NCBI RefSeq assembly: GCF_019649055.1
Contig: NW_026570252.1
Span: 310,001 to 374,000, forward strand
Source of the DNA: Paramacrobiotus metropolitanus
Taxonomy: Eukaryota; Tardigrada; Eutardigrada; Parachela; Macrobiotidae
Length of the DNA: 64,000 bases
Direction: 5' to 3'
The translations under genes and the position numbers were made by a program. Below the pieces are notes generated by a model. It ran no database searches and had not been told where the DNA came from. It was given only the letters and a program-made list of their open reading frames with translations. Positions 1 to 64,000 of this stretch are shown here, in pieces (positions within the stretch are counted from its first letter, which is position 1; every line of letters begins with the position of its first letter).

Positions 1-1060
1 ACTGATCTGCTCAGCGTGTCTGATAAGCTAGCAGTCCGAAGCAAACGGAATAAGTACCGAACCGACTAACTTTATTGTTAATTTTACCAGCAGCAATCAG
101 AGTATGCAGTTGCACCCGTAATAAACGCAACTGATAAAAGGAGCTCGCTGAGATGTTGGAATTTTCGAGTATGCGGAAAACCCGTGGCTAAATTTCTAGT
201 AGCAGAAGTCATGAAATGCGAGCTACGACTCCTCATTCTAACGAGCATCCCTCACTCCTATTGACGAAATATCCGGCACTGATCATTGGTCACCAGGGCG
301 GTATTGCGCAATTGTTTCTGGGTTTACAGATATAAGAGTCTAGTCTGTATTTTGGAGAAACATAGTGATGCATAATATTTGGCATATTTTTCAGCAGGCA
401 GTAGGCAAATTTTTTGTGCCTCTCAGCTTTTACTTCTGGAAAAATCAATTGTGTGTTTTTCTGATAAAAGGGAATCCGCATTGATCCATGACCCCGCGGG
501 CCGGTCATGGGACACCGAGACGAGCAACTGGGGAGCTGCCATGATGTCGCTCCTCCCGCGCTTTATCAGCGAAACGTGGGCCGGGATTAACATCGTCCGC
601 TGAAGGCGCTGCTTTTCCACATAATCTTCGTACAAGTATTTACCCAATTCGTTATTGCAACGCTTGGTGTTCCTTTGTTTTGCGAGATGCACGATACCGA
701 GTAGCTGCCGATGGCCTGATTTGTGTTACTGGTTATGTAACGGGGCGAAAATGACGTAAAAGCTGTACGACAAATTTCGGCTTGAATTACAACTCTGCTG
801 TATCGACTGTAAACAACATATTTTATGGTGTCACGACCTGGCGTATAGTTTATTAGCAGCCAGGGAGCTGCTCGAAGGCAGACTAAATATCGTAACACAT
901 CTGACAGCCACAATGGCAACTACTGTTGCCATGCCACTGCGTCACAATGGGATACAATTTTTCCACACCATACTTTGATTATTTCTGTTTCTGTTTAAGG
1001 AAAACGGCCCGGTGCATTTTTATGAAAAAGGGTGCCATAAATGGGATACATACACTAATT
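1..1060. other. No gene recognised
   Basis: Only short open frames in all six frames, with no splice-consistent chain, no recognisable domain and no clear repeat. I treat this stretch as intergenic. Confidence 0.5.
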
Positions 1061-1062
1061 CG

Positions 1063-1515
1063 CGCACTTCGAATCACTTTTTGTAATGCTTTATGTCATT
1101 CTAAAGCTAAATGATTTGTATAGTGTGTTCTGAAAACCGTTTGCGAGCGCAACACCCGGTTGCCGAGATATGGCGAACAAAAATGGGTGAAGCGTTTAAA
1201 TGCATTCTTGTGTACCAAAAGTCTGGTTATTACCCGATCTTCTTGATACTTTGCTGCGAAAGACATATGGCCATAAAGTCGAAAGTGAGCTACTATCAGA
1301 TACCTTTGCATTTGTATCCGATTTTAAAATGAATTACAAAGATTTTGAAATCCATTTTAAAATTATTGGAAAGTGCTACGAACCTGAATTGATTCACTTT
1401 CGACTTTATGACCATGTGCCTTTTACAGCAAAGTTTCAAGAAGATCGGGTAATAACCAGACTTTTGGTACTCAACATTGCATTTAAACTTTTCACCCAAT
1501 TTAGTTCGTAAGATT
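1063..1515. mobile_element. Foldback element, copy 1 (both arms)
   Basis: The left half (about 1063-1290) and the right half (about 1390-1515) are imperfect reverse complements. For example, TACCAAAAGTCTGGTTATTA near 1212 returns inverted near 1450, and the cattatggcc-like cores around 1265 and 1410 also pair. The outer left sequence (GCGCACTT.. AATGCTTTATGTCATT, then ACCGTTTGCGAGCGCAACA near 1137) matches three other places in the window (31.93-32.24, 52.48-52.58 and 53.21-53.85 kb). There is no transposase ORF, so this is a non-autonomous hairpin element. The two arms produce mirrored short open frames that should not be taken as genes. Confidence 0.7.
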
Positions 1516-3060
1516 CATTGCGACTCAAGTAGCGCACATTTCGATGCTTTTGAGTGATTAGTAAAAAACGGTTTTATCGGGTGTCCACAAGTGCGTCCTG
1601 GTTGGCCATTAAAATTAACTGGTATCGCCAGTCCGATGAAAAGAAAATAACGCCGTAAATGGTTTCTGGTTATTACGAACATTTCTTGAGTCAATGTATG
1701 GTAACTGCGGCAGAAATTCCAAAGCCCGAGGCTGCGCTGCTTAAACCTAGATCGAGCTGGATACTGTTTTTATTTCATTACCATCACTCGTTCGTGCGTT
1801 AACACTACCGCGGCCTTGTAATTGCCTCCAGCAATTGTGGCACTATATCCGCTGTACAGCGGTTTTAATTGGAATTGATCGGCGGAAGACGGTTGTTGCG
1901 GTTAAGGAACAGAGCGGGAATTTACAGGAATTTACTATGCCTTGCGGTGAAAAGTTGCCTTGAAGAACGCGACATTTATATACGATACTGAAATAACGCA
2001 CACGCCTGGATGAATTTCCACGAATATAGTGTAATTAAAACCTCAATTTTAACTCAGCAAATAGGCGCTTTACAATGCTTTCCAAATAAACGCTTCCTTT
2101 TTTATTAAAACAATCCGTCGTACTTCGAAAAACTAGAGTGTTGGTGATCAAGCACATTATGCCGGGTTTATTAACATGTAAGTACGCCAACGCCACGGAA
2201 TCGCTCGGTATCAAATTGTCAAACATGGTTTAAAGCAGAAAGCCAACAAAGTGTTATAGACATAAAGACATCACCAGCTGATTTCCGGCTGTCGTCGTTG
2301 TGCAAACGCAATTGTCCACGCTTGAATCAACACACGCCAAACAACGCTTGTGCAAACGATGGCGATATAGCGGGCATAACCGGCCTCCCTGATCGTGTTT
2401 GCTCTCCGCCGGAATATTGCTCATGTGTAGACCGTAATGTTTGGTTTAACTTCGGGAATATATGTGCCCCATTTCGCTGTGTCCCGGTATTTTCCGGAGG
2501 CAGTAGAAAAATCACCGGAGGACGCAAATATTGTTTCTCGGTTTGTAAGGCATGTCACGTGATCAGCCGGCGTTTGTTCAGCCGACCTTGAATGGAAAAT
2601 ATTTTTTGCACTGTAATTACACAGCTGACTAGGCAGACTAATGGAACTCTGCGACGGTGCCTTATTTCGCAAGCCTATGCTTAGTTCAAGCGTTTCCAAC
2701 AAGCTGACGATGTAAATCAGTAAAAAAAATCTATTTCCAAGATTTCCGCGTTAAAAAATGCTTTACCACATTACGCACCAGATACGCCTCGCCACAAAAA
2801 TTCTTCCGTATCGGTTTACGTGTAAAAAAGTTTTGCAACTGTATAATTAGGTAAGTTTCCTTAAAAAAAATACAAGTCGTAGTAAAAAACAGAATACTAA
2901 ACTTTCATTTCGATAATAATTTGTTTAAAATCAACCTTCAACTTCCGTCAGCTGCTTTTCTTCAAGTAGCCGCTCGTAGTTATGTAAGTAAGTATTTTGT
3001 AGTTATTTTTTGCAGTTATGTAAGTTATGTAGATTGATTTTGTAGTTATGTAAGTATTTT
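1516..3060. other. No gene recognised
   Basis: AT-rich DNA with a few short open frames on both strands and no domain or splice-consistent pair. Around 2990-3060 there is a short run of repeated TTATGTAAGT-like words. I see nothing else. Confidence 0.45.
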
Positions 3061-3084
3061 TTTATGCGAAATTGGAGCAAATAT

Positions 3085-3265
3085 AGCGAAAGCTTAATAA
3101 AACGAAAGCGTAACATTAATATCGAAAGCGTAACATAGCGAAAGAGTAATAATTATAACAAAAGCGTAATAAATACTTCGAAAGCGAAATATATCGAAAG
3201 CGTATATAATGAAAGCTTAATACACTGTACAAATATAACGAAATCGTAATACATCAAAGGCATTT
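3085..3265. repeat. Degenerate tandem repeat, GAAAGCGTAATA unit
   Basis: About nine to ten imperfect copies of a unit close to CGAAAGCGTAATAAATAT follow each other with spacing of roughly 17-25 bases. The GAAAGCGTAA core is conserved and the filler varies. It is non-coding minisatellite-like sequence. Confidence 0.75.
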
Positions 3266-4200
3266 TTAGCACGCAAATCGTCTCGCTACACAACAGCCGA
3301 TTTTATTTGCACCAGATTATGCTGATGCGTTGTTTTACAACATATTTATTCGGGAGCAAAGTGATGTCCGTTATTTAAACGACGCGTGATGAAAGAGCGA
3401 TTAAACCTGCGCAGAGTAGTAATATGTATAATTGCCTGCCTCCCGCGCATCCATCCCACAGCGCACGGCAGCGCTAACCTATTGCATAATCCCGCAGTGC
3501 CGGCAGGCGCAGCGGGAGCGCGCTAGTTCATGACGGGCGCATTCGACATGTGCACAGCAACCAACTGGGAAGGATTGCCACTGGATGCGTTGAGGCGTTG
3601 TGCTGGCACACACCACTGATCACCGCCACGCACATACAGCACTGTACATCGGTTACAGACGCTAGATGAAGTTGGCAGTGTGGGTTCTGTGTGATTAACA
3701 GCAGCCGGGAGTTTATAGCGTGTTCGGTTAAATGCCGGGTTAGTGTTGATGCGTAATGAATGAAGTGTGCCGTGCACTTGTATACTGTCGATCTATCTGG
3801 CCCGTCCGGGATGCTGCCGGTGCGGGAGTTTTGTTAGGGTTACGAGCGCCGGGAATGTGTCGTTGCACTCCGCTTAATTATTGTGACAAACCGTTCTCCT
3901 TTATCTAATGGCTTCTTCATCGATCCCCGGTTAGCGATTTATCTAGTGCACTGACTCAGGGTTTGGCAACGGCTAATTTCTGGTTAATCAGTTCAACTTT
4001 TTTTCTGGATGAGGGTTAACTGGGACGTTGAAATGATTCAGCGCTTAATTCGTTACGAAAATCGGTAATACTCGTTTTTGGTTCATCTGTGTATAACGAT
4101 TTTTTAAACGCTGGTCGAATAAGCCGGTTTTTTATCTAGCCAGCGCAGGAATATTTTTAACTGTCTTTTGGTAATTTTGTCGGCTGACTGATTTCCTGTT
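3266..4200. other. No gene recognised
   Basis: No convincing coding exon and no clear repeat. It is the distal 5' flank of the downstream peptide receptor gene. Confidence 0.4.
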
Positions 4201-4204
4201 TTCG

Positions 4205-4520
4205 CAAAGCGAAGCGAGCGAAGCGACCAGCTTATATTTGCCGAAGGGAAGCAAAAATATTTTTCAGCGTTAGCTCGGAATTTCGCCGGCTATCTAATAT
4301 CGTTGTGTTGGTTTGGCGGGGCGTTTGTTTCACCTTTACTACGCGAGCGAAGCGCCTCTTCAAAACATTTATTTTTGGTCTACTCGAAGCTTTGCCGGCT
4401 GATTAATTTTCCATTATCGTTTGCAAGACGAGCGAAGCGATTGGGCAACGCGATAATTTTTCACGCAACTGCTTATAATTTTTCTTGTTTGCTCCCATTT
4501 TTGGACGAGCGAAGCGACTG
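4205..4520 (+). promoter_or_regulatory. GAGCGAAGCG motif array before the receptor start
   Basis: The word GAGCGAAGCG occurs four times, near 4213, 4343, 4430 and 4507, with an extra AAGCGAAGCG next to the first. The last three have their cores spaced about 80-90 bases apart. The array lies 70-380 bases upstream of the receptor ATG, so it falls in the 5' UTR or core promoter. The repeats and their location are seen in the sequence. A role as a transcription-factor or nucleosome-positioning site is inference; it could also be a decayed tandem repeat. Confidence 0.4.
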
Positions 4521-4585
4521 TTCAACGGCCTTTGGCGACCGCCACGATCGTATTCCGAACCCCCGTTTGATCTGCCATATCAAAA

Positions 4586-7500
4586 ATGAGCAATTTCACG
4601 GTGAACTACTTCACGGTGCCGGTAGACGCTCTCCCCGAGGACATGGTCTACGGCCTGACCAACCGCGTCATGATCGTCGTGTACAGTCTCCTCATGCTGG
4701 CCTCCCTACTGGTCAATCTCATCTTCATCAGCATCCTCATCCGCCGCCGTCACCGTACCCGCACCCACTACCTCATGATCAACCTGTGCTTATCCAACTT
4801 CTACCTGGTCCTCGTGGAGATGCCGCTGCAGATCGCCTGGAACACCAGCGTCATGTGGACCGGCAGTGACGGATTATGTCGGGCGCTGGCGTATCTCAGC
4901 ATCATCGGACTGTACGGGAACGCGTTCTTCACGGTGGCGATTGCGCTGGACCGGTGGCAGTCGATTTCGCGGACGACGACCAAGGGGAAGTTGTCGTGTT
5001 TTGAGTTGCGGAAGCAGCGGACACGGTGTATGATCGCGCTAGCGTGGATTATGGCGCATTTGTGCTCGGTACCGCAGGTATGTTGATTCGGGTGGATGTT
5101 GTAATTATGGTAGTGGGTACACTGTAATTCCGGGGTGGAGTGCGCGCTCCCGCTTCTTCCGGCGGGACAATAACCTTGTATTTACCTGAATGATAGGGTG
5201 TATTTTTGTTCAGTTTTATATCGTTAATAACATATGCGGCATTTCTTTTGCCGTTAATATACGATCAGTAAATACATATCCAAATATTTATAATTAATGA
5301 AGGAAATTCCCAAAAACTATAAGAACCTGTAATAACAGACTAACAGTAGAAGACGGCGTGTTTCTATAGTAAATATTTGAAGTAACTGTAGAACAGTTTC
5401 TCAATAAACAAGAAATACATGAAATGTACTTTCAAATAAAAAGATATTAGTTTTCCAGCAAGTAAAAAATATGCAGTATGCTTAATTAATAATTTTTTAA
5501 AATTTTTTGTCAGTTTTTGTTTATGTTTGCCTTTTTTATGTATTTTACATATTTTCACATATATTACGTATTTTTATATATTTTTTTATATTTTATATAC
5601 AGATATATTTATTTTTTATTTTTTTCTATATATTTATTTGTTTTTTATTGCCTATGGTTTTTTGTTATTATTTTCGTAATCTTTTTGTATTTTGCTTTTT
5701 CTTGTTCTTTTATATTTTAATTTTATTTTAGAAATCATTCGTTAGCGCATTTATTCAGGCATGATTCAGGTACGAATAAAAGCATGATAATTTTGTTATT
5801 GTTTTGAAAGCGATTAATACATCTGTGGCGCAGCGGAGCGTGCCGCAGCGCGTGCACTACAGTATTGTTTGTTGTGCCGTGTCTTGAGAAAACGCATTTA
5901 ATTATCCGATCATTTCCTCCGCATCAGCGCGCCGCCGCCCGGATATCCGGCGGCTTAATTCCGGGGCGCTGATGACGGGACTAGAAAACACCGTAATTAC
6001 CCGTATCAACTGTCTTAAGAACTCGACCAGGGCCATCTGCGTCCCCCCATCAAACATCCTGACTCTCGGAAACTTATTATCCGGTAGTTGCGAGCGCACG
6101 CTGTAAAACTGAGGAATTAGGAAAAGCCGGCTTTTGTTTTAAGGGGGAAATGAGCGGTAATTTGGTGGTGCTTGACGCGGGGCTATGCGATACATCCGGT
6201 ATAGCAGAGCACGGAAGTCTCGTGTCTGCAGACCGGTGATTTTTGCTAGCGTTTTTTGATTTTCGACGACGCAGCTGCGCAAGTAAAATTCGCTTCCGTT
6301 TAAAATGCAAATCTCGGCTGTTTAAATACCCGCATTAAGGAAACTTCCGTTCAAGATATCCGTTTTGGAATAATTATAAAAAAATGTCAGTAAGAAAACC
6401 CGGCAGTATCAAGATATCATCTTCTTGAATTTCTTATATTAGTATGAAAATTCCCTGTTTGGCAACCTACTTTGCCTTCGGTCCGGCAAAACTAATTTTA
6501 ATTTTCTGTAGCAATATTTACTGCTGTTTACCTGAATTCATTATTTATTTGTTTTTGTAATGGGGGACAAAATAATAAGTTTTAATTTTCTTCCTTCCCG
6601 ATTTTTTTACTTTTTTTGCCCTATTCATGCTTTTATGACAGTCATCGTTTTTGTCAACTAATACGTAAGTACTTAATTCTTTACTCGTTTTCACATATTT
6701 TGTAATACTTCATTATTTCGTTAAATGTTTAACTTTTCAGCGTCTAAACGAGAATACGTGTTTTATTTTCTCAATTTTTCCTCGTTACTTGTAATTTTTT
6801 ATGACGTTTGTTGCGTCACAATTTTTATTTAGCTGTCTGTTTTATTCGATATTAAATATTAATGTTTTTCCTATCCGATATTTTTTGCTCCACAAAAATT
6901 ATTGTAAACGCCCACAGTTGTCGAGAAGAAAAAATGTCGAACACCAGATAATAAGTCAATCACATCATCCGGGCTTAGCGCAAACCCACCCGGATCCCTG
7001 ATTATCCCAAGCCACATCCGGTCGATGTACGGCTGCAAACTCCGCCGTACACCGTCCCCAGTCGAAACGTATCGTGCTGCCTCGGCCATTAATCAATGCA
7101 CTTTTGTCCCGTCGTCTTAGTGCGATCAACAGCTGCACCTACGAATTAATACTTCTCCCGGAAGGAGCATTTCTCCCCCGGGTGCATTTAATTCTCACAG
7201 TGTCCCCCATCAACAACCAGCAGCATTAAATATTCCCGTCGAAAGGTTACTTTTGCCGGGTTCTAAAGTGCCTATCGTTCGCAACGGCGGCGTAACGCGT
7301 CGGCGGAACCGGATATTGCCACTGTAATATTCACCATACGGCTTTTTATCCAACCCTTCGATGAATATTCAAATAAGCTATCGATATGTTGACATGCATG
7401 CGTAATGGACTTTCTCCTGTTCCACAACAAAGTTGCCATATTTTTTCTATTGAACCGTCGGCCGTTCGGTTTATTGTACTCTGTACAGCCCGGCATAATC

Positions 7501-10500
7501 AAGCCAAGGGAAAATTGATTTTCCCCTAATGGACTTCGCGTACCGGCTTTTGTCTCCTTTTCTAAGGCATTGAGAAACCGGGAACACACGCTCGGCTGCG
7601 TTGTAATGCGGGGTTGTGTAAGCGGCACGCGAGATTGCCGGTTTAGCGGTGTTTGGTTCTACACGCCGGTTACAGCAAGGTGACCTTTCCCGCGGCGACA
7701 ATTTCGCGGAGAAATCAACAAACAACTTGAACCTGGTTGTTCGATTAACCCTGAACTGGAAACTAGGAACAGGGCCGCTTCAGGCCGCATTGAGCCGTTA
7801 AGGCGCTAACGTACAAACATACGTACATTTTGGATTTTTTTCAGGCTAACTTACGTATTTCCGTTGAAATCGTTTTTCTGTTCAGCGTAATTTATATTTC
7901 ACGAGAATCTCTATGCGTAAAATTTATTTTAAAAAATCCCAGGCATTCTGATGCTTGAATCAACTGCAACCGCTCGGTGTGGCAGCTTTATGAAAATTTT
8001 ATTTCAAGGAATTGTGGACACTTTATTCGTGTTTCGTTCGATTTTCGTCAGAAAAAAATAGACTGCTCTGCAAAACAAATTGGTTTTACTTATATAAAAA
8101 GATTCAGAAATCAGACCGCGTGTCGCAATGGCGGCCGCTTGGTGCGGCAGCATTATGCGAACTTTATCTTCTAAACTTTTGCAAATACCTTTTTTTTAAA
8201 TTTTTGTCACAAAAATGGCTTTTTCTGTGCAGCTGATAAAAATAAAAAAATAAAAAAATTTATTTATAGTGTTTCTTTCGGCTTTTACGAAAAGCAGAAA
8301 CTATTAACAAAACGTGAAATACATATAGTTAAGAGTTAAGGTCGGCCGCAGCGCTACTGGCATTATAGTAATTAATGCAAGTGCTGACGCTGACGGATTG
8401 CTTAGCTGCATTAGTCATACATTTTTTCCTGTGTCTGCAAAAACAATCGATCGACCGTTAAGCGATTAAGCGCGAGACGCGCGCGCCCTGACAAGAATTG
8501 TGCGGGAATATAATGTTGTACAGCGGAAGACAAGGCCAACGCTCGCGTTGTGTCTGTTTGCGTAATGGATCAGTGGAGCGTGAAAAGCGGTTAAAGAGCC
8601 AATTGTCCTTGCATTTGACATTCTGAGTGTTTCCCTTTATTTGCAATGGATCAGGCAGGACACAGAGGATTCTGGGAAGTGTCATGCCTGTTTAAATAGT
8701 TGTTCATTTTTTGGCGGAAAACTTTCCCGAAAAAATCTACCGATTTTTAAAAATTAATAGTTTGGCACAAAATTTGTTTCGGAAGATTCCAGAAACCGGA
8801 TCTAACAAATTAAACTTTTGGAAGTCTTAAAACTACCGTTATGCAAAATGAAATTTTTTCTTTAATAACACCGGTTCGACAAAAATTAATCCAAATAACC
8901 ATCAAGCGATTAAAATCGCTTTCCAGTAGAAAAAAATAAAATCGATTGATTTTTAAAGTTTGTTTACAGTACATCAAAATAGATTTTACAATTATCAATT
9001 TGCGAAAAAAAAAGTTTTGGGAACAACCAGCAGCTCATTTAGCAAATAAAAATTTAGCTAGAAATGCTAAGTAAATAAATTTTTGCTGTCGTAAAACAAC
9101 CGTTTAGTCTAAATTAGTCCGATTAATCATCAAATGACTTAAATCAGTCAACAAATTTTCGAAAAAATCAAATCGGACTAACATATACTGCGGCCATTTA
9201 TTTTAATTGAAAGTGACGATTGATTAATGCGTGCCATTAGTATTCACCGCCCTGTGTGGGCAGCACAATAGCCGACGACGCAACAAATGCAGCGTGATCA
9301 GCGCTAAGTAATCTCGCACACTGGTTAAACCCCATTCGTCGCCATCACGCAGCCCCGCGAAATTCCCCCGAAAAATTCCCGTTGGCGCGTTTCGTTTACG
9401 CGGAACAGCTGCCTGTAGACAAATACCGGCCGGCTTATTTCCGTATAGCCCTATTCCTACACCGATCCCAGGCGGCCACCTGCCTCGATTAACCGCACAG
9501 AACGGACAAAGGGGGTCCCTGGGCGGCTGCACTACCCGCTGTAATTATATTGTATACGTCTATATATACGTAATTATGTACAATGTAGGACAAAAATGAT
9601 TCAGAAAAGTAAGTGCTGCGTTCTAACGTATACTGCGCAAACCACCGCTTCGCTGTTTTTCTAGCGCTTTGGCGATTTATGCGCATTGGATGTGTTCTTG
9701 TTGCTCTCTGTTGGTTGATTTTGTTACTTAGTTTCAGAATTCCACGAAACGTCTGACCGATGTTCACATACATAATATGTAATTTACCTTGTAACCTAAT
9801 CGTACAGTCGCTCGGTTAATTGGCCACCTATAATGGGCGATGGTCGCTCAAAGTGGCCACCATTTATTAAAAATTCACCAAACCGATTTCCTTCGCTTGC
9901 TTTTTAACAACGCAATTGCACGAAAACGGTTCAAGTTAATTTAAAAATTCCAAGTACTGTGTATATAGTACGCTAATACTGAACGGGGTAAAGAAAAAAA
10001 AACGGAAAAAAATCGGTTTTTGGAATTTTTAATAAATGGTGGCCACTTTGAACAACCCTCTGCTGTTCACTTACTACATATAGCTGGCCAACCGAATGGT
10101 CGTACGGTTTTTACATTACCTATATGATAAATTTTAATTACAGTATGATTGTAATTATTAATTATTTTGTTTCTTTTATTGCACCATACTATATACAATA
10201 TATTTTATAATGCTTTTATAGTACGATTTTGTACGGTTTGAGACCTCTAATATATATACCTAATAATAATAAAGGAGAAGAAACAAGTCTACTCGGCCCG
10301 TTTCCCTATACTGCTGCCGTCACCCGCCTGGAGTGTGACGTTACGACAACACATACGGTTAAATCCCGTGCGGTACATAAGCATTGAGCACCATGTATAG
10401 CCACAACGTAAAACACCAGCCGGCTGTCATTAAAAGTAAAAGGGACTGGTTCGGCTCGACTTGTTATTCCCCTTATATACGAAGAAGATTATATTAACGT

Positions 10501-13500
10501 ATAGTAATGATTAAAATTATTATGTGGTTGCAGGCCATCATCTTTCACGTGGAGGAGCATCCCAATTACAAGAACTTTTACCAGTGCGTGACCTTTAACT
10601 ATTTTACGAAATACCAGGAAATCGCCTATAATCTGGGAATCACGTGTCTTATCTACTGTGTACCGCTGTTGGCGCTGCTCGGTTGCTCGCTGGCGATTTG
10701 GGTGTACATTCACCGGCATGCCGAGCATTACCGCTCCACGTCCGCCAGCACGACCGCGTCCAACGCATCCACGAAACGTAAGTCCATCACGGAGCAAACA
10801 GAATTCGAAAACAGATCAAAAGTATGTTCTCGAATGCAAACTGATACATGTACAGAGAGTAAGCGAAAAACTACATATGAAGAATTAAAATATACATACA
10901 GTATATGAACAGCATATAAATATGTCATATAATATAGACAAGTAAAAAAGTCCATAAAACAATTCGCAAACAGGGTAATTACGGCAAGAAAACTGATCAG
11001 TTTCCCTACAAAAACTAATAAGCGCGCGCATAAAAGCGAAGGACTTACAAGCTATTTTGAAAGGCGAAATTATTTCAAATTGAAGAAGGCGGTTACTCAA
11101 AACTTATAGTACACACTTTGTCTAGTTTACCTAAATACTGGTTTTGTATTTATTTACATGCTTTTTTAAAATATTTTCCCTAGGCTTTTTCTTTTATTTG
11201 GGGAGCACTACTGTTTGTCCTGAATATTTTAACAATGTTGTAAGATAGAGCCTCCATAATAAACTGCTATTTTTTTCTGGTTGATCGGCAATTACTATAT
11301 GACGGCCGCGAAAAGGCTTCCGGCAATTTATCTCGTTCGGCATTCGCCAATAAATTATTTCCTTTGTACCAGCGCAGTTCAACACGTGATTACAGTAACA
11401 AAATTCTTTTTAACGCACGAGGTGCGCCGAACCCGGCGAATTATCTTCCCCCGCTAATTGCTATGCCCCACATCCAGTTATACTGTATCTTACAGCACTG
11501 AACAACACCAGCAGCGCCGCGAAACGCGACAGCTGGGCCGTCAACGGGCAGCGGCCCTCCATAATCCCGCCGTCACCCTCCCTGGGCAACCGCCTCCAGG
11601 ATCGCACCATGCGTTTCCGCTGCTCCACGAAACGCCTGCTGTGCCGCGCGGAACGCCAGGCCTTCCGCTTAACCGGTAAATAACGATTAATCATTTTTCA
11701 CTCGTTTAGATAATTTAAGTTGATATTTGTACTGATTTTATTTGGCCGTGTTACACACTGTACATAAGTACAGATGTACAGTGTGTATACCCATACAAAC
11801 TTGCACCGTAATTTCAGTCGCCGAAACACAGCGAGAAGTGCAACTCCCTATTACGGCGCGCCACGCCACACTGTTGGCGGATCTACATGCATTTGAGATG
11901 GCACGATCGATCTAAATTATAAAGTATAAAATGTTCCTTTTTCTCCATTTATAATTGTCTTACATTCTGACAGGAGTGAAGTGGACATAGTGGTCGATGT
12001 AGTGTAGTGGCAGTCGTTCATAGCGCAACTGTTTGACTTTCGTGCGAAACTCGTGCTATTTGTACGCTTTACATTAGCAATTACGGCAGAAGCTTATACG
12101 GTATATGGCTGCTCGAAGCCAGCGGGCATTTCTCTACTGAAATGTTATAAAACTGTTTTATGTATTTCTCATTATATAAGATATATTCTGTAATTATGAT
12201 GTTAGCTTTTATTTTATAGTGTGTTTATAGTGTTTTATGGTGTCTTTTATTACAGTGTTTTTTATTTTAACTACGAGTAACACTTGTTTCATTTTTAAAT
12301 TATTTTCGGGTGGGTGTTCTCGAGAGTTAGAAGAGCTATTTTACTTTTTCTAATTATTGTGCTTTTAAAGTTTAAATGTAAATGCAGTGGCTTGAACAAG
12401 TTTATAATAAAGCCTACACTTTCTGACAAAATATTTTCCATTTTCTTTAGGTTTCTTAAATTAATTTTCAAAGAAAGGCAAAGGGGTACATTGTGCAATG
12501 CAAAGGTCACCCTTAGCAAGCGTAATTATGACCGGAAATGCACCGTGCATTAAACCGTCGAGAGGCGCGGTTGATCAAGCTGGCTGATTGCTTTGAATTG
12601 TCCATCGTCATTATCGACGATAATGCCATCCAGACAACGTGCAGTCCTCTCCTCTTCGATAGGTCAAGTAAACTATATATAATCCCGCAAACATCCGTTG
12701 GCAGTTTTGTTTCGTAATGAATAGAGACTGTACTTTGGCCGGTTTCTGCATGGCCACACTCTAAGAGTTACTCCGAATTGTTCAAAATATTTCGGAGGAT
12801 CGTACATTCAGATGTAATCAAGCGGAAATTGTCGGAGATTTTCTCCGTATAATCAGCGTTTCAACGCGCCGCACTTGCAGCGAAAACTTATAAGCCCCTC
12901 AAATCGGCGCATTGCCGCTTTCCCAGCTTTTATTCTACGGCGCAGCGCTGACTTGGGAACAGGAGAGCTTGTTTTTTCTCTAGACGCGTAAGGGTATCCA
13001 CCTACGCAAATTTCTACAAAGTAAAATTGTTGACCTTAGGAAAAACCAATTAATGGAGAAATGTTCTGACGCTTCAAACCGAAATTTTTAACCTAGACAC
13101 TTCCAAGACACCAAAAATGTTATACGTTAGAGAAGTCTTTGGTGCATGACTTCACAAAGAAGAACCCGCTGCACGAATTCCTTAACTTTTTACCCTCATA
13201 TTTTCATTTCTTTTTCAAAATTCTTACTTCATCGATTTTCTTCCACACTTCTTCTATCTGGTTTCTAACTTTCTGTAGGTGTTTATTTTGAAGAAATGTA
13301 GGTTTTTATCTTCTTTACTATAAAAAATATTTTACCTAAAGTTTTCTGTAGAAACTCAGATTGGCATGCGCTCATGATCAGATAAAACAAGGTGCGTCCT
13401 TCTAAGGCATAGTGCGCATACTACTGCTTCACGATGCCGGGGATCAATGCGAAAAATACGTGTTCCTCTAGGACAATTTTTAAGCTCGCTCTGAAACTGC

Positions 13501-14166
13501 TGCTCTGTTTTAATAATCACCTTGGTAATACATATTTAGCTGTATTTTTTACCGACCAGACATTGAAGTTCTGTTTACCGGGTTGTCTGCTCCTGATATA
13601 TGAATGAATGAATTGTTTGCCGATGTTGTCTATTAAATTTCTGACCCGCGGACCGGCCGACCGCTTCCTAATGCATTACTTTGACAAACCGTGTATTTGT
13701 AGTGGTCTTCCTGTTGATCTTCATCGGATGCCACACCCCCTACCAGATCATCAGCGTCTGGCGCGTCCTCAATCCCAGCCTGAGCGAATGGCTGAACCCC
13801 ATCGTGCACCGACTGCTCTTCGCCTGCGGCGTCCTCCCCACCATCGTCGACCCGGTGGCCTACGCCAAATTCCTCATCCCCATCACCAACGAGCTGAAGA
13901 TCATCATGAACCGGCGGTTGCGCTCGCAGAGCGGCGGCCAGGCGTCACGGCGCAGTCGCACCAACAGCCCCATGGAGCCGGAGGACCCGCTGGCCGTGTC
14001 GCAGACGGCCGCGTCCGATGGGGCCAAGAAACAGCTGCTGGCCGTGGCGCCCGCCGCTGGGAACCGGTCGCTGTCGTTGCCGGTGGTGCACGGGACGGTG
14101 GTCAACGGGAAGTACACCTCATCGACGTCGCTCATCCCCAAAGGTCACGTCTTTGCCTGGACGTAA
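4586..14166 (+). CDS. GnRH/AKH/corazonin-family peptide GPCR
   Basis: Four exons: 4586-5077, 10534-10777, 11496-11675 and 13703-14166. Phases agree (0, 1, 1), giving 459 aa ending at TAA. The start ATG has A at -3. Class A seven-helix receptor of the plasma membrane. NFT near the N-terminus is a glycosylation site. TM1 spans about 28-52 and TM2 about 62-84. C98 and C182 (in YQCVTF) form the expected disulfide. DRW (122-124) replaces DRY. The second extracellular loop (CSVPQ, FHVEEHP, YQCVTF) is the hallmark of the GnRH/AKH/corazonin receptor superfamily. The third intracellular loop is in the short 180-base exon, ending RAERQAFRLT as TM6 starts. Odd residues: N71 at 2.50, D355 at 7.49 (DPVAY) and H316 at 6.48 (CHTP for CWTP). 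Intron 1 (5.4 kb) holds a MITE. The exact ligand class (AKH, corazonin or GnRH) cannot be told from sequence alone. It is convergent with the next gene. Confidence 0.9.
5490..5735. repeat. T-rich low-complexity tract in intron 1
   Basis: About 240 bases of almost pure T/A with T runs and TATTTT words on the + strand. The Phe/Tyr-rich open frames here are artefacts of base composition. It lies inside intron 1 of the peptide receptor. Confidence 0.7.
9614..9735. repeat. Dispersed repeat, copy 1
   Basis: A stretch beginning GCTGCGTTCTAACGTATACT, then GCGCAAACCACCGCTTC, and ending near TGTTGGTTGAT, is clearly similar over about 120 bases to 17317-17435 on the same strand. It is in intron 1 of the peptide receptor. 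There are no coding features. It is probably a fragment of an old transposable element. Confidence 0.65.
9805..10110. mobile_element. MITE-like inverted-repeat element
   Basis: The left part (about 9815-9890) and right part (about 10010-10105) are reverse complements with gaps. AAAGTGGCCACCATTTATTA near 9849 returns inverted near 10035, and the outer cggttaattggccacct pairs loosely with ggccaaccgaatgg. CGTAC occurs just outside both ends and could be a target duplication. About 300 bases long with no ORF, inside intron 1 of the peptide receptor. Confidence 0.6.
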
Positions 14167-14373
14167 TTGCCTGATTAAGAAAATGTTCTAGAATGATTGA
14201 TCTCGTTTTTAAAGAAAACAAAAACTTTGTCGCTGGTCGCTTAATTAAAGGGATTCATATGATGCTGCTTCTAGATCTTCTCGGCTTTTCTAGTAAACTT
14301 ATCTTGTTGCTGGTCAGGTGTCACTATTCTCAAGCAGACGCAATTTGATTGCACCGTCTCGTTTCGTTCTGTT

Positions 14374-14379
14374 AATAAA
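14374..14379 (+). terminator. Possible poly(A) signal of the peptide receptor
   Basis: AATAAA about 210 bases after the receptor stop codon, in AT-rich 3' flank. No transcript data are available, and other AT-rich hexamers are near. Confidence 0.35.
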
Positions 14380-15045
14380 AAAACATTCAGAAATGCCGAA
14401 CTTCGCTGTCAACGTTGAAAAAACGTGAATCGCAATGTTATTGCGTTTTTATTGCAAAAATACTGGTTGCCATAATAACGGTTATTTTTTTTATAACTGC
14501 TCATTGCAAAACCATATTGCGTAGTTTAGATTATACAAATAATGTCTCGTCATATTAGAGCTCTGTATTTTTTATCATAGAAAGGCTTTGGATTTATCGT
14601 TTTCTGACCTGATTAGTACAAAGTTGAATTATTATTTCACATTTTATAAAGTAAGTATTGCTTTTCTCAAAAACTTTGTATTAATTTGATGGCTGCAATA
14701 TGTAAGTTGCGTATTTGTGTAACAAAGTTTTGATACTGTTTACGATACTTACGTGATATAACTCATTATTCAGTTTACAATTTATGACTGTCACTTTTTC
14801 CCATAAACGTACATTTATTCGTACATTTTATTCGTACACATACTTTTTTGTTCGTACATTTATTGATTTTTTTCCAACGTGCAAACCGCACCGCCGCCGC
14901 GTGCCGGCGACGATGCAGTTAGCAGCGCGATAATTAAGATCCCCACTCGGACTAATCACCCTCAAGGCAAACTCTATCGATCCCACCACCCTTATACAGT
15001 ACCCACACAAAGCCGCTGTACACCATAAATCCATAGAGTACACTT

Positions 15046-16887
15046 TCATACAGTGGTGGTTAAATAATCCGGAACCGCGTCAGTTGCATTCAGCACCCCA
15101 TTGACAGGAAGACCGTCGACAGCTTCCTCGTTGAACGCTACAGTCGATTGGCTTCTTCCCTCCCTGGTACCGTGGACGTTAACGGGATCACCCGGCATCA
15201 ATGAAACATGGAAGGGAGGCGGGATGGACAAGAGCCGAGGGCGGGAGGGGCGGGGAGGGTGGGGGCGTTGGCAGAGGATCTTGACGCTCTGCACGATGCA
15301 GAAGAGGATGAAGACTAGACAGATTTGGGCCACGCCGAACACCGACATCCCGAACATCACGGCGCCGAAGGGGTACACTTCCAGGGCGCTGATCAGGTTC
15401 GGCCAGGTTGAGCAGGTTGTCGTGGTGTTGACGGGGATGCCGGTGTCGTCTTCCTGTAAAAACAGAAACCCGGTAAAAAATTATTTATTGTAAATACCGG
15501 CCGGCCACTGTACAGATATATTACCGGTGAAATTTAATTAAATTTATAAAGCCCAGCGGATACAAAATTATTGGCCACATTAAATTAATTTAAGCAAATT
15601 TTTGTCTGCACAAAATTACTGGCAATGTCAAACAAATTAATTTTAAACAACCGCCGTTCTTGCAAAAATATTGGCAACAATAAATTGAAGTAAACAAGCG
15701 CCGGCTGATACGAAATTACTGGCCGAATTAAATCAAATGGGACAAGAATCGGATATACAGAATTTTCTAGCACTACCGAACAAATTAAATCTAAACGACC
15801 GTCGTTTATGAAAAATATTGGCAGTAGATTGAATTAAGCAAGGGTTGGCTAATCAAAATTTCTGGAATATTAAATATAACTGTAAACAACCATCGTTCAT
15901 GCAGAAATATTGGCAATAATAGACTGAATTAAGCAAGCGCCAGCTAAAGAAAATTACTGGCAAAACCAAACAAATTAATTTTCAACAAAAACCTTTCTTG
16001 CTGTAATATAGACAGTAATAAATTAAATTAAACAAAACGCCGGCTAAACAAATTTACTGTCAATAACAAATTAATTATTTTGGAAAATCGTCAATTAGGC
16101 AAAATTACACTTCATGTTCAATTAATTACGGTAATTCTACAACCGGCTTTAAACAGCATTATTAGCAACATTAAAAATTAAATAAAATAACCGTTTTCTA
16201 AAACAAATTACGAGCAGCATATTTTCAAAATAAAAAAAATTCTCTCCAGTTTCCAGATTCAACTCTAAAAAAAAACAGGCATCTGAGCTAACAGAAAATG
16301 AAAACATTCAGCAATTAATTCTAGACGAGCCCGAATGACTCGCCAAAACTTAATATTACATGGAATTTTGTATTTGTTGCCAATTAATGTTTCGTTACCG
16401 AGAGCAAGCGCGTGTTATTGGGATACACCGTGGCGGCCACCCCTCCCAGGGGCATCCAGGGATGAAAGACCATCACCCCCGCCGTGCTCATCCACACCGC
16501 CGTCAGCAGCGCACACCGCCACCCGGCGGCCGTCGCGTGAAAAGCGGCCGCTTTTCGGCGAATTAACCGCAGAATCCCGGCGGACAGCAGCAAGAGCACC
16601 GTGGCCCCCAGGGGCAGCCAGAAGAGCAGATAGTGCACCGTGTAGACGATATCCGGGTCGGCGTGTTCAATCAGGCCCCACAGCGTCCCGCACGCCAACA
16701 GCACCAGCATCACTACATCCGCAAAAACACCGCTAATATGCGTAATTTAACAAGCACAAATGCCGGTTCCGGTATATTGATTACCGGCCCGTATTTACGC
16801 ACCTTGCAGACAGTTGGCCAGCATGAAACAGATAGCCAGGATGCCGGCGAGTAATGTGGTCCACAGATAGGTTGTTTCGCTGTTCAT
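15046..16887 (-). CDS. Multi-span membrane protein, unknown family
   Basis: Three exons on the minus strand: 16887-16803, 16712-16399 and 15453-15046. Phases agree (1, 0), giving 268 aa and a TGA stop. There is a long hydrophobic stretch at about 7-45, which could be one long helix, two packed helices, or a signal plus a helix. Further helices lie at about 55-78 (YLLFWLPLGATVLLLLSAG), about 96-114, and about 155-180 (FGAVMFGMSVFGVAQICLVF). The loop before the last helix carries NNT and NTT glycosylation sites, so it is probably extracellular. The tail is long, Pro/Arg-rich then Asn/Val-rich, ending DYLTTTV. I recognise no family: tetraspanin CCG and claudin W-GLW-C-C signatures are absent. 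The gene is convergent with the peptide receptor. Confidence 0.65.
15520..16100. repeat. Degenerate ~60-base tandem repeat in intron
   Basis: Within intron 2 of the membrane-protein gene, units containing AAATTACTGGCAA, then TTAAATTAATTTAAACAA, then a CGCCGGCT or CCGCCGTTC word recur about eight to nine times at roughly 60-75 base spacing. It is diverged and non-coding. Confidence 0.6.
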
Positions 16888-17634
16888 CCTCGCGGGATGC
16901 GGGAGGAACAACTGTGTATACGAGTTCCGGCGGAAGTGGCACAAGCGCCGACTCCAACATAAATTTTGGCAGTGAGTGTATTGATCCGTGGATGGCGCTT
17001 TGAACCCGGGATTGAACCCGGCTCGCGTGTCAGCACAATATGTGGCCTGAATTCCTCGGTGTCAAATTAGCCCGCTGTGCTCTGTACAAACGCCGGTATT
17101 ATTTCCCCATTATGCACCAACCGCGGCTGGTCGTATTCACAAAGCGCCGTGTTGTAGCGATCGATTGGGCAAAAGTGTTGCCGCGGGAAGAGTTGACGGC
17201 TTTGTTGTACAACACGCTGTCGCAAACTTTGTGAACAGCTGCAGTGGTACAACAGGGCTATATACCGTACATTATTGTAAGTATATATATACTGGATTAA
17301 AAAACCCCGTGGAGGCTGCGTTTTAACGCATACAGCGCAAACCAGCGCTTCTCTGTTAGAACCCAATACCGGCAATTTACGCGTACTGGACGTGTTCATA
17401 TTGCTCAGTGTTTGTTGATGTTGTTATTCAATTTTTTTCGGCCTTAGACCGACTGGCCCCGTTTCCTTTTTTATGTCTTCTTTGCATTGCAGTTTTGCGC
17501 AATATTTTAACACGGTATAATACGAGTATTAGTATGAGCAGCAGCAAACAACCTTCACATTACACTGCCCTTCTGACAGCTTGTCATCTCGTTCATGGCT
17601 CTTTCTTGCTAATTCGCGACCCGGCAACAGTACG
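16888..17634. other. Intergenic stretch
   Basis: Lies between the receptor cyclase stop and the membrane-protein start on the minus strand, so it should include the 3' UTR of the first and the promoter of the second. It contains the second copy of the 9.6 kb dispersed repeat. No supported exon. Confidence 0.4.
17317..17435. repeat. Dispersed repeat, copy 2
   Basis: Same orientation and sequence family as 9614-9735. Shared words include GCTGCGTTTTAACGCATACA, GCGCAAACCAGCGCTTC and TGGACGTGTTC. Confidence 0.65.
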
Positions 17635-20600
17635 TTATTCGGAACGTTGTAGCCAGTACGTAGAAATTTCCCCGACGCCCTAAAATTTCACAAGCAGCTG
17701 TCATGTATTAATGACCCCGTTCAGTTTCGCGGTCCATAGTACCTTAAGATTAACAGTTCCTCGTGATACCGCAGTGAAACTGGTTTCCTCCGCGATCAAG
17801 CGGGCTGTCTCCGGGCCCAGATGGATGCGAAGTAGCTCGGCACTGTACGCCAGACGGGACGCTGTATTGACCGTGCTACCGAACCTGCAGGAAAGCGATT
17901 ATATTGTCTTAGTTTTACTATTAATTTAAGGTCAGCCAAAAAACTACACGTACAGACAGTAGCGCGGTCGTTTGTTGCCCACAACACCAGCTGCACACGG
18001 ACCTGTAGAAAAAGACCATAACATTATCAGTAGACAGTAGCCCGTTCTTATACCTGAATTGAATTCTTGGGCATGGTTTGCTTTACATCAGACCTAATGA
18101 ACCCGCTGAATAAAATAACAACAGAACCAGCGAACACACACTTCGGCCATTAGAAAGCTGGATTTTTTTCGGAGCAGACTTCGGTGCTGCTCTGGTTCTC
18201 GCGTTATTGGGTAAGCGAAAGGGAATTTTAATCATAATGTACGGGAACCGTCTCATTACTAACCGGACTGTATGCCGATCTTGAGCTGCAGCTTCCCATC
18301 GCGTCCCAACCGCGGGATACACAGAAAGCATTCGTTCATATTCACCGCCAAACGGCAAAGTTCTCCGGCGTGCTTATCGCCGTTAGCAACCGGTAGCCCG
18401 CTAGCTGCCTGCCGAAAAACGACATGGTTAACGGGTGACACCGCGTCTATACAGTATAACAGAATGAAGGCCAGCAGTTTTACCATGTAACAGTCGCTGA
18501 CGGTCTCTACTTTGTACGCATCACACTCTTTCAGGCACCCATCAAACAGCGTGAAGATAATGTTCAGCACGTCGATCACGATGACTGGCGGCGTCGTGGC
18601 ACAGTACTCTTGGAAGCCAGTCAGGATGGCAAACGACACGGAAGTGTGGTGGAATAGTTCCGCTGACACGGGAATACCCCGGACCAGTTGCTGGACCACT
18701 ACCCTGCAATGAAAAAAAAAGTCAGTGACCTAGAGAACTTGAAAGCCAAAAGAACCCAAGGAGACCTTGAGAAACTTCCAAAATCTGGGAAACCTTAAGA
18801 AGCTAAGAAGTCCCGAAAATTTAGAGAACATAAGAAACCATGAAAACCTAGGGTTTTTAACAGCCACCAAAAATGTTCGGGATCGTTAAGACCCAAGAGA
18901 TTCAAGCTGAGCAGAATCCCCGGGGAACTTTGAGGAGCCTAAAACGTCCAACCTAAGAAACTTTAAAATTTTGAAAAATCAGGAAGGCTAAGATTAATAA
19001 ACGAAGCCAGAAATCGGAGAGATCCTTCGAACCCAATAGACGAAACGAGCAATCAAAAAGTAGCCCAAGAACCCCAAGACTTAATTAACCTGATTGTGTT
19101 AAGAACTAACAGGCGACATAGTGGTTGATAAAATTCTTCACCCGTTTATACGTCTATCAAGGATTTCCTGAAGGAAAAAAGCCGGTAAAAGTCTTTCGTC
19201 TAAATTGTAGTTCGTACCTTGGTAGCATTTCCTGCAGGAGCTCCATACTCAGAAGTTGCTCCCGTCGCAGTTCCACGGTGCGATCATGCACCACCTGCTC
19301 CAGCCTTCCATTGTACGTCTCCATCTTCCTCAGAAGATTCTCCACGAGTTTATCATCCGTCACCAGCGTGATACTCCGGTACTCCGCGATGACATCCCGA
19401 ATCAGCGGTCGCTCATAATAATTGGCACTTTGACACTTTCCAGCCAGATTGACCAGCGCCGGGTCTTTGCTACCGGCTTCGTTATCCATCATCCACGCCA
19501 TGATACATCCGGCAGTGTAAATGTCACACGTGGGCGTGGCGTGTTGCGCCAGCATCCACGGATCGCGAGACGATGGTGTCGGTAATTCCGGAGCGATGAA
19601 GTGCCGGCTGATGGTCTCCGCTGGGATTTCGGCGTTGTGATTGAGGCAGTTGCGGATGATATCGTAGAAACCGGTTTCGGAGATTTTCAGCACGAAATTC
19701 CGATCTACCCAGCAAATGCTGGGCGAAAGATAGCCGTGACGTAGGAAAATGGAAGCGTGGACTACGGAAATCCCCTGGCAAAAAAATCACTTATTGATGA
19801 TGATAAAATAATATAGCTATTCAAATTTAGCAAAGAACTGCGTTTGCTTGTACATGAAAAATATTTTTTATTTGCCAAGAAAATCTATTTTGGCAAAAAA
19901 TATTTCTTGGGCGCATTTTCCCTTACTCATATTAGTAGTGGTTTTTGTTGTTTTTTCAATGAAAATGATATTTCTTACAAAAGTTTTTATTTGTGTCTTT
20001 TTTTACTTGTCGTTTTCATGAATAATCTTTTTAAATTCGTTATGCTTGATTTTATTTTTGGTACGTATAATGAAAATCATGTTAATTCTATTTGAAACTG
20101 ATGCAGTAATTGTGAAATTTTATTCATTGAAAATCCATTTTTTCCTGAACAGAATCGAAGTTTCGATACCTTTAAAAGGTCATATATCAGTGTAACCCGC
20201 AATTCCGGATCCACGGCGGATTTATCCATAAACACCGCTAACGTCCCGCGCGGCGCATACTCCATCACAAAAAACGCCGCGCGATCTCGTTCCACGATCC
20301 CAATCACCCGTAAAAAATTCTCCGGTTTTAATGCGCGTAACTGTGAAAACACGCCGTCTTATTGCTTACCAGTATTACAAAGTACTACGTTCCAGAACGT
20401 AATAACCTGTTGTAGCCATTCTCTGGCGTTTTTATCGGACGCAACGGATTGTACGGTAGCACGCTGTGTCACCGAGACCGGGTGACCTTTGTAATAATGC
20501 ACGACGCGTTTACCGGATTGCATCGTCATCAATCGTTGCCGGCGCTCCAGCGTCTCGGCGGATTCCTGGAACAAACACGATAAAAAAGCCAAGCAAACCT

Positions 20601-23600
20601 TCTTCGAAAGCTGGTCGAACCTGAACGATGCTTTTGGCCATTGAATTCTTGGTGTCGGAGTTCCAAGTGAATGTCTTCGAAATTGGTTTCTAAAAATAAT
20701 GTATTAAATAACCATTACGAGGGATTGTAGAGGGCGCTGCATACTGTGGCCAGGGTGTACGCTTCGTGCGTAATGAGGTCATCCGCGTCGAGAATCCACC
20801 ATTCGCCGGAATCTGCGCTTTGCCGCCGGATGAGCCTGTAAAACGACATGAAATTAAAATGAAGAAAAAACACATAAAACGCCGTAAAGTAAACTAAATT
20901 ACGGTATCTACAATTAAAATACGAAAAAAAGTAAAATTAGTTCACCGGGAAAATTAATAAGATGCTAGTACAACTTAGAAATACTTGCCAAACTCCAGCA
21001 ACCAAGAACCCGACACCACCGCCGATCGCCAAAATAATAAGCAGAATTAAATTACGCTTTTGCACCAACTTTTCTGCAAATTAAGACACCGTCACACTTT
21101 TTATATCAGTTTAATGAAGCTGTATAAGCCTTCACGCTATTGCTAATTATTGAATTATGCTTAATAAAATCCATTTTCTAGCGTGTAAACGACGTACCAA
21201 GGCAAGGTCCAGAATCGCCGAGATAGCCGCACACCGGCACATTCAACGGCGGCTGATTATCCGGCGTGCGCCAGTCGATGCTCCGGTTTTGGTAGACAGT
21301 CAATTTCGTTCCCAAATGTCGCATAACTGTCTGCATAAAAAACATAATCTTTAAGCAAGGAATTCCTAGTAAATCGAATTACGTACAGAAGTATACCTGA
21401 AATGTCTCGGCCGAAGCGTTGTACGTCTTTATGCAGTATGGATTAATGCGAATGCCGGTGTTATCCACCGAAATGGAGATTTCCGGAAAGACAAAAGTCC
21501 GATTGTAAAACTGCCTGGCCAAGTTTCGTCCGCTTCTCAAAAATGCCACATTGTCCTCATTTTCAACGAAAATCTACATGAACTGCATTTAGGTATTTAG
21601 ACGAAACCAAATTTGTTCGCAACTACAGGACGTAGAAAAAACAGATTTAGAAAAAAACTATTTTCATCTTGTATTATTCCATACATCTTTTAGTTAGCAT
21701 TGTTTTTCAATATCTATATCCTTTTTATGTTTAAAATTTTTTTTTAAATTTTTCTAAAATATAAAAAATTTTATGCTTTTCATCTGAACAATTTTTATTA
21801 TCGCTTAACTTTCACTAATGTTTATTTGTTTAATGTTTATTTTTTTTTTTATTTTTAATAATATGTTTTTCCTAGAATTATTTTGTAATTGCGTTTTACT
21901 GACCTTTGCAAGCGCTTTGACGGCAAAATACGCTGCCATCGTCATGGGATTCGGCTGCAAATCGTAGCTAATATTCTACCATAGTTATCTTTAATCGCTG
22001 TTAAAAAGGTCACTGTACCTCTTCGTCGGCATCGTACAGCGCGTCGTACTGGTCGATCCCGCGCTGTCGAATCTCCTGCATCACCGTCTGCATGGCATTA
22101 TTAACGCCGTTATGACAGTTGCTGGTGATCTGTAGCAGCGAGGGAAACGCTTCCTGCGCAACCTAATTAAAAGCGCATACGCAATTAGTGATGGTTATTT
22201 CGCTAAATGTCACGCTTACCGCGTCGTCCGTGTCGTTCAGTCGCGGGATTAGAGTGCCCCATCGTCGCACGCTCTTGAAGGGCTCACCCATAATGTACAC
22301 CTTAACGAGGCCCGGTTTCCGGGTAAGCACTTTAGGGAATCTTCAACGCTCGTCGCCGGTAATGATGCAATCAGAGCACTTACATATTCGCCGTTTGCCA
22401 TGCCCAGACGATGCGCGGCAATCTGCGTTTAAAACAGACCAAAAATAGGAGCACTTATGTTGTAATTAAATCGCAGTACAGGAATGAGGAACTTACCATG
22501 AACATTCGAACAATCTTCGCGGGAAACATCAGAACGACCACTGAAAATAGAAGATAACACATACTGCGAAGAATTATAAATTCTTTGATAAACAAGAAAC
22601 CACAGAAGCCAAAAACGACCAGTGAAAATAAAAATATAAATACCACGGAGAAATATAATTCTTTGAAAAAATAAGAAAAAATACCACCGAATCCAAAAAA
22701 TGGATTGGTTCTAGCTAAATATTTTAAAGGAATAAATTTAAGAAATCGTTCAATAAAATTCTTATGAAATACTAAAAAGGCATATGACATTATAACCAAT
22801 GAAAATAATAACGGTAGTGGCAACAATAAATTATTATCATTATAAATAATAAAAAAATGTTAATCCCATAATAAATTCAAATGTAAAAACAGATAGCAGT
22901 CCAAGTAATAAATAAAGATCGTTAAGGATAGTTTTAGAGTAATCTGGATAAAATAAAAATAAATGAACAATATTTTAAATTCGTTTAAGTGAAAATTATT
23001 TTAATTAGGTAAGTGAGCTTTCATAAATATTTAAGGATTTCTTATTTTTTGTTGCTGTTCCTGGTTTTACCTCGACTGATTGGTTGAACGCGCATTAGCA
23101 GCTCTTCATACGGCAGCCGTTTATCGGTGCTATCCGCCGGCAAATACAAGAAACTATAGCGCAGCGCCCGGGTGGCCGGCATCAGCTTGAGCGCCGCCCG
23201 CATGCGGATGGTGATCATGGCTTGGATGGGATTAGCCACCGTGTTGTTCTCGTGGATGATAACGATGTTCGTCCAGTCGAACCGGTCAAACACCGATAGC
23301 ATGGCTTGGCTCAGGGGGTAGGAATCGCCAGGAGTAAAAGAAACAGCCGTAGGGAAGATGGTCGGATTATTCCCGTTGAAGGAAGAACCACTACGAAGCA
23401 GTGTTAACCGGCAACAAAATTACAACGCGCTCAAAGAAAAAATGTAACATACGCACACAAAGCGGAGAACCATACATAGAGATAAATATTACGCAAAAAT
23501 GGAAGTGATAAAAACACATAATGTTGTTCAAATGACGTACGATACCACGAAATTCATGTACATATTTGTACAATTATCTGTTACAGAAACATGTCTGTAG

Positions 23601-24425
23601 AATCATAACAAATAGGTCATACAAATATTACAGAATAAAATAGATAAATGTTTGAGTGCGTTTAACAAAATATCATTATATGATTTACAGAAAACCAACA
23701 ACATCAAAAAAATAAATGCAGAAAAATAAACCACAACAAATAGAATGACATGATAAATAAATAAAATCCAAACATATAACCACATAAAATATACCATATT
23801 ATAAAGGTCATCTTAATATAAATATTTTACATAGGTAAAATTGTATAAAAAACTGGAAAATATAGAGAACCGATTTCCGCTTCTTTTTCAGTTACTTACA
23901 TCAGCAAGATATCCCACTCTGCAAATAACAGAGGGATTACTCAGTTATTTAACCAAGCGATTGGAGGCGAGCCGCGAGCGCGGTATTTTCATCTGCCACA
24001 ACCAAAATTGCCTTTCAGTGGATTACCTCGTGCTAAATTCCGTAAATCGGGATTTTCTTCACATCCTACCACATCAAACCGTCAAACCGGATTTTTCCCT
24101 TTTCTTTGTAAGTATCAGATTCAGATTCTATCGCATAAAAATTTCAGCCAAAAGATCCCTTACCGCTGAGAAAGAGAACCATTAGACTGCGTCCGTCCCA
24201 ATGCGTATAATAAAATTCCGCGACGAGATGCCACTGCTTGATCACATCATCGCATACCATCAGATCGGCGCGGCTGAGAATAACCAGCGACACATTCAAC
24301 CGGCCCGCCGCGTTGACCTGTTCCACGGCTATCTGGAACGCCGGGGCCGTGTACGGGATACCCGGGAAAAAGTTGCGACTGTGCGCCATAAAGCACAGAA
24401 GGGTCACGGTAATCAGCGGAGGCAT
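17635..24425 (-). CDS. Receptor guanylate cyclase, catalytic site degenerate
   Basis: I assembled 22 exons: 24425-24164, 23992-23954, 23918-23900, 23390-23071, 22540-22497, 22422-22384, 22300-22220, 22162-22019, 21975-21904, 21573-21397, 21330-21198, 21073-21010, 20835-20745, 20689-20621, 20565-20407, 20340-20170, 19774-19218, 18703-18484, 18408-18264, 18002-17954, 17884-17743 and 17679-17635. Phases all agree, giving 1013 aa. The end of the TM exon (21010) is the least certain join. Order: short signal peptide; ANF-receptor ligand domain (to about 440, including NRTFVFPEISISVDN); TM about 451-467; kinase-homology domain (about 475-770, with HGYLSPSICWVDRNFVLKI); coiled linker ending LLQEMLPR; cyclase domain about 815-1013. 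Cyclase residues kept: E880, D884, C951, N958 and R962. The first metal aspartate of FSDI is isoleucine (I840, FAILTGF), and FGDTVN reads FGSTVN. A normal enzyme would make cGMP from GTP, but this one is probably inactive or needs a partner chain. Confidence 0.88.
18720..19110. repeat. AAGAAACCTTAAG-type degenerate repeat in cyclase intron
   Basis: Intron 17 of the cyclase gene is filled with irregular copies of words like GAAACCTTAAGAA and CCAAGAGA. On the opposite strand this is the same CTTAGGTTTCTT theme seen inside the elements at 41.74-41.96 and 49.86-50.07 kb. It is low-complexity and non-coding. Confidence 0.45.
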
Positions 24426-24469
24426 CGCGGTGGAAAATCAAGAACAGAATGGCCGTTTTGTGACCCAGC

Positions 24470-24605
24470 CAAGAACCGTAAAAACGGTAATAGCAGGCGA
24501 AAAGCGTAAAAGACAGGCAAAAACCGTGAAAGCAGTAAAAACAAGCAAAACCCGCAAAAAGCGTAAAAAAGGCAAACGTAGGCAAAAACCGTAAAAGCAT
24601 GTAGT
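24470..24605 (+). repeat. Short A-rich tandem repeat upstream of the cyclase
   Basis: Imperfect repeats of GGCAAAAACCGTAAAA (unit about 12-16 bases) run just upstream of the cyclase start codon (minus strand), in its presumed 5' UTR or promoter. The Lys/Arg-rich open frames here are composition artefacts. Confidence 0.55.
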
Positions 24606-25636
24606 TACCAGATGCACGGGTCAAAATACGGTTATATTGTAATTTGTGGGAACAAGATCCTCAACGCCAACGTTACAAACCAGTCATCGTCCCGGAAATG
24701 ATAGTGTAACGGTGGCAGTCTTCCAGAAATACTGTTTGGAAGAAAAGGCCGCGTGTGGGCGGCGTAAGTGTTCTCCGCAAAGAGCAGTGCCATACTGCAG
24801 TCCAAAGACAATTCCTGCTACGTGACCCCGTGAAGGATTTCACCGGCGGCTAATTGCCATACGAAGTGTAGACGTGCACACAGGTATGAAATAATATCTG
24901 CACACGCATTTCTCCAGGGAAATCACTGTGGCAAATCGGTTCCAGTGCTTGACAAGAGATTGCTGATCAAGAGAATGCTTTTCCGCGTAAGAAACGGTGT
25001 TCCTACATTATTGTACCACAGACACATACAGCTGCACTGGAAGCCCCTAGAGTGCGCGATCACTTGAACAACATCGGCTGACAAAAAACAGCGCAGCAAA
25101 GTGTCTTTCAAACTTTTTTTCAACGTGGTTTGACTGTACTGCATACAGTATTTGGATATTTCGTCCTGAAATAAACTTTCGCATCACGCAAAATATTTGC
25201 CGACGGTTTCGTACTCTTTTGGTGTGGATCGCTCCGCAAACTGTTTTAAGAAAAGCGTTTTGGGTGTAAGAACCATAATCTAAACTTATTTAGTAATATT
25301 TACTATAAAATCATTTTACTTTTCACAAATTTAAGCCGCAGTTTTAAATATTATTTGTGCTTGGTTTAATAAATATTTTTTTGTGTTTGGTTTAAATAAA
25401 ATGTGCTTGGTTTATAAAATAATATTTATTAGAAATTATAAATATTAGTTCTGCTTGGATTTTTTTGGTTCAGTATTATAAGCGTTATTCCACGACAATG
25501 CACCTTGACAAAAAGCAGACTATGCACAACCAGGTACGGGGTTTCCTATCACGTTTCATTGATAATATATTAACAGAGCAATCTGGAAGCATCAGTGCGG
25601 AAAGATCGCTGTCTCGCTGCAGCGAGGTATTAAATT
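24606..25636. other. Intergenic: P2X to cyclase gap
   Basis: Separates two genes on the same strand. It would hold the P2X 3' UTR and the cyclase promoter. It becomes very AT-rich at 25270-25460, with repeated TGCTTGGTTTA words. No supported exon. Confidence 0.4.
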
Positions 25637-28600
25637 CTACCGTAGCGACAGCGTGTATTCTTTACAGGGGAAACTGTCACCGGCTCTTATGTACGGATCC
25701 AGGCCGTTACTGTCATCCAGCGACGTTTGCATGAACGCACTGGTGTTGCGCATGTCAATATTGGTGTTCTTCGGTTTCCGGTAGACTTGTTCTTTGCGCC
25801 AGTTATTCGGTTTACCGTTCTCATGTGCTGGATCACGGGGATTGCGCTACAATACCACAGAAACATAACACATCAACATTATTATTTCCATTAAACCTCA
25901 TAAATCAAAATAAATTTAATCATGCAGGGCGATGATCTTCAGCATAACTTTTGCAGCATTAATCTTGTGCGAGATGCCATTTACTATAGTATAAAAACTA
26001 TTTGAAGCGTTAACTGACATTTATTAAGAATCGTAACGATTTAAAGAGGAATAGAATCATGTACAGGAAATCTGCTTAACATGGCATGAGTGACCTTTGT
26101 ATAAAACTGTTGTGAATTTAATACGAAAATCTGTTATGCAAAAAGCTAGCTACTTCTACAGTTTTACTCATAAGTGAGCTTCAGCAAAAAACTGGAGTAG
26201 TTTCAAGAGATTTCCGATGAAAAAATAAAAGTAAACAGGTTAAGGCTTGAATGACCTTTTGCACAACTCTAACGGTTATACCGAATAAAGGAAATTATTT
26301 GTTTTGCGTAATTAACGCGTAAGCGGACTTTAGTAAAGCTTTTGCTTGTTGTTAGCAGGATAGCGATTAAAAAAGTAGTTTAAATTATCTAAAGCTTGAG
26401 TGACGCTTTATGACAGCTGTCACGGTTTTGAATGGGTTATAAACTGTCCAGCGGGGATTGTCAGCGTATTGCAGAAAAGATCAATATTAAGAAATTACAC
26501 TGATTAAGGCAGCGAGTGATGCTTAAATACGAGTCGTGAAGATGGTATCGGTTTGAAACGGTTTACATATTAGAATTATTCAGTAAAACGGGGCGTGCCG
26601 GAAAAACGGTAATAGTGGAACGTACTTTAAGGAAGTTGCTCTCCAGGCGGATGAACTTGTGCTTCTTGAACTTGTTCTTATTCTTCAGACAGTGCAGCAG
26701 GATGAAGTCACAGAGCAGTGTGGCCTGTCAAGCACATATAAACACCATTATTATGCGTCGCCCAAATAACCCTACAATACACTGATGGACGCAATTGTCC
26801 GGCGTATTATTCCCTAATACGCAGTGTTGGTGTATCAAAGTAAAGTTCACTGACTCCAGTACACGCGCCACAACTAGGTTAAGGCAGATTCCCTCCACAA
26901 CCACCCAGATGCATTCAATTAAGGGATAAAAGACCGATTAAAGAGATCAAAGTTCGTACACACCGGAGCTGGACTGGATATCGCAGTGTGTGTTTACAGT
27001 GAATCAATAATGATTATTTATTTCAAGGTTAGAGACCTCTCTCTCTTCCCGGTTTAAGATGTGAGTAAGACCGGAAGCGGATCGATGTCCGTTGGAAAGT
27101 GGGGAGGGGTATTGATCGGGCGTGTTTGTCAGTGTAATTCGGTTTCAATCAGTGTTTAAACGCTGATGATCATCGCTCGTGGTTTATTTATTGGAAACTG
27201 TTCAATTACACGGATAGTTAATGGGTGGTAAGCACACTATAAATTTCCGCTGATGTTGTTCATGACAACCGCTTGGAAATCACGGTTTACTTATGGGTCC
27301 TCTCTCGTAAAGATCCTCGTTTTCTTACCCAATGTCACCGGGCAAATTAGTACAAATATGTCGTCGTCGGACAAAAAAAATTTGGATAAATCAAACTAAC
27401 AAAATATACTGTAAGAGAAAAAATTTAAGAATGTAGAAAAGACAAGATGAAAAAAATAGAAACAAACCAAATATTGTTCAAGATGCACGAGTAAGTCCGA
27501 AAAATGTTTACATAAAAGAAATAATATTTGGAAAATTCCAAGAAAATTCGGAAACTCAGACAGAATAAAGCGCAATAAAAAACTATTATAACGTAAATTA
27601 AAAACAGTGGAGTAATGTTTCGAAAGAACTCGCAACAGCTAAATAGTATAAGTAAACAAATTAGCATAAAATTAAATAAAATAAAATAATTGTGGGGAAA
27701 ACATTTTTACGAAAACAGCCAAATTAAATAAAAAAATATGGGCATAGTTAAAAAATCACTTTGCAGCATTTAAACGCTTACCATTCCCAGCAGACCGATG
27801 CCGGATCCCAAATTCATGGCGAACACCACCGCCGAGAAGCGCCCGGCACTGCCGTACACGTTAAACACCACCCGGATCCCGTAGGCTTTGAGCATGGTGC
27901 GCCGGCCCTGACCGTACTCATCCGTCCAGTAATGGGCATATCTAAATAAAGCACCCATTATGCCGGTTGCATGGATTACGCTAACGACCGGCGTTATAAG
28001 CTAACGCATGCACACAACGACGCACCGGAAGTTCCAGCCTTTAGCCAGGGTGTCCTCCTTGTTGTCCATGCGGCGGAATTTGTACTCAGGCAGGCAGTAT
28101 TCGGAGGAGAAGTCCAGATCGCAGTTCCATTCGATTATGAAGCCCATTACACCGCCCTGCCGAATTAGCGCTATTATTCGTACTGTCGTCGTTGTCTGGC
28201 GTCGTTATGTGACAAAGTGCATCGTTAATGGTTAAATGGATTACATAAGTACAATAAGTGCGCTTCAGCCAAATAGTCCGCCGAGTAAACGTGCGGATTA
28301 TTGATCCTCGTATAACGAGAGAAAAAACCGGGAAAATATCGCAGCAATTAAATGCACGCAGTTTTTACAAACTTTACGATATGTATCGATTTAAACGCAA
28401 ACACGTGTACGAAGACTTGCTACTACATTACATACAACAACAACAACAAAATTATTTTTAAAAGACGAAAAATAAATCCGAAATGATTTCTTTCACGATT
28501 AAAATGGTAGCTTATTATTACTTTGTAGGAAAGCGTGATCATATAAGTAATTTTGAAATAAAACGAGATAATATAACGAGGTGGTACTGCTTAGCAATAT

Positions 28601-31005
28601 ATAACAAAGTAGTATAGAGTAATAAACTAAGTTCAAAAAATACTAATTTTTAAATATTTAGTTTTGATCATAAGTATGCAAAATGGTAAACGATGCATTT
28701 ATAAGAAAAAAATCTATAGATAAATTCCGAAAAAAATTGCTGTTATTTAAATAAAAAAAAATTATAGCAGTGACCTTTACCCGACTGCTCATCTCCGTAT
28801 AATCCTCGCCGGCATTCTGCACGATATCCTTCATAACGAAGATGGGACAGTACTTATCCGTGACCGGATGAAAGCGGCACGTGGCCAGATAACTGGCGTT
28901 CAGTGACGTCAGAATATTCCGTCGTTTCAGCTTGAATTTGGGAAACATGATGTGGTTCTTCACCAGCACCGTGAAATTCTCCGATCCGGCCAGATTCGGC
29001 GGGCTAAACAGAGCGGAAACGGTGCCCGTGTGTAAAATGTGAGTGTACATATGTGAGCGCTGTGAACGCCTACTGCGGCAGGATATCCTGCTCCGTCGGA
29101 CACCAAGCGCTGATCTCGCACGTGCCGTTAGAACAGCGTCCCGTGCGGAAACCGTTCCCGTTGATCACTGCCGTGCCGGCTGGGCATTCCGCGTCAACGC
29201 GGCAACGCACGTTGGGACTATTTACATTGCCGTCCTGTACATAAAAATAATATTTAACAACATTTATTGACAGTGTATTTTTGCGATATTTACGAGTACA
29301 TATTTTGTTGGTACTGCGATTATAAAATTAAAAGCAAATATCAGAATATTATAAAAACATTTTTACATAAAAAAATGTTAAAATTTTTTAACATACACAT
29401 ATACACATGCGCATGACATGACTTAAACATGTATTAAAACAAGCAAATAAAAATCAAAAATAAGAATCAAAAAATTTAACCACATAATAGCTACGTAAAC
29501 CGCAACCGAAAATTACAAAAGTCATTAGAATAAAAATAATATGTGATACAACAAGTAAATATATAAATTATTTAAAATGTTTCTGATAATGCAAATATGG
29601 AAAAACAGTGTTTCCACGTATCTACAGAGTACTTACATTAAAGCGTAAATATAACAGCCAATAAATTGTATTTACTTTGTACTTCTTAATAATATTTTCA
29701 GTTATTAAGAAGTACAGTTTACTTTCAGTTTACTTATGTGTACATACGTGTACTTCTGTGTACATACGTACATCGTAATTCACGTGTGTTTCGTTTCACT
29801 TTTTCAGCTAAGATTCACTTTATGCAGAACGTTGGTCGTTCTTATCGTACCTCGGGACAATCGGCCTGCACTTGATCCGGCGCAGCAATGAGATTGGTGG
29901 CAATAAAAAAGGCATTATTCTCCTGTGCAAAGTTGCCCGATATTACCAACAGCGCGCACTCCATCTTTGTCAGTGTGTGTACAGTATATACTAATCAGCA
30001 TCAGCATATAATAGGCACCTGTGGCGGAATGACGAAATCGATGCTGTCCCAGATGTGCGTGTTGAGCGGATAGGGCGGCGCCGTGCGGATCAGTCCCTTG
30101 ACTTTGGTCACTACGCTGCTCTCCACGTGGTCCACTTCCTGGTAGCCCTTGCTCCAGATGAAGACGTATCTGTGGAATGTGGATGCCCGTTAATAGACGA
30201 TGACAGAGATACAAATACGCTAATCAGCGCCACACAGGATGTGGTCGGCAGATTTCATGCGGCGATTGTAAAAACCAATTTCCTTTGAGAGATGGATACG
30301 TTTTTACGAGCCGGAAACATGTCGACGCTTACCCGATGACGTAGGCGACGATGGCGGCCTGCACCAGCCGGTGGATGGCGCCGATTTTTTTGCTGCGGAT
30401 ATTGATGATTTTCGGCGTTTCATAGCTGTTCGACAAAAAAATTATTAAAAACTACCGGTACAAAAATTTATTACAAACAAATTGGAAATCAGACAGCCGC
30501 TCCGCGGTTCAGCTATTTTAATAATAAAACCACCAAACAGTGTACAATAGAAACTCGTCTTTGGCGCATAAATCGCCGGCACTGGCTCTGCAAACAGAGA
30601 ATCGTTTGTTTGCCACATTTGGCATTAAAACGAAGCAACAGCACTTTTCAAACACGAACTATTTTGCTCTGCGCCGCAGGAAGATCCCATTGGACAGTTT
30701 CTTAAAATAAGCTACAGAGCAAAGTAGCTAATGATATATTTTTTCATTTTGATTTTTTCTAACATATCATTGTTAACAGTTAGAAAATTTATTTTATAAA
30801 AATTATTTTTGTACAATGAAAATATTTAATTTTTTTTACTTACCTACAATTGCACCGGAATATCTCAAACTGTTTTATTGGAAATATTAAAATAATTATT
30901 TGTCGAAAATGGTTTAACGTACGCAAAGAGAAAATCCGCACCGATATCCAGACAGCGCGTTATCCACGTGGACATCAGCGGTTTGGACTGCATCGGGCTG
31001 GCCAT
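25637..31005 (-). CDS. P2X purinoceptor (ATP-gated cation channel)
   Basis: Ten minus-strand exons: 31005-30923, 30425-30333, 30169-30019, 29922-29851, 29234-29074, 29003-28781, 28156-28026, 27941-27782, 26724-26626 and 25846-25637. All phases fit, giving 460 aa. The start at 31005 has the stronger context; an in-frame ATG at 31047 is possible. P2X subunits form trimers opened by extracellular ATP, passing Na+ and Ca2+. Seen: the N-terminal TPK site (YETPK), TM1 (VQAAIVAYVIGYVFIW), GYQE, the ATP-binding set K-V-K (TKVKG), NFT (ENFTVLVKN), NFR (GWNFR) and the lysine of MLKAYGIR, all ten ectodomain cysteines, and TM2 (NLGSGIGLLGMATLLCDFIL). The usual YxxxK after TM2 seems to read FKKHK. The tail is about 70 aa, rich in Asn, Lys and Arg. 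Introns hold no other gene. Confidence 0.95.
29679..29715. repeat. Perfect 14-bp hairpin in P2X intron
   Basis: GTACTTCTTAATAA at 29679 is followed after nine bases by its exact reverse complement ending at 29715. It is inside the third-exon to fourth-exon intron region of P2X. Purpose unknown; AT-rich hairpins arise easily. Confidence 0.7.
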
Positions 31006-31920
31006 CACATCGCAGCTGGATGCGGCATGAAAATCCACGGTGATCATTAATTACATTCAATAAAATTATAAATCCACGCGATCATATTTTCCCGTAATAT
31101 CTCATCATGACAAGAAATATTCATCCAAGCGGTAATGTCGCTAGTTAACACGCACAGTTAAAGTTATTTCTTGCGTCCCGTGCTTTGCAGCAATAATGCA
31201 ATGATCCGGGAATACGTATCTAGCGATAAATTATTTAAGCCAATCTATAGAAGAAAATCCGCAAAATCACTTGTCAAACTCTTCTCGGATTTCCGCGGAT
31301 AAGCATGGCGCGCGGCTTGTGCCGCACGTACTCCCGTATGCGCATGTGATGGATGATATCGGGGGTATTACGATTCAGGGACAAAGCAAATAAACACTCT
31401 CTCCCGCTAAGCGACACACTACACCCATAATACAGTCCATTGTTTCGGTGCCAACCGCAACGCTGTGACGCCGGGCCGTAAGCGGTTAAGTTTTATGGAT
31501 GCTGACAGATGATTTCCTCTGCTGCGCGCTGCTGCCAGCGCTTTATGTACTAACTCCATGGGCATCGATCATGCACACACACTCCGCATCCTGTACGAGC
31601 CTCGTGTACGTCGTAAATATTCATTACGGTGTGTAGAGTGTGTAACGGCTCGGTGCTGGGGTGCCGGGTTTATGAGTGGCGGGACATGGTGGATAACGCG
31701 CTGGACAATAATGCGCCTAATGAACTCAACTTACTCAAGTACGGTTGACGCCCGGGACTGACAGTGGATATAAGGCAGTGGTGAGTCATCAGGCTGCGTC
31801 GTGAATGTGTCCACTGGAGCCGGCAGAAACCGTCAGGGTGGGGAGCTGTAGATACTGACGAATGCCAATACAACCATTACTTCCTTATCAGAGTGCGGAG
31901 CGGACGGGTCTGTGCAGATA
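31006..31920. other. P2X 5' flank, no gene recognised
   Basis: Presumed promoter and 5' UTR of P2X on the minus strand. No chain of exons could be supported on either strand. Confidence 0.4.
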
Positions 31921-31927
31921 GCATTAA

Positions 31928-32240
31928 TTTTATTAAGGGATTTGGCCCGGTACATAGCACCAAATTCATATACATCCACGGCACTTTTCAAAGTCGCGCA
32001 CTCCCAAACACGTTTTTTGCATTGCTTTATGACATTTTGTAGCCAAAGGATTCGTATGCATAGGCGAAAAAACCGTTTGTACTCGCAACATCCGGTTCGG
32101 GAGTTATTAGTGAACTAAAATTCAAAAGTTTAAACGCGCGGAGGTGTACCAAAAGTCTCATTATGAACCGATGCTCTTCAAATTTTCCACGAAAACGCAC
32201 ATTACTACGAAGATCTAAACGTCGTAATAGGTAACTCGGA
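31928..32240. mobile_element. Foldback element family, single arm (copy 2)
   Basis: TTAAGGGATTTGGCCCGGTA near 31936, then GCGCACTCC, TTGCATTGCTTTATGACATT, GCCAAAGGATTCGTATGCAT and GCAACATCCGG, follow the reverse complement of 53.60-53.85 kb over about 300 bases. The opposite arm is missing after about 32240, so this is a solo arm or truncated copy. Confidence 0.7.
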
Positions 32241-32752
32241 GCCAGGTTTCCATCAGGTTTCAAAAGTTCAAAATGCATTTCGAAATTCTAAACAAACTGT
32301 TAGTGTTTTGCTTCTGCGCCAAACCTTTGCCTACACCGTACACCATGCCGCAAAAACCCTGCAGAAAAGTTGATCTGGGCAAGGTCCACGTTCAAGTACG
32401 AGAATTTGGTATCGGGTAATTTTTTCCTTATGAAAGTTGGCCAAACGTTAGAAGAGCCAGTTATGGTATAGTACTGATGCATCTACGGAATACCGGCAAA
32501 GAAAGGTGTTCGTCCGTACAACTTATGCCACGAATTTTGAAACACGAGGTACCTACGGGAATAAAGGACGCCCTGCGGCGCGTGTATGCACCTGCAAATA
32601 AATTCAAGGGCAGACACACTCTGATTTTCCTGTGTGCTTCACGTTGTGCGAGCGGCTATAGTATGGAGAGCCGAAACTGCTGCCAAGAACAGCCACACCA
32701 TCGGTAGAACTCTGAAATATACTTCCTAGTTCCCACGTAAAACGGGGAGCAC

Positions 32753-32986
32753 TTATAGTACGGCATGGATTGGTCCCATAGGAAAAAGGACGGACGAATG
32801 CTGACTCAGAATGTGATGTTGACCGTGCACGAGGGATTCAGCGCAGCTTCGCTGGCAACATGAGAGAAACGGTTCTGCCTTCACTAATAATTTTCTTTCT
32901 GCCTTCAAGAGACGTGTCGCCGGCGATACGCTGCTGCAGTGCAGGGTAATGGTATGCAAGACTAGCAGCAGTACGGCAGTAGCCAT
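32753..32986 (-). CDS. Doubtful small ORF with signal-like N-terminus
   Basis: A 77-codon ORF beginning MATAVLLLVLHTITLHCSS, which looks like a signal peptide, followed by a basic stretch and several cysteines. No family, no second exon and no support from neighbours. It overlaps the 5' end of an opposing-strand ORF. Could be chance. Confidence 0.15.
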   Translation of the reverse strand: MATAVLLLVLHTITLHCSSVSPATRLLKAERKLLVKAEPFLSCCQRSCAESLVHGQHHILSQHSSVLFPMGPIHAVL

Positions 32987-33056
32987 GATATCACGCGATG
33001 TATTTACTACTGTAAACTTTAGACAGACGAATCTAAGCTACTCTTTTGTTTACCAG

Positions 33057-33347
33057 GTGTTAAACTTTCCTAACAAAGCTGAACTTACAGAAATGACAGC
33101 TTTTGATAATAAAAACTTCCTCTATTGGACTTTTGGTTCTGAGGCATACACATTAATAAATTTTCATAAAAACGCGAGAATAGTAACAGGAAGTAGACCG
33201 GGTGCAATGGAGAAGTACGGATCTTCCACGTATTCTACTGTAGTTTCTATGTTTCAAGAATTTTACTTTTCAACAAATCCGATTTGCTCTAGTGTTACAG
33301 AGAAGGGAAAAACAATTAAAAAGGCAAGTCTTGCGATCAGCAGCTAT
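33057..33347 (+). pseudogene. Possible LDL-receptor YWTD/EGF-like exon fragment
   Basis: An acceptor-like TTTGTTTACCAG at 33045-33056 precedes an open stretch to TGA at 33348-33350. It reads NFPNKAELTEM, AFDNKNFLYWTFGSEAYTL, then VVSMFQE and STNPICSS. The order (NxPxxxELT, LYWT, then Q..NP.C) resembles the last YWTD propeller blade running into an EGF module of LDLR/LRP proteins. About 400 bases upstream, in another open frame, CASRCASGYSMESRNCC looks loosely EGF-like. I found no donor or partner exons, so this may be a gene remnant or a chance match. Confidence 0.3.
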
Positions 33348-33359
33348 TGAAATAGTTCG

Positions 33360-35040
33360 CCGCGTGTGGGTGTTGTCGGTAACCGGTGCGCGGCGTGCAG
33401 AGTATGGAACCATGTACTGAATTTAAGTGAGCAGAATGTGAGAAAAATGAATGTATCACTGGAGTCTTTTGGAGGCTTCTACAGGAAAGCGGACTGATAC
33501 GGTAGCGGGACAATTTCGCGCCTGCCAATCAGCACCGGAACGTCTACAGCGAATTCGGAACCACGACGGTCATTCCTAGAAATACCGCCGCAAAAAGCAA
33601 GTGAGGTTTTCGAACTTTTATCACAAAAAAAATCCAAAACCGCTTTTTGCTGATAGTTGCGCTTTGCTTTTCCTAAATTGATTGATCTGTCGCCTTTTTG
33701 TCTGTTACTTTTACACTTTATTGATTTGCAGCTTTGATAAATTTTTCAGTACATTTTTACTCCTGCAGTATGAGGCCGATCGTCTAACAGAATCAACGTA
33801 GGGTGAATTCCACATCTTTTCTGACGTCTGTGGTTTTTACTCCTTATCGGCCTAGAGTAGCGGTACTTCTCGGTACTCCACTTGTAAATCTGGTTGGTAT
33901 TGTGTCCTTATAAAATGCTGATCGCAGACGTCTTCATGTTTGGCGGTATCAAGCCGCTTTTTTCTACATACTTAGGCGGTTCAAGTTCAATGTATTAATC
34001 CGAGTATTCTCTCCGGCCCATCCAAACCGGAACAATTTTGCCGATCGGGACTGAATGAAACCAAAAACAAAACTTGATCTGAAATGCGTGAAACACGACT
34101 GAAAATCGCGTTAGACCGAAATTACTGATATTTTTTAAATTCCCGTGATTTTTTAAGAATATTGTAACTGTAGCAGATAAAACACGGTAATTATTTTATG
34201 AGTACACGAATACCGTACTAGTATGTGTTTAACGGGGAAATTATTTTTTTTTATTTTTAGATTTTCCGTTGCTTAAATATTTAGGAAGAGTTATTTGCGA
34301 TTTCAGTTAGGATATAGAGCATTAAATTTACGGCAAATACAGCGGAATTTATGGTTGGTTTTTCATGGGTAAATATTTAGATGCGCTTGATTTGCCCATA
34401 CAAACATTACCACAAAAATGCCAGCAAACTAAACAAAAACAACCCAGCGTTGAATTTCCTTCCGGAATGTGCAGCAATAACACACTTATTCATCAACATT
34501 ACTGGCTACATTATTTTTTAAGTACTACAACAGCGTCGCGTGACACATGTTTTCGAGTAAAACTGCGTAAATCTGCGCCCAGGTATGATTGTTACGGGTA
34601 CATGACTGTATCATTGCAGCGTTTTTCACCGTTTCCTGAGAAACAAGGAAGCCGTGAGCCACACACCGTACACAGCACACACCACGCAGCACACACACAC
34701 AGAAAGCTGTACTAGTGTCGTAAAACCTGCACTGACTGCATAATACACGTACTTTTAACACGTTAACACGCTGTTATTACACATTTTTACACGGATCAGG
34801 TGTTTTTATGAGGTGCAATTTGCTGACAAAATACCCGAAGAAAAGCACGGTCCATGTAATCGCTCGGGACACAATCAGGGTGTTAACTAACGCGTCGAAT
34901 TATCCGTAACCGAGTTTTTATTATTCCAGCACGTTACATCGGCCTGCAACGCGCTCCTTTGTTTGTCTATCATCTTTTTGGCGCGACGGCTATTTTGATT
35001 GACTGCTGTGTACTGTGCACGGTGTACTGTGTGTAGAGTG
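33360..35040. other. No gene recognised
   Basis: AT-rich, only short open frames, no splice-consistent exons. 34660-34710 has a short ACAC/CACA-rich run. Confidence 0.4.
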
Positions 35041-35044
35041 CGGT

Positions 35045-35305
35045 GAATCATTCGTACATGCTGAGGAAATAGCCGATTCGTACAAGCGCATTGTATGGAT
35101 CCGCATTGAGCGCATTCCTCGGTCAAACCGGTTTGTGAGTGGCTCAGGGAAATAGCCGATTCGTACAAGTGTGTCGTACGTGTGCTGCACCGTGTCCTCA
35201 TTGAGCGCGTTCCTCGGCTAAACCGGTTTGTGAGTGCCGCAGGGAAATAGCCGATTCGTACAAGTGTGTCGTACGTGTGCTGCATTGAGCGCACTCCTCG
35301 GTTGT
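35045..35305. repeat. ~90-base tandem repeat, about three copies
   Basis: A unit containing TTGAGCGCGTTCCTCGG, AAACCGGTTTGTGAGTG, AGGGAAATAGCCGATTCGTA and CAAGTGTGTCGTACGTGTGC occurs twice in full (from about 35104 and 35193), with partial copies before (about 35045) and after (to 35305). It ends about 400 bases upstream of the permease start codon. Open frames in it simply repeat with the unit. Confidence 0.8.
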
Positions 35306-35700
35306 ACGCTCTGTCTGATTGGCATCGCTCAGAGCGGATCAGTCAACACACCTGTACGATGATGATGACTCTGTGTGTGTGTGCACGGCTAGATAAACTT
35401 GAAACCTCGTTTTTTTCACTGTTTCAGCAGCAAAACGCGTTGATTTTTCCCATCAGGGCGCACTTAGCCGAGCCGCTGTGTATACCGTGCTGTGTTGACT
35501 TTGTGTGCGTAAACTACCTGTAATCGGATCGTCTGTATGTGCAGATCGCCTGCATTTTTTTGGCATTCCATTCTTCGAGTTTTTGCATCGCCGTAATGTA
35601 GGCGCTGACCGATCGCTTTTCAATTGATTTTTTTTCTTGATTTATTGGAGTCACTTGTTGCGCGCGCACTGTTTCTCCGTGGGAATAATTTATTTTTACC

Positions 35701-38700
35701 ATGGCGCCGGATTACGAGATGAAAGATGTTACGAATCCACCGCCACCTTATCTGGCCACGGTAAGCCACATTTTTCCCAACTTAAAAATTATTCCTTGCA
35801 TTTTCATTTTTTTCCTGAATTTTTCCCTTTTAATTTATTTTTTTATTTAAAAAAAATCATTTTTGTTCTGAAGCTGATTACAACAACTTTTTAAATTTAG
35901 TTTCCTTCGTGTATTTAACAAGAACAGCGAATAGGGTCACCTTCCGCTTTTGCGTAACAATGCCACCACTTTTTATAGCTTCCTGATAAAAAAGGAAAAA
36001 CATTCCATTGACTAACATTTATGTAGCGAATTTCCCAATAAAAACGGAAAACCGGTTGTTTCCTGTATCGTGTCAACCTGTTTTTCGCGTCTACCGCGTC
36101 ACTTGATTGATAGCCGCTAAGTGTGCAATCAGCCTGCCGGCAATCAACAACTGAACTCGCCGAATTCTTGTGACCCTTCCTTACATTTTCGCTGCACGCT
36201 TTTTTTGTGATTAATGCAGATTTCCAGTTATTACTAATTTTTTGCGATATAAACACACAAAATTAGAAAGACTGGATTTCGCCGAAAGCGACACAAATTC
36301 AGTGGAAATTTGGTCTGGACTGAAACCTTTTGTCTTCTACATAGAGTTCTTATGCAACGCTTGGTCTTTGTCACATTACGCAGAATTCATCCGTGGTCAT
36401 TCCGATCCCGGATCTCGCGTCACAACCGTCATTTTTTCCTGCTGATTTCTGGTGATTTCAAAAATTCTTTTGTGCCGGCAGGGAATGCGTAAAACAACAC
36501 ACGCATCACACATTCTGTTTTCGTAGTTTTTCCGTCATTTCTAAATTCCGTTAACGAGCGTTCTGGTCTGATTGGCAAGCGCAAAATAATCGGATTTTTC
36601 GGCGGCTTACGCCACATGACGTACACTCGCTTTTCCATAAGAAAGGAATTTTATCTGTAAAAAACAACAATCGGCATAATTATTACGATCATCCAGGTGC
36701 TTTGATATTGTACCGACAATGCCGTGTCCGCGATTTTTGTCAATTGCCGAGCGCGTCAGTCAGCCGGCGGTGACGCGGCGCAATTTATTCATGCTTATCG
36801 CGAGGATCTCGTGAAAAATTAATTTTATGATTATTGCTGCCAAATTCGCTGTTCATTAAAATGCGCAGCGCACCCGTGGCGGTTTATCGGATGACAGAGA
36901 ATTTTTTTAAAAAAACCGGCAGAGGAAGAATTATGATGAATAATTCCTCGGTTATAGAGGTGCGGCACGATGATACTCTACCAAAGAATTACGCATATCT
37001 CTGTACCTGTTCAGGCGAAGAAAAACCTTTACTGAATTCCCAGTAGAACATTTTTCCAAATTTCTTAAAGTCACCAGAAACTGGGATAACTGTTAAACTC
37101 CACAAACACAGGCGGACACAAGATATCGTTAGAAAACATAAGCAACATGTACAACGCATCGTAGTGCAGTGGCTACACCATTTCCTGAGAGCTGTCGAAG
37201 TCAACACTTAAATTCAATTTGGCAACGCAAATGTCAAGTTATTACTTTATCGTTAATTTTTTCTGGCTATAAACCTATTGAAAATCAGTAGTTTATTGTA
37301 AGCTTTTTTTGCAATTGTGAACCGGGTCTCTTATCTTCGATCGAAAAACAGAAAACTGTTTTGCTGCATTTTTCTACGAGTACAAACCTGATGGTTTTTA
37401 AATGCTTTGTATAATAAAAAATAAAGTAACGTATTTTAAAATATTAAGGACAATACGGATTAATTCCAAAATTAATTCAGTCATTCCGCTTCGGAAAAAT
37501 TAATTTTAATAACGGGAATATAGATTTATAAAGAAACAACGATTGTAAATTTTGAAACCCACGGTACGGTTAAATCTCTATGTTCGATTTGCAGCCGGAG
37601 AAGAAGACGCCACTCTGGAAGCAATGGATGCGCGATTACGTGGACTCCTTCAAGCCGATGCACCGCCCCGAACACCCCCACGCTCACCTCCCCACGGTGA
37701 CCGGGCAGACGGCGGCCGGCGATCCGGAGAAGCACCCGGACGTCACGCCACCCTCCAGCGGGAGTATCGGCCTGAAGCTGGTCCTTAAGAACCGTCACAT
37801 GCAGATGATCGCCATTGTAAGCCAACCAATAACAAAATAAATTAAATATTCTGGTTAATAAATAAAATCAAAACAAAAACATGAGACCATAATTAACATG
37901 AGACCATAATTAATTAATTAATTATCATGAGACCATAATTAATACTCTGGGTGTTAATTGAAAATTCACAAGCTTAGTTCAAATTAAATTTACTAGAACA
38001 ACCTTGATTAATTGTTAGTACGAAGATGAATATTTTATGATCGTATAGAAGCAGTAAAGCATTAGTTGTTGCTTCATGCACATTTATAATATTGTTAGAA
38101 ATTTGGATTATTAAAAATCTGAGTTACTGTACGTTTACACATTGTTTTTGCTTACTTTTATAAGACGAGATGTGTTGTATTACATTGTTCTGCATTTTCG
38201 GTTTTTGTTGGAACATTATTTTTTCTGGTCGATTTCTTACGATTATTTTATGTTTTTGTTTCCAACTATCCCAGAATTTTGTAGTACTTACCAAATCATT
38301 TGTACCCGAGGCCGAGAAAAATTATTTTTCATGCGAGCGAAATGCGAGGAAAGTGTTGTGGCGGGTTCCTCATGTGAAACTGGTGTTCGATAATAATAAT
38401 AATAAAAATAATAGTAAACATCGTCTGGTGTGATCGATGTAGGGCGGCGCCATCGGCACCGGTCTGTTCATCGGCTCAGGCGGAGTCCTCTCCGACGGCG
38501 GCCCGGCCTCCCTCCTCATCGGCTTCATCCTGATCGGGATGATGCTTTTCAACGTGGTGATGGCGCTGGGCGAACTGGCCGTGTTATACCCCATCGCCGG
38601 CTCCTTCAACGTCTACGCCAGCCGCTTCATCGACCCGGCATGGGGCTTCGCCATGGGCTGGAACTATGCGCTGCAGTGGCTGGTGGTCCTCCCGCTGGAG

Positions 38701-40993
38701 CTCACCGCGGCCGCCATCACCATCGACTACTGGACGGAGAAGAGCATCAACTCGGGCATCTGGATCGCCGCGTTCCTGCTCGGGGTCATCGTTATTAATT
38801 TCTTCGGGGTGCGCGGGTATGGCGAAGCGGAGTTTATCTTCTCCATGATCAAGGTGGCGGCGGTCATTGGGTTCATTATTCTGGGGGTGGTGATTGACTG
38901 CGGTGGGGCGCCGAAGGGCGGATATCGCGGAGCCGATACATGGTGAGTGAAATTGTGTAAACCAATACTAACAGCATATACTGTATTTTATATTTATTAA
39001 TTAAGTATATAGCCTGACTAGCGTTTGAATTTGTTCTTATTCATGCATGAATCTTTTTCATATTAATAAAAAAATATCAATATAAAATTTACATTACTAA
39101 TGAGTAATAATTTATTATATTACAAGTGAATAATTAATTTATTATTTTGTTTATGAATATTATTTTAGTTTTTTAATATTATTTATTTACTTGTCAAATT
39201 TTATTCTTTAATTAATTATTATAGAAGTTTTCCATTGATTAAACAAGTATTACTAATTAGTTTATCATTTTATGAGTAAACTGGCGTTAATCGTGTGCAT
39301 ATTACTGGTATTTTGTGGTTGTTTTAAAGGTACGACCCGGGTGCCTTTAACAACGGCTTCAAGGGTTTCTGCGCGGTATTCGTGACGGCGGCCTTCGCCT
39401 TCGGCGGCACGGAGATGGTCGGCCTGGCCGCCGCCGAGTCGCATAACCCGCGCAAAACCCTGCCGCGCGCCACCAAGCAGGTCTTCTGGCGCATCACCAT
39501 CTTCTACGTCATCTCCCTGTTCCTCGTGGGGCTCCTGGTGCCCTATGACCACCCGCGGCTCCTCAACAAGAAATCCGCCTACGACGCCGCCGCCTCGCCC
39601 TTCGTCATCGCCATCGAGGACGCCGGTATCAAAGTCCTCCCGTCCATCTTCAACGCCGTCATCCTGGTGTCGGTGTTGTCGGTGGGCAACTCAGCCGTGT
39701 ACGGCTCGTCACGGACCCTTTCGGCCATGGCCCACCAGGGCCAGGCACCAAAGTTCCTGGGCTACATTGACCGGCAGGGTCGTCCGCTCTTCGCCATCAT
39801 CCTGGCGTTGACCCTCGGACTCCTGGCCTTCGTCAACGAGAGCGCCCATTCCACCGACATCTTCAACTGGTTGCTGGCCATCTCCGGGTTGTCGACTATC
39901 TTCACCTGGATGTCCATCTGTTGGGCGCATATTCGGTTCCGACAGGTGCGGTCTCTTCGAATGTCTCGCTTTCGTTCTTGATTAATAAAACGTTTCATTC
40001 GAATCTCTAACTTTCGCTCTTGATTAGGTAATTAAAAGTTTCCTTCGAATCTCTTACAGTTCGTGGGAAATTAGAATATCTTCTAGCTTTCGGTTTCGAT
40101 CTTCTAGCTTTCGTTTTTTTATTAAAAGAAATTATTATTAAAAGAAATTATTATTTATTAAAAGAAATTATTATTTTTTATTTTTTTTATTATTATTTTT
40201 TCCAATCTTTAAATTTCGGTCGTGATTACCGAAAATATATTTCGAAGCTTTAACGTTCGTTCTTGACGTATCAATGGAGACGTTCCTTTGAACCTCTTGC
40301 TTTCGTTTTTGGATAACGAAAATATTGATTCGAACTTCTGATTTCGGTTTTTCATTAAAGAAAACTTTTCTTCGGATATCTAACTTTCGTTATTGAATAA
40401 GAAAAATTCATCTTCAAACTGTAGTTTTTTCTGGATAAATGAAAGTATTCCTTCGAATTTCTCGCTTTTATCTTTGAACTCTTTTTTCCGAGCCTCTCGC
40501 TTTTATTCCTGGTATATCAAAACGTTCCTTTTACGCTCTACTTTCGTTCTTGATTAATGAAAACATCCATGTCCTATCTTTCCAGGCATGGAAAGCTCAG
40601 GGTCACACGCTGGACGAACTGCCGTTCCGCGCGACGTTCGGCGTCTGGGGCTCGGTGTACGGAATGGGCTTCAACATCCTGATCCTCATCGCGCAGTTCT
40701 ACGTGGCCGTGTCGCCGTTGAAAGGCGAACCGTCCGCCGCCGATTTCTTCAGCGCGTATTTGGCCGCGCCCATCGTCTTGGCGTTCTACGTGGTGTGGAA
40801 GCTAATCAAACGGACCCCGTTCATGGTGACAACGAAGGGGAATAAAGAGGGCTTCTGGCTCTTCCGCACGGAGACCATCGATCTGATGAGCGGGCGACGG
40901 GATCTGGATCTGAAGGAGATCCTGGCGGAGGAGCGGGCGCGGCATGCGGAGCTACCGGCGTGGAAGCGCTTCTATATCCATATTTGTGGTTAA
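35701..40993 (+). CDS. Fungal-type amino-acid permease (GAP/YAT family)
   Basis: Five exons: 35701-35760, 37595-37816, 38443-38942, 39330-39945 and 40586-40993. Phases agree (0, 0, 2, 0), giving 601 aa. The ATG sits in a strong ACCATGG context. Plasma-membrane proton-coupled uptake of amino acids is the known job of this family (TC 2.A.3.10). About twelve helices; the first motif GGAIGTGLFIGSGG starts at residue 95, followed by YPIAGSFNVYASRF, ESHNPRKTLPRATKQVFWRI, NSAVYGSSRTLSAMA and AWKAQGHTLDELPFRA, and the late MSGRRDLDL. These are the signatures of ascomycete GAP1/AGP-type permeases, not of animal SLC7 or SLC36 transporters. The length fits the family. All four introns have GT/AG ends, and intron 1 is 1.8 kb, unlike fungal introns. 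A PPPY motif lies in the short first exon. I infer horizontal transfer from a fungus. Substrate range cannot be read from sequence. Confidence 0.93.
37876..37945. repeat. Short tandem CATGAGACCATAATTAA repeat
   Basis: Three copies of CATGAGACCATAATTAA, with an ATTA run between the second and third, inside intron 2 of the permease gene. Confidence 0.8.
39960..40560. repeat. ~40-base degenerate repeat filling permease intron 4
   Basis: CTTTCGTTCTTGATTAATAA followed by ACGTTTCCTTCGAATCTCTA-like sequence recurs about twelve times with drift, filling almost all of intron 4. A TTATTAAAAGAAA sub-repeat sits near 40120-40190. The first copy begins right after the donor site. Confidence 0.7.
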
Positions 40994-41220
40994 GAGTCCT
41001 GGAATGGAAGCGGAATGATCTCGACAGTATTCGGGGTGGAAAAGCGGGGAGGCGCATGTTGTAACTTTTCGAGTTTATATATTTTATCTTTGAACTTTTC
41101 TTCTGACTCGAGAAATTTAATTTGCCTTCACTGAAAAGTTTTTAAATGCTTGCAGCAGTTGGTCTGTGACTCTCTCATAATGCCTTCATGTAGAGCTTGA
41201 TAATATTTATTTTACAAATG

Positions 41221-41240
41221 GGTTCGAAACGTTTCGAACC
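41221..41240. repeat. Perfect 20-bp palindrome
   Basis: GGTTCGAAACGTTTCGAACC is its own reverse complement. It lies about 230 bases after the permease stop codon, in the presumed 3' UTR. No known role. Confidence 0.85.
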
Positions 41241-41302
41241 GAAAATAGTATCAAGGTCTTAGGTTGGGAATACGAAATCTACAGTAAAACAAATATGACA
41301 TT

Positions 41303-41308
41303 AATAAA
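41303..41308 (+). terminator. Possible poly(A) signal of the permease
   Basis: AATAAA about 310 bases after the permease stop, in the sense TTAATAAACT. The most plausible signal before the following repeat element. Confidence 0.45.
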
Positions 41309-41466
41309 CTTCCGTGAGTCTCACTGAAAATGCTGGGTATTATGGGAACAGAACCTCAACTGTGCTTCTCTTCGACAAATGGTTGCGATTAACCTCAAAG
41401 CTTGCTCGAGTAAAGCGATGCCAACTTCTTCAATCAGCCTGCTTCTTTAATCAGCCTCAACCGTGT

Positions 41467-42335
41467 CCGACCATTTCGGCATGGTGACATTTCGGCATAG
41501 GACATTTCGGCATAGGACATTTCGGCATAGGAGATTTCGGCATGAGGACATTTCGGCACGTGGACATTTCGGCATACGGGCATTCCTGCATAATACTGTT
41601 GTTTTCTAACGTTTTCTGTTTTAATTCGCTTTATTCAGCCTGCGTAGTGTGGACAGCGTCACTAAAATGCTTGCAATAAACAACATGAAATTAAAAAGCG
41701 GCTCCAGTTTTTTTATGTCTCCTTTGTAGTGCTATATCTTGGTATTCTTAGATCTTCTTTGGTTTTCTAGGCTTTCTCAGGTTTGCTTAGGATTCTTAGG
41801 TTTACATATATTTTCAGATCTTCTTGGCTTTTCTAAAGTTTTTATCAAATCCTCGCATTTTAACAAACGATTTTTCAAGTTTGCTAATGCATCTTATGTC
41901 TTCATGCGTTTCATTAATTTTATAAGGTTTTTGTTTTAATTTTGCTTTTTGGCTTGTTTTAGGTTAGCTAGGTTTTAGGATTTTTACGTTCTCAGTTTTT
42001 TTAAATTCTATGCGTATTTCCTTCACTTTCTTAGACTGAGTAAAATTGATTGGCATATTATAGGTTTCTTGCCATGGTCATCATTTTAGTAGCACAAGCT
42101 AGTTATCATGCACGAGTTTTACAACGAAAACAGTATTACAGTACGTAACAAAATTTCTTCTAATTTATCCGCCCTTTCCATCATGATTAGGTTTTATCAG
42201 TATATACTAAACTTTATGCCGAAATGTCCGTATGCCGAAATGTCCGTATGCCGAAATGTCCTTATGCCGAAATCTCTTATGCCGAAGTGTCCATTGCCGA
42301 AATGTCCCTATGCCGAAATGTCGGTACGCCGATTC
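41467..42335. mobile_element. Foldback-like element with ACATTTCGGCAT terminal arrays
   Basis: The left end (41467-41592) has about seven copies of ACATTTCGGCATAGG in tandem; the right end (42214-42335) has about seven copies of the reverse complement (TATGCCGAAATGTCC). Between them lie about 620 bases of T-rich DNA with many CTTAGGTTT and TTTTCTAGG words. No transposase. The architecture (inverted arrays of short direct repeats at both ends) is like Drosophila FB elements. A second element of the same build is at 49.69-50.24 kb. MPKCPYAEMS-like frames here are repeat translations. Confidence 0.75.
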
Positions 42336-42339
42336 AACT

Positions 42340-44120
42340 GTTTGGTGTGAAACGCTTAACAAACTCACATGCTTATGTAACTATCGGGCGAGAACCAGTG
42401 CCTCCCTAAACACGCTATTAAACGGCAGTATTAGGAATAAAAGGACTGTCTGTGACTCTGTGTCCACTCAAAAGGATCTCATCTCGGATCAAAAGGATAT
42501 TTCAGGATTACGTCTGAACGAATGAGCCGAGTTACGTTCCTATCGAGAACAATCTTAAAAAATTTGATGCATCGATGCAGAGGCTCGTAACTCCAAGAGA
42601 ATCCATCCAGAGTCCAGATCTTGTAGTAAATCTTATACCTAACATGTCTTCTGAGCTATCGTATAAAATAAAAATTTTAGCTGTCGATGAAGAACTGCCC
42701 CGACGTAAACTCATTTAGCCGGTGGCACTTCCGGCAGCTTAACCACTGTCCTTCCGAAAATTCAGTTGTTACGTATCACTTCTCTTCTTCTGCACGGTTT
42801 CTAATCCAATGTATAATAACAAAGAGTTTGTTTAAATCATAATGGTGAATCGCTTCTAAAGACTTTCTTTAAATCATAATGGTGAATCACTTCCAAACTT
42901 TCACATCTTGAAATACGGAATTTGTTTCTACAAGACGTCGATTTTTTTTGGTTTTCCGGTTTCTGGCTATTACGAACTTCCAATTTTTTTCCATAATAAA
43001 AACTATATCCTTGGCCCGCCCCAGCGCATACTAGCTATGATTTAGATTTCAGAGCGGAAATGACGCATCTGTTTTGGGTATTGTTGGTTGTTCAAAATAG
43101 CTAGAAGAGTTGTTTTATTTGTTTTAGCTTTTGCAGTTGGGTATTTGAGTTTAAGTTTTTAAAGGGCATCTGCTTGTACAAGTTTGAAATAAAATTAATT
43201 TAATAAAGTTTAGATTTAGCTACTGAGTAGGCTGTTTACCGCAAATTTTTTTCCCGATTTTTTCGTATTTTTGCAGTCTGGAAACTGACAAGACTAGTTT
43301 TTTGGACAACTGTTCGCTAACTCTTTTAATGTTCCTCTAAAAGCAGAAAGGGACGACTCTTTCCTTCTTGATTTCCACTATAAGAAGGCTGAACATTCTG
43401 AACTCTCTGAACTGAAGGGAGAATTCTGAACACAAAGATGTTTTGTGATTTTTCAAGTTCGAACTGGGAGAATGTTAAAAATAGTGCAATTTTGTTAGGA
43501 CGACAGAAGATATGCTGCCAGACACCGGCAAAAGTCTTTTTGCGAATATCTTCCAGCTTCTTTGATCAGAACAGAGATTAAATTTTTTATTAATTACTGT
43601 AGACAATGATAGGCGTCAATAACAATAAGGGGGAAAACGGCTAAGTTAGTTTGCCGAGGATAAAAAATAAGGAAAATTTTTTTGGAATGCCCTTTGTATC
43701 TACATTGCAGGCAATAGCTACCGCGAACGCGGATCATGTTCAATTTAAGCACGCCTCTTAATTGTACTTACGTTTGCAACTGCAGTCTGCAGATAACTCG
43801 AATCTGGTTACTGCAGGTCTCATAAAATAATTGAGGAAAGTACGGTATTTCAAATTTAAATGATTGTTTAGCAAATTGTTTTAAATTAACGAAAATATCG
43901 TGAGCTCTTTTGCAATTACAGCGGTCAAAACTACGGTAGGATGTAATTTGCTTCGATTATAAACTTCCTTAAGATAATTTCAGGCAAACTATAATACGAA
44001 AGTTAATTGAATATCGCGCATCCTTTTGGTAATTCTTTTTAATCACAAGTTGCAACTGATGTTCGCGCCCAATCACAACTTCTTTTTAGCGTGGAGACTG
44101 GATTCCCAGAAGGCGGTCTT
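42340..44120. other. No gene recognised
   Basis: Mostly AT-rich with short open frames. At 43671-43700 the word GGAAAATTTTTTTGGAATGC plus CCTTTGTA recurs elsewhere (46901-46930 inverted, 47777-47808). Otherwise I see nothing. Confidence 0.4.
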
Positions 44121-44126
44121 GTTGAG

Positions 44127-44198
44127 AAGCAGATCCGTTATTACAGATATTATATCTTACAGTATCTGATATTATATCTGTAATAACGGATCTGCTTT
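44127..44198. repeat. Near-perfect 30-bp hairpin
   Basis: AAGCAGATCCGTTATTACAG, running on through ATATTATATC, at 44127-44156 is followed by a loop of about eleven bases and its reverse complement (one mismatch seen) to 44198. Could be a tiny MITE or the ends of an element with no interior. There is no ORF. Confidence 0.75.
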
Positions 44199-47100
44199 TT
44201 CAATAAGAGATATTATAATATTTCGGCGTTTCGTTCGGTTGGTCAAGTGACCAAATCGAGTTTGGCATTCGAAGGCTGCATCTGCAAAACAAATAAAAGT
44301 TGGCCGAATCATTTTTTTCACCGCATCGTACGTCCTGTACCACGTTCCTGTGAGGCTGTGACCCTGTCATGTGTCTTGTATTAGGACTGTAATTTCGATT
44401 TAGGTAATTTGCAGTGTGCCGATGTAGCGCACGGCGACTGCATACGTAGTTCATAGCACAAAACGTCTAAACTGCACGTACAATTCAACATACCTAAGCT
44501 AAAACCATCGAAGTGTACTTCTATCCGTAAAAGGGAAAATTCACGAGAAAATTGAACCGATAAACTGCGCACATATTATATAAGTACAATCTTTACACCC
44601 ACAAAGAATATAGACTAGCGCATAGCTCACCTTCAGCACAAGGTTGATTTTTTCTCTGTTTCCGGGTAAGAGAATAGATGCTTGGTTGAATGCTGTTGTT
44701 TTGACGATTTTTTTCAATGTTGGCTTCCGGGGGACTGTCAGTTGCAGGTGACTCGATGTTGGGACCAAATACTGAGCTGGGTCCAAACTATTTTACAGTT
44801 CAACCAAGGACAACAAGTTACTGGTTAAACTGTAAGTTAGTTTGGTCCCGATCTATGTATTACATTCTCCTTCCACACGTCTGGAATCGGAAAAGTAAGG
44901 AAAAAGGAAGGGGAAAACAGAGTTATATTAGGACGAGGAAAATTTCTAAAAGGTCACGTGAGCAGTTGAACCCAACGTTTTACTCTACTTACCGAATCGC
45001 CACTTTTCTCAGCGATAACGGTGGATGGTGCTGATCACGTAAAAGACGCTAAGTGCCTCAACATCGTAGTAGAGTGACACACAAGTATAATGTCGATGTA
45101 TGCAAAGCTAAAAAAATCAATTTCGACAAACGGAATTCCAAAAACTGTAAACGCTTTTAAATCCGAGTGCCATGCTGTTACCACAGGAGACCTTGAGGTA
45201 AAAGTGACTGCTTTCCTGGATTCGAACGGCAGGTATTTTTCAGCCATATTTTCTCCATGAAGTATGAGTACTTTCGTAGTACAAAACATAAACACATGCT
45301 GCCCCGGAGTTCTGACACCAGGCATATTATTTCACTAATGTTACCGGTAGGCGGTATGTATCTGTACTTGAGATGAGTGCCCAGATGTATACTCAGCATA
45401 ACAAGAAGTCTGATGAAAGCAGTTTGTTTCAAGTGCTTTTCCATGTAGTCCGCATATACTGGGTATGAGATAGGGCGGCGGCATATTCAGACGGCTGCGG
45501 AAACACCTCGCGTAAGTACCTACAAGAAATCCAGTAAAATGCACGGCAGCGTTTTCCTGTAAAACGGAATGCGCATTTCATGTTAACGTATATGATACGG
45601 ATACATTAAGCAATAATCATAATAAATGTAGTAATGATGTTGAATATTTTCGTGCAACGGAGCGGCGCCTCTCACAAATCAACGGAAGGCGACGTGGAAA
45701 CAAAAACGATTTTAAAGGACGAAATAATAACACCAGTGACAAAGTGACCAATAAAAAAAACGAAGAAACAAGATTTATTTATGCGCGCCACAAAATTCGA
45801 AAGTGAGCAGTAAAGCAAAAGATAAGTATTATCCATATGGCTGCACAGGTGCGCAGATCTTGACGATTAAATTGATTTTCATTTAAAAAATCGTTATTCT
45901 TACCGGTACCTAGCACTATCTTTATCTAAATAACATGTAACAAAGCATAAAAAGAATTTGGCGCGAATTTAGCTACATTTAAATGCATTTAATCATGATA
46001 AAAACACACTTTGCTGGTCCGGTTGCAAAAGGTTACATCTGGTTTGCCATATGTTTGGTTCGGCTCGTATAGGAAGCGCGTTCACTTTTATATCGCACAA
46101 TGAATTTATTATGGAACAAATTTCACAAACTATTAAAGGGTTTTCCATAGTTTTATCGGATCAGAAGCACAACTGCGCTTCCAACTAAACCGTACGGTAT
46201 AAATCTCTGTTTTAGGCGTAGCAGTATTGCAACCATCGTTTCACAGAAATGACGAAATAAGTAGATTCTTCAAAATGACTGCTCTTCCGAAAATCAAAAA
46301 CTGGGATAAGAAGATGTCGACTACTCAAAAATCCAATCATTGATGGTATGTTATGATTTATTAATCGACTATTATGACTTTTTTATTATGATAATTACGA
46401 TTATTATGATTCAATAATTTTATCCATCTGTTCAGGTCGAAGCTATGCCTATAACTGCACGCGAGCTGTGTGACTGAGTTTGTCGTATCACATTACGGAA
46501 ACAAGTGAAAACCAATTTTTCTCCACCCTGTTTTACATTCTCACCATATTGTGCCCAAATTCACCGCAACCCACTGTTTTAGTTAAGATGCCTTAAAAAT
46601 GAAAGAAATCCAATAAACCAAAGAACGCCACGCGACGAATAAAAATTCGATTACGAGCTCGCTTCCGGTGGGCGTAGTTTCGCTTATAGGTCTAGCTACG
46701 TGCGGGAGCGCTACCCACACACAGTCTTGAGGCGTTCTTGAGCGTGGTTACCGGCGTTACCACAATGTCATAAGACCTGGGTAAAACGATGTTAAGAATC
46801 TTGTCATTTTCATGTTGTAACCGTCGGCTTATATAATAGAATGTTTCAACTGACACTCGGTGATCCTGATGACTAATCCGTGACATCACAATTATATATA
46901 CAAAGGACATTCCAAAAATAATTTTCCCTATTTTGTATCTCCCGGCATTAACGCATTCACCTAATATCATCCATATCGTTACAAACGTCCTTCATTAGCA
47001 AAATGTATAAAGAAATTATTTTGTTTAATTATAATCAAATGGTAAAGAAATGCCAAAAAAAACACCACAGGGTTTTCAAAGTTTTTCACGTGATTTTCCC

Positions 47101-48029
47101 GGACAGTTTTTGCTATTTTTCGCAATCTTTCTGCTCATTTTCCTTGATGCATAAAATATACTTAGATTAAGAATTCTTTTCTCTTACAAAATAAAGTTCT
47201 GAACAAAATGTCCCATTCAAACCACGTTTCTAGAAAAATAAGAACTGCTCGGGACTAGTTGTCAAAATCAGAAAGCATCGCAGCATCCAGACGGTAAAAA
47301 TCAGAAAATTTCATGAAAATTTTGCTGTTGTCGGTGGAATGCAAACTTTCTTGGCATCTAAGATGCGCACGACTGGCCATAAAATGTGCTTTTTATCGAT
47401 GGGAAGCATCATGAATTTATGAAAGCGAAACGACTGGAATAAGGGAGTTTCGGTGTCTTATGAAAAAAAATGTTTACTTTTAATCCTGAGCTTTTCAAAA
47501 TGTTCTGCCATCGCAGTAATATCAAGTACTAAATTTGCAGTCGACACTTTAATTTTTTTGTTGAAAACATTGCCTGGTCAGAAGTGGCAATAAAATGAAT
47601 AATTTTCCAAAAAGGTGCTGAAAAAAGTGCAAAAGCAGCATTCACCATTCCGTTTTTCGTTTGGCAAGTTCTTCTTCGATTCTTTTGATTCTTATTTCTT
47701 TAGATGGTTTACATAATGGTTTATCCAGCAAAATTATACCATTTGTGTATAACCTAAAATCGCAGGGAGACAGAATAGGGAAAATTATTTTTGGAATTTC
47801 CTTTGTACATTAACATACATACAGAGTACATGCAGTAGCGTACGGTGACAAAAAATAAAAAAAATAATGCCATTTTTGTTAAGTTCGAAACGTGCTATCG
47901 ATGTTGCAGTGCCACGATGCCGGAGCCCGGAGGCATTCAGTTTAATACAGTGCTGACTGCTGAGTGAAAGATTAGACGCTCGTTACAGTCATAATAATTA
48001 TGTATTGACAGTATTATAAACTTGTACTA
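44199..48029. other. Gene-poor stretch, nothing supported
   Basis: Several open frames of 60-105 codons on both strands, mutually overlapping, without domain, conserved motif or splice-consistent continuation. Around 46330-46430 the DNA is TATTATGAT-type low complexity. Nothing here was good enough to call. Confidence 0.4.
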
Positions 48030-48611
48030 TCCTATATATTAAAGCAGAACCGTTATTCCGGAACGCTCCTGCCTCCAAAACCTTCTGATTGGCCAGAAAA
48101 AACCTTACGTTTCTGATTGGCCGGAACTCGCCTAGCAACTTTTAAGCTTTTGCAGCCCCTTAACCCTGTGCTTTTACGCCTTTGTCCTTACTGAGTATCC
48201 GAAACTTAGTTTCATCACCTGTGAAAACCTTCGCCTGATAAACCGGATTCCACCCTTATCTATCTCTACTCCTTACTAAGCTTCAAAACCATAGTTCTTT
48301 AACAAACCTGATAACTTTAATTACTTTAACAAACCTTGCGGTCCCACCTTTTAAGCGTTTGGTAACCGAAGGCCACGCGTGCGGTACCCGCCTTTTTGAG
48401 CCATTGGTCACCGAATGCCACGCGAGCGGTATCCGCCTTTTTGAGACTTTGGTCACCGAAGGCCACGCGTGCGGTACCCGCCTTTTTGAGCCATTGGTCA
48501 CCGAAGGCCACGCGTGCGGTACCCGCCTTTTTGAGCCTTTGGTAGCCGAAGGCCGCGCGTGCGGAACTCACCCAAAAAGACGCAGCTGACCTGAATCGCC
48601 TTTGCACTGCA

Positions 48612-48806
48612 GCGCGGCGCGTAAGCGCCGCGCGCTGTGCTTGTTTAGTATTATTTTACATTCCTGATAGGCTACAGCCAACGAAAGCTTGTAACAGTGA
48701 AGTACATTACAACAGGCAACAAATTCGCCCCATGGCGCTGTGTATGTACAGGTACTTGTTCATAATAATTATTACAAGCAGGACGCGCGGCGCTTACGCG
48801 CCGCGC
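48612..48806. repeat. Two GC-rich palindromes at the element centre
   Basis: GCGCGGCGC gtaa GCGCCGCGC at 48612-48633 and GCGCGGCGC ttac GCGCCGCGC at 48785-48806 are each self-complementary and are also inverted copies of each other. They mark the inner ends of the two arms of the large foldback element. Confidence 0.75.
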
Positions 48807-49692
48807 TGACGCGGCCCACGGTTACAAACGGCTTAAAAGTGTGGGTCTAAAGGCCATCAGTGACCAAAGGCTTAAAAGGCCTTCAGTGACCAAAGGCTTA
48901 AAAGGCCTTCGGTGACCAACGTACCACCCGCGTGGCCTTCGGTGACCAAAGGCTCAAAAAGGCGGGTACCACGCGCATGCCCTTCGGTGACCAAAGGCTC
49001 AAAAAGGCGGGTACCACGCGCATGGCCTTCGGTGACCAAAAGCCAAAAAAAAGCGGGTACCGCACGCGTAGCCTTTCGGTGACCAAAAGCTAAAAAAAAA
49101 GCGGGTACCGCACGCGAGGCCTTCAGTGTCCAAAGGCTCAAAAGGGCGGGTACCGCACGCGGGGCCCTCGGTGACCAAAAGCTCAAAAAGGCGGGTACCA
49201 CGCGCGTGGTCTTCGGTGATCAAAGGCTCAAAAAGGCGGGTACTACACGCGTAGCCTTTCGTGACCAAATGCTCAAAAAGGCGGGTACTACAGGCGTAGC
49301 CTTTCGTGACCAAAAGCTCAAAAAGGCGGTTACCACGCGCGTGGTCTTCGGTGATCAAAGGATCAAAAAGGCGGGTACTACAGGCGTAGACTTTCGTGAC
49401 CAAAAGCTCAAATGGGCGGTTACCACACGCGGGGCCTTCGGTGACCAAAGGCTCAAAAAGGCGGGTACCGCACGCGTCGTCCTCGGTGACCAAAGGCTTA
49501 AAAGGGCAGGTGCCGACTTCGGTTACTAAAGGCTTAAAAGGTGGTACCGCAAGGTAAATAAAGGCTTAAAAGACGGTACCGGTAAGTTAATTAAAGTTAT
49601 CAGGTTTCTTAAAGAACTAATGTTTGGAAGCTTAGTAAAGAGCAATGCTGAAGCTGGGATCCGGTTTATCAGGCTAAGGTTTTCACAGGTGA

Positions 49693-50240
49693 AGGTTCAC
49701 TTCGGCCGCGTTACATTTCGGCCGCACTGGTTCACTTCGGCCAACGTTCATTTCGGCTGAGGCTCACTTCGGCCAGCACTCATTTCGGCCACCGCTCACT
49801 TCGGCCAGCACTCATTTCGGCTACCGCTCATTTTGGCAACAGGATGTTTGGCCATCTTATTTCCCAAGTTTTCCTAGCTTTTGTCATGTTGCATAGGTTT
49901 TCTTAGGTTATCTTCGGTTGATTGGCTTTCTTAGGGTTTCTTATGGTTTATTTAACTTTCTCAGGTTGTTTTCAAGTTATTCTTAGGTTAGTTATTCTTA
50001 GGTTTTCTAACTTTTCTAATGGTTTATTTAGTTTTCTTAGGTTTTCTTTGGTTATTGTTAGGTTATTCGAAAGATTACGGTATCGAAACGTAGTTACATC
50101 GAGAAAAACGTTTTCTTGCATAAATTAGACCAAAATAAGCGTCGGCCGAAATGAACTGCGGCCGAAGTGATCGGCGCCCGAAGTGAACGGTGGCCGAAAA
50201 AGCTTGGCCGAAATGAAAACGGCCAAAGTGATCGGTAGCC
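49693..50240. mobile_element. TTCGGCC-array element nested in the large foldback
   Basis: The left end has about eight 16-20 base units such as CTCACTTCGGCCAGCA (49695-49840); the right end has the inverse units (GCGGCCGAAGTGATC and similar, 50141-50240). The interior is T/G-rich with TTCTTAGGTT words. The right arm of the host element reads continuously if 49693-50240 is removed: CACAGGTGA and TAAGTTTCGG then match the left arm at 48190-48215. It is therefore a younger insertion. It has the same design as the 41.5-42.3 kb element, with different repeat units. Confidence 0.78.
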
Positions 50241-50421
50241 CTAAGTTTCGGAAACTTGGTAAGGACAAACGCGCAAAAGCACAGGTTTAAGTGGCTGCAA
50301 AAGCTTAAAACCCGCTAGGCGGGTTCTGGCCAATCAGAAAGGTTAGGCTGGTTCTGGCCAATCAGAACGTTTTGGAGGCAGGAGCGTTCCGGAATAACGG
50401 TTCTGCTTTAATATATAGGAT

Positions 50422-50985
50422 TTCTTGGTGTACTAAAACACAAGCTCGGAAGTCGTACAACTACCGCTACTGAAACAGCGATCGGAAGAAAAACAGCCGG
50501 TTGTTCTCGCAACCGGCATTTCGTAACACCGATCAGCACCGAGTTCTTGTTGTGTACAGTACGTTTGGCACAGTACTTTAGTCAGCCAGATAAAGATAGT
50601 CAAAGATCGAAGTTGTGCTTCGGACAAAACACCGCTTAAAGTGCTGTGCTGACCCGACTTAGCCATGTTTACTGCCGATAAACGTGTTTCTAACGGCATC
50701 AACATTGGCTTGGAAGGAAATTCTATGCTGCATCGTAATATTATGGAGCTGCCTGATGGATCATGGCTCACAGTTTGTTCACGCTCTTGATTTGGTTATC
50801 GGCGAAACCGTTTCCCAACAAAAGTCCCAGCATCCCTGCTGTCAGTCTAATAAAATTTAATGGACACAAGACATTGTAGTATCTGTAATACGAATAGATC
50901 GTTGCCTTTTGATCAGTGATTCAGTACCCAACATAATTTTATCGATACACAACAAAAAGCGCAGTTTTCTAAGGAGTGCGAGACG
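50422..50985. other. No gene recognised
   Basis: The 5' flank of the small secreted-protein gene, probably holding its promoter. A short inverted match of CGGAAATG-type words was seen but nothing definite. Confidence 0.35.
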
Positions 50986-52032
50986 ATGATGTGTGTGCCC
51001 ATTTTGATCCTACTGCATTTTGTATCAGTGTCGCTCGGGGACAACTATCAGCTGTTCGTTACTCGGCCGGAAGTACGGACCAATCCACAGGACGGCATAA
51101 TCGACGTTACTGACAATCTGGAGACACTAATACTCGATATTGCCAAGGATATGAGGTAGTGTGCTGTAGGAATGTAATTCCTGTGATTCTACTTTCACGA
51201 TACATAATGCAGTTTGCTACCGTCTATGATGCCCCTTTAGGTACCACAGTATCCGTGATTCCGTCTTAGATTTGATTGCGATTATTTCGCTCTCGTTTCT
51301 GTTTCCGCTGAGCGTGGCGCAGCTTTCTGCGATAGAATAAATACTGATTAAAACGCGTATTATATTTAGCGTAATAAATAATATAATTATATTATTATTA
51401 CACCTATATTAAGATATAATATTCAGCGTAAATGATGAATGGCCTTGGATTTTTGTTTGTCGAAAGTTTCTGGAAGAGGTGTTTTAACCTGCAAAAGGCG
51501 TTAATTTCGAAGGCAGTTTAATTCGGAGTTTAAGGCAGCTAACGTTAATTTGAATATCCCCATATTTCTTTCTTCTTGCCATGGATTTCAGAAGATATCC
51601 AATAGATAAGGATTCATATATCTCTGCGCCCTTTTTATTGGGCACATCTCTTCTTCTTCGAGGTTCTTAGGTGCCAATGTGCACCTGCTGTTTTAATTAT
51701 TATCGAATCAAATACCAAATTGATTTCAGTAACTAAATAACCGAATCATGGTTTATTCTTCCAGAGCGGAGATCCCAGATAAGCTAGTAAACCAGACGGT
51801 ATCGAAGCCGCCGCTTTACTCGCCATCCTCTGAAGCACCCCAGCGGACCGCGCTCCCGACTAATCCCAACCACACAGCCGCCCTGGAAACTCGCGATGAT
51901 CAGAGGAGTTTTCTAGATAGGGCAGGTTTCTGGCCGACTGTCCGGAAACAAAGCAACTGGGCTTCATTCTGTATGGGAGCTTTAATGGGATTCTTCGTAG
52001 GGATTACGCCTTTTGTGTTGGGTGAATTTTAA
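50986..52032 (+). CDS. Small secretory/membrane protein, paralogue A
   Basis: Two exons, 50986-51155 and 51765-52032, joined in phase 2 (AG+A gives Arg), 145 aa. It starts MMCVPILILLHFVSVSLG, a good signal peptide. The middle is polar; the motif PQRTALPTNPNHTA at about 85-98 has a glycosylation sequon. The C-terminus is hydrophobic (FCMGALMGFFVGITPFVLG) and could be a membrane anchor. I recognise no family. The gene at 57115-57907 has the same intron position and phase, the same CVPILIL start, the same QRTALP..NHTA motif and a hydrophobic C-terminus, so the two are paralogues on the same strand 5 kb apart. That shared structure is the main evidence both are real. Function unknown. Confidence 0.65.
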
Positions 52033-52072
52033 CCAGTAAACTTTGATTGTGACTGTCAAACAGTACTTTTTT

Positions 52073-52078
52073 AATAAA
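52073..52078 (+). terminator. Possible poly(A) signal of paralogue A
   Basis: AATAAA 41 bases after the stop codon, a usual distance for a compact 3' UTR. Confidence 0.45.
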
Positions 52079-52483
52079 CGCACATGCCATTCTCTTAAAA
52101 AAAATTTAATTAAAAATTTTGAAAATTTCGTACCGGAAAAAAGTTTGACGAAATTGCAGGGTCACAAGCCGGGTCAAATACATTTGGTGATTTCAACTGG
52201 TACCATGGCTAACGATTTACAATAATACGTTTTGATGGTTTTGGTAGCTAACAAATTTGTCAATAAACTGAATCCAAACAGTCTGCAGTGTGACAAGCGG
52301 GTCTCGAGAAACGAGCCAAAAACGGAGATCGCCGTTCTAACGACCCATCCGTTACTACGATTTTTTTATGCCAGAACGTATTATGCCGGAATTTGATTAT
52401 GGCGAAATCTTTTTAAGCACAATGATAATCTCGAAATTTCTGCAGTTGCGCACAGGCGCGGAGAGTTTCGCTCTAGACCTCGC

Positions 52484-52576
52484 GCACTCCAAAACGCTTT
52501 TTTGGTATTTTTTTATGACAATGTGTAGCAAGATAATTTGTATTATTATATTGGCTAGAAAATCGTTTGGCGAATA
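52484..52576. mobile_element. Foldback family, diverged arm fragment (copy 3)
   Basis: TCGCGCACTCCAAAACGCTT, then TTTTATGACAATGTGTAGCA, then AAAATCGTTTGGCG match in order the arm of the foldback family seen at 1.1, 31.9 and 53.2 kb. Only about 90 bases are recognisable. Confidence 0.45.
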
Positions 52577-52579
52577 ATA

Positions 52580-53200
52580 CTCGGTTGGCCTGTTGTCATA
52601 AATCTAAAATGCTCTATAATTCAAAGCATCATACATATAGAGTACATACTCCTCACATAATAATATTATGTACACAGTAAAAGTACCACTAACGTAGCAC
52701 TGCACGCAGTGTCGCGCGGTACTTTGTAATTGAACTGTTATTCTTACAATTAGTGACGCCCTTCTGTCACCGGTATCTGCAGGCATTTACCGCTTCCCAG
52801 TTGTCTTGTTATACCGTCCCGGCGGGTTATTCTAATTAAAAGCTGATTGTATTCCGGTAATTCCTGTGCGAGAAAACTTGTTTACTGGCATAAGGTCCAA
52901 TGAATGCCGCTCGCTCCTCGGCACATGCGTGTAAATAGCCCCCGCGCTATGACATTCTCCACTTTACCAGTTACACTCCACTCTGCAATGAAAATTGTTC
53001 TCCTGGACTCAACGAGATGTCCCATGTTGTTCTTCCAGAGACCACGAAGGCCTCATTTATCTTAGCCAACTTGGTATCTCTGCTCAGTTATAAAGTTTGT
53101 CCATCCGGGGAGCGTTTGAATATTACTGCTGTTTCACCCGACGTACTGCGCAAATGTTTCCCGGTTCCCGGACAGAGCCGGAGACGACGACAGGGAGCAT
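52580..53200. other. No gene recognised
   Basis: Intergenic; no exon or repeat that I can support. Confidence 0.35.
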
Positions 53201-53204
53201 TATT

Positions 53205-53850
53205 TGGTCGCCAAAGGATTTGTATGCATAGGCGTGGAATCCGTTTCCGAGCGCAACATCCGGCTGGAAACTAATGGGTGAATCAAAATTCCAGAAAGTG
53301 TATATGCTTTCCAGTGTACCAATATTCTCATTATAAACCGATCTTCTTCAAATTTTGCATGTCAGCGCGCATAAACATCAAGATTGTTTTTACGCCGAAT
53401 CAAAATTGCACCATTTTTTCGAATTTTAAAATTTCATCCAAAAGTTTGCAAAAAATGGAAAAACATTTAGAAACAAAAAAAATGTTTAAAATGCATATTA
53501 ACATTTTAAAAAATGGTCAAACTCTGGTTCGGTGTAAAAACGATCTTCATACTAATGTGCATTTACGTGCACAATCGCTTGACCATCGGTTTATGATGTG
53601 ACTATTGGTACACCTGAAAGCATTTAAAAGTTTCTGGAATTTTGAGTCACCCCTAACTTTCCAATCGGATGTTGCGCGCGCAAACGGGTTCACGCCTACG
53701 TATACAAATCCTTTGGCTGCAAAATACCATAAAGCAATGCAAAAAAACTGTTTAGGAGTGCGCGACAGTGAAAGTCACCGTGGAGTCGTGGACGCAGATA
53801 AATTTGGTACTATATACCGGGCCAAATCCCTTAAACAAATAACAATAACT
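53205..53850. mobile_element. Foldback element, copy 4 (both arms)
   Basis: The left arm from about 53208 (GCCAAAGGATTTGTATGCAT, GAGCGCAACATCCGG, TGAATCAAAATTCCAGAAA) pairs with the right arm ending near 53725 (AAATCCTTTGGC). The right arm then runs on to about 53850 (GGGCCAAATCCCTTAA) with no partner at left, so the left end is truncated. The arms are about 200 bases with a central spacer near 53420-53540. The right arm, inverted, matches 31928-32240 closely. Confidence 0.75.
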
Positions 53851-53859
53851 CAAAATTTT

Positions 53860-56120
53860 TTCCATGAACACAGTAATCAGTAATTAATGTACGTTTACAT
53901 TATGGAGAGCGTTTTCATCACATCTACCAGCAGCGGTAACCGGCTTAGAAACAACACTCACCGTCATGCGTTGGTGTATGCTGTTGCCGTCACCCGAGAT
54001 ACACCCTCATGACTCTCGGGTGCGCTGATTTTTTAACGAACAGTACGCTTGGACTTTGGCAGCTATGATAATGCACAAAATTCATTAACCCTAGTCCCTG
54101 TATAATCAAGAATTCAAGGTAAACCTAAATAATTTTCGCCGAGCAACCGCCGACTGACTGATACTAACCTTAGAAGTGTACAAAAAAAGAATTATGTGTA
54201 CCCACAGACCATTCTTACTAACAAAAACTGAGTAAAATAACCAGCATCGTCCCCATCAAAATGTTTACTTATTTCTACTGTACGATCGAGTATGATTAAA
54301 TTTCACCGAAACGAAATCATTTCGTATTTCTAGATGTTGCCAGTTCGAGAAATACATCAGGCATCCCAGGGCGGCAGCCTGCTATTACAAGCCCATGGTC
54401 AAACGTTGCATTTGTATCCTCTGGGGTCACCAGGCTTTCACCAGATCTACGGCATAGATCGGCGTTATCTGCCATACGCGTGGAGATGTAGGGGGAATAT
54501 TGGATGCAGGTTGGAGTTGTGTGCAGTATCGCTAAATTAAAGAAGTCGGTGTTTTCGCTCTGTGGAGTCTGTGCCAGTCGGACCGTCGGCCACGCACGAC
54601 TGCAATATACTACGACTAATAATATTGATATTATTAATATTAATTGTACGAGTACGTAAGTACGTACGATACGCACTACTGGACAGTCGGCACAGATTGC
54701 CCGACTGGCGACGTGGCTGCTTACGTGGCTGTGGTGACGCGTTCATGCCTGCCTCGTGCCTACGTATAATATTATACGATTAATCGGGGAAAAAGCAGCA
54801 TCGTATATACTCGCTTAAGCACGCGTCAGATACATAAATTACTAACAACTAACAAGCAACAAGTAAAAGTTCTGATGAGTTGTAAATTGAAATCATTTGC
54901 AAAATCTGGATGACGAATGACGTTTATGCAGTTATTGTTAATATCATTCTGAATATTAAGAAAAATCTGATACTGCGTGGACAACAAAGTCTTACGGATT
55001 TGGAAATCGGAGCTTTTAGGCCATGCTGAATGTAATATCAGCGCCCGAGGGTCCACAAAGAAAATCGGAGTATGATAGTCCCTGTTTGTGCTCTGGATGT
55101 GGTGTATCGCGAAAGGTAAAAAATTTAAAACTGTGAGCGGAATCGGAATTTCCTTAAATCTATTTCTAGCAATGTTCTAGCAGTGGAACCGCTTGCTGGC
55201 TTTGCGAAACGCGAGAAAGTAACCCTTTATTGTATTTTTTTAATTTTTATTAAATGAATTTAAAATGTTTGCAAAAAATTTAGGCATAAAAATTACCCTA
55301 TTCCGAAAAGCACATTTTATGTTGCGCACTCATGCGCGAAGTTAATTCGCTGGGATGATCGGACACTGAGAACCCGAGAACCCAAAAGGCGGTGAAATAT
55401 TCTGCTGTAGAAACTACTAGAAATTTTCCTGTAAGTAAAATTAAAGTAATTATTATTTAAACTAGTTCAATTTGCCTGTAAAGCAGGAGACTAGGATAAA
55501 AAGTACGTACATAATTTTCAAATTATGGCGCGAAGCGAACGAGGGATTTCACTTCAAAAATTTCTAGAAATTCCCTGAAAAAGCAGAAATAATTTCACAA
55601 AGTAGAAATAATTTCGTGCATCAAAATTTTTAAAGGGCAAGATGTAACGCTACACATGTGTAAATTTAACAGGAATGGTGAAGGACGTTCATTTTCTCCC
55701 GAACTTGCTAGAAATTCTGTGATAAATTTCAATTATATTACAGGTTTCTTGAAAAGAACTTCTTGGAGCATGGTTTATTAATAAATGGCTAAATGTCCCA
55801 GTAACACTATATTAGTGATCACACCACACTACGCTCATTATTAATTATTAACATATTAATACTGGGTGTGTTGTATTATTTTGTGGAATATGATGATTCG
55901 ATGAACTACAGTATATATATACTCTATTTCGCACACAGATTTTTAATTTATTTATAGAAGCACAAGAGCAAAGTGCTTTCGCTCGATGCTAGCAGTCGGT
56001 TCTCTTCAAAAATCGATAGTAAATCAACAAAAAAACAAGCAGTAAAATCCGTTAACATTTAGCCAATACATGTTTTGTTTGAAGTACCACTTTCTGCATA
56101 AAATTCCGGCCGCACTTACC
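53860..56120. other. No gene supported
   Basis: Contains an open frame of 119 codons on the minus strand (54317-54676) with a hydrophobic start, but its N-terminal part lies over ATTATTAATATT low complexity, so I do not call it. 55100-56100 is AT-rich with no exon. Confidence 0.35.
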
Positions 56121-56123
56121 TTA

Positions 56124-56752
56124 CCAGGGCACGGTCAGAGGCTCCCCCCTCCGAAAAATTCCATTTTTTGCTTGAAGATAGAGTAGGTATTGGGAATACT
56201 TAAAAAAGTATTTTCATCGGCAATGGTTCAGTGGGCGTGGCCAAAAACAATTTTAAGTGTTGTATGTATTGCCAATGTACGTATGTATTGCCAAATTTCA
56301 CTATTAAATACGTAGCTTGACAATAATATAAAAGTTTTATAAAATCTTTCTACTTACCAGCAGCTAAACTGGCGCGCGCGTGGTGCAGCACGCTTACAGA
56401 AGAACAATAACAGAGGTGAGAAATGCAATCGAATCAAATCGAATACCGGCGTAATTTCCTGACACTTATTTAATAGTGAACTTTAACGAAAAAAAGTTAA
56501 AATAAGAGTTTTCACCAGTACGATTAATAACAGCAATAATGGGAATATCTGTACGTGACCATACTGTCCATACACAAGTGCCGTATGTGTTGCAAATACA
56601 TTGGCAATACATACGACACTTAAAATTGTTTTTGGCCACGCCCACTGAACCATTGCCGATGAAAATACGTTTTTAAGTATTCAAAACACCAACTCTATCT
56701 TCAAGCAAAAAATGAAATTTTTCGGAAGGGGGAGCCTCTGACCGTGCCCTGG
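56124..56752. mobile_element. MITE with ~170-bp terminal inverted repeats
   Basis: CCAGGGCACGGTCAGAGGCT at 56124 returns inverted, ending at 56752 (AGCCTCTGACCGTGCCCTGG). Pairing continues inward for about 170 bases (TTTTGCTTGAAGATAGAGT, GGCAATGGTTCAGTGGGCGT, GGCCAAAAACAATTTTAAGT). TTA stands directly outside both ends, consistent with a 3-bp target duplication. A TTA/TAA duplication is typical of PIF/Harbinger transposons, so I infer a non-autonomous member. 629 bases, no ORF. Confidence 0.85.
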
Positions 56753-56755
56753 TTA

Positions 56756-57114
56756 GAATTCGCCACTGATCTTGCCGGATGCATGTAATAATTATGTAGT
56801 TTATTAAGACCTGTTGTATTGCTAGCAGATTTTTCGAGTAAAAAAATCATCTTTTTTCTCAACTCGATATTTGATGCAGGAATTACTTCTTGTCATTTAA
56901 CTTTCGCTACAAGAAATTCTGGCTTATTTATACTGCTTTTAATCGAATCTGAGAAAGACACTCGCGTGCTACTCTGTACATGGCATATTCGAACTACATA
57001 CAGTAACTTCTCACTCCATCGCGATATGCGCTGCTACATAATACTACTCGTAAAATTAATAGTAAATGAATACTGTGATTCCAGAAAGCGTGATTTTTTG
57101 CAGCGTGAGATAGA
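56756..57114. other. 5' flank of paralogue B
   Basis: A long open frame passes through here but has no support; the region likely holds the promoter of the next gene. Confidence 0.35.
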
Positions 57115-57907
57115 ATGCTGTACGAGTGCGTTCCAATTTTAATCCTATCCCTGGCTGGATATTTGGCACACCGCAGCTATTACTCGCCTTACCCTTTTTT
57201 ACCGGAACCTTTGGAGCATGCTAGAAACGTCTCAACCGACTTTGACCAAAATCTGGAGGCCGCAATCGAGGATGCAAGGTAATGTGCGCACTATTAAAAT
57301 TTTATAATATTTATTTGCTGTGACGCACGGCTAATATGATTATACGTTATTGAATTAACTGCTAGAGAGCATAACTTAAAGGTAAACGGTCGCTAATAGT
57401 GTAGATGGTTGCAGTGCAGTACAGATACACTAATAGTATCACAGCCTGTCGCTTGTCATCAGCTAGTTGCTTTGGTGCTTAGTCAATTTATTTCCTTCTT
57501 ATAGCGTTTACGAAATTTTAGCCAGTTTCTGCTCATACAGAGCTTTCGCATAATTGGTTCGTTCTTGCAGAAATGCCATACCTCAGCCGGCTCAACGGAC
57601 CGCTCTTCCGATCGATGCCAACCACACTGCCCAACCAGTATCGGGGATCGGCAGCATTCTGAAGATTCTGATGGATCCGGAGGATTCTGGAGATCGGCAA
57701 GATTCCGGGCCAGCTGGTCTCGATACCTGGCTGAAAAATCTCGTGAGGCTCCTTGTGGCAGCATGTATACGGGCTGTATGGGGCTTAGATGCTGATTCTT
57801 TATTTAAACTTTCTGTAGTGTGTGCCGTTGCATTCACATTATGCTTACTGTACGACAGCTGCACACTGATTTTTAATTCTGAATGGACTTGGCTCTGTGC
57901 GATGTGA
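57115..57907 (+). CDS. Small secretory/membrane protein, paralogue B
   Basis: Two exons, 57115-57278 and 57571-57907, joined in phase 2 (AG+A gives Arg), 166 aa. The N-terminus MLYECVPILILSLAGYL is signal-like. Exon 2 opens NAIPQPAQRTALPIDANHTA, matching paralogue A, then a Gly/Asp-rich stretch (PEDSGDRQDSG) and a basic amphipathic part. Two hydrophobic segments follow: VRLLVAACIRAVWGL and LSVVCAVAFTLCLLYDSC. Compared with A the exon 2 product is longer and carries an extra hydrophobic segment. No family recognised. Same strand and same intron position and phase as A, so an old tandem duplication later separated by repeat elements is likely. Confidence 0.65.
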
Positions 57908-60530
57908 ATGCAAATGCACAGAGCCGGGGAATTCCTATTCTCTGTCTGGCTGTATATGAGCCGCATTCTTTGTTTTCCCTTATGGATAAAAAAAGATGAA
58001 ATAAACTGTATAATATAAGAGACTGTATATTATAAGAGACTACTGCGAATATATCTAATAATTTTCATACTGACGAGTGACGTAACATTAACGTTTCTGT
58101 GCATTATATATGTGGCGTCATGTTTTACCCGTTAAGGATGTAGAGGTGTTCATTAAATTGTTCCATAAACTTATTTTGCTTTATTTTCGGTTAACACTCG
58201 CACTCGTCTATGGTTTAATTACACGGAGTTTTGTTGTGTGCCGCGCAGGCGCAGCCCAAGCGTTTAGCCTGATCTGGTGTAGAACGGTCTGATATTCCCA
58301 AAATGTTCTCTACACTGATATTCCAAATATGTTCCAAATATATGATATTCCAAAATGTTCTCTACACTTTGTTCTTCGTTTCTAGTAAGCACGCAAGTAG
58401 AAAGTGTCACTTTTTAATCGGTAAACTGAAGCTGAAAGAAGTGAGGACTTCGCAAAAAATATTCGCAGCAAAGCCAAATCTCGCTGCCATACTGGGAGGC
58501 TGCCATTTGTTCACCAACCGGAAGCGGTTGAAATTCGTAGTTTTAAAGTTTTCAGATCATTTGTTTTTAGTAAATGTTTGAATAAGTAAGTAAAAAGCAA
58601 GCTAATTTTCTGATGAATTCAGGCTAGGTAGGAAGAAGTCAACTGCTTGTGCAACGTTCCATGAATTTCTGAATGATTAAATGTGCCTCGCAGGCACATG
58701 GACGAGGGCGAGTGTTAAGTTTCTCATAATTTAAAATTGAACACTTTATTTATGACAGGCAGAATCAAAAAATTGTTCTAGCTGCAGCTTAACAAAATTT
58801 ATGCGTTTAATTTTGCTCATCATCAATGAAAATTTAATTTTATTTTGTTAAGCAAATATAAAATAAAGACAATTTAATTGTGCCAGAAGAAGTGCACTAA
58901 ACGCGATTATTATTTGTGAATAGCAAAGGAAACCTTTTAGAATTCACGTTAGAAGTATAAAATTAACCACACCAGTATATCTGCATTGTACGCCAACACG
59001 AACGGCGTCGTACAAAATATTCTTGGCTGAACATTTGGCGGCTGGGATTATCATGTAAACTTCGGGTGGAGCTTGCATTTATCCATAATAGATTACATGC
59101 ATACGAAGTTATGAGCCAAAACGTATGAGGAATTGGACAAGGTGTCCTTAGCCAGTCGACTGTTACGCCCATCACGGTCGTATCTGTCCATTTTCCGCCG
59201 CCGCCGCCGCCGGACGGCATGGTAGGCTGACAGAATCATGTGCAGCGCTCACACCGGTCAGCCGGAATCCCTGCAAACTAGTGCAAAGTTGAACTTCCCT
59301 CACAAGTGAAGTTCAAGTTCTTCTCTCACAAGTATCGACCGACGGATGCGCAATGTTCGCGTGGCAGAGGGGAATACGTTTGGCTAGGAATGTCACATGT
59401 GTCGACACCGTTGCCGCCTCCCATATCAAATCTACATCAGTTACTGCGGGGTAGGCCGTCATTCAGGCAGAAAAAAAGAAGACCAGGTCGTACTCCTACT
59501 CATGCGGTCGTTACATTTTCGCACCCATCGCTTTTGAGACAATGGGCCCGTGGGGACCGTCGGCCATCGCCATCATCAAAGAACTGGGAAAGCGTTAACG
59601 GACTCATCCAGATGAAGCCCGCTCACAAACTGCTCCCTCATTCAGTTGTGCAGCTGGACATAGCCGCAAATCAGGCTCAAATGCAAAATAAAATTTACTT
59701 CTCAGTGCACACGGCTACACGTTATATCCATTGGGAAAGGGCATCGGGATGGTCGGTGCTAGTCGGCAAAGATCTCGCTGTAACGCGTGACTGGCGGCAG
59801 CAGCATGACGCGCTGTGATGAGGACTGTAGGCAAGGCCGTACGTGTAAAGAGAAAACCGGCACACATTCAGCGACAAAGTTTTTCAAGAATTTCCAACAC
59901 TTTGTGCCGTGGTGCAATGGTGCTGCCTTCCGGTTCTTACGACGTAGCCGGGGTTCAGTTCCTAGATTCCCCCATCGGTGCATTTTCGGATGTTTCTCGC
60001 CTTCCTTCGGATGGCACCCCGCTTGCTGCCGGGTGGGAGGGTGGGGCACTGCACGGATTCCCCGAAACGCATAGTGACGTCGAGGACCACGACTCGAGGA
60101 TGTTTTTCATGCGGCAAAAGTTGTAGGCCTGCCCCGGGACGTCCTCCTCGGGCACTGGCACCGGCTGTCTCGCCCGGTAGATGATACCAGGATACGCTCC
60201 GCCAGTCTAAACGCTGCAGCTGAACGGGTGCTCCACGCTCTCCGTCACGACATCGGTCGGGGGCCAGTTTGCGATACAAAAAGTCCGGTCGTCCATTCGG
60301 TTATTTGGCTTCGCCTCCGCCAGCATATCGGTTCACCACGGGAGGAGAGTAATTCCTCTTGGACATTGCGAAGCGCTTTAAAACCGTGTTGGTTTCGTTT
60401 TGCGCAAATGCCTAGTGGATTATTCAAGCCACACCCGGTGCTCGTAATTGTCAAATGCACCATGGATCGTAATTGTCAAATAACGGTCGTTCTATGAAAC
60501 CGCGGTGTTATGAAGTTGCGAAGTTGGCAA
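57908..60530. other. Unassigned; GC-richer island 59.3-60.5 kb
   Basis: 57908-59250 is AT-rich intergenic DNA with a poly(A)-signal-like AATAAA at 58000-58005 for paralogue B. 59300-60480 is more GC-rich and open over long runs in several frames on both strands (for example 170 codons + from 59306, 103 codons + from 59815, and an open + frame from about 60080 to 60497). No frame gives a recognisable domain and splice-consistent joins could not be fixed, so I do not call a gene. It might be an unrecognised or decayed gene. Confidence 0.3.
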
Positions 60531-60871
60531 CTATTGCACTGGTTGACAGCGAAATAAGTTCTTTATGGCTTTTGGCAAGTTAGGCAAACTCGCGTGGTAG
60601 ATGATGGGGTTAAACATGCAGCTCAGATACTGCAGACAGGTAGCCGCTATATAAAGATTATCGTTCCAATAATCAGCAAATTCCACTGATAGATAGTAGA
60701 TCGTCGGCGGAACGAAGCAGACGAGGTCACAAATGGCCAACAGCGCAAACAATCGGTATTTTTTAGCGTCTTCTATCCTTCGCCTGCTGCGTCGTTTATC
60801 TGGCATGCCGACGCTAGACAAACTTATTTCCATTGACCCGGATTCCACCGTACTTGCCGGTTGCGTTCCAC
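60531..60871 (-). CDS. Class A GPCR, C-terminal exon (TM6-TM7), partial
   Basis: An acceptor (ATGGTCAG) at about 60872 opens an exon of 113 codons ending in TAG at 60531. It encodes a basic stretch (KRRSRRRIEDAKKYR), TM6 (FALLAICDLVCFVPPTIYYL, with the P6.50 region as CFVPP rather than CWxP), TM7 (ATCLQYLSCMFNPIIYHA, with NPxxY as NPIIY) and a short helix-8-like tail (KAIKNLFRC). The receptor subtype cannot be named. TM1-TM5 must lie upstream on the minus strand, above 60872, but I found no such exons before the window ends; a gag-like ORF sits there instead. The gene is either split by a long intron extending past the window or truncated by insertion. Confidence 0.7.
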
Positions 60872-60874
60872 CTG

Positions 60875-61887
60875 ACCATAATAACAAGGTAATAACAAGG
60901 TAATAACAATAATATTATGTATATTATTATATTATATAAAAACACAGTATTTTTGTAGCAGAAATGGTTTTGTTACAAGCTGTTTACGTTTTCCCTTGTT
61001 CTCCGGGTTAATTGTGTTGGCTTTGGAAATACGGATAATATACGTATAACTACGGTCTACGGGAGGCAAGAGGAAAAGGAAATTCCGTAACGGCCATGGG
61101 TTTATTCATTTGGGCGCGATGTTGTGCACCGGATCTTCTACGTTCTCTCATTCATGGCAAACAAACAGTGAACACAAAACAGCAGTACCACAAACTGTAC
61201 AAGTTTACGCGATACAAGAACAAATCATATTCTTTCACATGCCCAAGCAACCCAAAAGGGAGCACCACCAGCAACTTTAATCATAAGAGCGAAAAAAAAA
61301 TACCATTTATCTTCACATTCAGTTCTTTTCACGAATTTAATTTAATTTTCTTGCACTTGCTGGAACTGACCATAAAGAATTGCATTCAATCATTTCATCA
61401 ATTACATTCAATTATTTTCAAATTCTGAAACTTTGTTGGAGATGATCACAATTTACAAATAGGTACATTCCGCCATTTTTTGGAAATTAACCTTTCCTTT
61501 CAACATTCGTTGGAACTGACCATGATCAACAACCGCTGCACCACCATTATCAAAATACCTTTACATCGAACAATTTTCACAACTTTAGCCTTTAATTATT
61601 GCGTCTTGGCTGGAACTGACCATTACATTAATGACCTTACATTTAACCATCATACTCAACCGTTTTCACTAACCATTCAATAATCAATTTCAATTACCAT
61701 TTCATTTCCATTCAACCCTTCAACAATCAAAACATTTAATTTTACAAACTTTACCATCACTTAATAAATTGTGACACAATTTAACATTTTAACCAACAGC
61801 GCCATTCATGCCGAAATTCATTTGTTACTGATTAGCACAACCAATTCAAATATCACGCTGAACAACAACAATTAAAAGGTAGCAGTA
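60875..61887. other. AT-rich stretch with three TGGAACTGACCAT words
   Basis: TGGAACTGACCAT occurs at 61361, 61511 and 61611 in otherwise AT-rich, TTCATTCAAT-rich sequence. It lies directly 3' of the gag-like ORF (minus strand), so it may be the 3' part of that element. No reverse transcriptase, integrase or recombinase frame is visible. Confidence 0.45.
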
Positions 61888-63093
61888 TCAGGCGCCGTTG
61901 CGCCCGCCCCGTTTGCTGTTTTTCTGGTTACGCTGACACTCGTGCCAGTTGTGACCTTTCTCGTAACAGGAGCCGCACACGTGAGAGTACCAACATTCTA
62001 CTTCTTCACGCTGGCACTGCCCTTCATTATACGCCCAACAGCTGAGCTTTTTCGGCCCGTCGCCAGCATAATTATTTCCCCGACCATTGTACGATCCACG
62101 ACCGTACCCGCGAGAGCGACCATCATGACCACCACGAAAACCTTCGCTCACAGCGTGGGCGTCGACTGGCAACAGTGAACCAGCGTGAAAACACTGATGA
62201 ATTAAACTTCCACACGCATTAAAATCATTCAGTGAGCAACCAAACCGCTCGGCATATTGCCGGAAACCAGCATCAAATTTCAAGATCGCTTTTGGGTCAT
62301 AACCGGGAGCCTTACTGGATAAGAACTCAACGTACTCGGCATATTCGCACAACGTTTCTGCGTGACTCGGCATTCTACTCAACTGCTTAATCAACATAAG
62401 CGACCCATTCATAAATTCTGCGTATGTTAACTCTAAGGCGCCAACTGGTTTCTTCTTCTCTGCTTGCGCACGGGAATACACCACCTCGTGTGGTCGTGGC
62501 AAATTTCTTGCCAACTTCGGTAACGAGTCACCTTTCAAATTAAAAACTTCTCTTAGGCCGAACTCACCACTGCGGAAATTCTCGATCAGTGGAATAGGAC
62601 TGGGGCTGCCACGTGGAAGGTCAACCGGATCCGGCATGACCCTTCGGTCGAATTCTGACGCGGATGCGGGCTTGCTGACCTTCTTGCACGGTGCAGGTGG
62701 AACAATAATCACTGACTCTTCACTTCGGCTATCCATGATGTAGGTCCAAATATCTTTGCGGTCGCACAGCGGGATGGCATTCAGCGGAGTCGTCCAAAGG
62801 TCATCTTTGGACAGGAAAAGGACTTTCTCAATGGTAACGAAACGCTCCTTCTTCAAAATGGCAACAGTGTTTTCACACAATCCCAATGATTTAGCCAAAT
62901 CATCAACCGTATTACCCGACACATTCAGCTGTGAATTACTCTTACCACCGTGGCCAGCACATTCAGGCTGGTGATCAAGCATACGCTTAACGAGTTCGGC
63001 TTTGTTGCCGGTAACCGTGAGCTCGTGCTCTCTTAGCATGACCTTTAATTCTTCACATGTCATAACTTCAAGTTCTTCCTGCGTTTTACTCAT
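61888..63093 (-). CDS. Gag-like protein: SAP domain plus zinc fingers
   Basis: A single uninterrupted 401-codon ORF. Residues about 10-44 form a SAP motif (CEELKVMLREHELTV, NKAELVKRML), a DNA-binding helix-turn-helix. The middle is helical and acidic to basic without a domain I can name (about 60-310). A Gly/Arg-rich linker (FRGGHDGRSRGYGRGS) follows. The C-terminus has CX7CX6CX3H (starting CWAYNEGQC), a CCCH-type finger, then CX2CX4HX4C (CGSCYEKGHNWHEC), a retroviral-type zinc knuckle. Such proteins are known as the first ORF of some invertebrate retroelements, including DIRS-like ones. No polymerase or recombinase ORF follows in the window, so this is either a non-autonomous or decayed element with an intact gag or a domesticated gene. 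No intron is needed. Confidence 0.75.
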   Translation of the reverse strand: MSKTQEELEVMTCEELKVMLREHELTVTGNKAELVKRMLDHQPECAGHGGKSNSQLNVSGNTVDDLAKSLGLCENTVAILKKERFVTIEKVLFLSKDDLWTTPLNAIPLCDRKDIWTYIMDSRSEESVIIVPPAPCKKVSKPASASEFDRRVMPDPVDLPRGSPSPIPLIENFRSGEFGLREVFNLKGDSLPKLARNLPRPHEVVYSRAQAEKKKPVGALELTYAEFMNGSLMLIKQLSRMPSHAETLCEYAEYVEFLSSKAPGYDPKAILKFDAGFRQYAERFGCSLNDFNACGSLIHQCFHAGSLLPVDAHAVSEGFRGGHDGRSRGYGRGSYNGRGNNYAGDGPKKLSCWAYNEGQCQREEVECWYSHVCGSCYEKGHNWHECQRNQKNSKRGGRNGA

Positions 63094-64000
63094 TTTACCG
63101 AAAATTTAAAAGCCAAATTAAGAACGACACAAAATAATTTACAAACTGATAGTGGTTGTATGCATGCAATTTACTTAAATAGTCTCTTGCTTCGTCCTGC
63201 TCCAAGTCCAGCATCCGTCTTCACTCCATTCATGCACTCATAGCAGGACGACCCTTTGACCTCGTTATACTCAGATTCTCTTTGGAGAATCTTTCTCATA
63301 AAGATGAACATATGGCATACTTCGCTTGGCCCATTATTTTAATCAGTACCGCTTTAGGGATCAATAATTTAATGACTTTTACTGCATAGATGCAGTGCTG
63401 CTGGTCTTACTGGATAGATTGCATCGCTGATAAGCTTCATAGGCTGCATAGACTGAATGGTAATGCATAGATTGCATTTCAGTCAGCCATGGTTGTCATG
63501 GGTACGATATGCGTGATGGGTACAATCCCCGAATATCGTATAGCATCGAAGAAGTGTTTTTATTATAAAATATATATAGGGGGAAAAATGTGTCTAGCCG
63601 AACCAGTCCCTTGTACTTCTGATGTAAGCCAGCTGGTGGTTTACGTTGTGGCTTGACAGTGTTTTATGTAAAGCGCTGCTATTTAGATTGCAGGTACTGA
63701 TAACAGGTAAGCGGCACTCGTACAGGCTTGTATATTAAGACGTACCTGCCGAAGAATGCGGTTGTCTAGCGCACAGACCTAAGTAACTTCAAGTTTATAT
63801 TTTCCATGGATAAAACATGGATCACTTGAAACGATTTTGAGGTTTGAACAGACATAAACTGTCCAGGCGGAGAAATGCAGTGGCCGGACGAACAGAATAA
63901 AAACTTAGCAAAGCGGTTGCAAAACATACGTATGATTGCTCTTACGGAGCCTCGCAATGGAGTGTTACGGGCTTATTGTACGAGTCGAAAACGTTTTATT
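63094..64000. other. Upstream flank of the gag-like ORF
   Basis: Possible 5' region of the element. GCATAGATTGCAT-like words repeat around 63380-63480. No long terminal repeat could be paired with the 61 kb side. The window ends in unassigned sequence. Confidence 0.35.

What the first reader, a model, noticed from the sequence alone, without database searches (positions are those of the whole stretch)
35701..40993. Fungal amino-acid permease captured by an animal genome
The 601-aa product carries the whole motif series of ascomycete GAP/AGP permeases, a family not native to animals. It sits on the same contig as animal P2X and peptide-receptor genes and is cut by four introns of 0.4-1.8 kb whose AT-rich repeats look like the local genome. 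That argues against contamination and for an old transfer followed by intron gain. The frame is intact, so it is probably in use.
Basis: partly seen in the sequence, partly recalled or inferred. Interest (0 to 1): 0.82.

Follow-up and report, generated by a model that had tools for sequence, protein, structure and literature searches.

The report
Fungus-like amino-acid pump in a tardigrade
A water bear carries, built into its own chromosome and split by introns, an intact copy of an amino-acid importer of a type best known from fungi, and the closest animal counterparts found sit in bdelloid rotifers, another group that survives drying out.

Summary
Five exons with GT-AG introns spell one 601-aa protein, identical to RefSeq LOC129588863 of the tardigrade Paramacrobiotus metropolitanus. 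It passes the cut-off of TIGR00913, the fungal YAT permease family. It belongs to the animal genome: P2X and GPCR exons on the same gap-free stretch, a genome-wide repeat just downstream, and an intact second copy 36 kb away with all four introns at the same positions and phases. Three relics of its last exon lie on the contig. dN/dS between the copies is 0.18. Nesting inside fungi was not shown: a tree with the fungal rows as one clade is not rejected. Fungal origin rests on family, patchy distribution in capped hit lists, and identity within the range among ascomycetes. A published genome study counts 112 horizontally acquired genes in this species (PMC8277472; list not readable here), so the kind is known.

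The parts
35701..35760 (+). exon 1 (codons 1-20)
   Evidence: GT donor GTAAGC; frame open; identical to RefSeq protein P0001
37595..37816 (+). exon 2 (codons 21-94), N-terminal tail and start of the first helix
   Evidence: tblastn 100%
38443..38942 (+). exon 3 (codon 95 to the first two bases of codon 261), with the GTGLF motif and Lys231
   Evidence: Lys231 invariant in 36 of 36 aligned proteins
39330..39945 (+). exon 4 (to codon 466), with G287-T288-E289
40586..40993 (+). exon 5 (codons 467-601 and stop), C-terminal tail ending WKRFYIHICG
35761..37594 (+). intron 1, 1834 bp, phase 0
   Evidence: GT-AG; same position and phase in the paralogue at C32:309327-306049; nearly single-copy
37817..38442 (+). 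intron 2, 626 bp, phase 0
38943..39329 (+). intron 3, 387 bp, phase 2
39946..40585 (+). intron 4, 640 bp, phase 0
   Evidence: nearly single-copy in the genome
41459..42330 (.). interspersed repeat with inverted terminal arrays of a 16-bp unit (CATTTCGGCATAGGA / TATGCCGAAATGTCCG); ties the locus to the tardigrade genome
   Evidence: TRF arrays 41472-41592 and 42215-42332; 141 rows for the 3' flank in the own genome, own place and self-inverse matches included
28763..29225 (-). flanking animal gene: two P2X receptor exons (28763-29002 and 29085-29225)
   Evidence: PF00864 82.6 and 44.3 bits, cut-off 27
4571..5086 (+). flanking animal gene: rhodopsin-type GPCR exon
   Evidence: PF00001 63.6 bits, cut-off 30.5
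60531..60914 (-). downstream flank: probable GPCR exon
   Evidence: PF00001 25.7 bits, below the cut-off 30.5

Best explanation
An ancestor of Paramacrobiotus took up a fungal-type (YAT, TC 2.A.3.10) amino-acid permease gene by horizontal transfer. The gene settled on what is now contig C32, carried four spliceosomal introns by the time it was duplicated, and the two intact copies have since been kept by purifying selection while partial copies of the last exon decayed. The product most likely works like its relatives: an APC-fold proton symporter that imports amino acids across a membrane with a proton gradient, for instance an apical gut, excretory or lysosomal membrane. Shown here: gene structure, identity with RefSeq, family, genome integration, shared introns, relics, dN/dS. 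Inferred: the direction and timing of transfer, intron gain after transfer, proton coupling, substrate range and tissue. The first two rivals below are versions of this explanation that differ in the donor.
For: Family: PF00324 545 bits, TIGR00913 636 bits over its cut-off of 579. In the 120 listed hits the named ones apart from the two own proteins are fungi and bdelloids (54-63% identity); in the PDB search animal SLC7 chains score 21-30 bits and bacterial LysP 340. Core identity to the Pezizomycotina group (28 rows, 3 of them unnamed or misbinned) averages 64.6%, against 68.0% for Saitoella-Pezizomycotina and 52.3% for Malassezia-Pezizomycotina, so the divergence lies within the fungal range. 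Integration: no N in the window or the six flanking pieces, P2X and GPCR exons, a repeat spread over the genome 0.5-1.3 kb past the stop, an inverted paralogue at C32:309327-306049 with 4 of 4 introns at the same positions and phases, relics at C32:300988-300600, 293148-292762 and 490734-491128. Of 8 TIGR00913 matches in the genome (E up to 10, 7 candidates scored), 6 lie in these two genes, one (22 bits) overlaps a relic and one has 16 bits. Selection: dN 0.18, dS 1.04. Fold: AlphaFold model pLDDT 77.8, pTM 0.79, best PDB match LysP 9eyd. 0 of 3 introns of the fungal homologue L011 coincide with the four here.
Against: A tree with 24 named fungi plus L011 as one clade against animals and bacteria is not rejected and is 4.12 log units better (p 0.582), so vertical descent with massive loss is not excluded by topology alone. 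The fungal sampling in hand is almost wholly Ascomycota with one basidiomycete gene model, because only the top 120 hits per search are returned. No expression or read data. GC3 of 84% and 70% is inside the range of neighbouring exons (51-84%), so composition says nothing either way. No Shr3 chaperone gene over the cut-off was found in the genome (best 17.7 bits, cut-off 25; the tool's 14 control genomes are prokaryotes, so no positive control), although yeast YATs are recalled to need it to leave the ER.
Confidence: 0.83

Rival explanations
1. Two separate transfers from related fungi, one into bdelloid rotifers and one into the Paramacrobiotus lineage, as published for trehalose synthesis genes in these groups (a version of the best explanation).
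For: With P0062 kept, the tardigrade joins P0062 (97/87) and rotifers join Saitoella (91/88). The tardigrade core is no closer to rotifers (65.6%) than to P0062 (66.9%), Lipomyces (65.7%) or the P0011 group (65.7%). PMC8277472 (passages and section 2.3 read) reports independent acquisition of TPS-TPP in two tardigrade lineages and in bdelloids.
Against: With four long rows dropped, tardigrade and rotifers form a clade (93/92), and the tree that holds them together is 1.85 log units better in the 54-row set.
Confidence: 0.5
2. One transfer shared by the two phyla: the tardigrade obtained the gene from a rotifer (rotifers are prey), or the reverse, or both received it from one donor lineage (a version of the best explanation).
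For: Tardigrade plus rotifer clade 93/92; not rejected, p 0.534. The TYO strain is reared on a rotifer, Lecane inermis (PMC8277472, passage; TYO is a strain of P. metropolitanus, PMC11191345, passage).
Against: The clade is absent from the free trees that include P0062; identities are star-like; Lecane is a monogonont, not a bdelloid; 57-63% identity to the listed bdelloid proteins speaks against a recent transfer.
Confidence: 0.2
3. Vertical descent: an old opisthokont permease kept by bdelloids and one tardigrade lineage and lost in nearly all other animals.
For: Fungal rows as one clade is not rejected, p 0.582.
Against: It needs loss in nearly all animal lineages; in the capped top-120 lists the only named animals are this tardigrade and bdelloids; the tardigrade core (64.6%) is closer to the Pezizomycotina rows than the one basidiomycete in hand is (52.3%), though that gene model is odd and may evolve fast.
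Confidence: 0.08
4. Contamination: a fungal contig or chimera in the assembly.
For: None found; misbinned fungal contigs do exist in public data (L011).
Against: Two copies plus relics among animal exons on a gap-free stretch, the genome-wide repeat next to it, introns of 20-38% GC, and no listed protein other than the two own ones above 65% identity.
Confidence: 0.01

Closest known systems
Fungal YAT family (GAP1/AGP-type amino-acid permeases, TIGR00913, TC 2.A.3.10)
   Same: Sequence family and motif series, 55-62% identity to the named ascomycete proteins listed, C-terminal tail with the conserved last cysteine.
   Different: In an animal; four introns, none shared with the one fungal gene examined; a Gly after the last Cys, seen in 2 of 186 proteins, both tardigrade.
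Bdelloid rotifer amino-acid permease-like genes (Adineta, Rotaria)
   Same: Same family, also in animals, 57-63% identity.
   Different: Their own tight clade (100/100); relation to the tardigrade genes unresolved; their gene structures were not seen here.
[quoted passage not shown] TYO (Hara et al. 2021, PMC8277472, passages read)
   Same: Foreign genes in the same species, several copies, with exons, parallel acquisition in bdelloids.
   Different: Trehalose synthesis, not transport; whether the permease is among the 112 listed genes (table S4) could not be read.
Bacterial LysP (PDB 9eyd)
   Same: APC fold; 37% identity over the aligned model; TM-score 0.86 by target length.
   Different: Outside the fungal family; mean core identity of the 5 bacterial rows to the tardigrade proteins is 37.6%.

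Membership tests
YAT amino-acid permease (TIGR00913) | Score over the curated cut-off | tested here: met
   636.2 bits, cut-off 578.7
YAT amino-acid permease (TIGR00913) | APC/LeuT fold | tested here: met
   AlphaFold pLDDT 77.8; LysP best PDB match, E 1.7e-25
YAT amino-acid permease (TIGR00913) | Conserved C-terminal cysteine | tested here: inconclusive
   Cys present but followed by Gly in both tardigrade copies; 173 of 186 proteins end in Cys
YAT amino-acid permease (TIGR00913) | Proton-coupled amino-acid uptake | not testable with these tools
   Lys231 and G287-T288-E289 invariant in 36 of 36, GTGLF nearly invariant; the roles of these residues are recalled
Animal SLC7 transporter | Closest similarity to animal SLC7 proteins | tested here: not met
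   SLC7A13, CAT1, CAT4 and Asc1 chains score 21-30 bits, LysP 340 bits
Animal SLC12 cotransporter (shares PF00324) | SLC12-type sequence | tested here: not met
   The gene passes TIGR00913; other PF00324 places in the genome are weak (up to 55 bits a piece), and the C118 place, the only one I read, looks like SLC12 (motif recalled)
Horizontally acquired gene in an animal | Physically integrated among native genes | tested here: met
Horizontally acquired gene in an animal | Donor clade identified | tested here: inconclusive
   Pezizomycotina rejected, p 0.0112; Saitoella p 0.075; P0011 group p 0.392; rotifers p 0.534
Horizontally acquired gene in an animal | Nested inside the donor kingdom with support | tested here: inconclusive
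   Nested in the free rooted tree, but fungal rows as one clade not rejected, p 0.582
Horizontally acquired gene in an animal | Expressed and spliced | not testable with these tools
   No read data; RefSeq model identical

The most novel reading that the evidence does not exclude
Two desiccation-tolerant animal groups, bdelloid rotifers and macrobiotid tardigrades, hold the same fungus-type amino-acid permease because the gene passed between animals (rotifer prey to tardigrade predator, or the reverse) or came from one common donor, and the tardigrade line then added four introns and amplified the gene locally.
Probability: 0.18. Interest if true: 0.75.

Novelty: new member of a known kind. 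Interest (0 to 1): 0.43.

Why it matters
Claims of foreign genes in tardigrades have been contested because of contamination (recalled). This one is unusually clean: a duplicated, intron-bearing gene with decayed relics around it, among P2X and GPCR exons. The shared introns put intron presence before a duplication with dS near 1, which makes intron gain in a transferred gene testable once the donor is found. The parallel presence in bdelloids resembles the published trehalose story and raises the question of why drying-tolerant microfauna keep fungus-type nutrient importers.

Tried and rejected
Considered and rejected: contamination (see rivals); animal SLC7 and SLC12; bacterial donor (in one search, 16 of 17 loci are 25-40% identical; the one at 61%, L011, is an intron-bearing fungal-type gene on a contig deposited as Deltaproteobacteria); anomalous composition as evidence of foreignness (GC3 lies within the neighbours' range); intron repeats as proof of locality (introns 1 and 4 are nearly single-copy). 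A viral carrier was looked for weakly: 138 pattern matches in viral contigs, none a relative, but the patterns came from the variable N-terminal tail and would find only close kin.

Led nowhere: naming the donor. Trees of 120, 61, 57 and 54 rows disagree on the tardigrade's sister: unresolved; P0062 plus the Malassezia halves; rotifers; P0062. AU tests: tardigrade + Pezizomycotina rejected, p 0.011; + Saitoella p 0.075; + P0011 group p 0.392, and rotifers + Saitoella + P0011 group without tardigrade p 0.364; + rotifers p 0.534; 24 named fungi plus L011 as one clade p 0.582. The groups were chosen after the first trees were seen, so these p values are rough. Presence in other tardigrades could not be checked with a control: no other named tardigrade is in the top-120 lists, but I had no search left to show that their proteins are in the database. 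Paper searches that gave listings only, nothing opened from them for this point: one paper, on early-diverging fungi; three papers with all five terms.

Rows dropped: one search used 59 of the 186 proteins in hand (61 rows: LysP, P0003 as two halves, 58 others); one search left out 4 of those 61 (LysP, two Malassezia halves, P0062); one search used 54 of 66 rows (12 left out by name in the script, the Malassezia halves among them). Nine unnamed rows were treated as rotifer-like because. In one search the Pezizomycotina group of 28 holds two unnamed proteins and L011.
Full report
Observation. The window is C32:310001-374000 of an assembly of 169.8 Mb in 533 contigs. The public protein database holds the identical sequence as RefSeq LOC129588863 of Paramacrobiotus metropolitanus, a eutardigrade, on a contig of 1,283,027 bp, the length of C32. 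A second protein, LOC129588858, is 75% identical and on a contig of the same length.

What it is. Pfam AA_permease 544.5 bits, AA_permease_2 116.4 bits; NCBIfam TIGR00913 636.2 bits, over the cut-off 578.7. Against solved structures, bacterial LysP scores 340 bits and animal SLC7 chains 21-30 bits. The AlphaFold model (pLDDT 77.8, pTM 0.79, 36 aligned proteins) has LysP as best Foldseek match, TM-score 0.86 by target length. In the alignment of 36 proteins Lys231 and G287-T288-E289 are invariant, and GTGLF (99-103) is nearly so. From established knowledge of APC transporters (recalled), the motifs in helices 1 and 6 bind the amino acid and a lysine in helix 5 takes part in proton coupling, so proton-coupled amino-acid import is the likely function.

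Is it in the animal? The window and the six flanking 10-kb pieces counted hold no N. P2X exons (82.6 and 44.3 bits) and a rhodopsin-type GPCR exon (63.6 bits) lie upstream; a GPCR exon downstream scores below its cut-off (25.7 of 30.5 bits). Half a kilobase past the stop codon begins a repeat with inverted terminal arrays; the 3' flank gives 141 rows in the genome on many contigs, its own place and self-inverse matches included. The paralogue lies at C32:309327-306049 on the other strand, also in five exons, with all four introns at the same positions and phases 0, 0, 2, 0. Intron lengths differ (1834/626/387/640 against 542/467/52/367 bp). In 122 kb of C32 searched exon by exon, two relics of exon 5 with stops lie at C32:300988-300600 and 293148-292762, 77-78% identical to the paralogue's DNA. 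A third stretch at C32:490734-491128 matches the end of the window gene's exon 5 and its 3' flank at 80% over 405 bp. Genome-wide, TIGR00913 gives 8 matches: 6 in the two genes, one of 22 bits at C32:300842-301333, overlapping a relic, and one of 16 bits on C48.

Selection and age. Between the two copies dN is 0.18, dS 1.04, ratio 0.18 (Nei-Gojobori). The duplication is therefore not recent and the pair has been constrained.

Origin. In three searches (120 rows shown each) the named relatives are fungi, all Ascomycota by their names except one Malassezia record (most placements recalled; Saitoella, Lipomyces and Malassezia checked), bdelloid rotifers (Adineta, Rotaria) and the two tardigrade proteins. 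ML trees (IQ-TREE, LG+C20 PMSF) give: 61 rows with LysP, tardigrade with P0062 and the Malassezia halves 97/86; 57 rows without long branches, tardigrade with rotifers 93/92, separate from Pezizomycotina 100/99; 54 rows with five bacterial rows, tardigrade with P0062 97/87, and tardigrades, rotifers, Saitoella and four unnamed rows together 100/99 inside a fungal grade. Tardigrade with Pezizomycotina is rejected (p 0.011). Tardigrade with rotifers is neither rejected nor shown (p 0.534). Against my reading: 24 named fungi plus L011 as one clade, with animals and bacteria outside, is not rejected and is 4.12 log units better. Mean core identities: tardigrade-Pezizomycotina 64.6%, tardigrade-rotifer 65.6%, Saitoella-Pezizomycotina 68.0%, Lipomyces-Pezizomycotina 72.8%, Malassezia-Pezizomycotina 52.3%, bacteria-tardigrade 37.6%. 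So the tardigrade genes are somewhat farther from Pezizomycotina than the other two ascomycete subphyla are, and nearer than the one basidiomycete in hand. With the patchy animal distribution this favours transfer, but it rests on few fungal lineages and capped lists.

Introns. The fungal homologue L011 (on a 314,690-bp contig deposited as a Deltaproteobacteria MAG) has three introns at P0001 codon 99 phase 1, about codon 239 phase 2 (chosen among ten candidates by homology), and codon 318/319 phase 0. None matches the tardigrade's codons 20, 94, 261 and 466. One fungal gene, not shown to be from the donor lineage, supports but does not prove intron gain after transfer.

Literature. Hara et al. 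2021 (PMC8277472; passages and section 2.3 read) describe the genome of Paramacrobiotus sp. TYO, classify 112 genes as horizontally transferred after the split from Hypsibioidea, and report parallel acquisition of TPS-TPP genes in tardigrades and bdelloids. 'Permease' and 'transporter' do not occur in its main text. Table S4 could not be opened. TYO is a strain of P. metropolitanus (PMC11191345, passage). Searches of the held library for 'amino acid permease' with 'tardigrade' and 'horizontal gene transfer' (0 papers) and with 'bdelloid' (0 papers) found nothing; 'fungal amino acid permease' with 'horizontal gene transfer' gave one paper, seen as a listing (PMC8778642). PMC13342648, a compendium of transfers in Metazoa (passages seen), has no 'permease' in its main text. 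PMC11191345 (passages seen) has no 'transporter' and one 'horizontal' in its main text. I therefore do not know whether this gene is already catalogued.

Verdict. Added here are the species, the intact inverted paralogue with identical intron positions, the relics, purifying selection, the bdelloid parallel, and the limits of the donor claim.

Noticed in passing
C32:300988-300600 and C32:293148-292762 (locus L034), C32:490734-491128 (locus L041): Decayed partial copies of the last exon (the third: its end plus 3' flank) of the permease on the same contig.
   Followed up: yes
window 41459-42330: Interspersed element with inverted terminal arrays of a 16-bp unit, spread over many contigs of the tardigrade genome; looks like a foldback-type transposon.
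   Followed up: partly
window 48242-48589 (+) and 48999-49565 (-): ORFs made of repeated VTEGHACGTRLFEPL-like units in opposite orientation, probably an inverted pair of minisatellite arrays.
   Followed up: no
L011 (NYXK01000071.1:259169-266815): Intron-bearing fungal-type permease gene on a 314-kb contig deposited as a Deltaproteobacteria MAG: probably a misbinned fungal contig in the bacterial genome collection.
   Followed up: partly
L034:6105-7136 (-), C32:298105-299136: 344-aa single-exon frame that looks like a 7TM receptor to the eye but matches no Pfam family at E 0.001.
   Followed up: partly
P0003 (Malassezia caprae MCAP1_000667): 929-aa gene model that joins two permease halves; this inflates its score in searches.
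   Followed up: partly
both tardigrade proteins, C-terminus: A glycine follows the otherwise terminal cysteine; seen in 2 of 186 proteins in hand.
   Followed up: partly
window 35100-35284: 95-bp unit repeated about twice upstream of the start codon.
   Followed up: no
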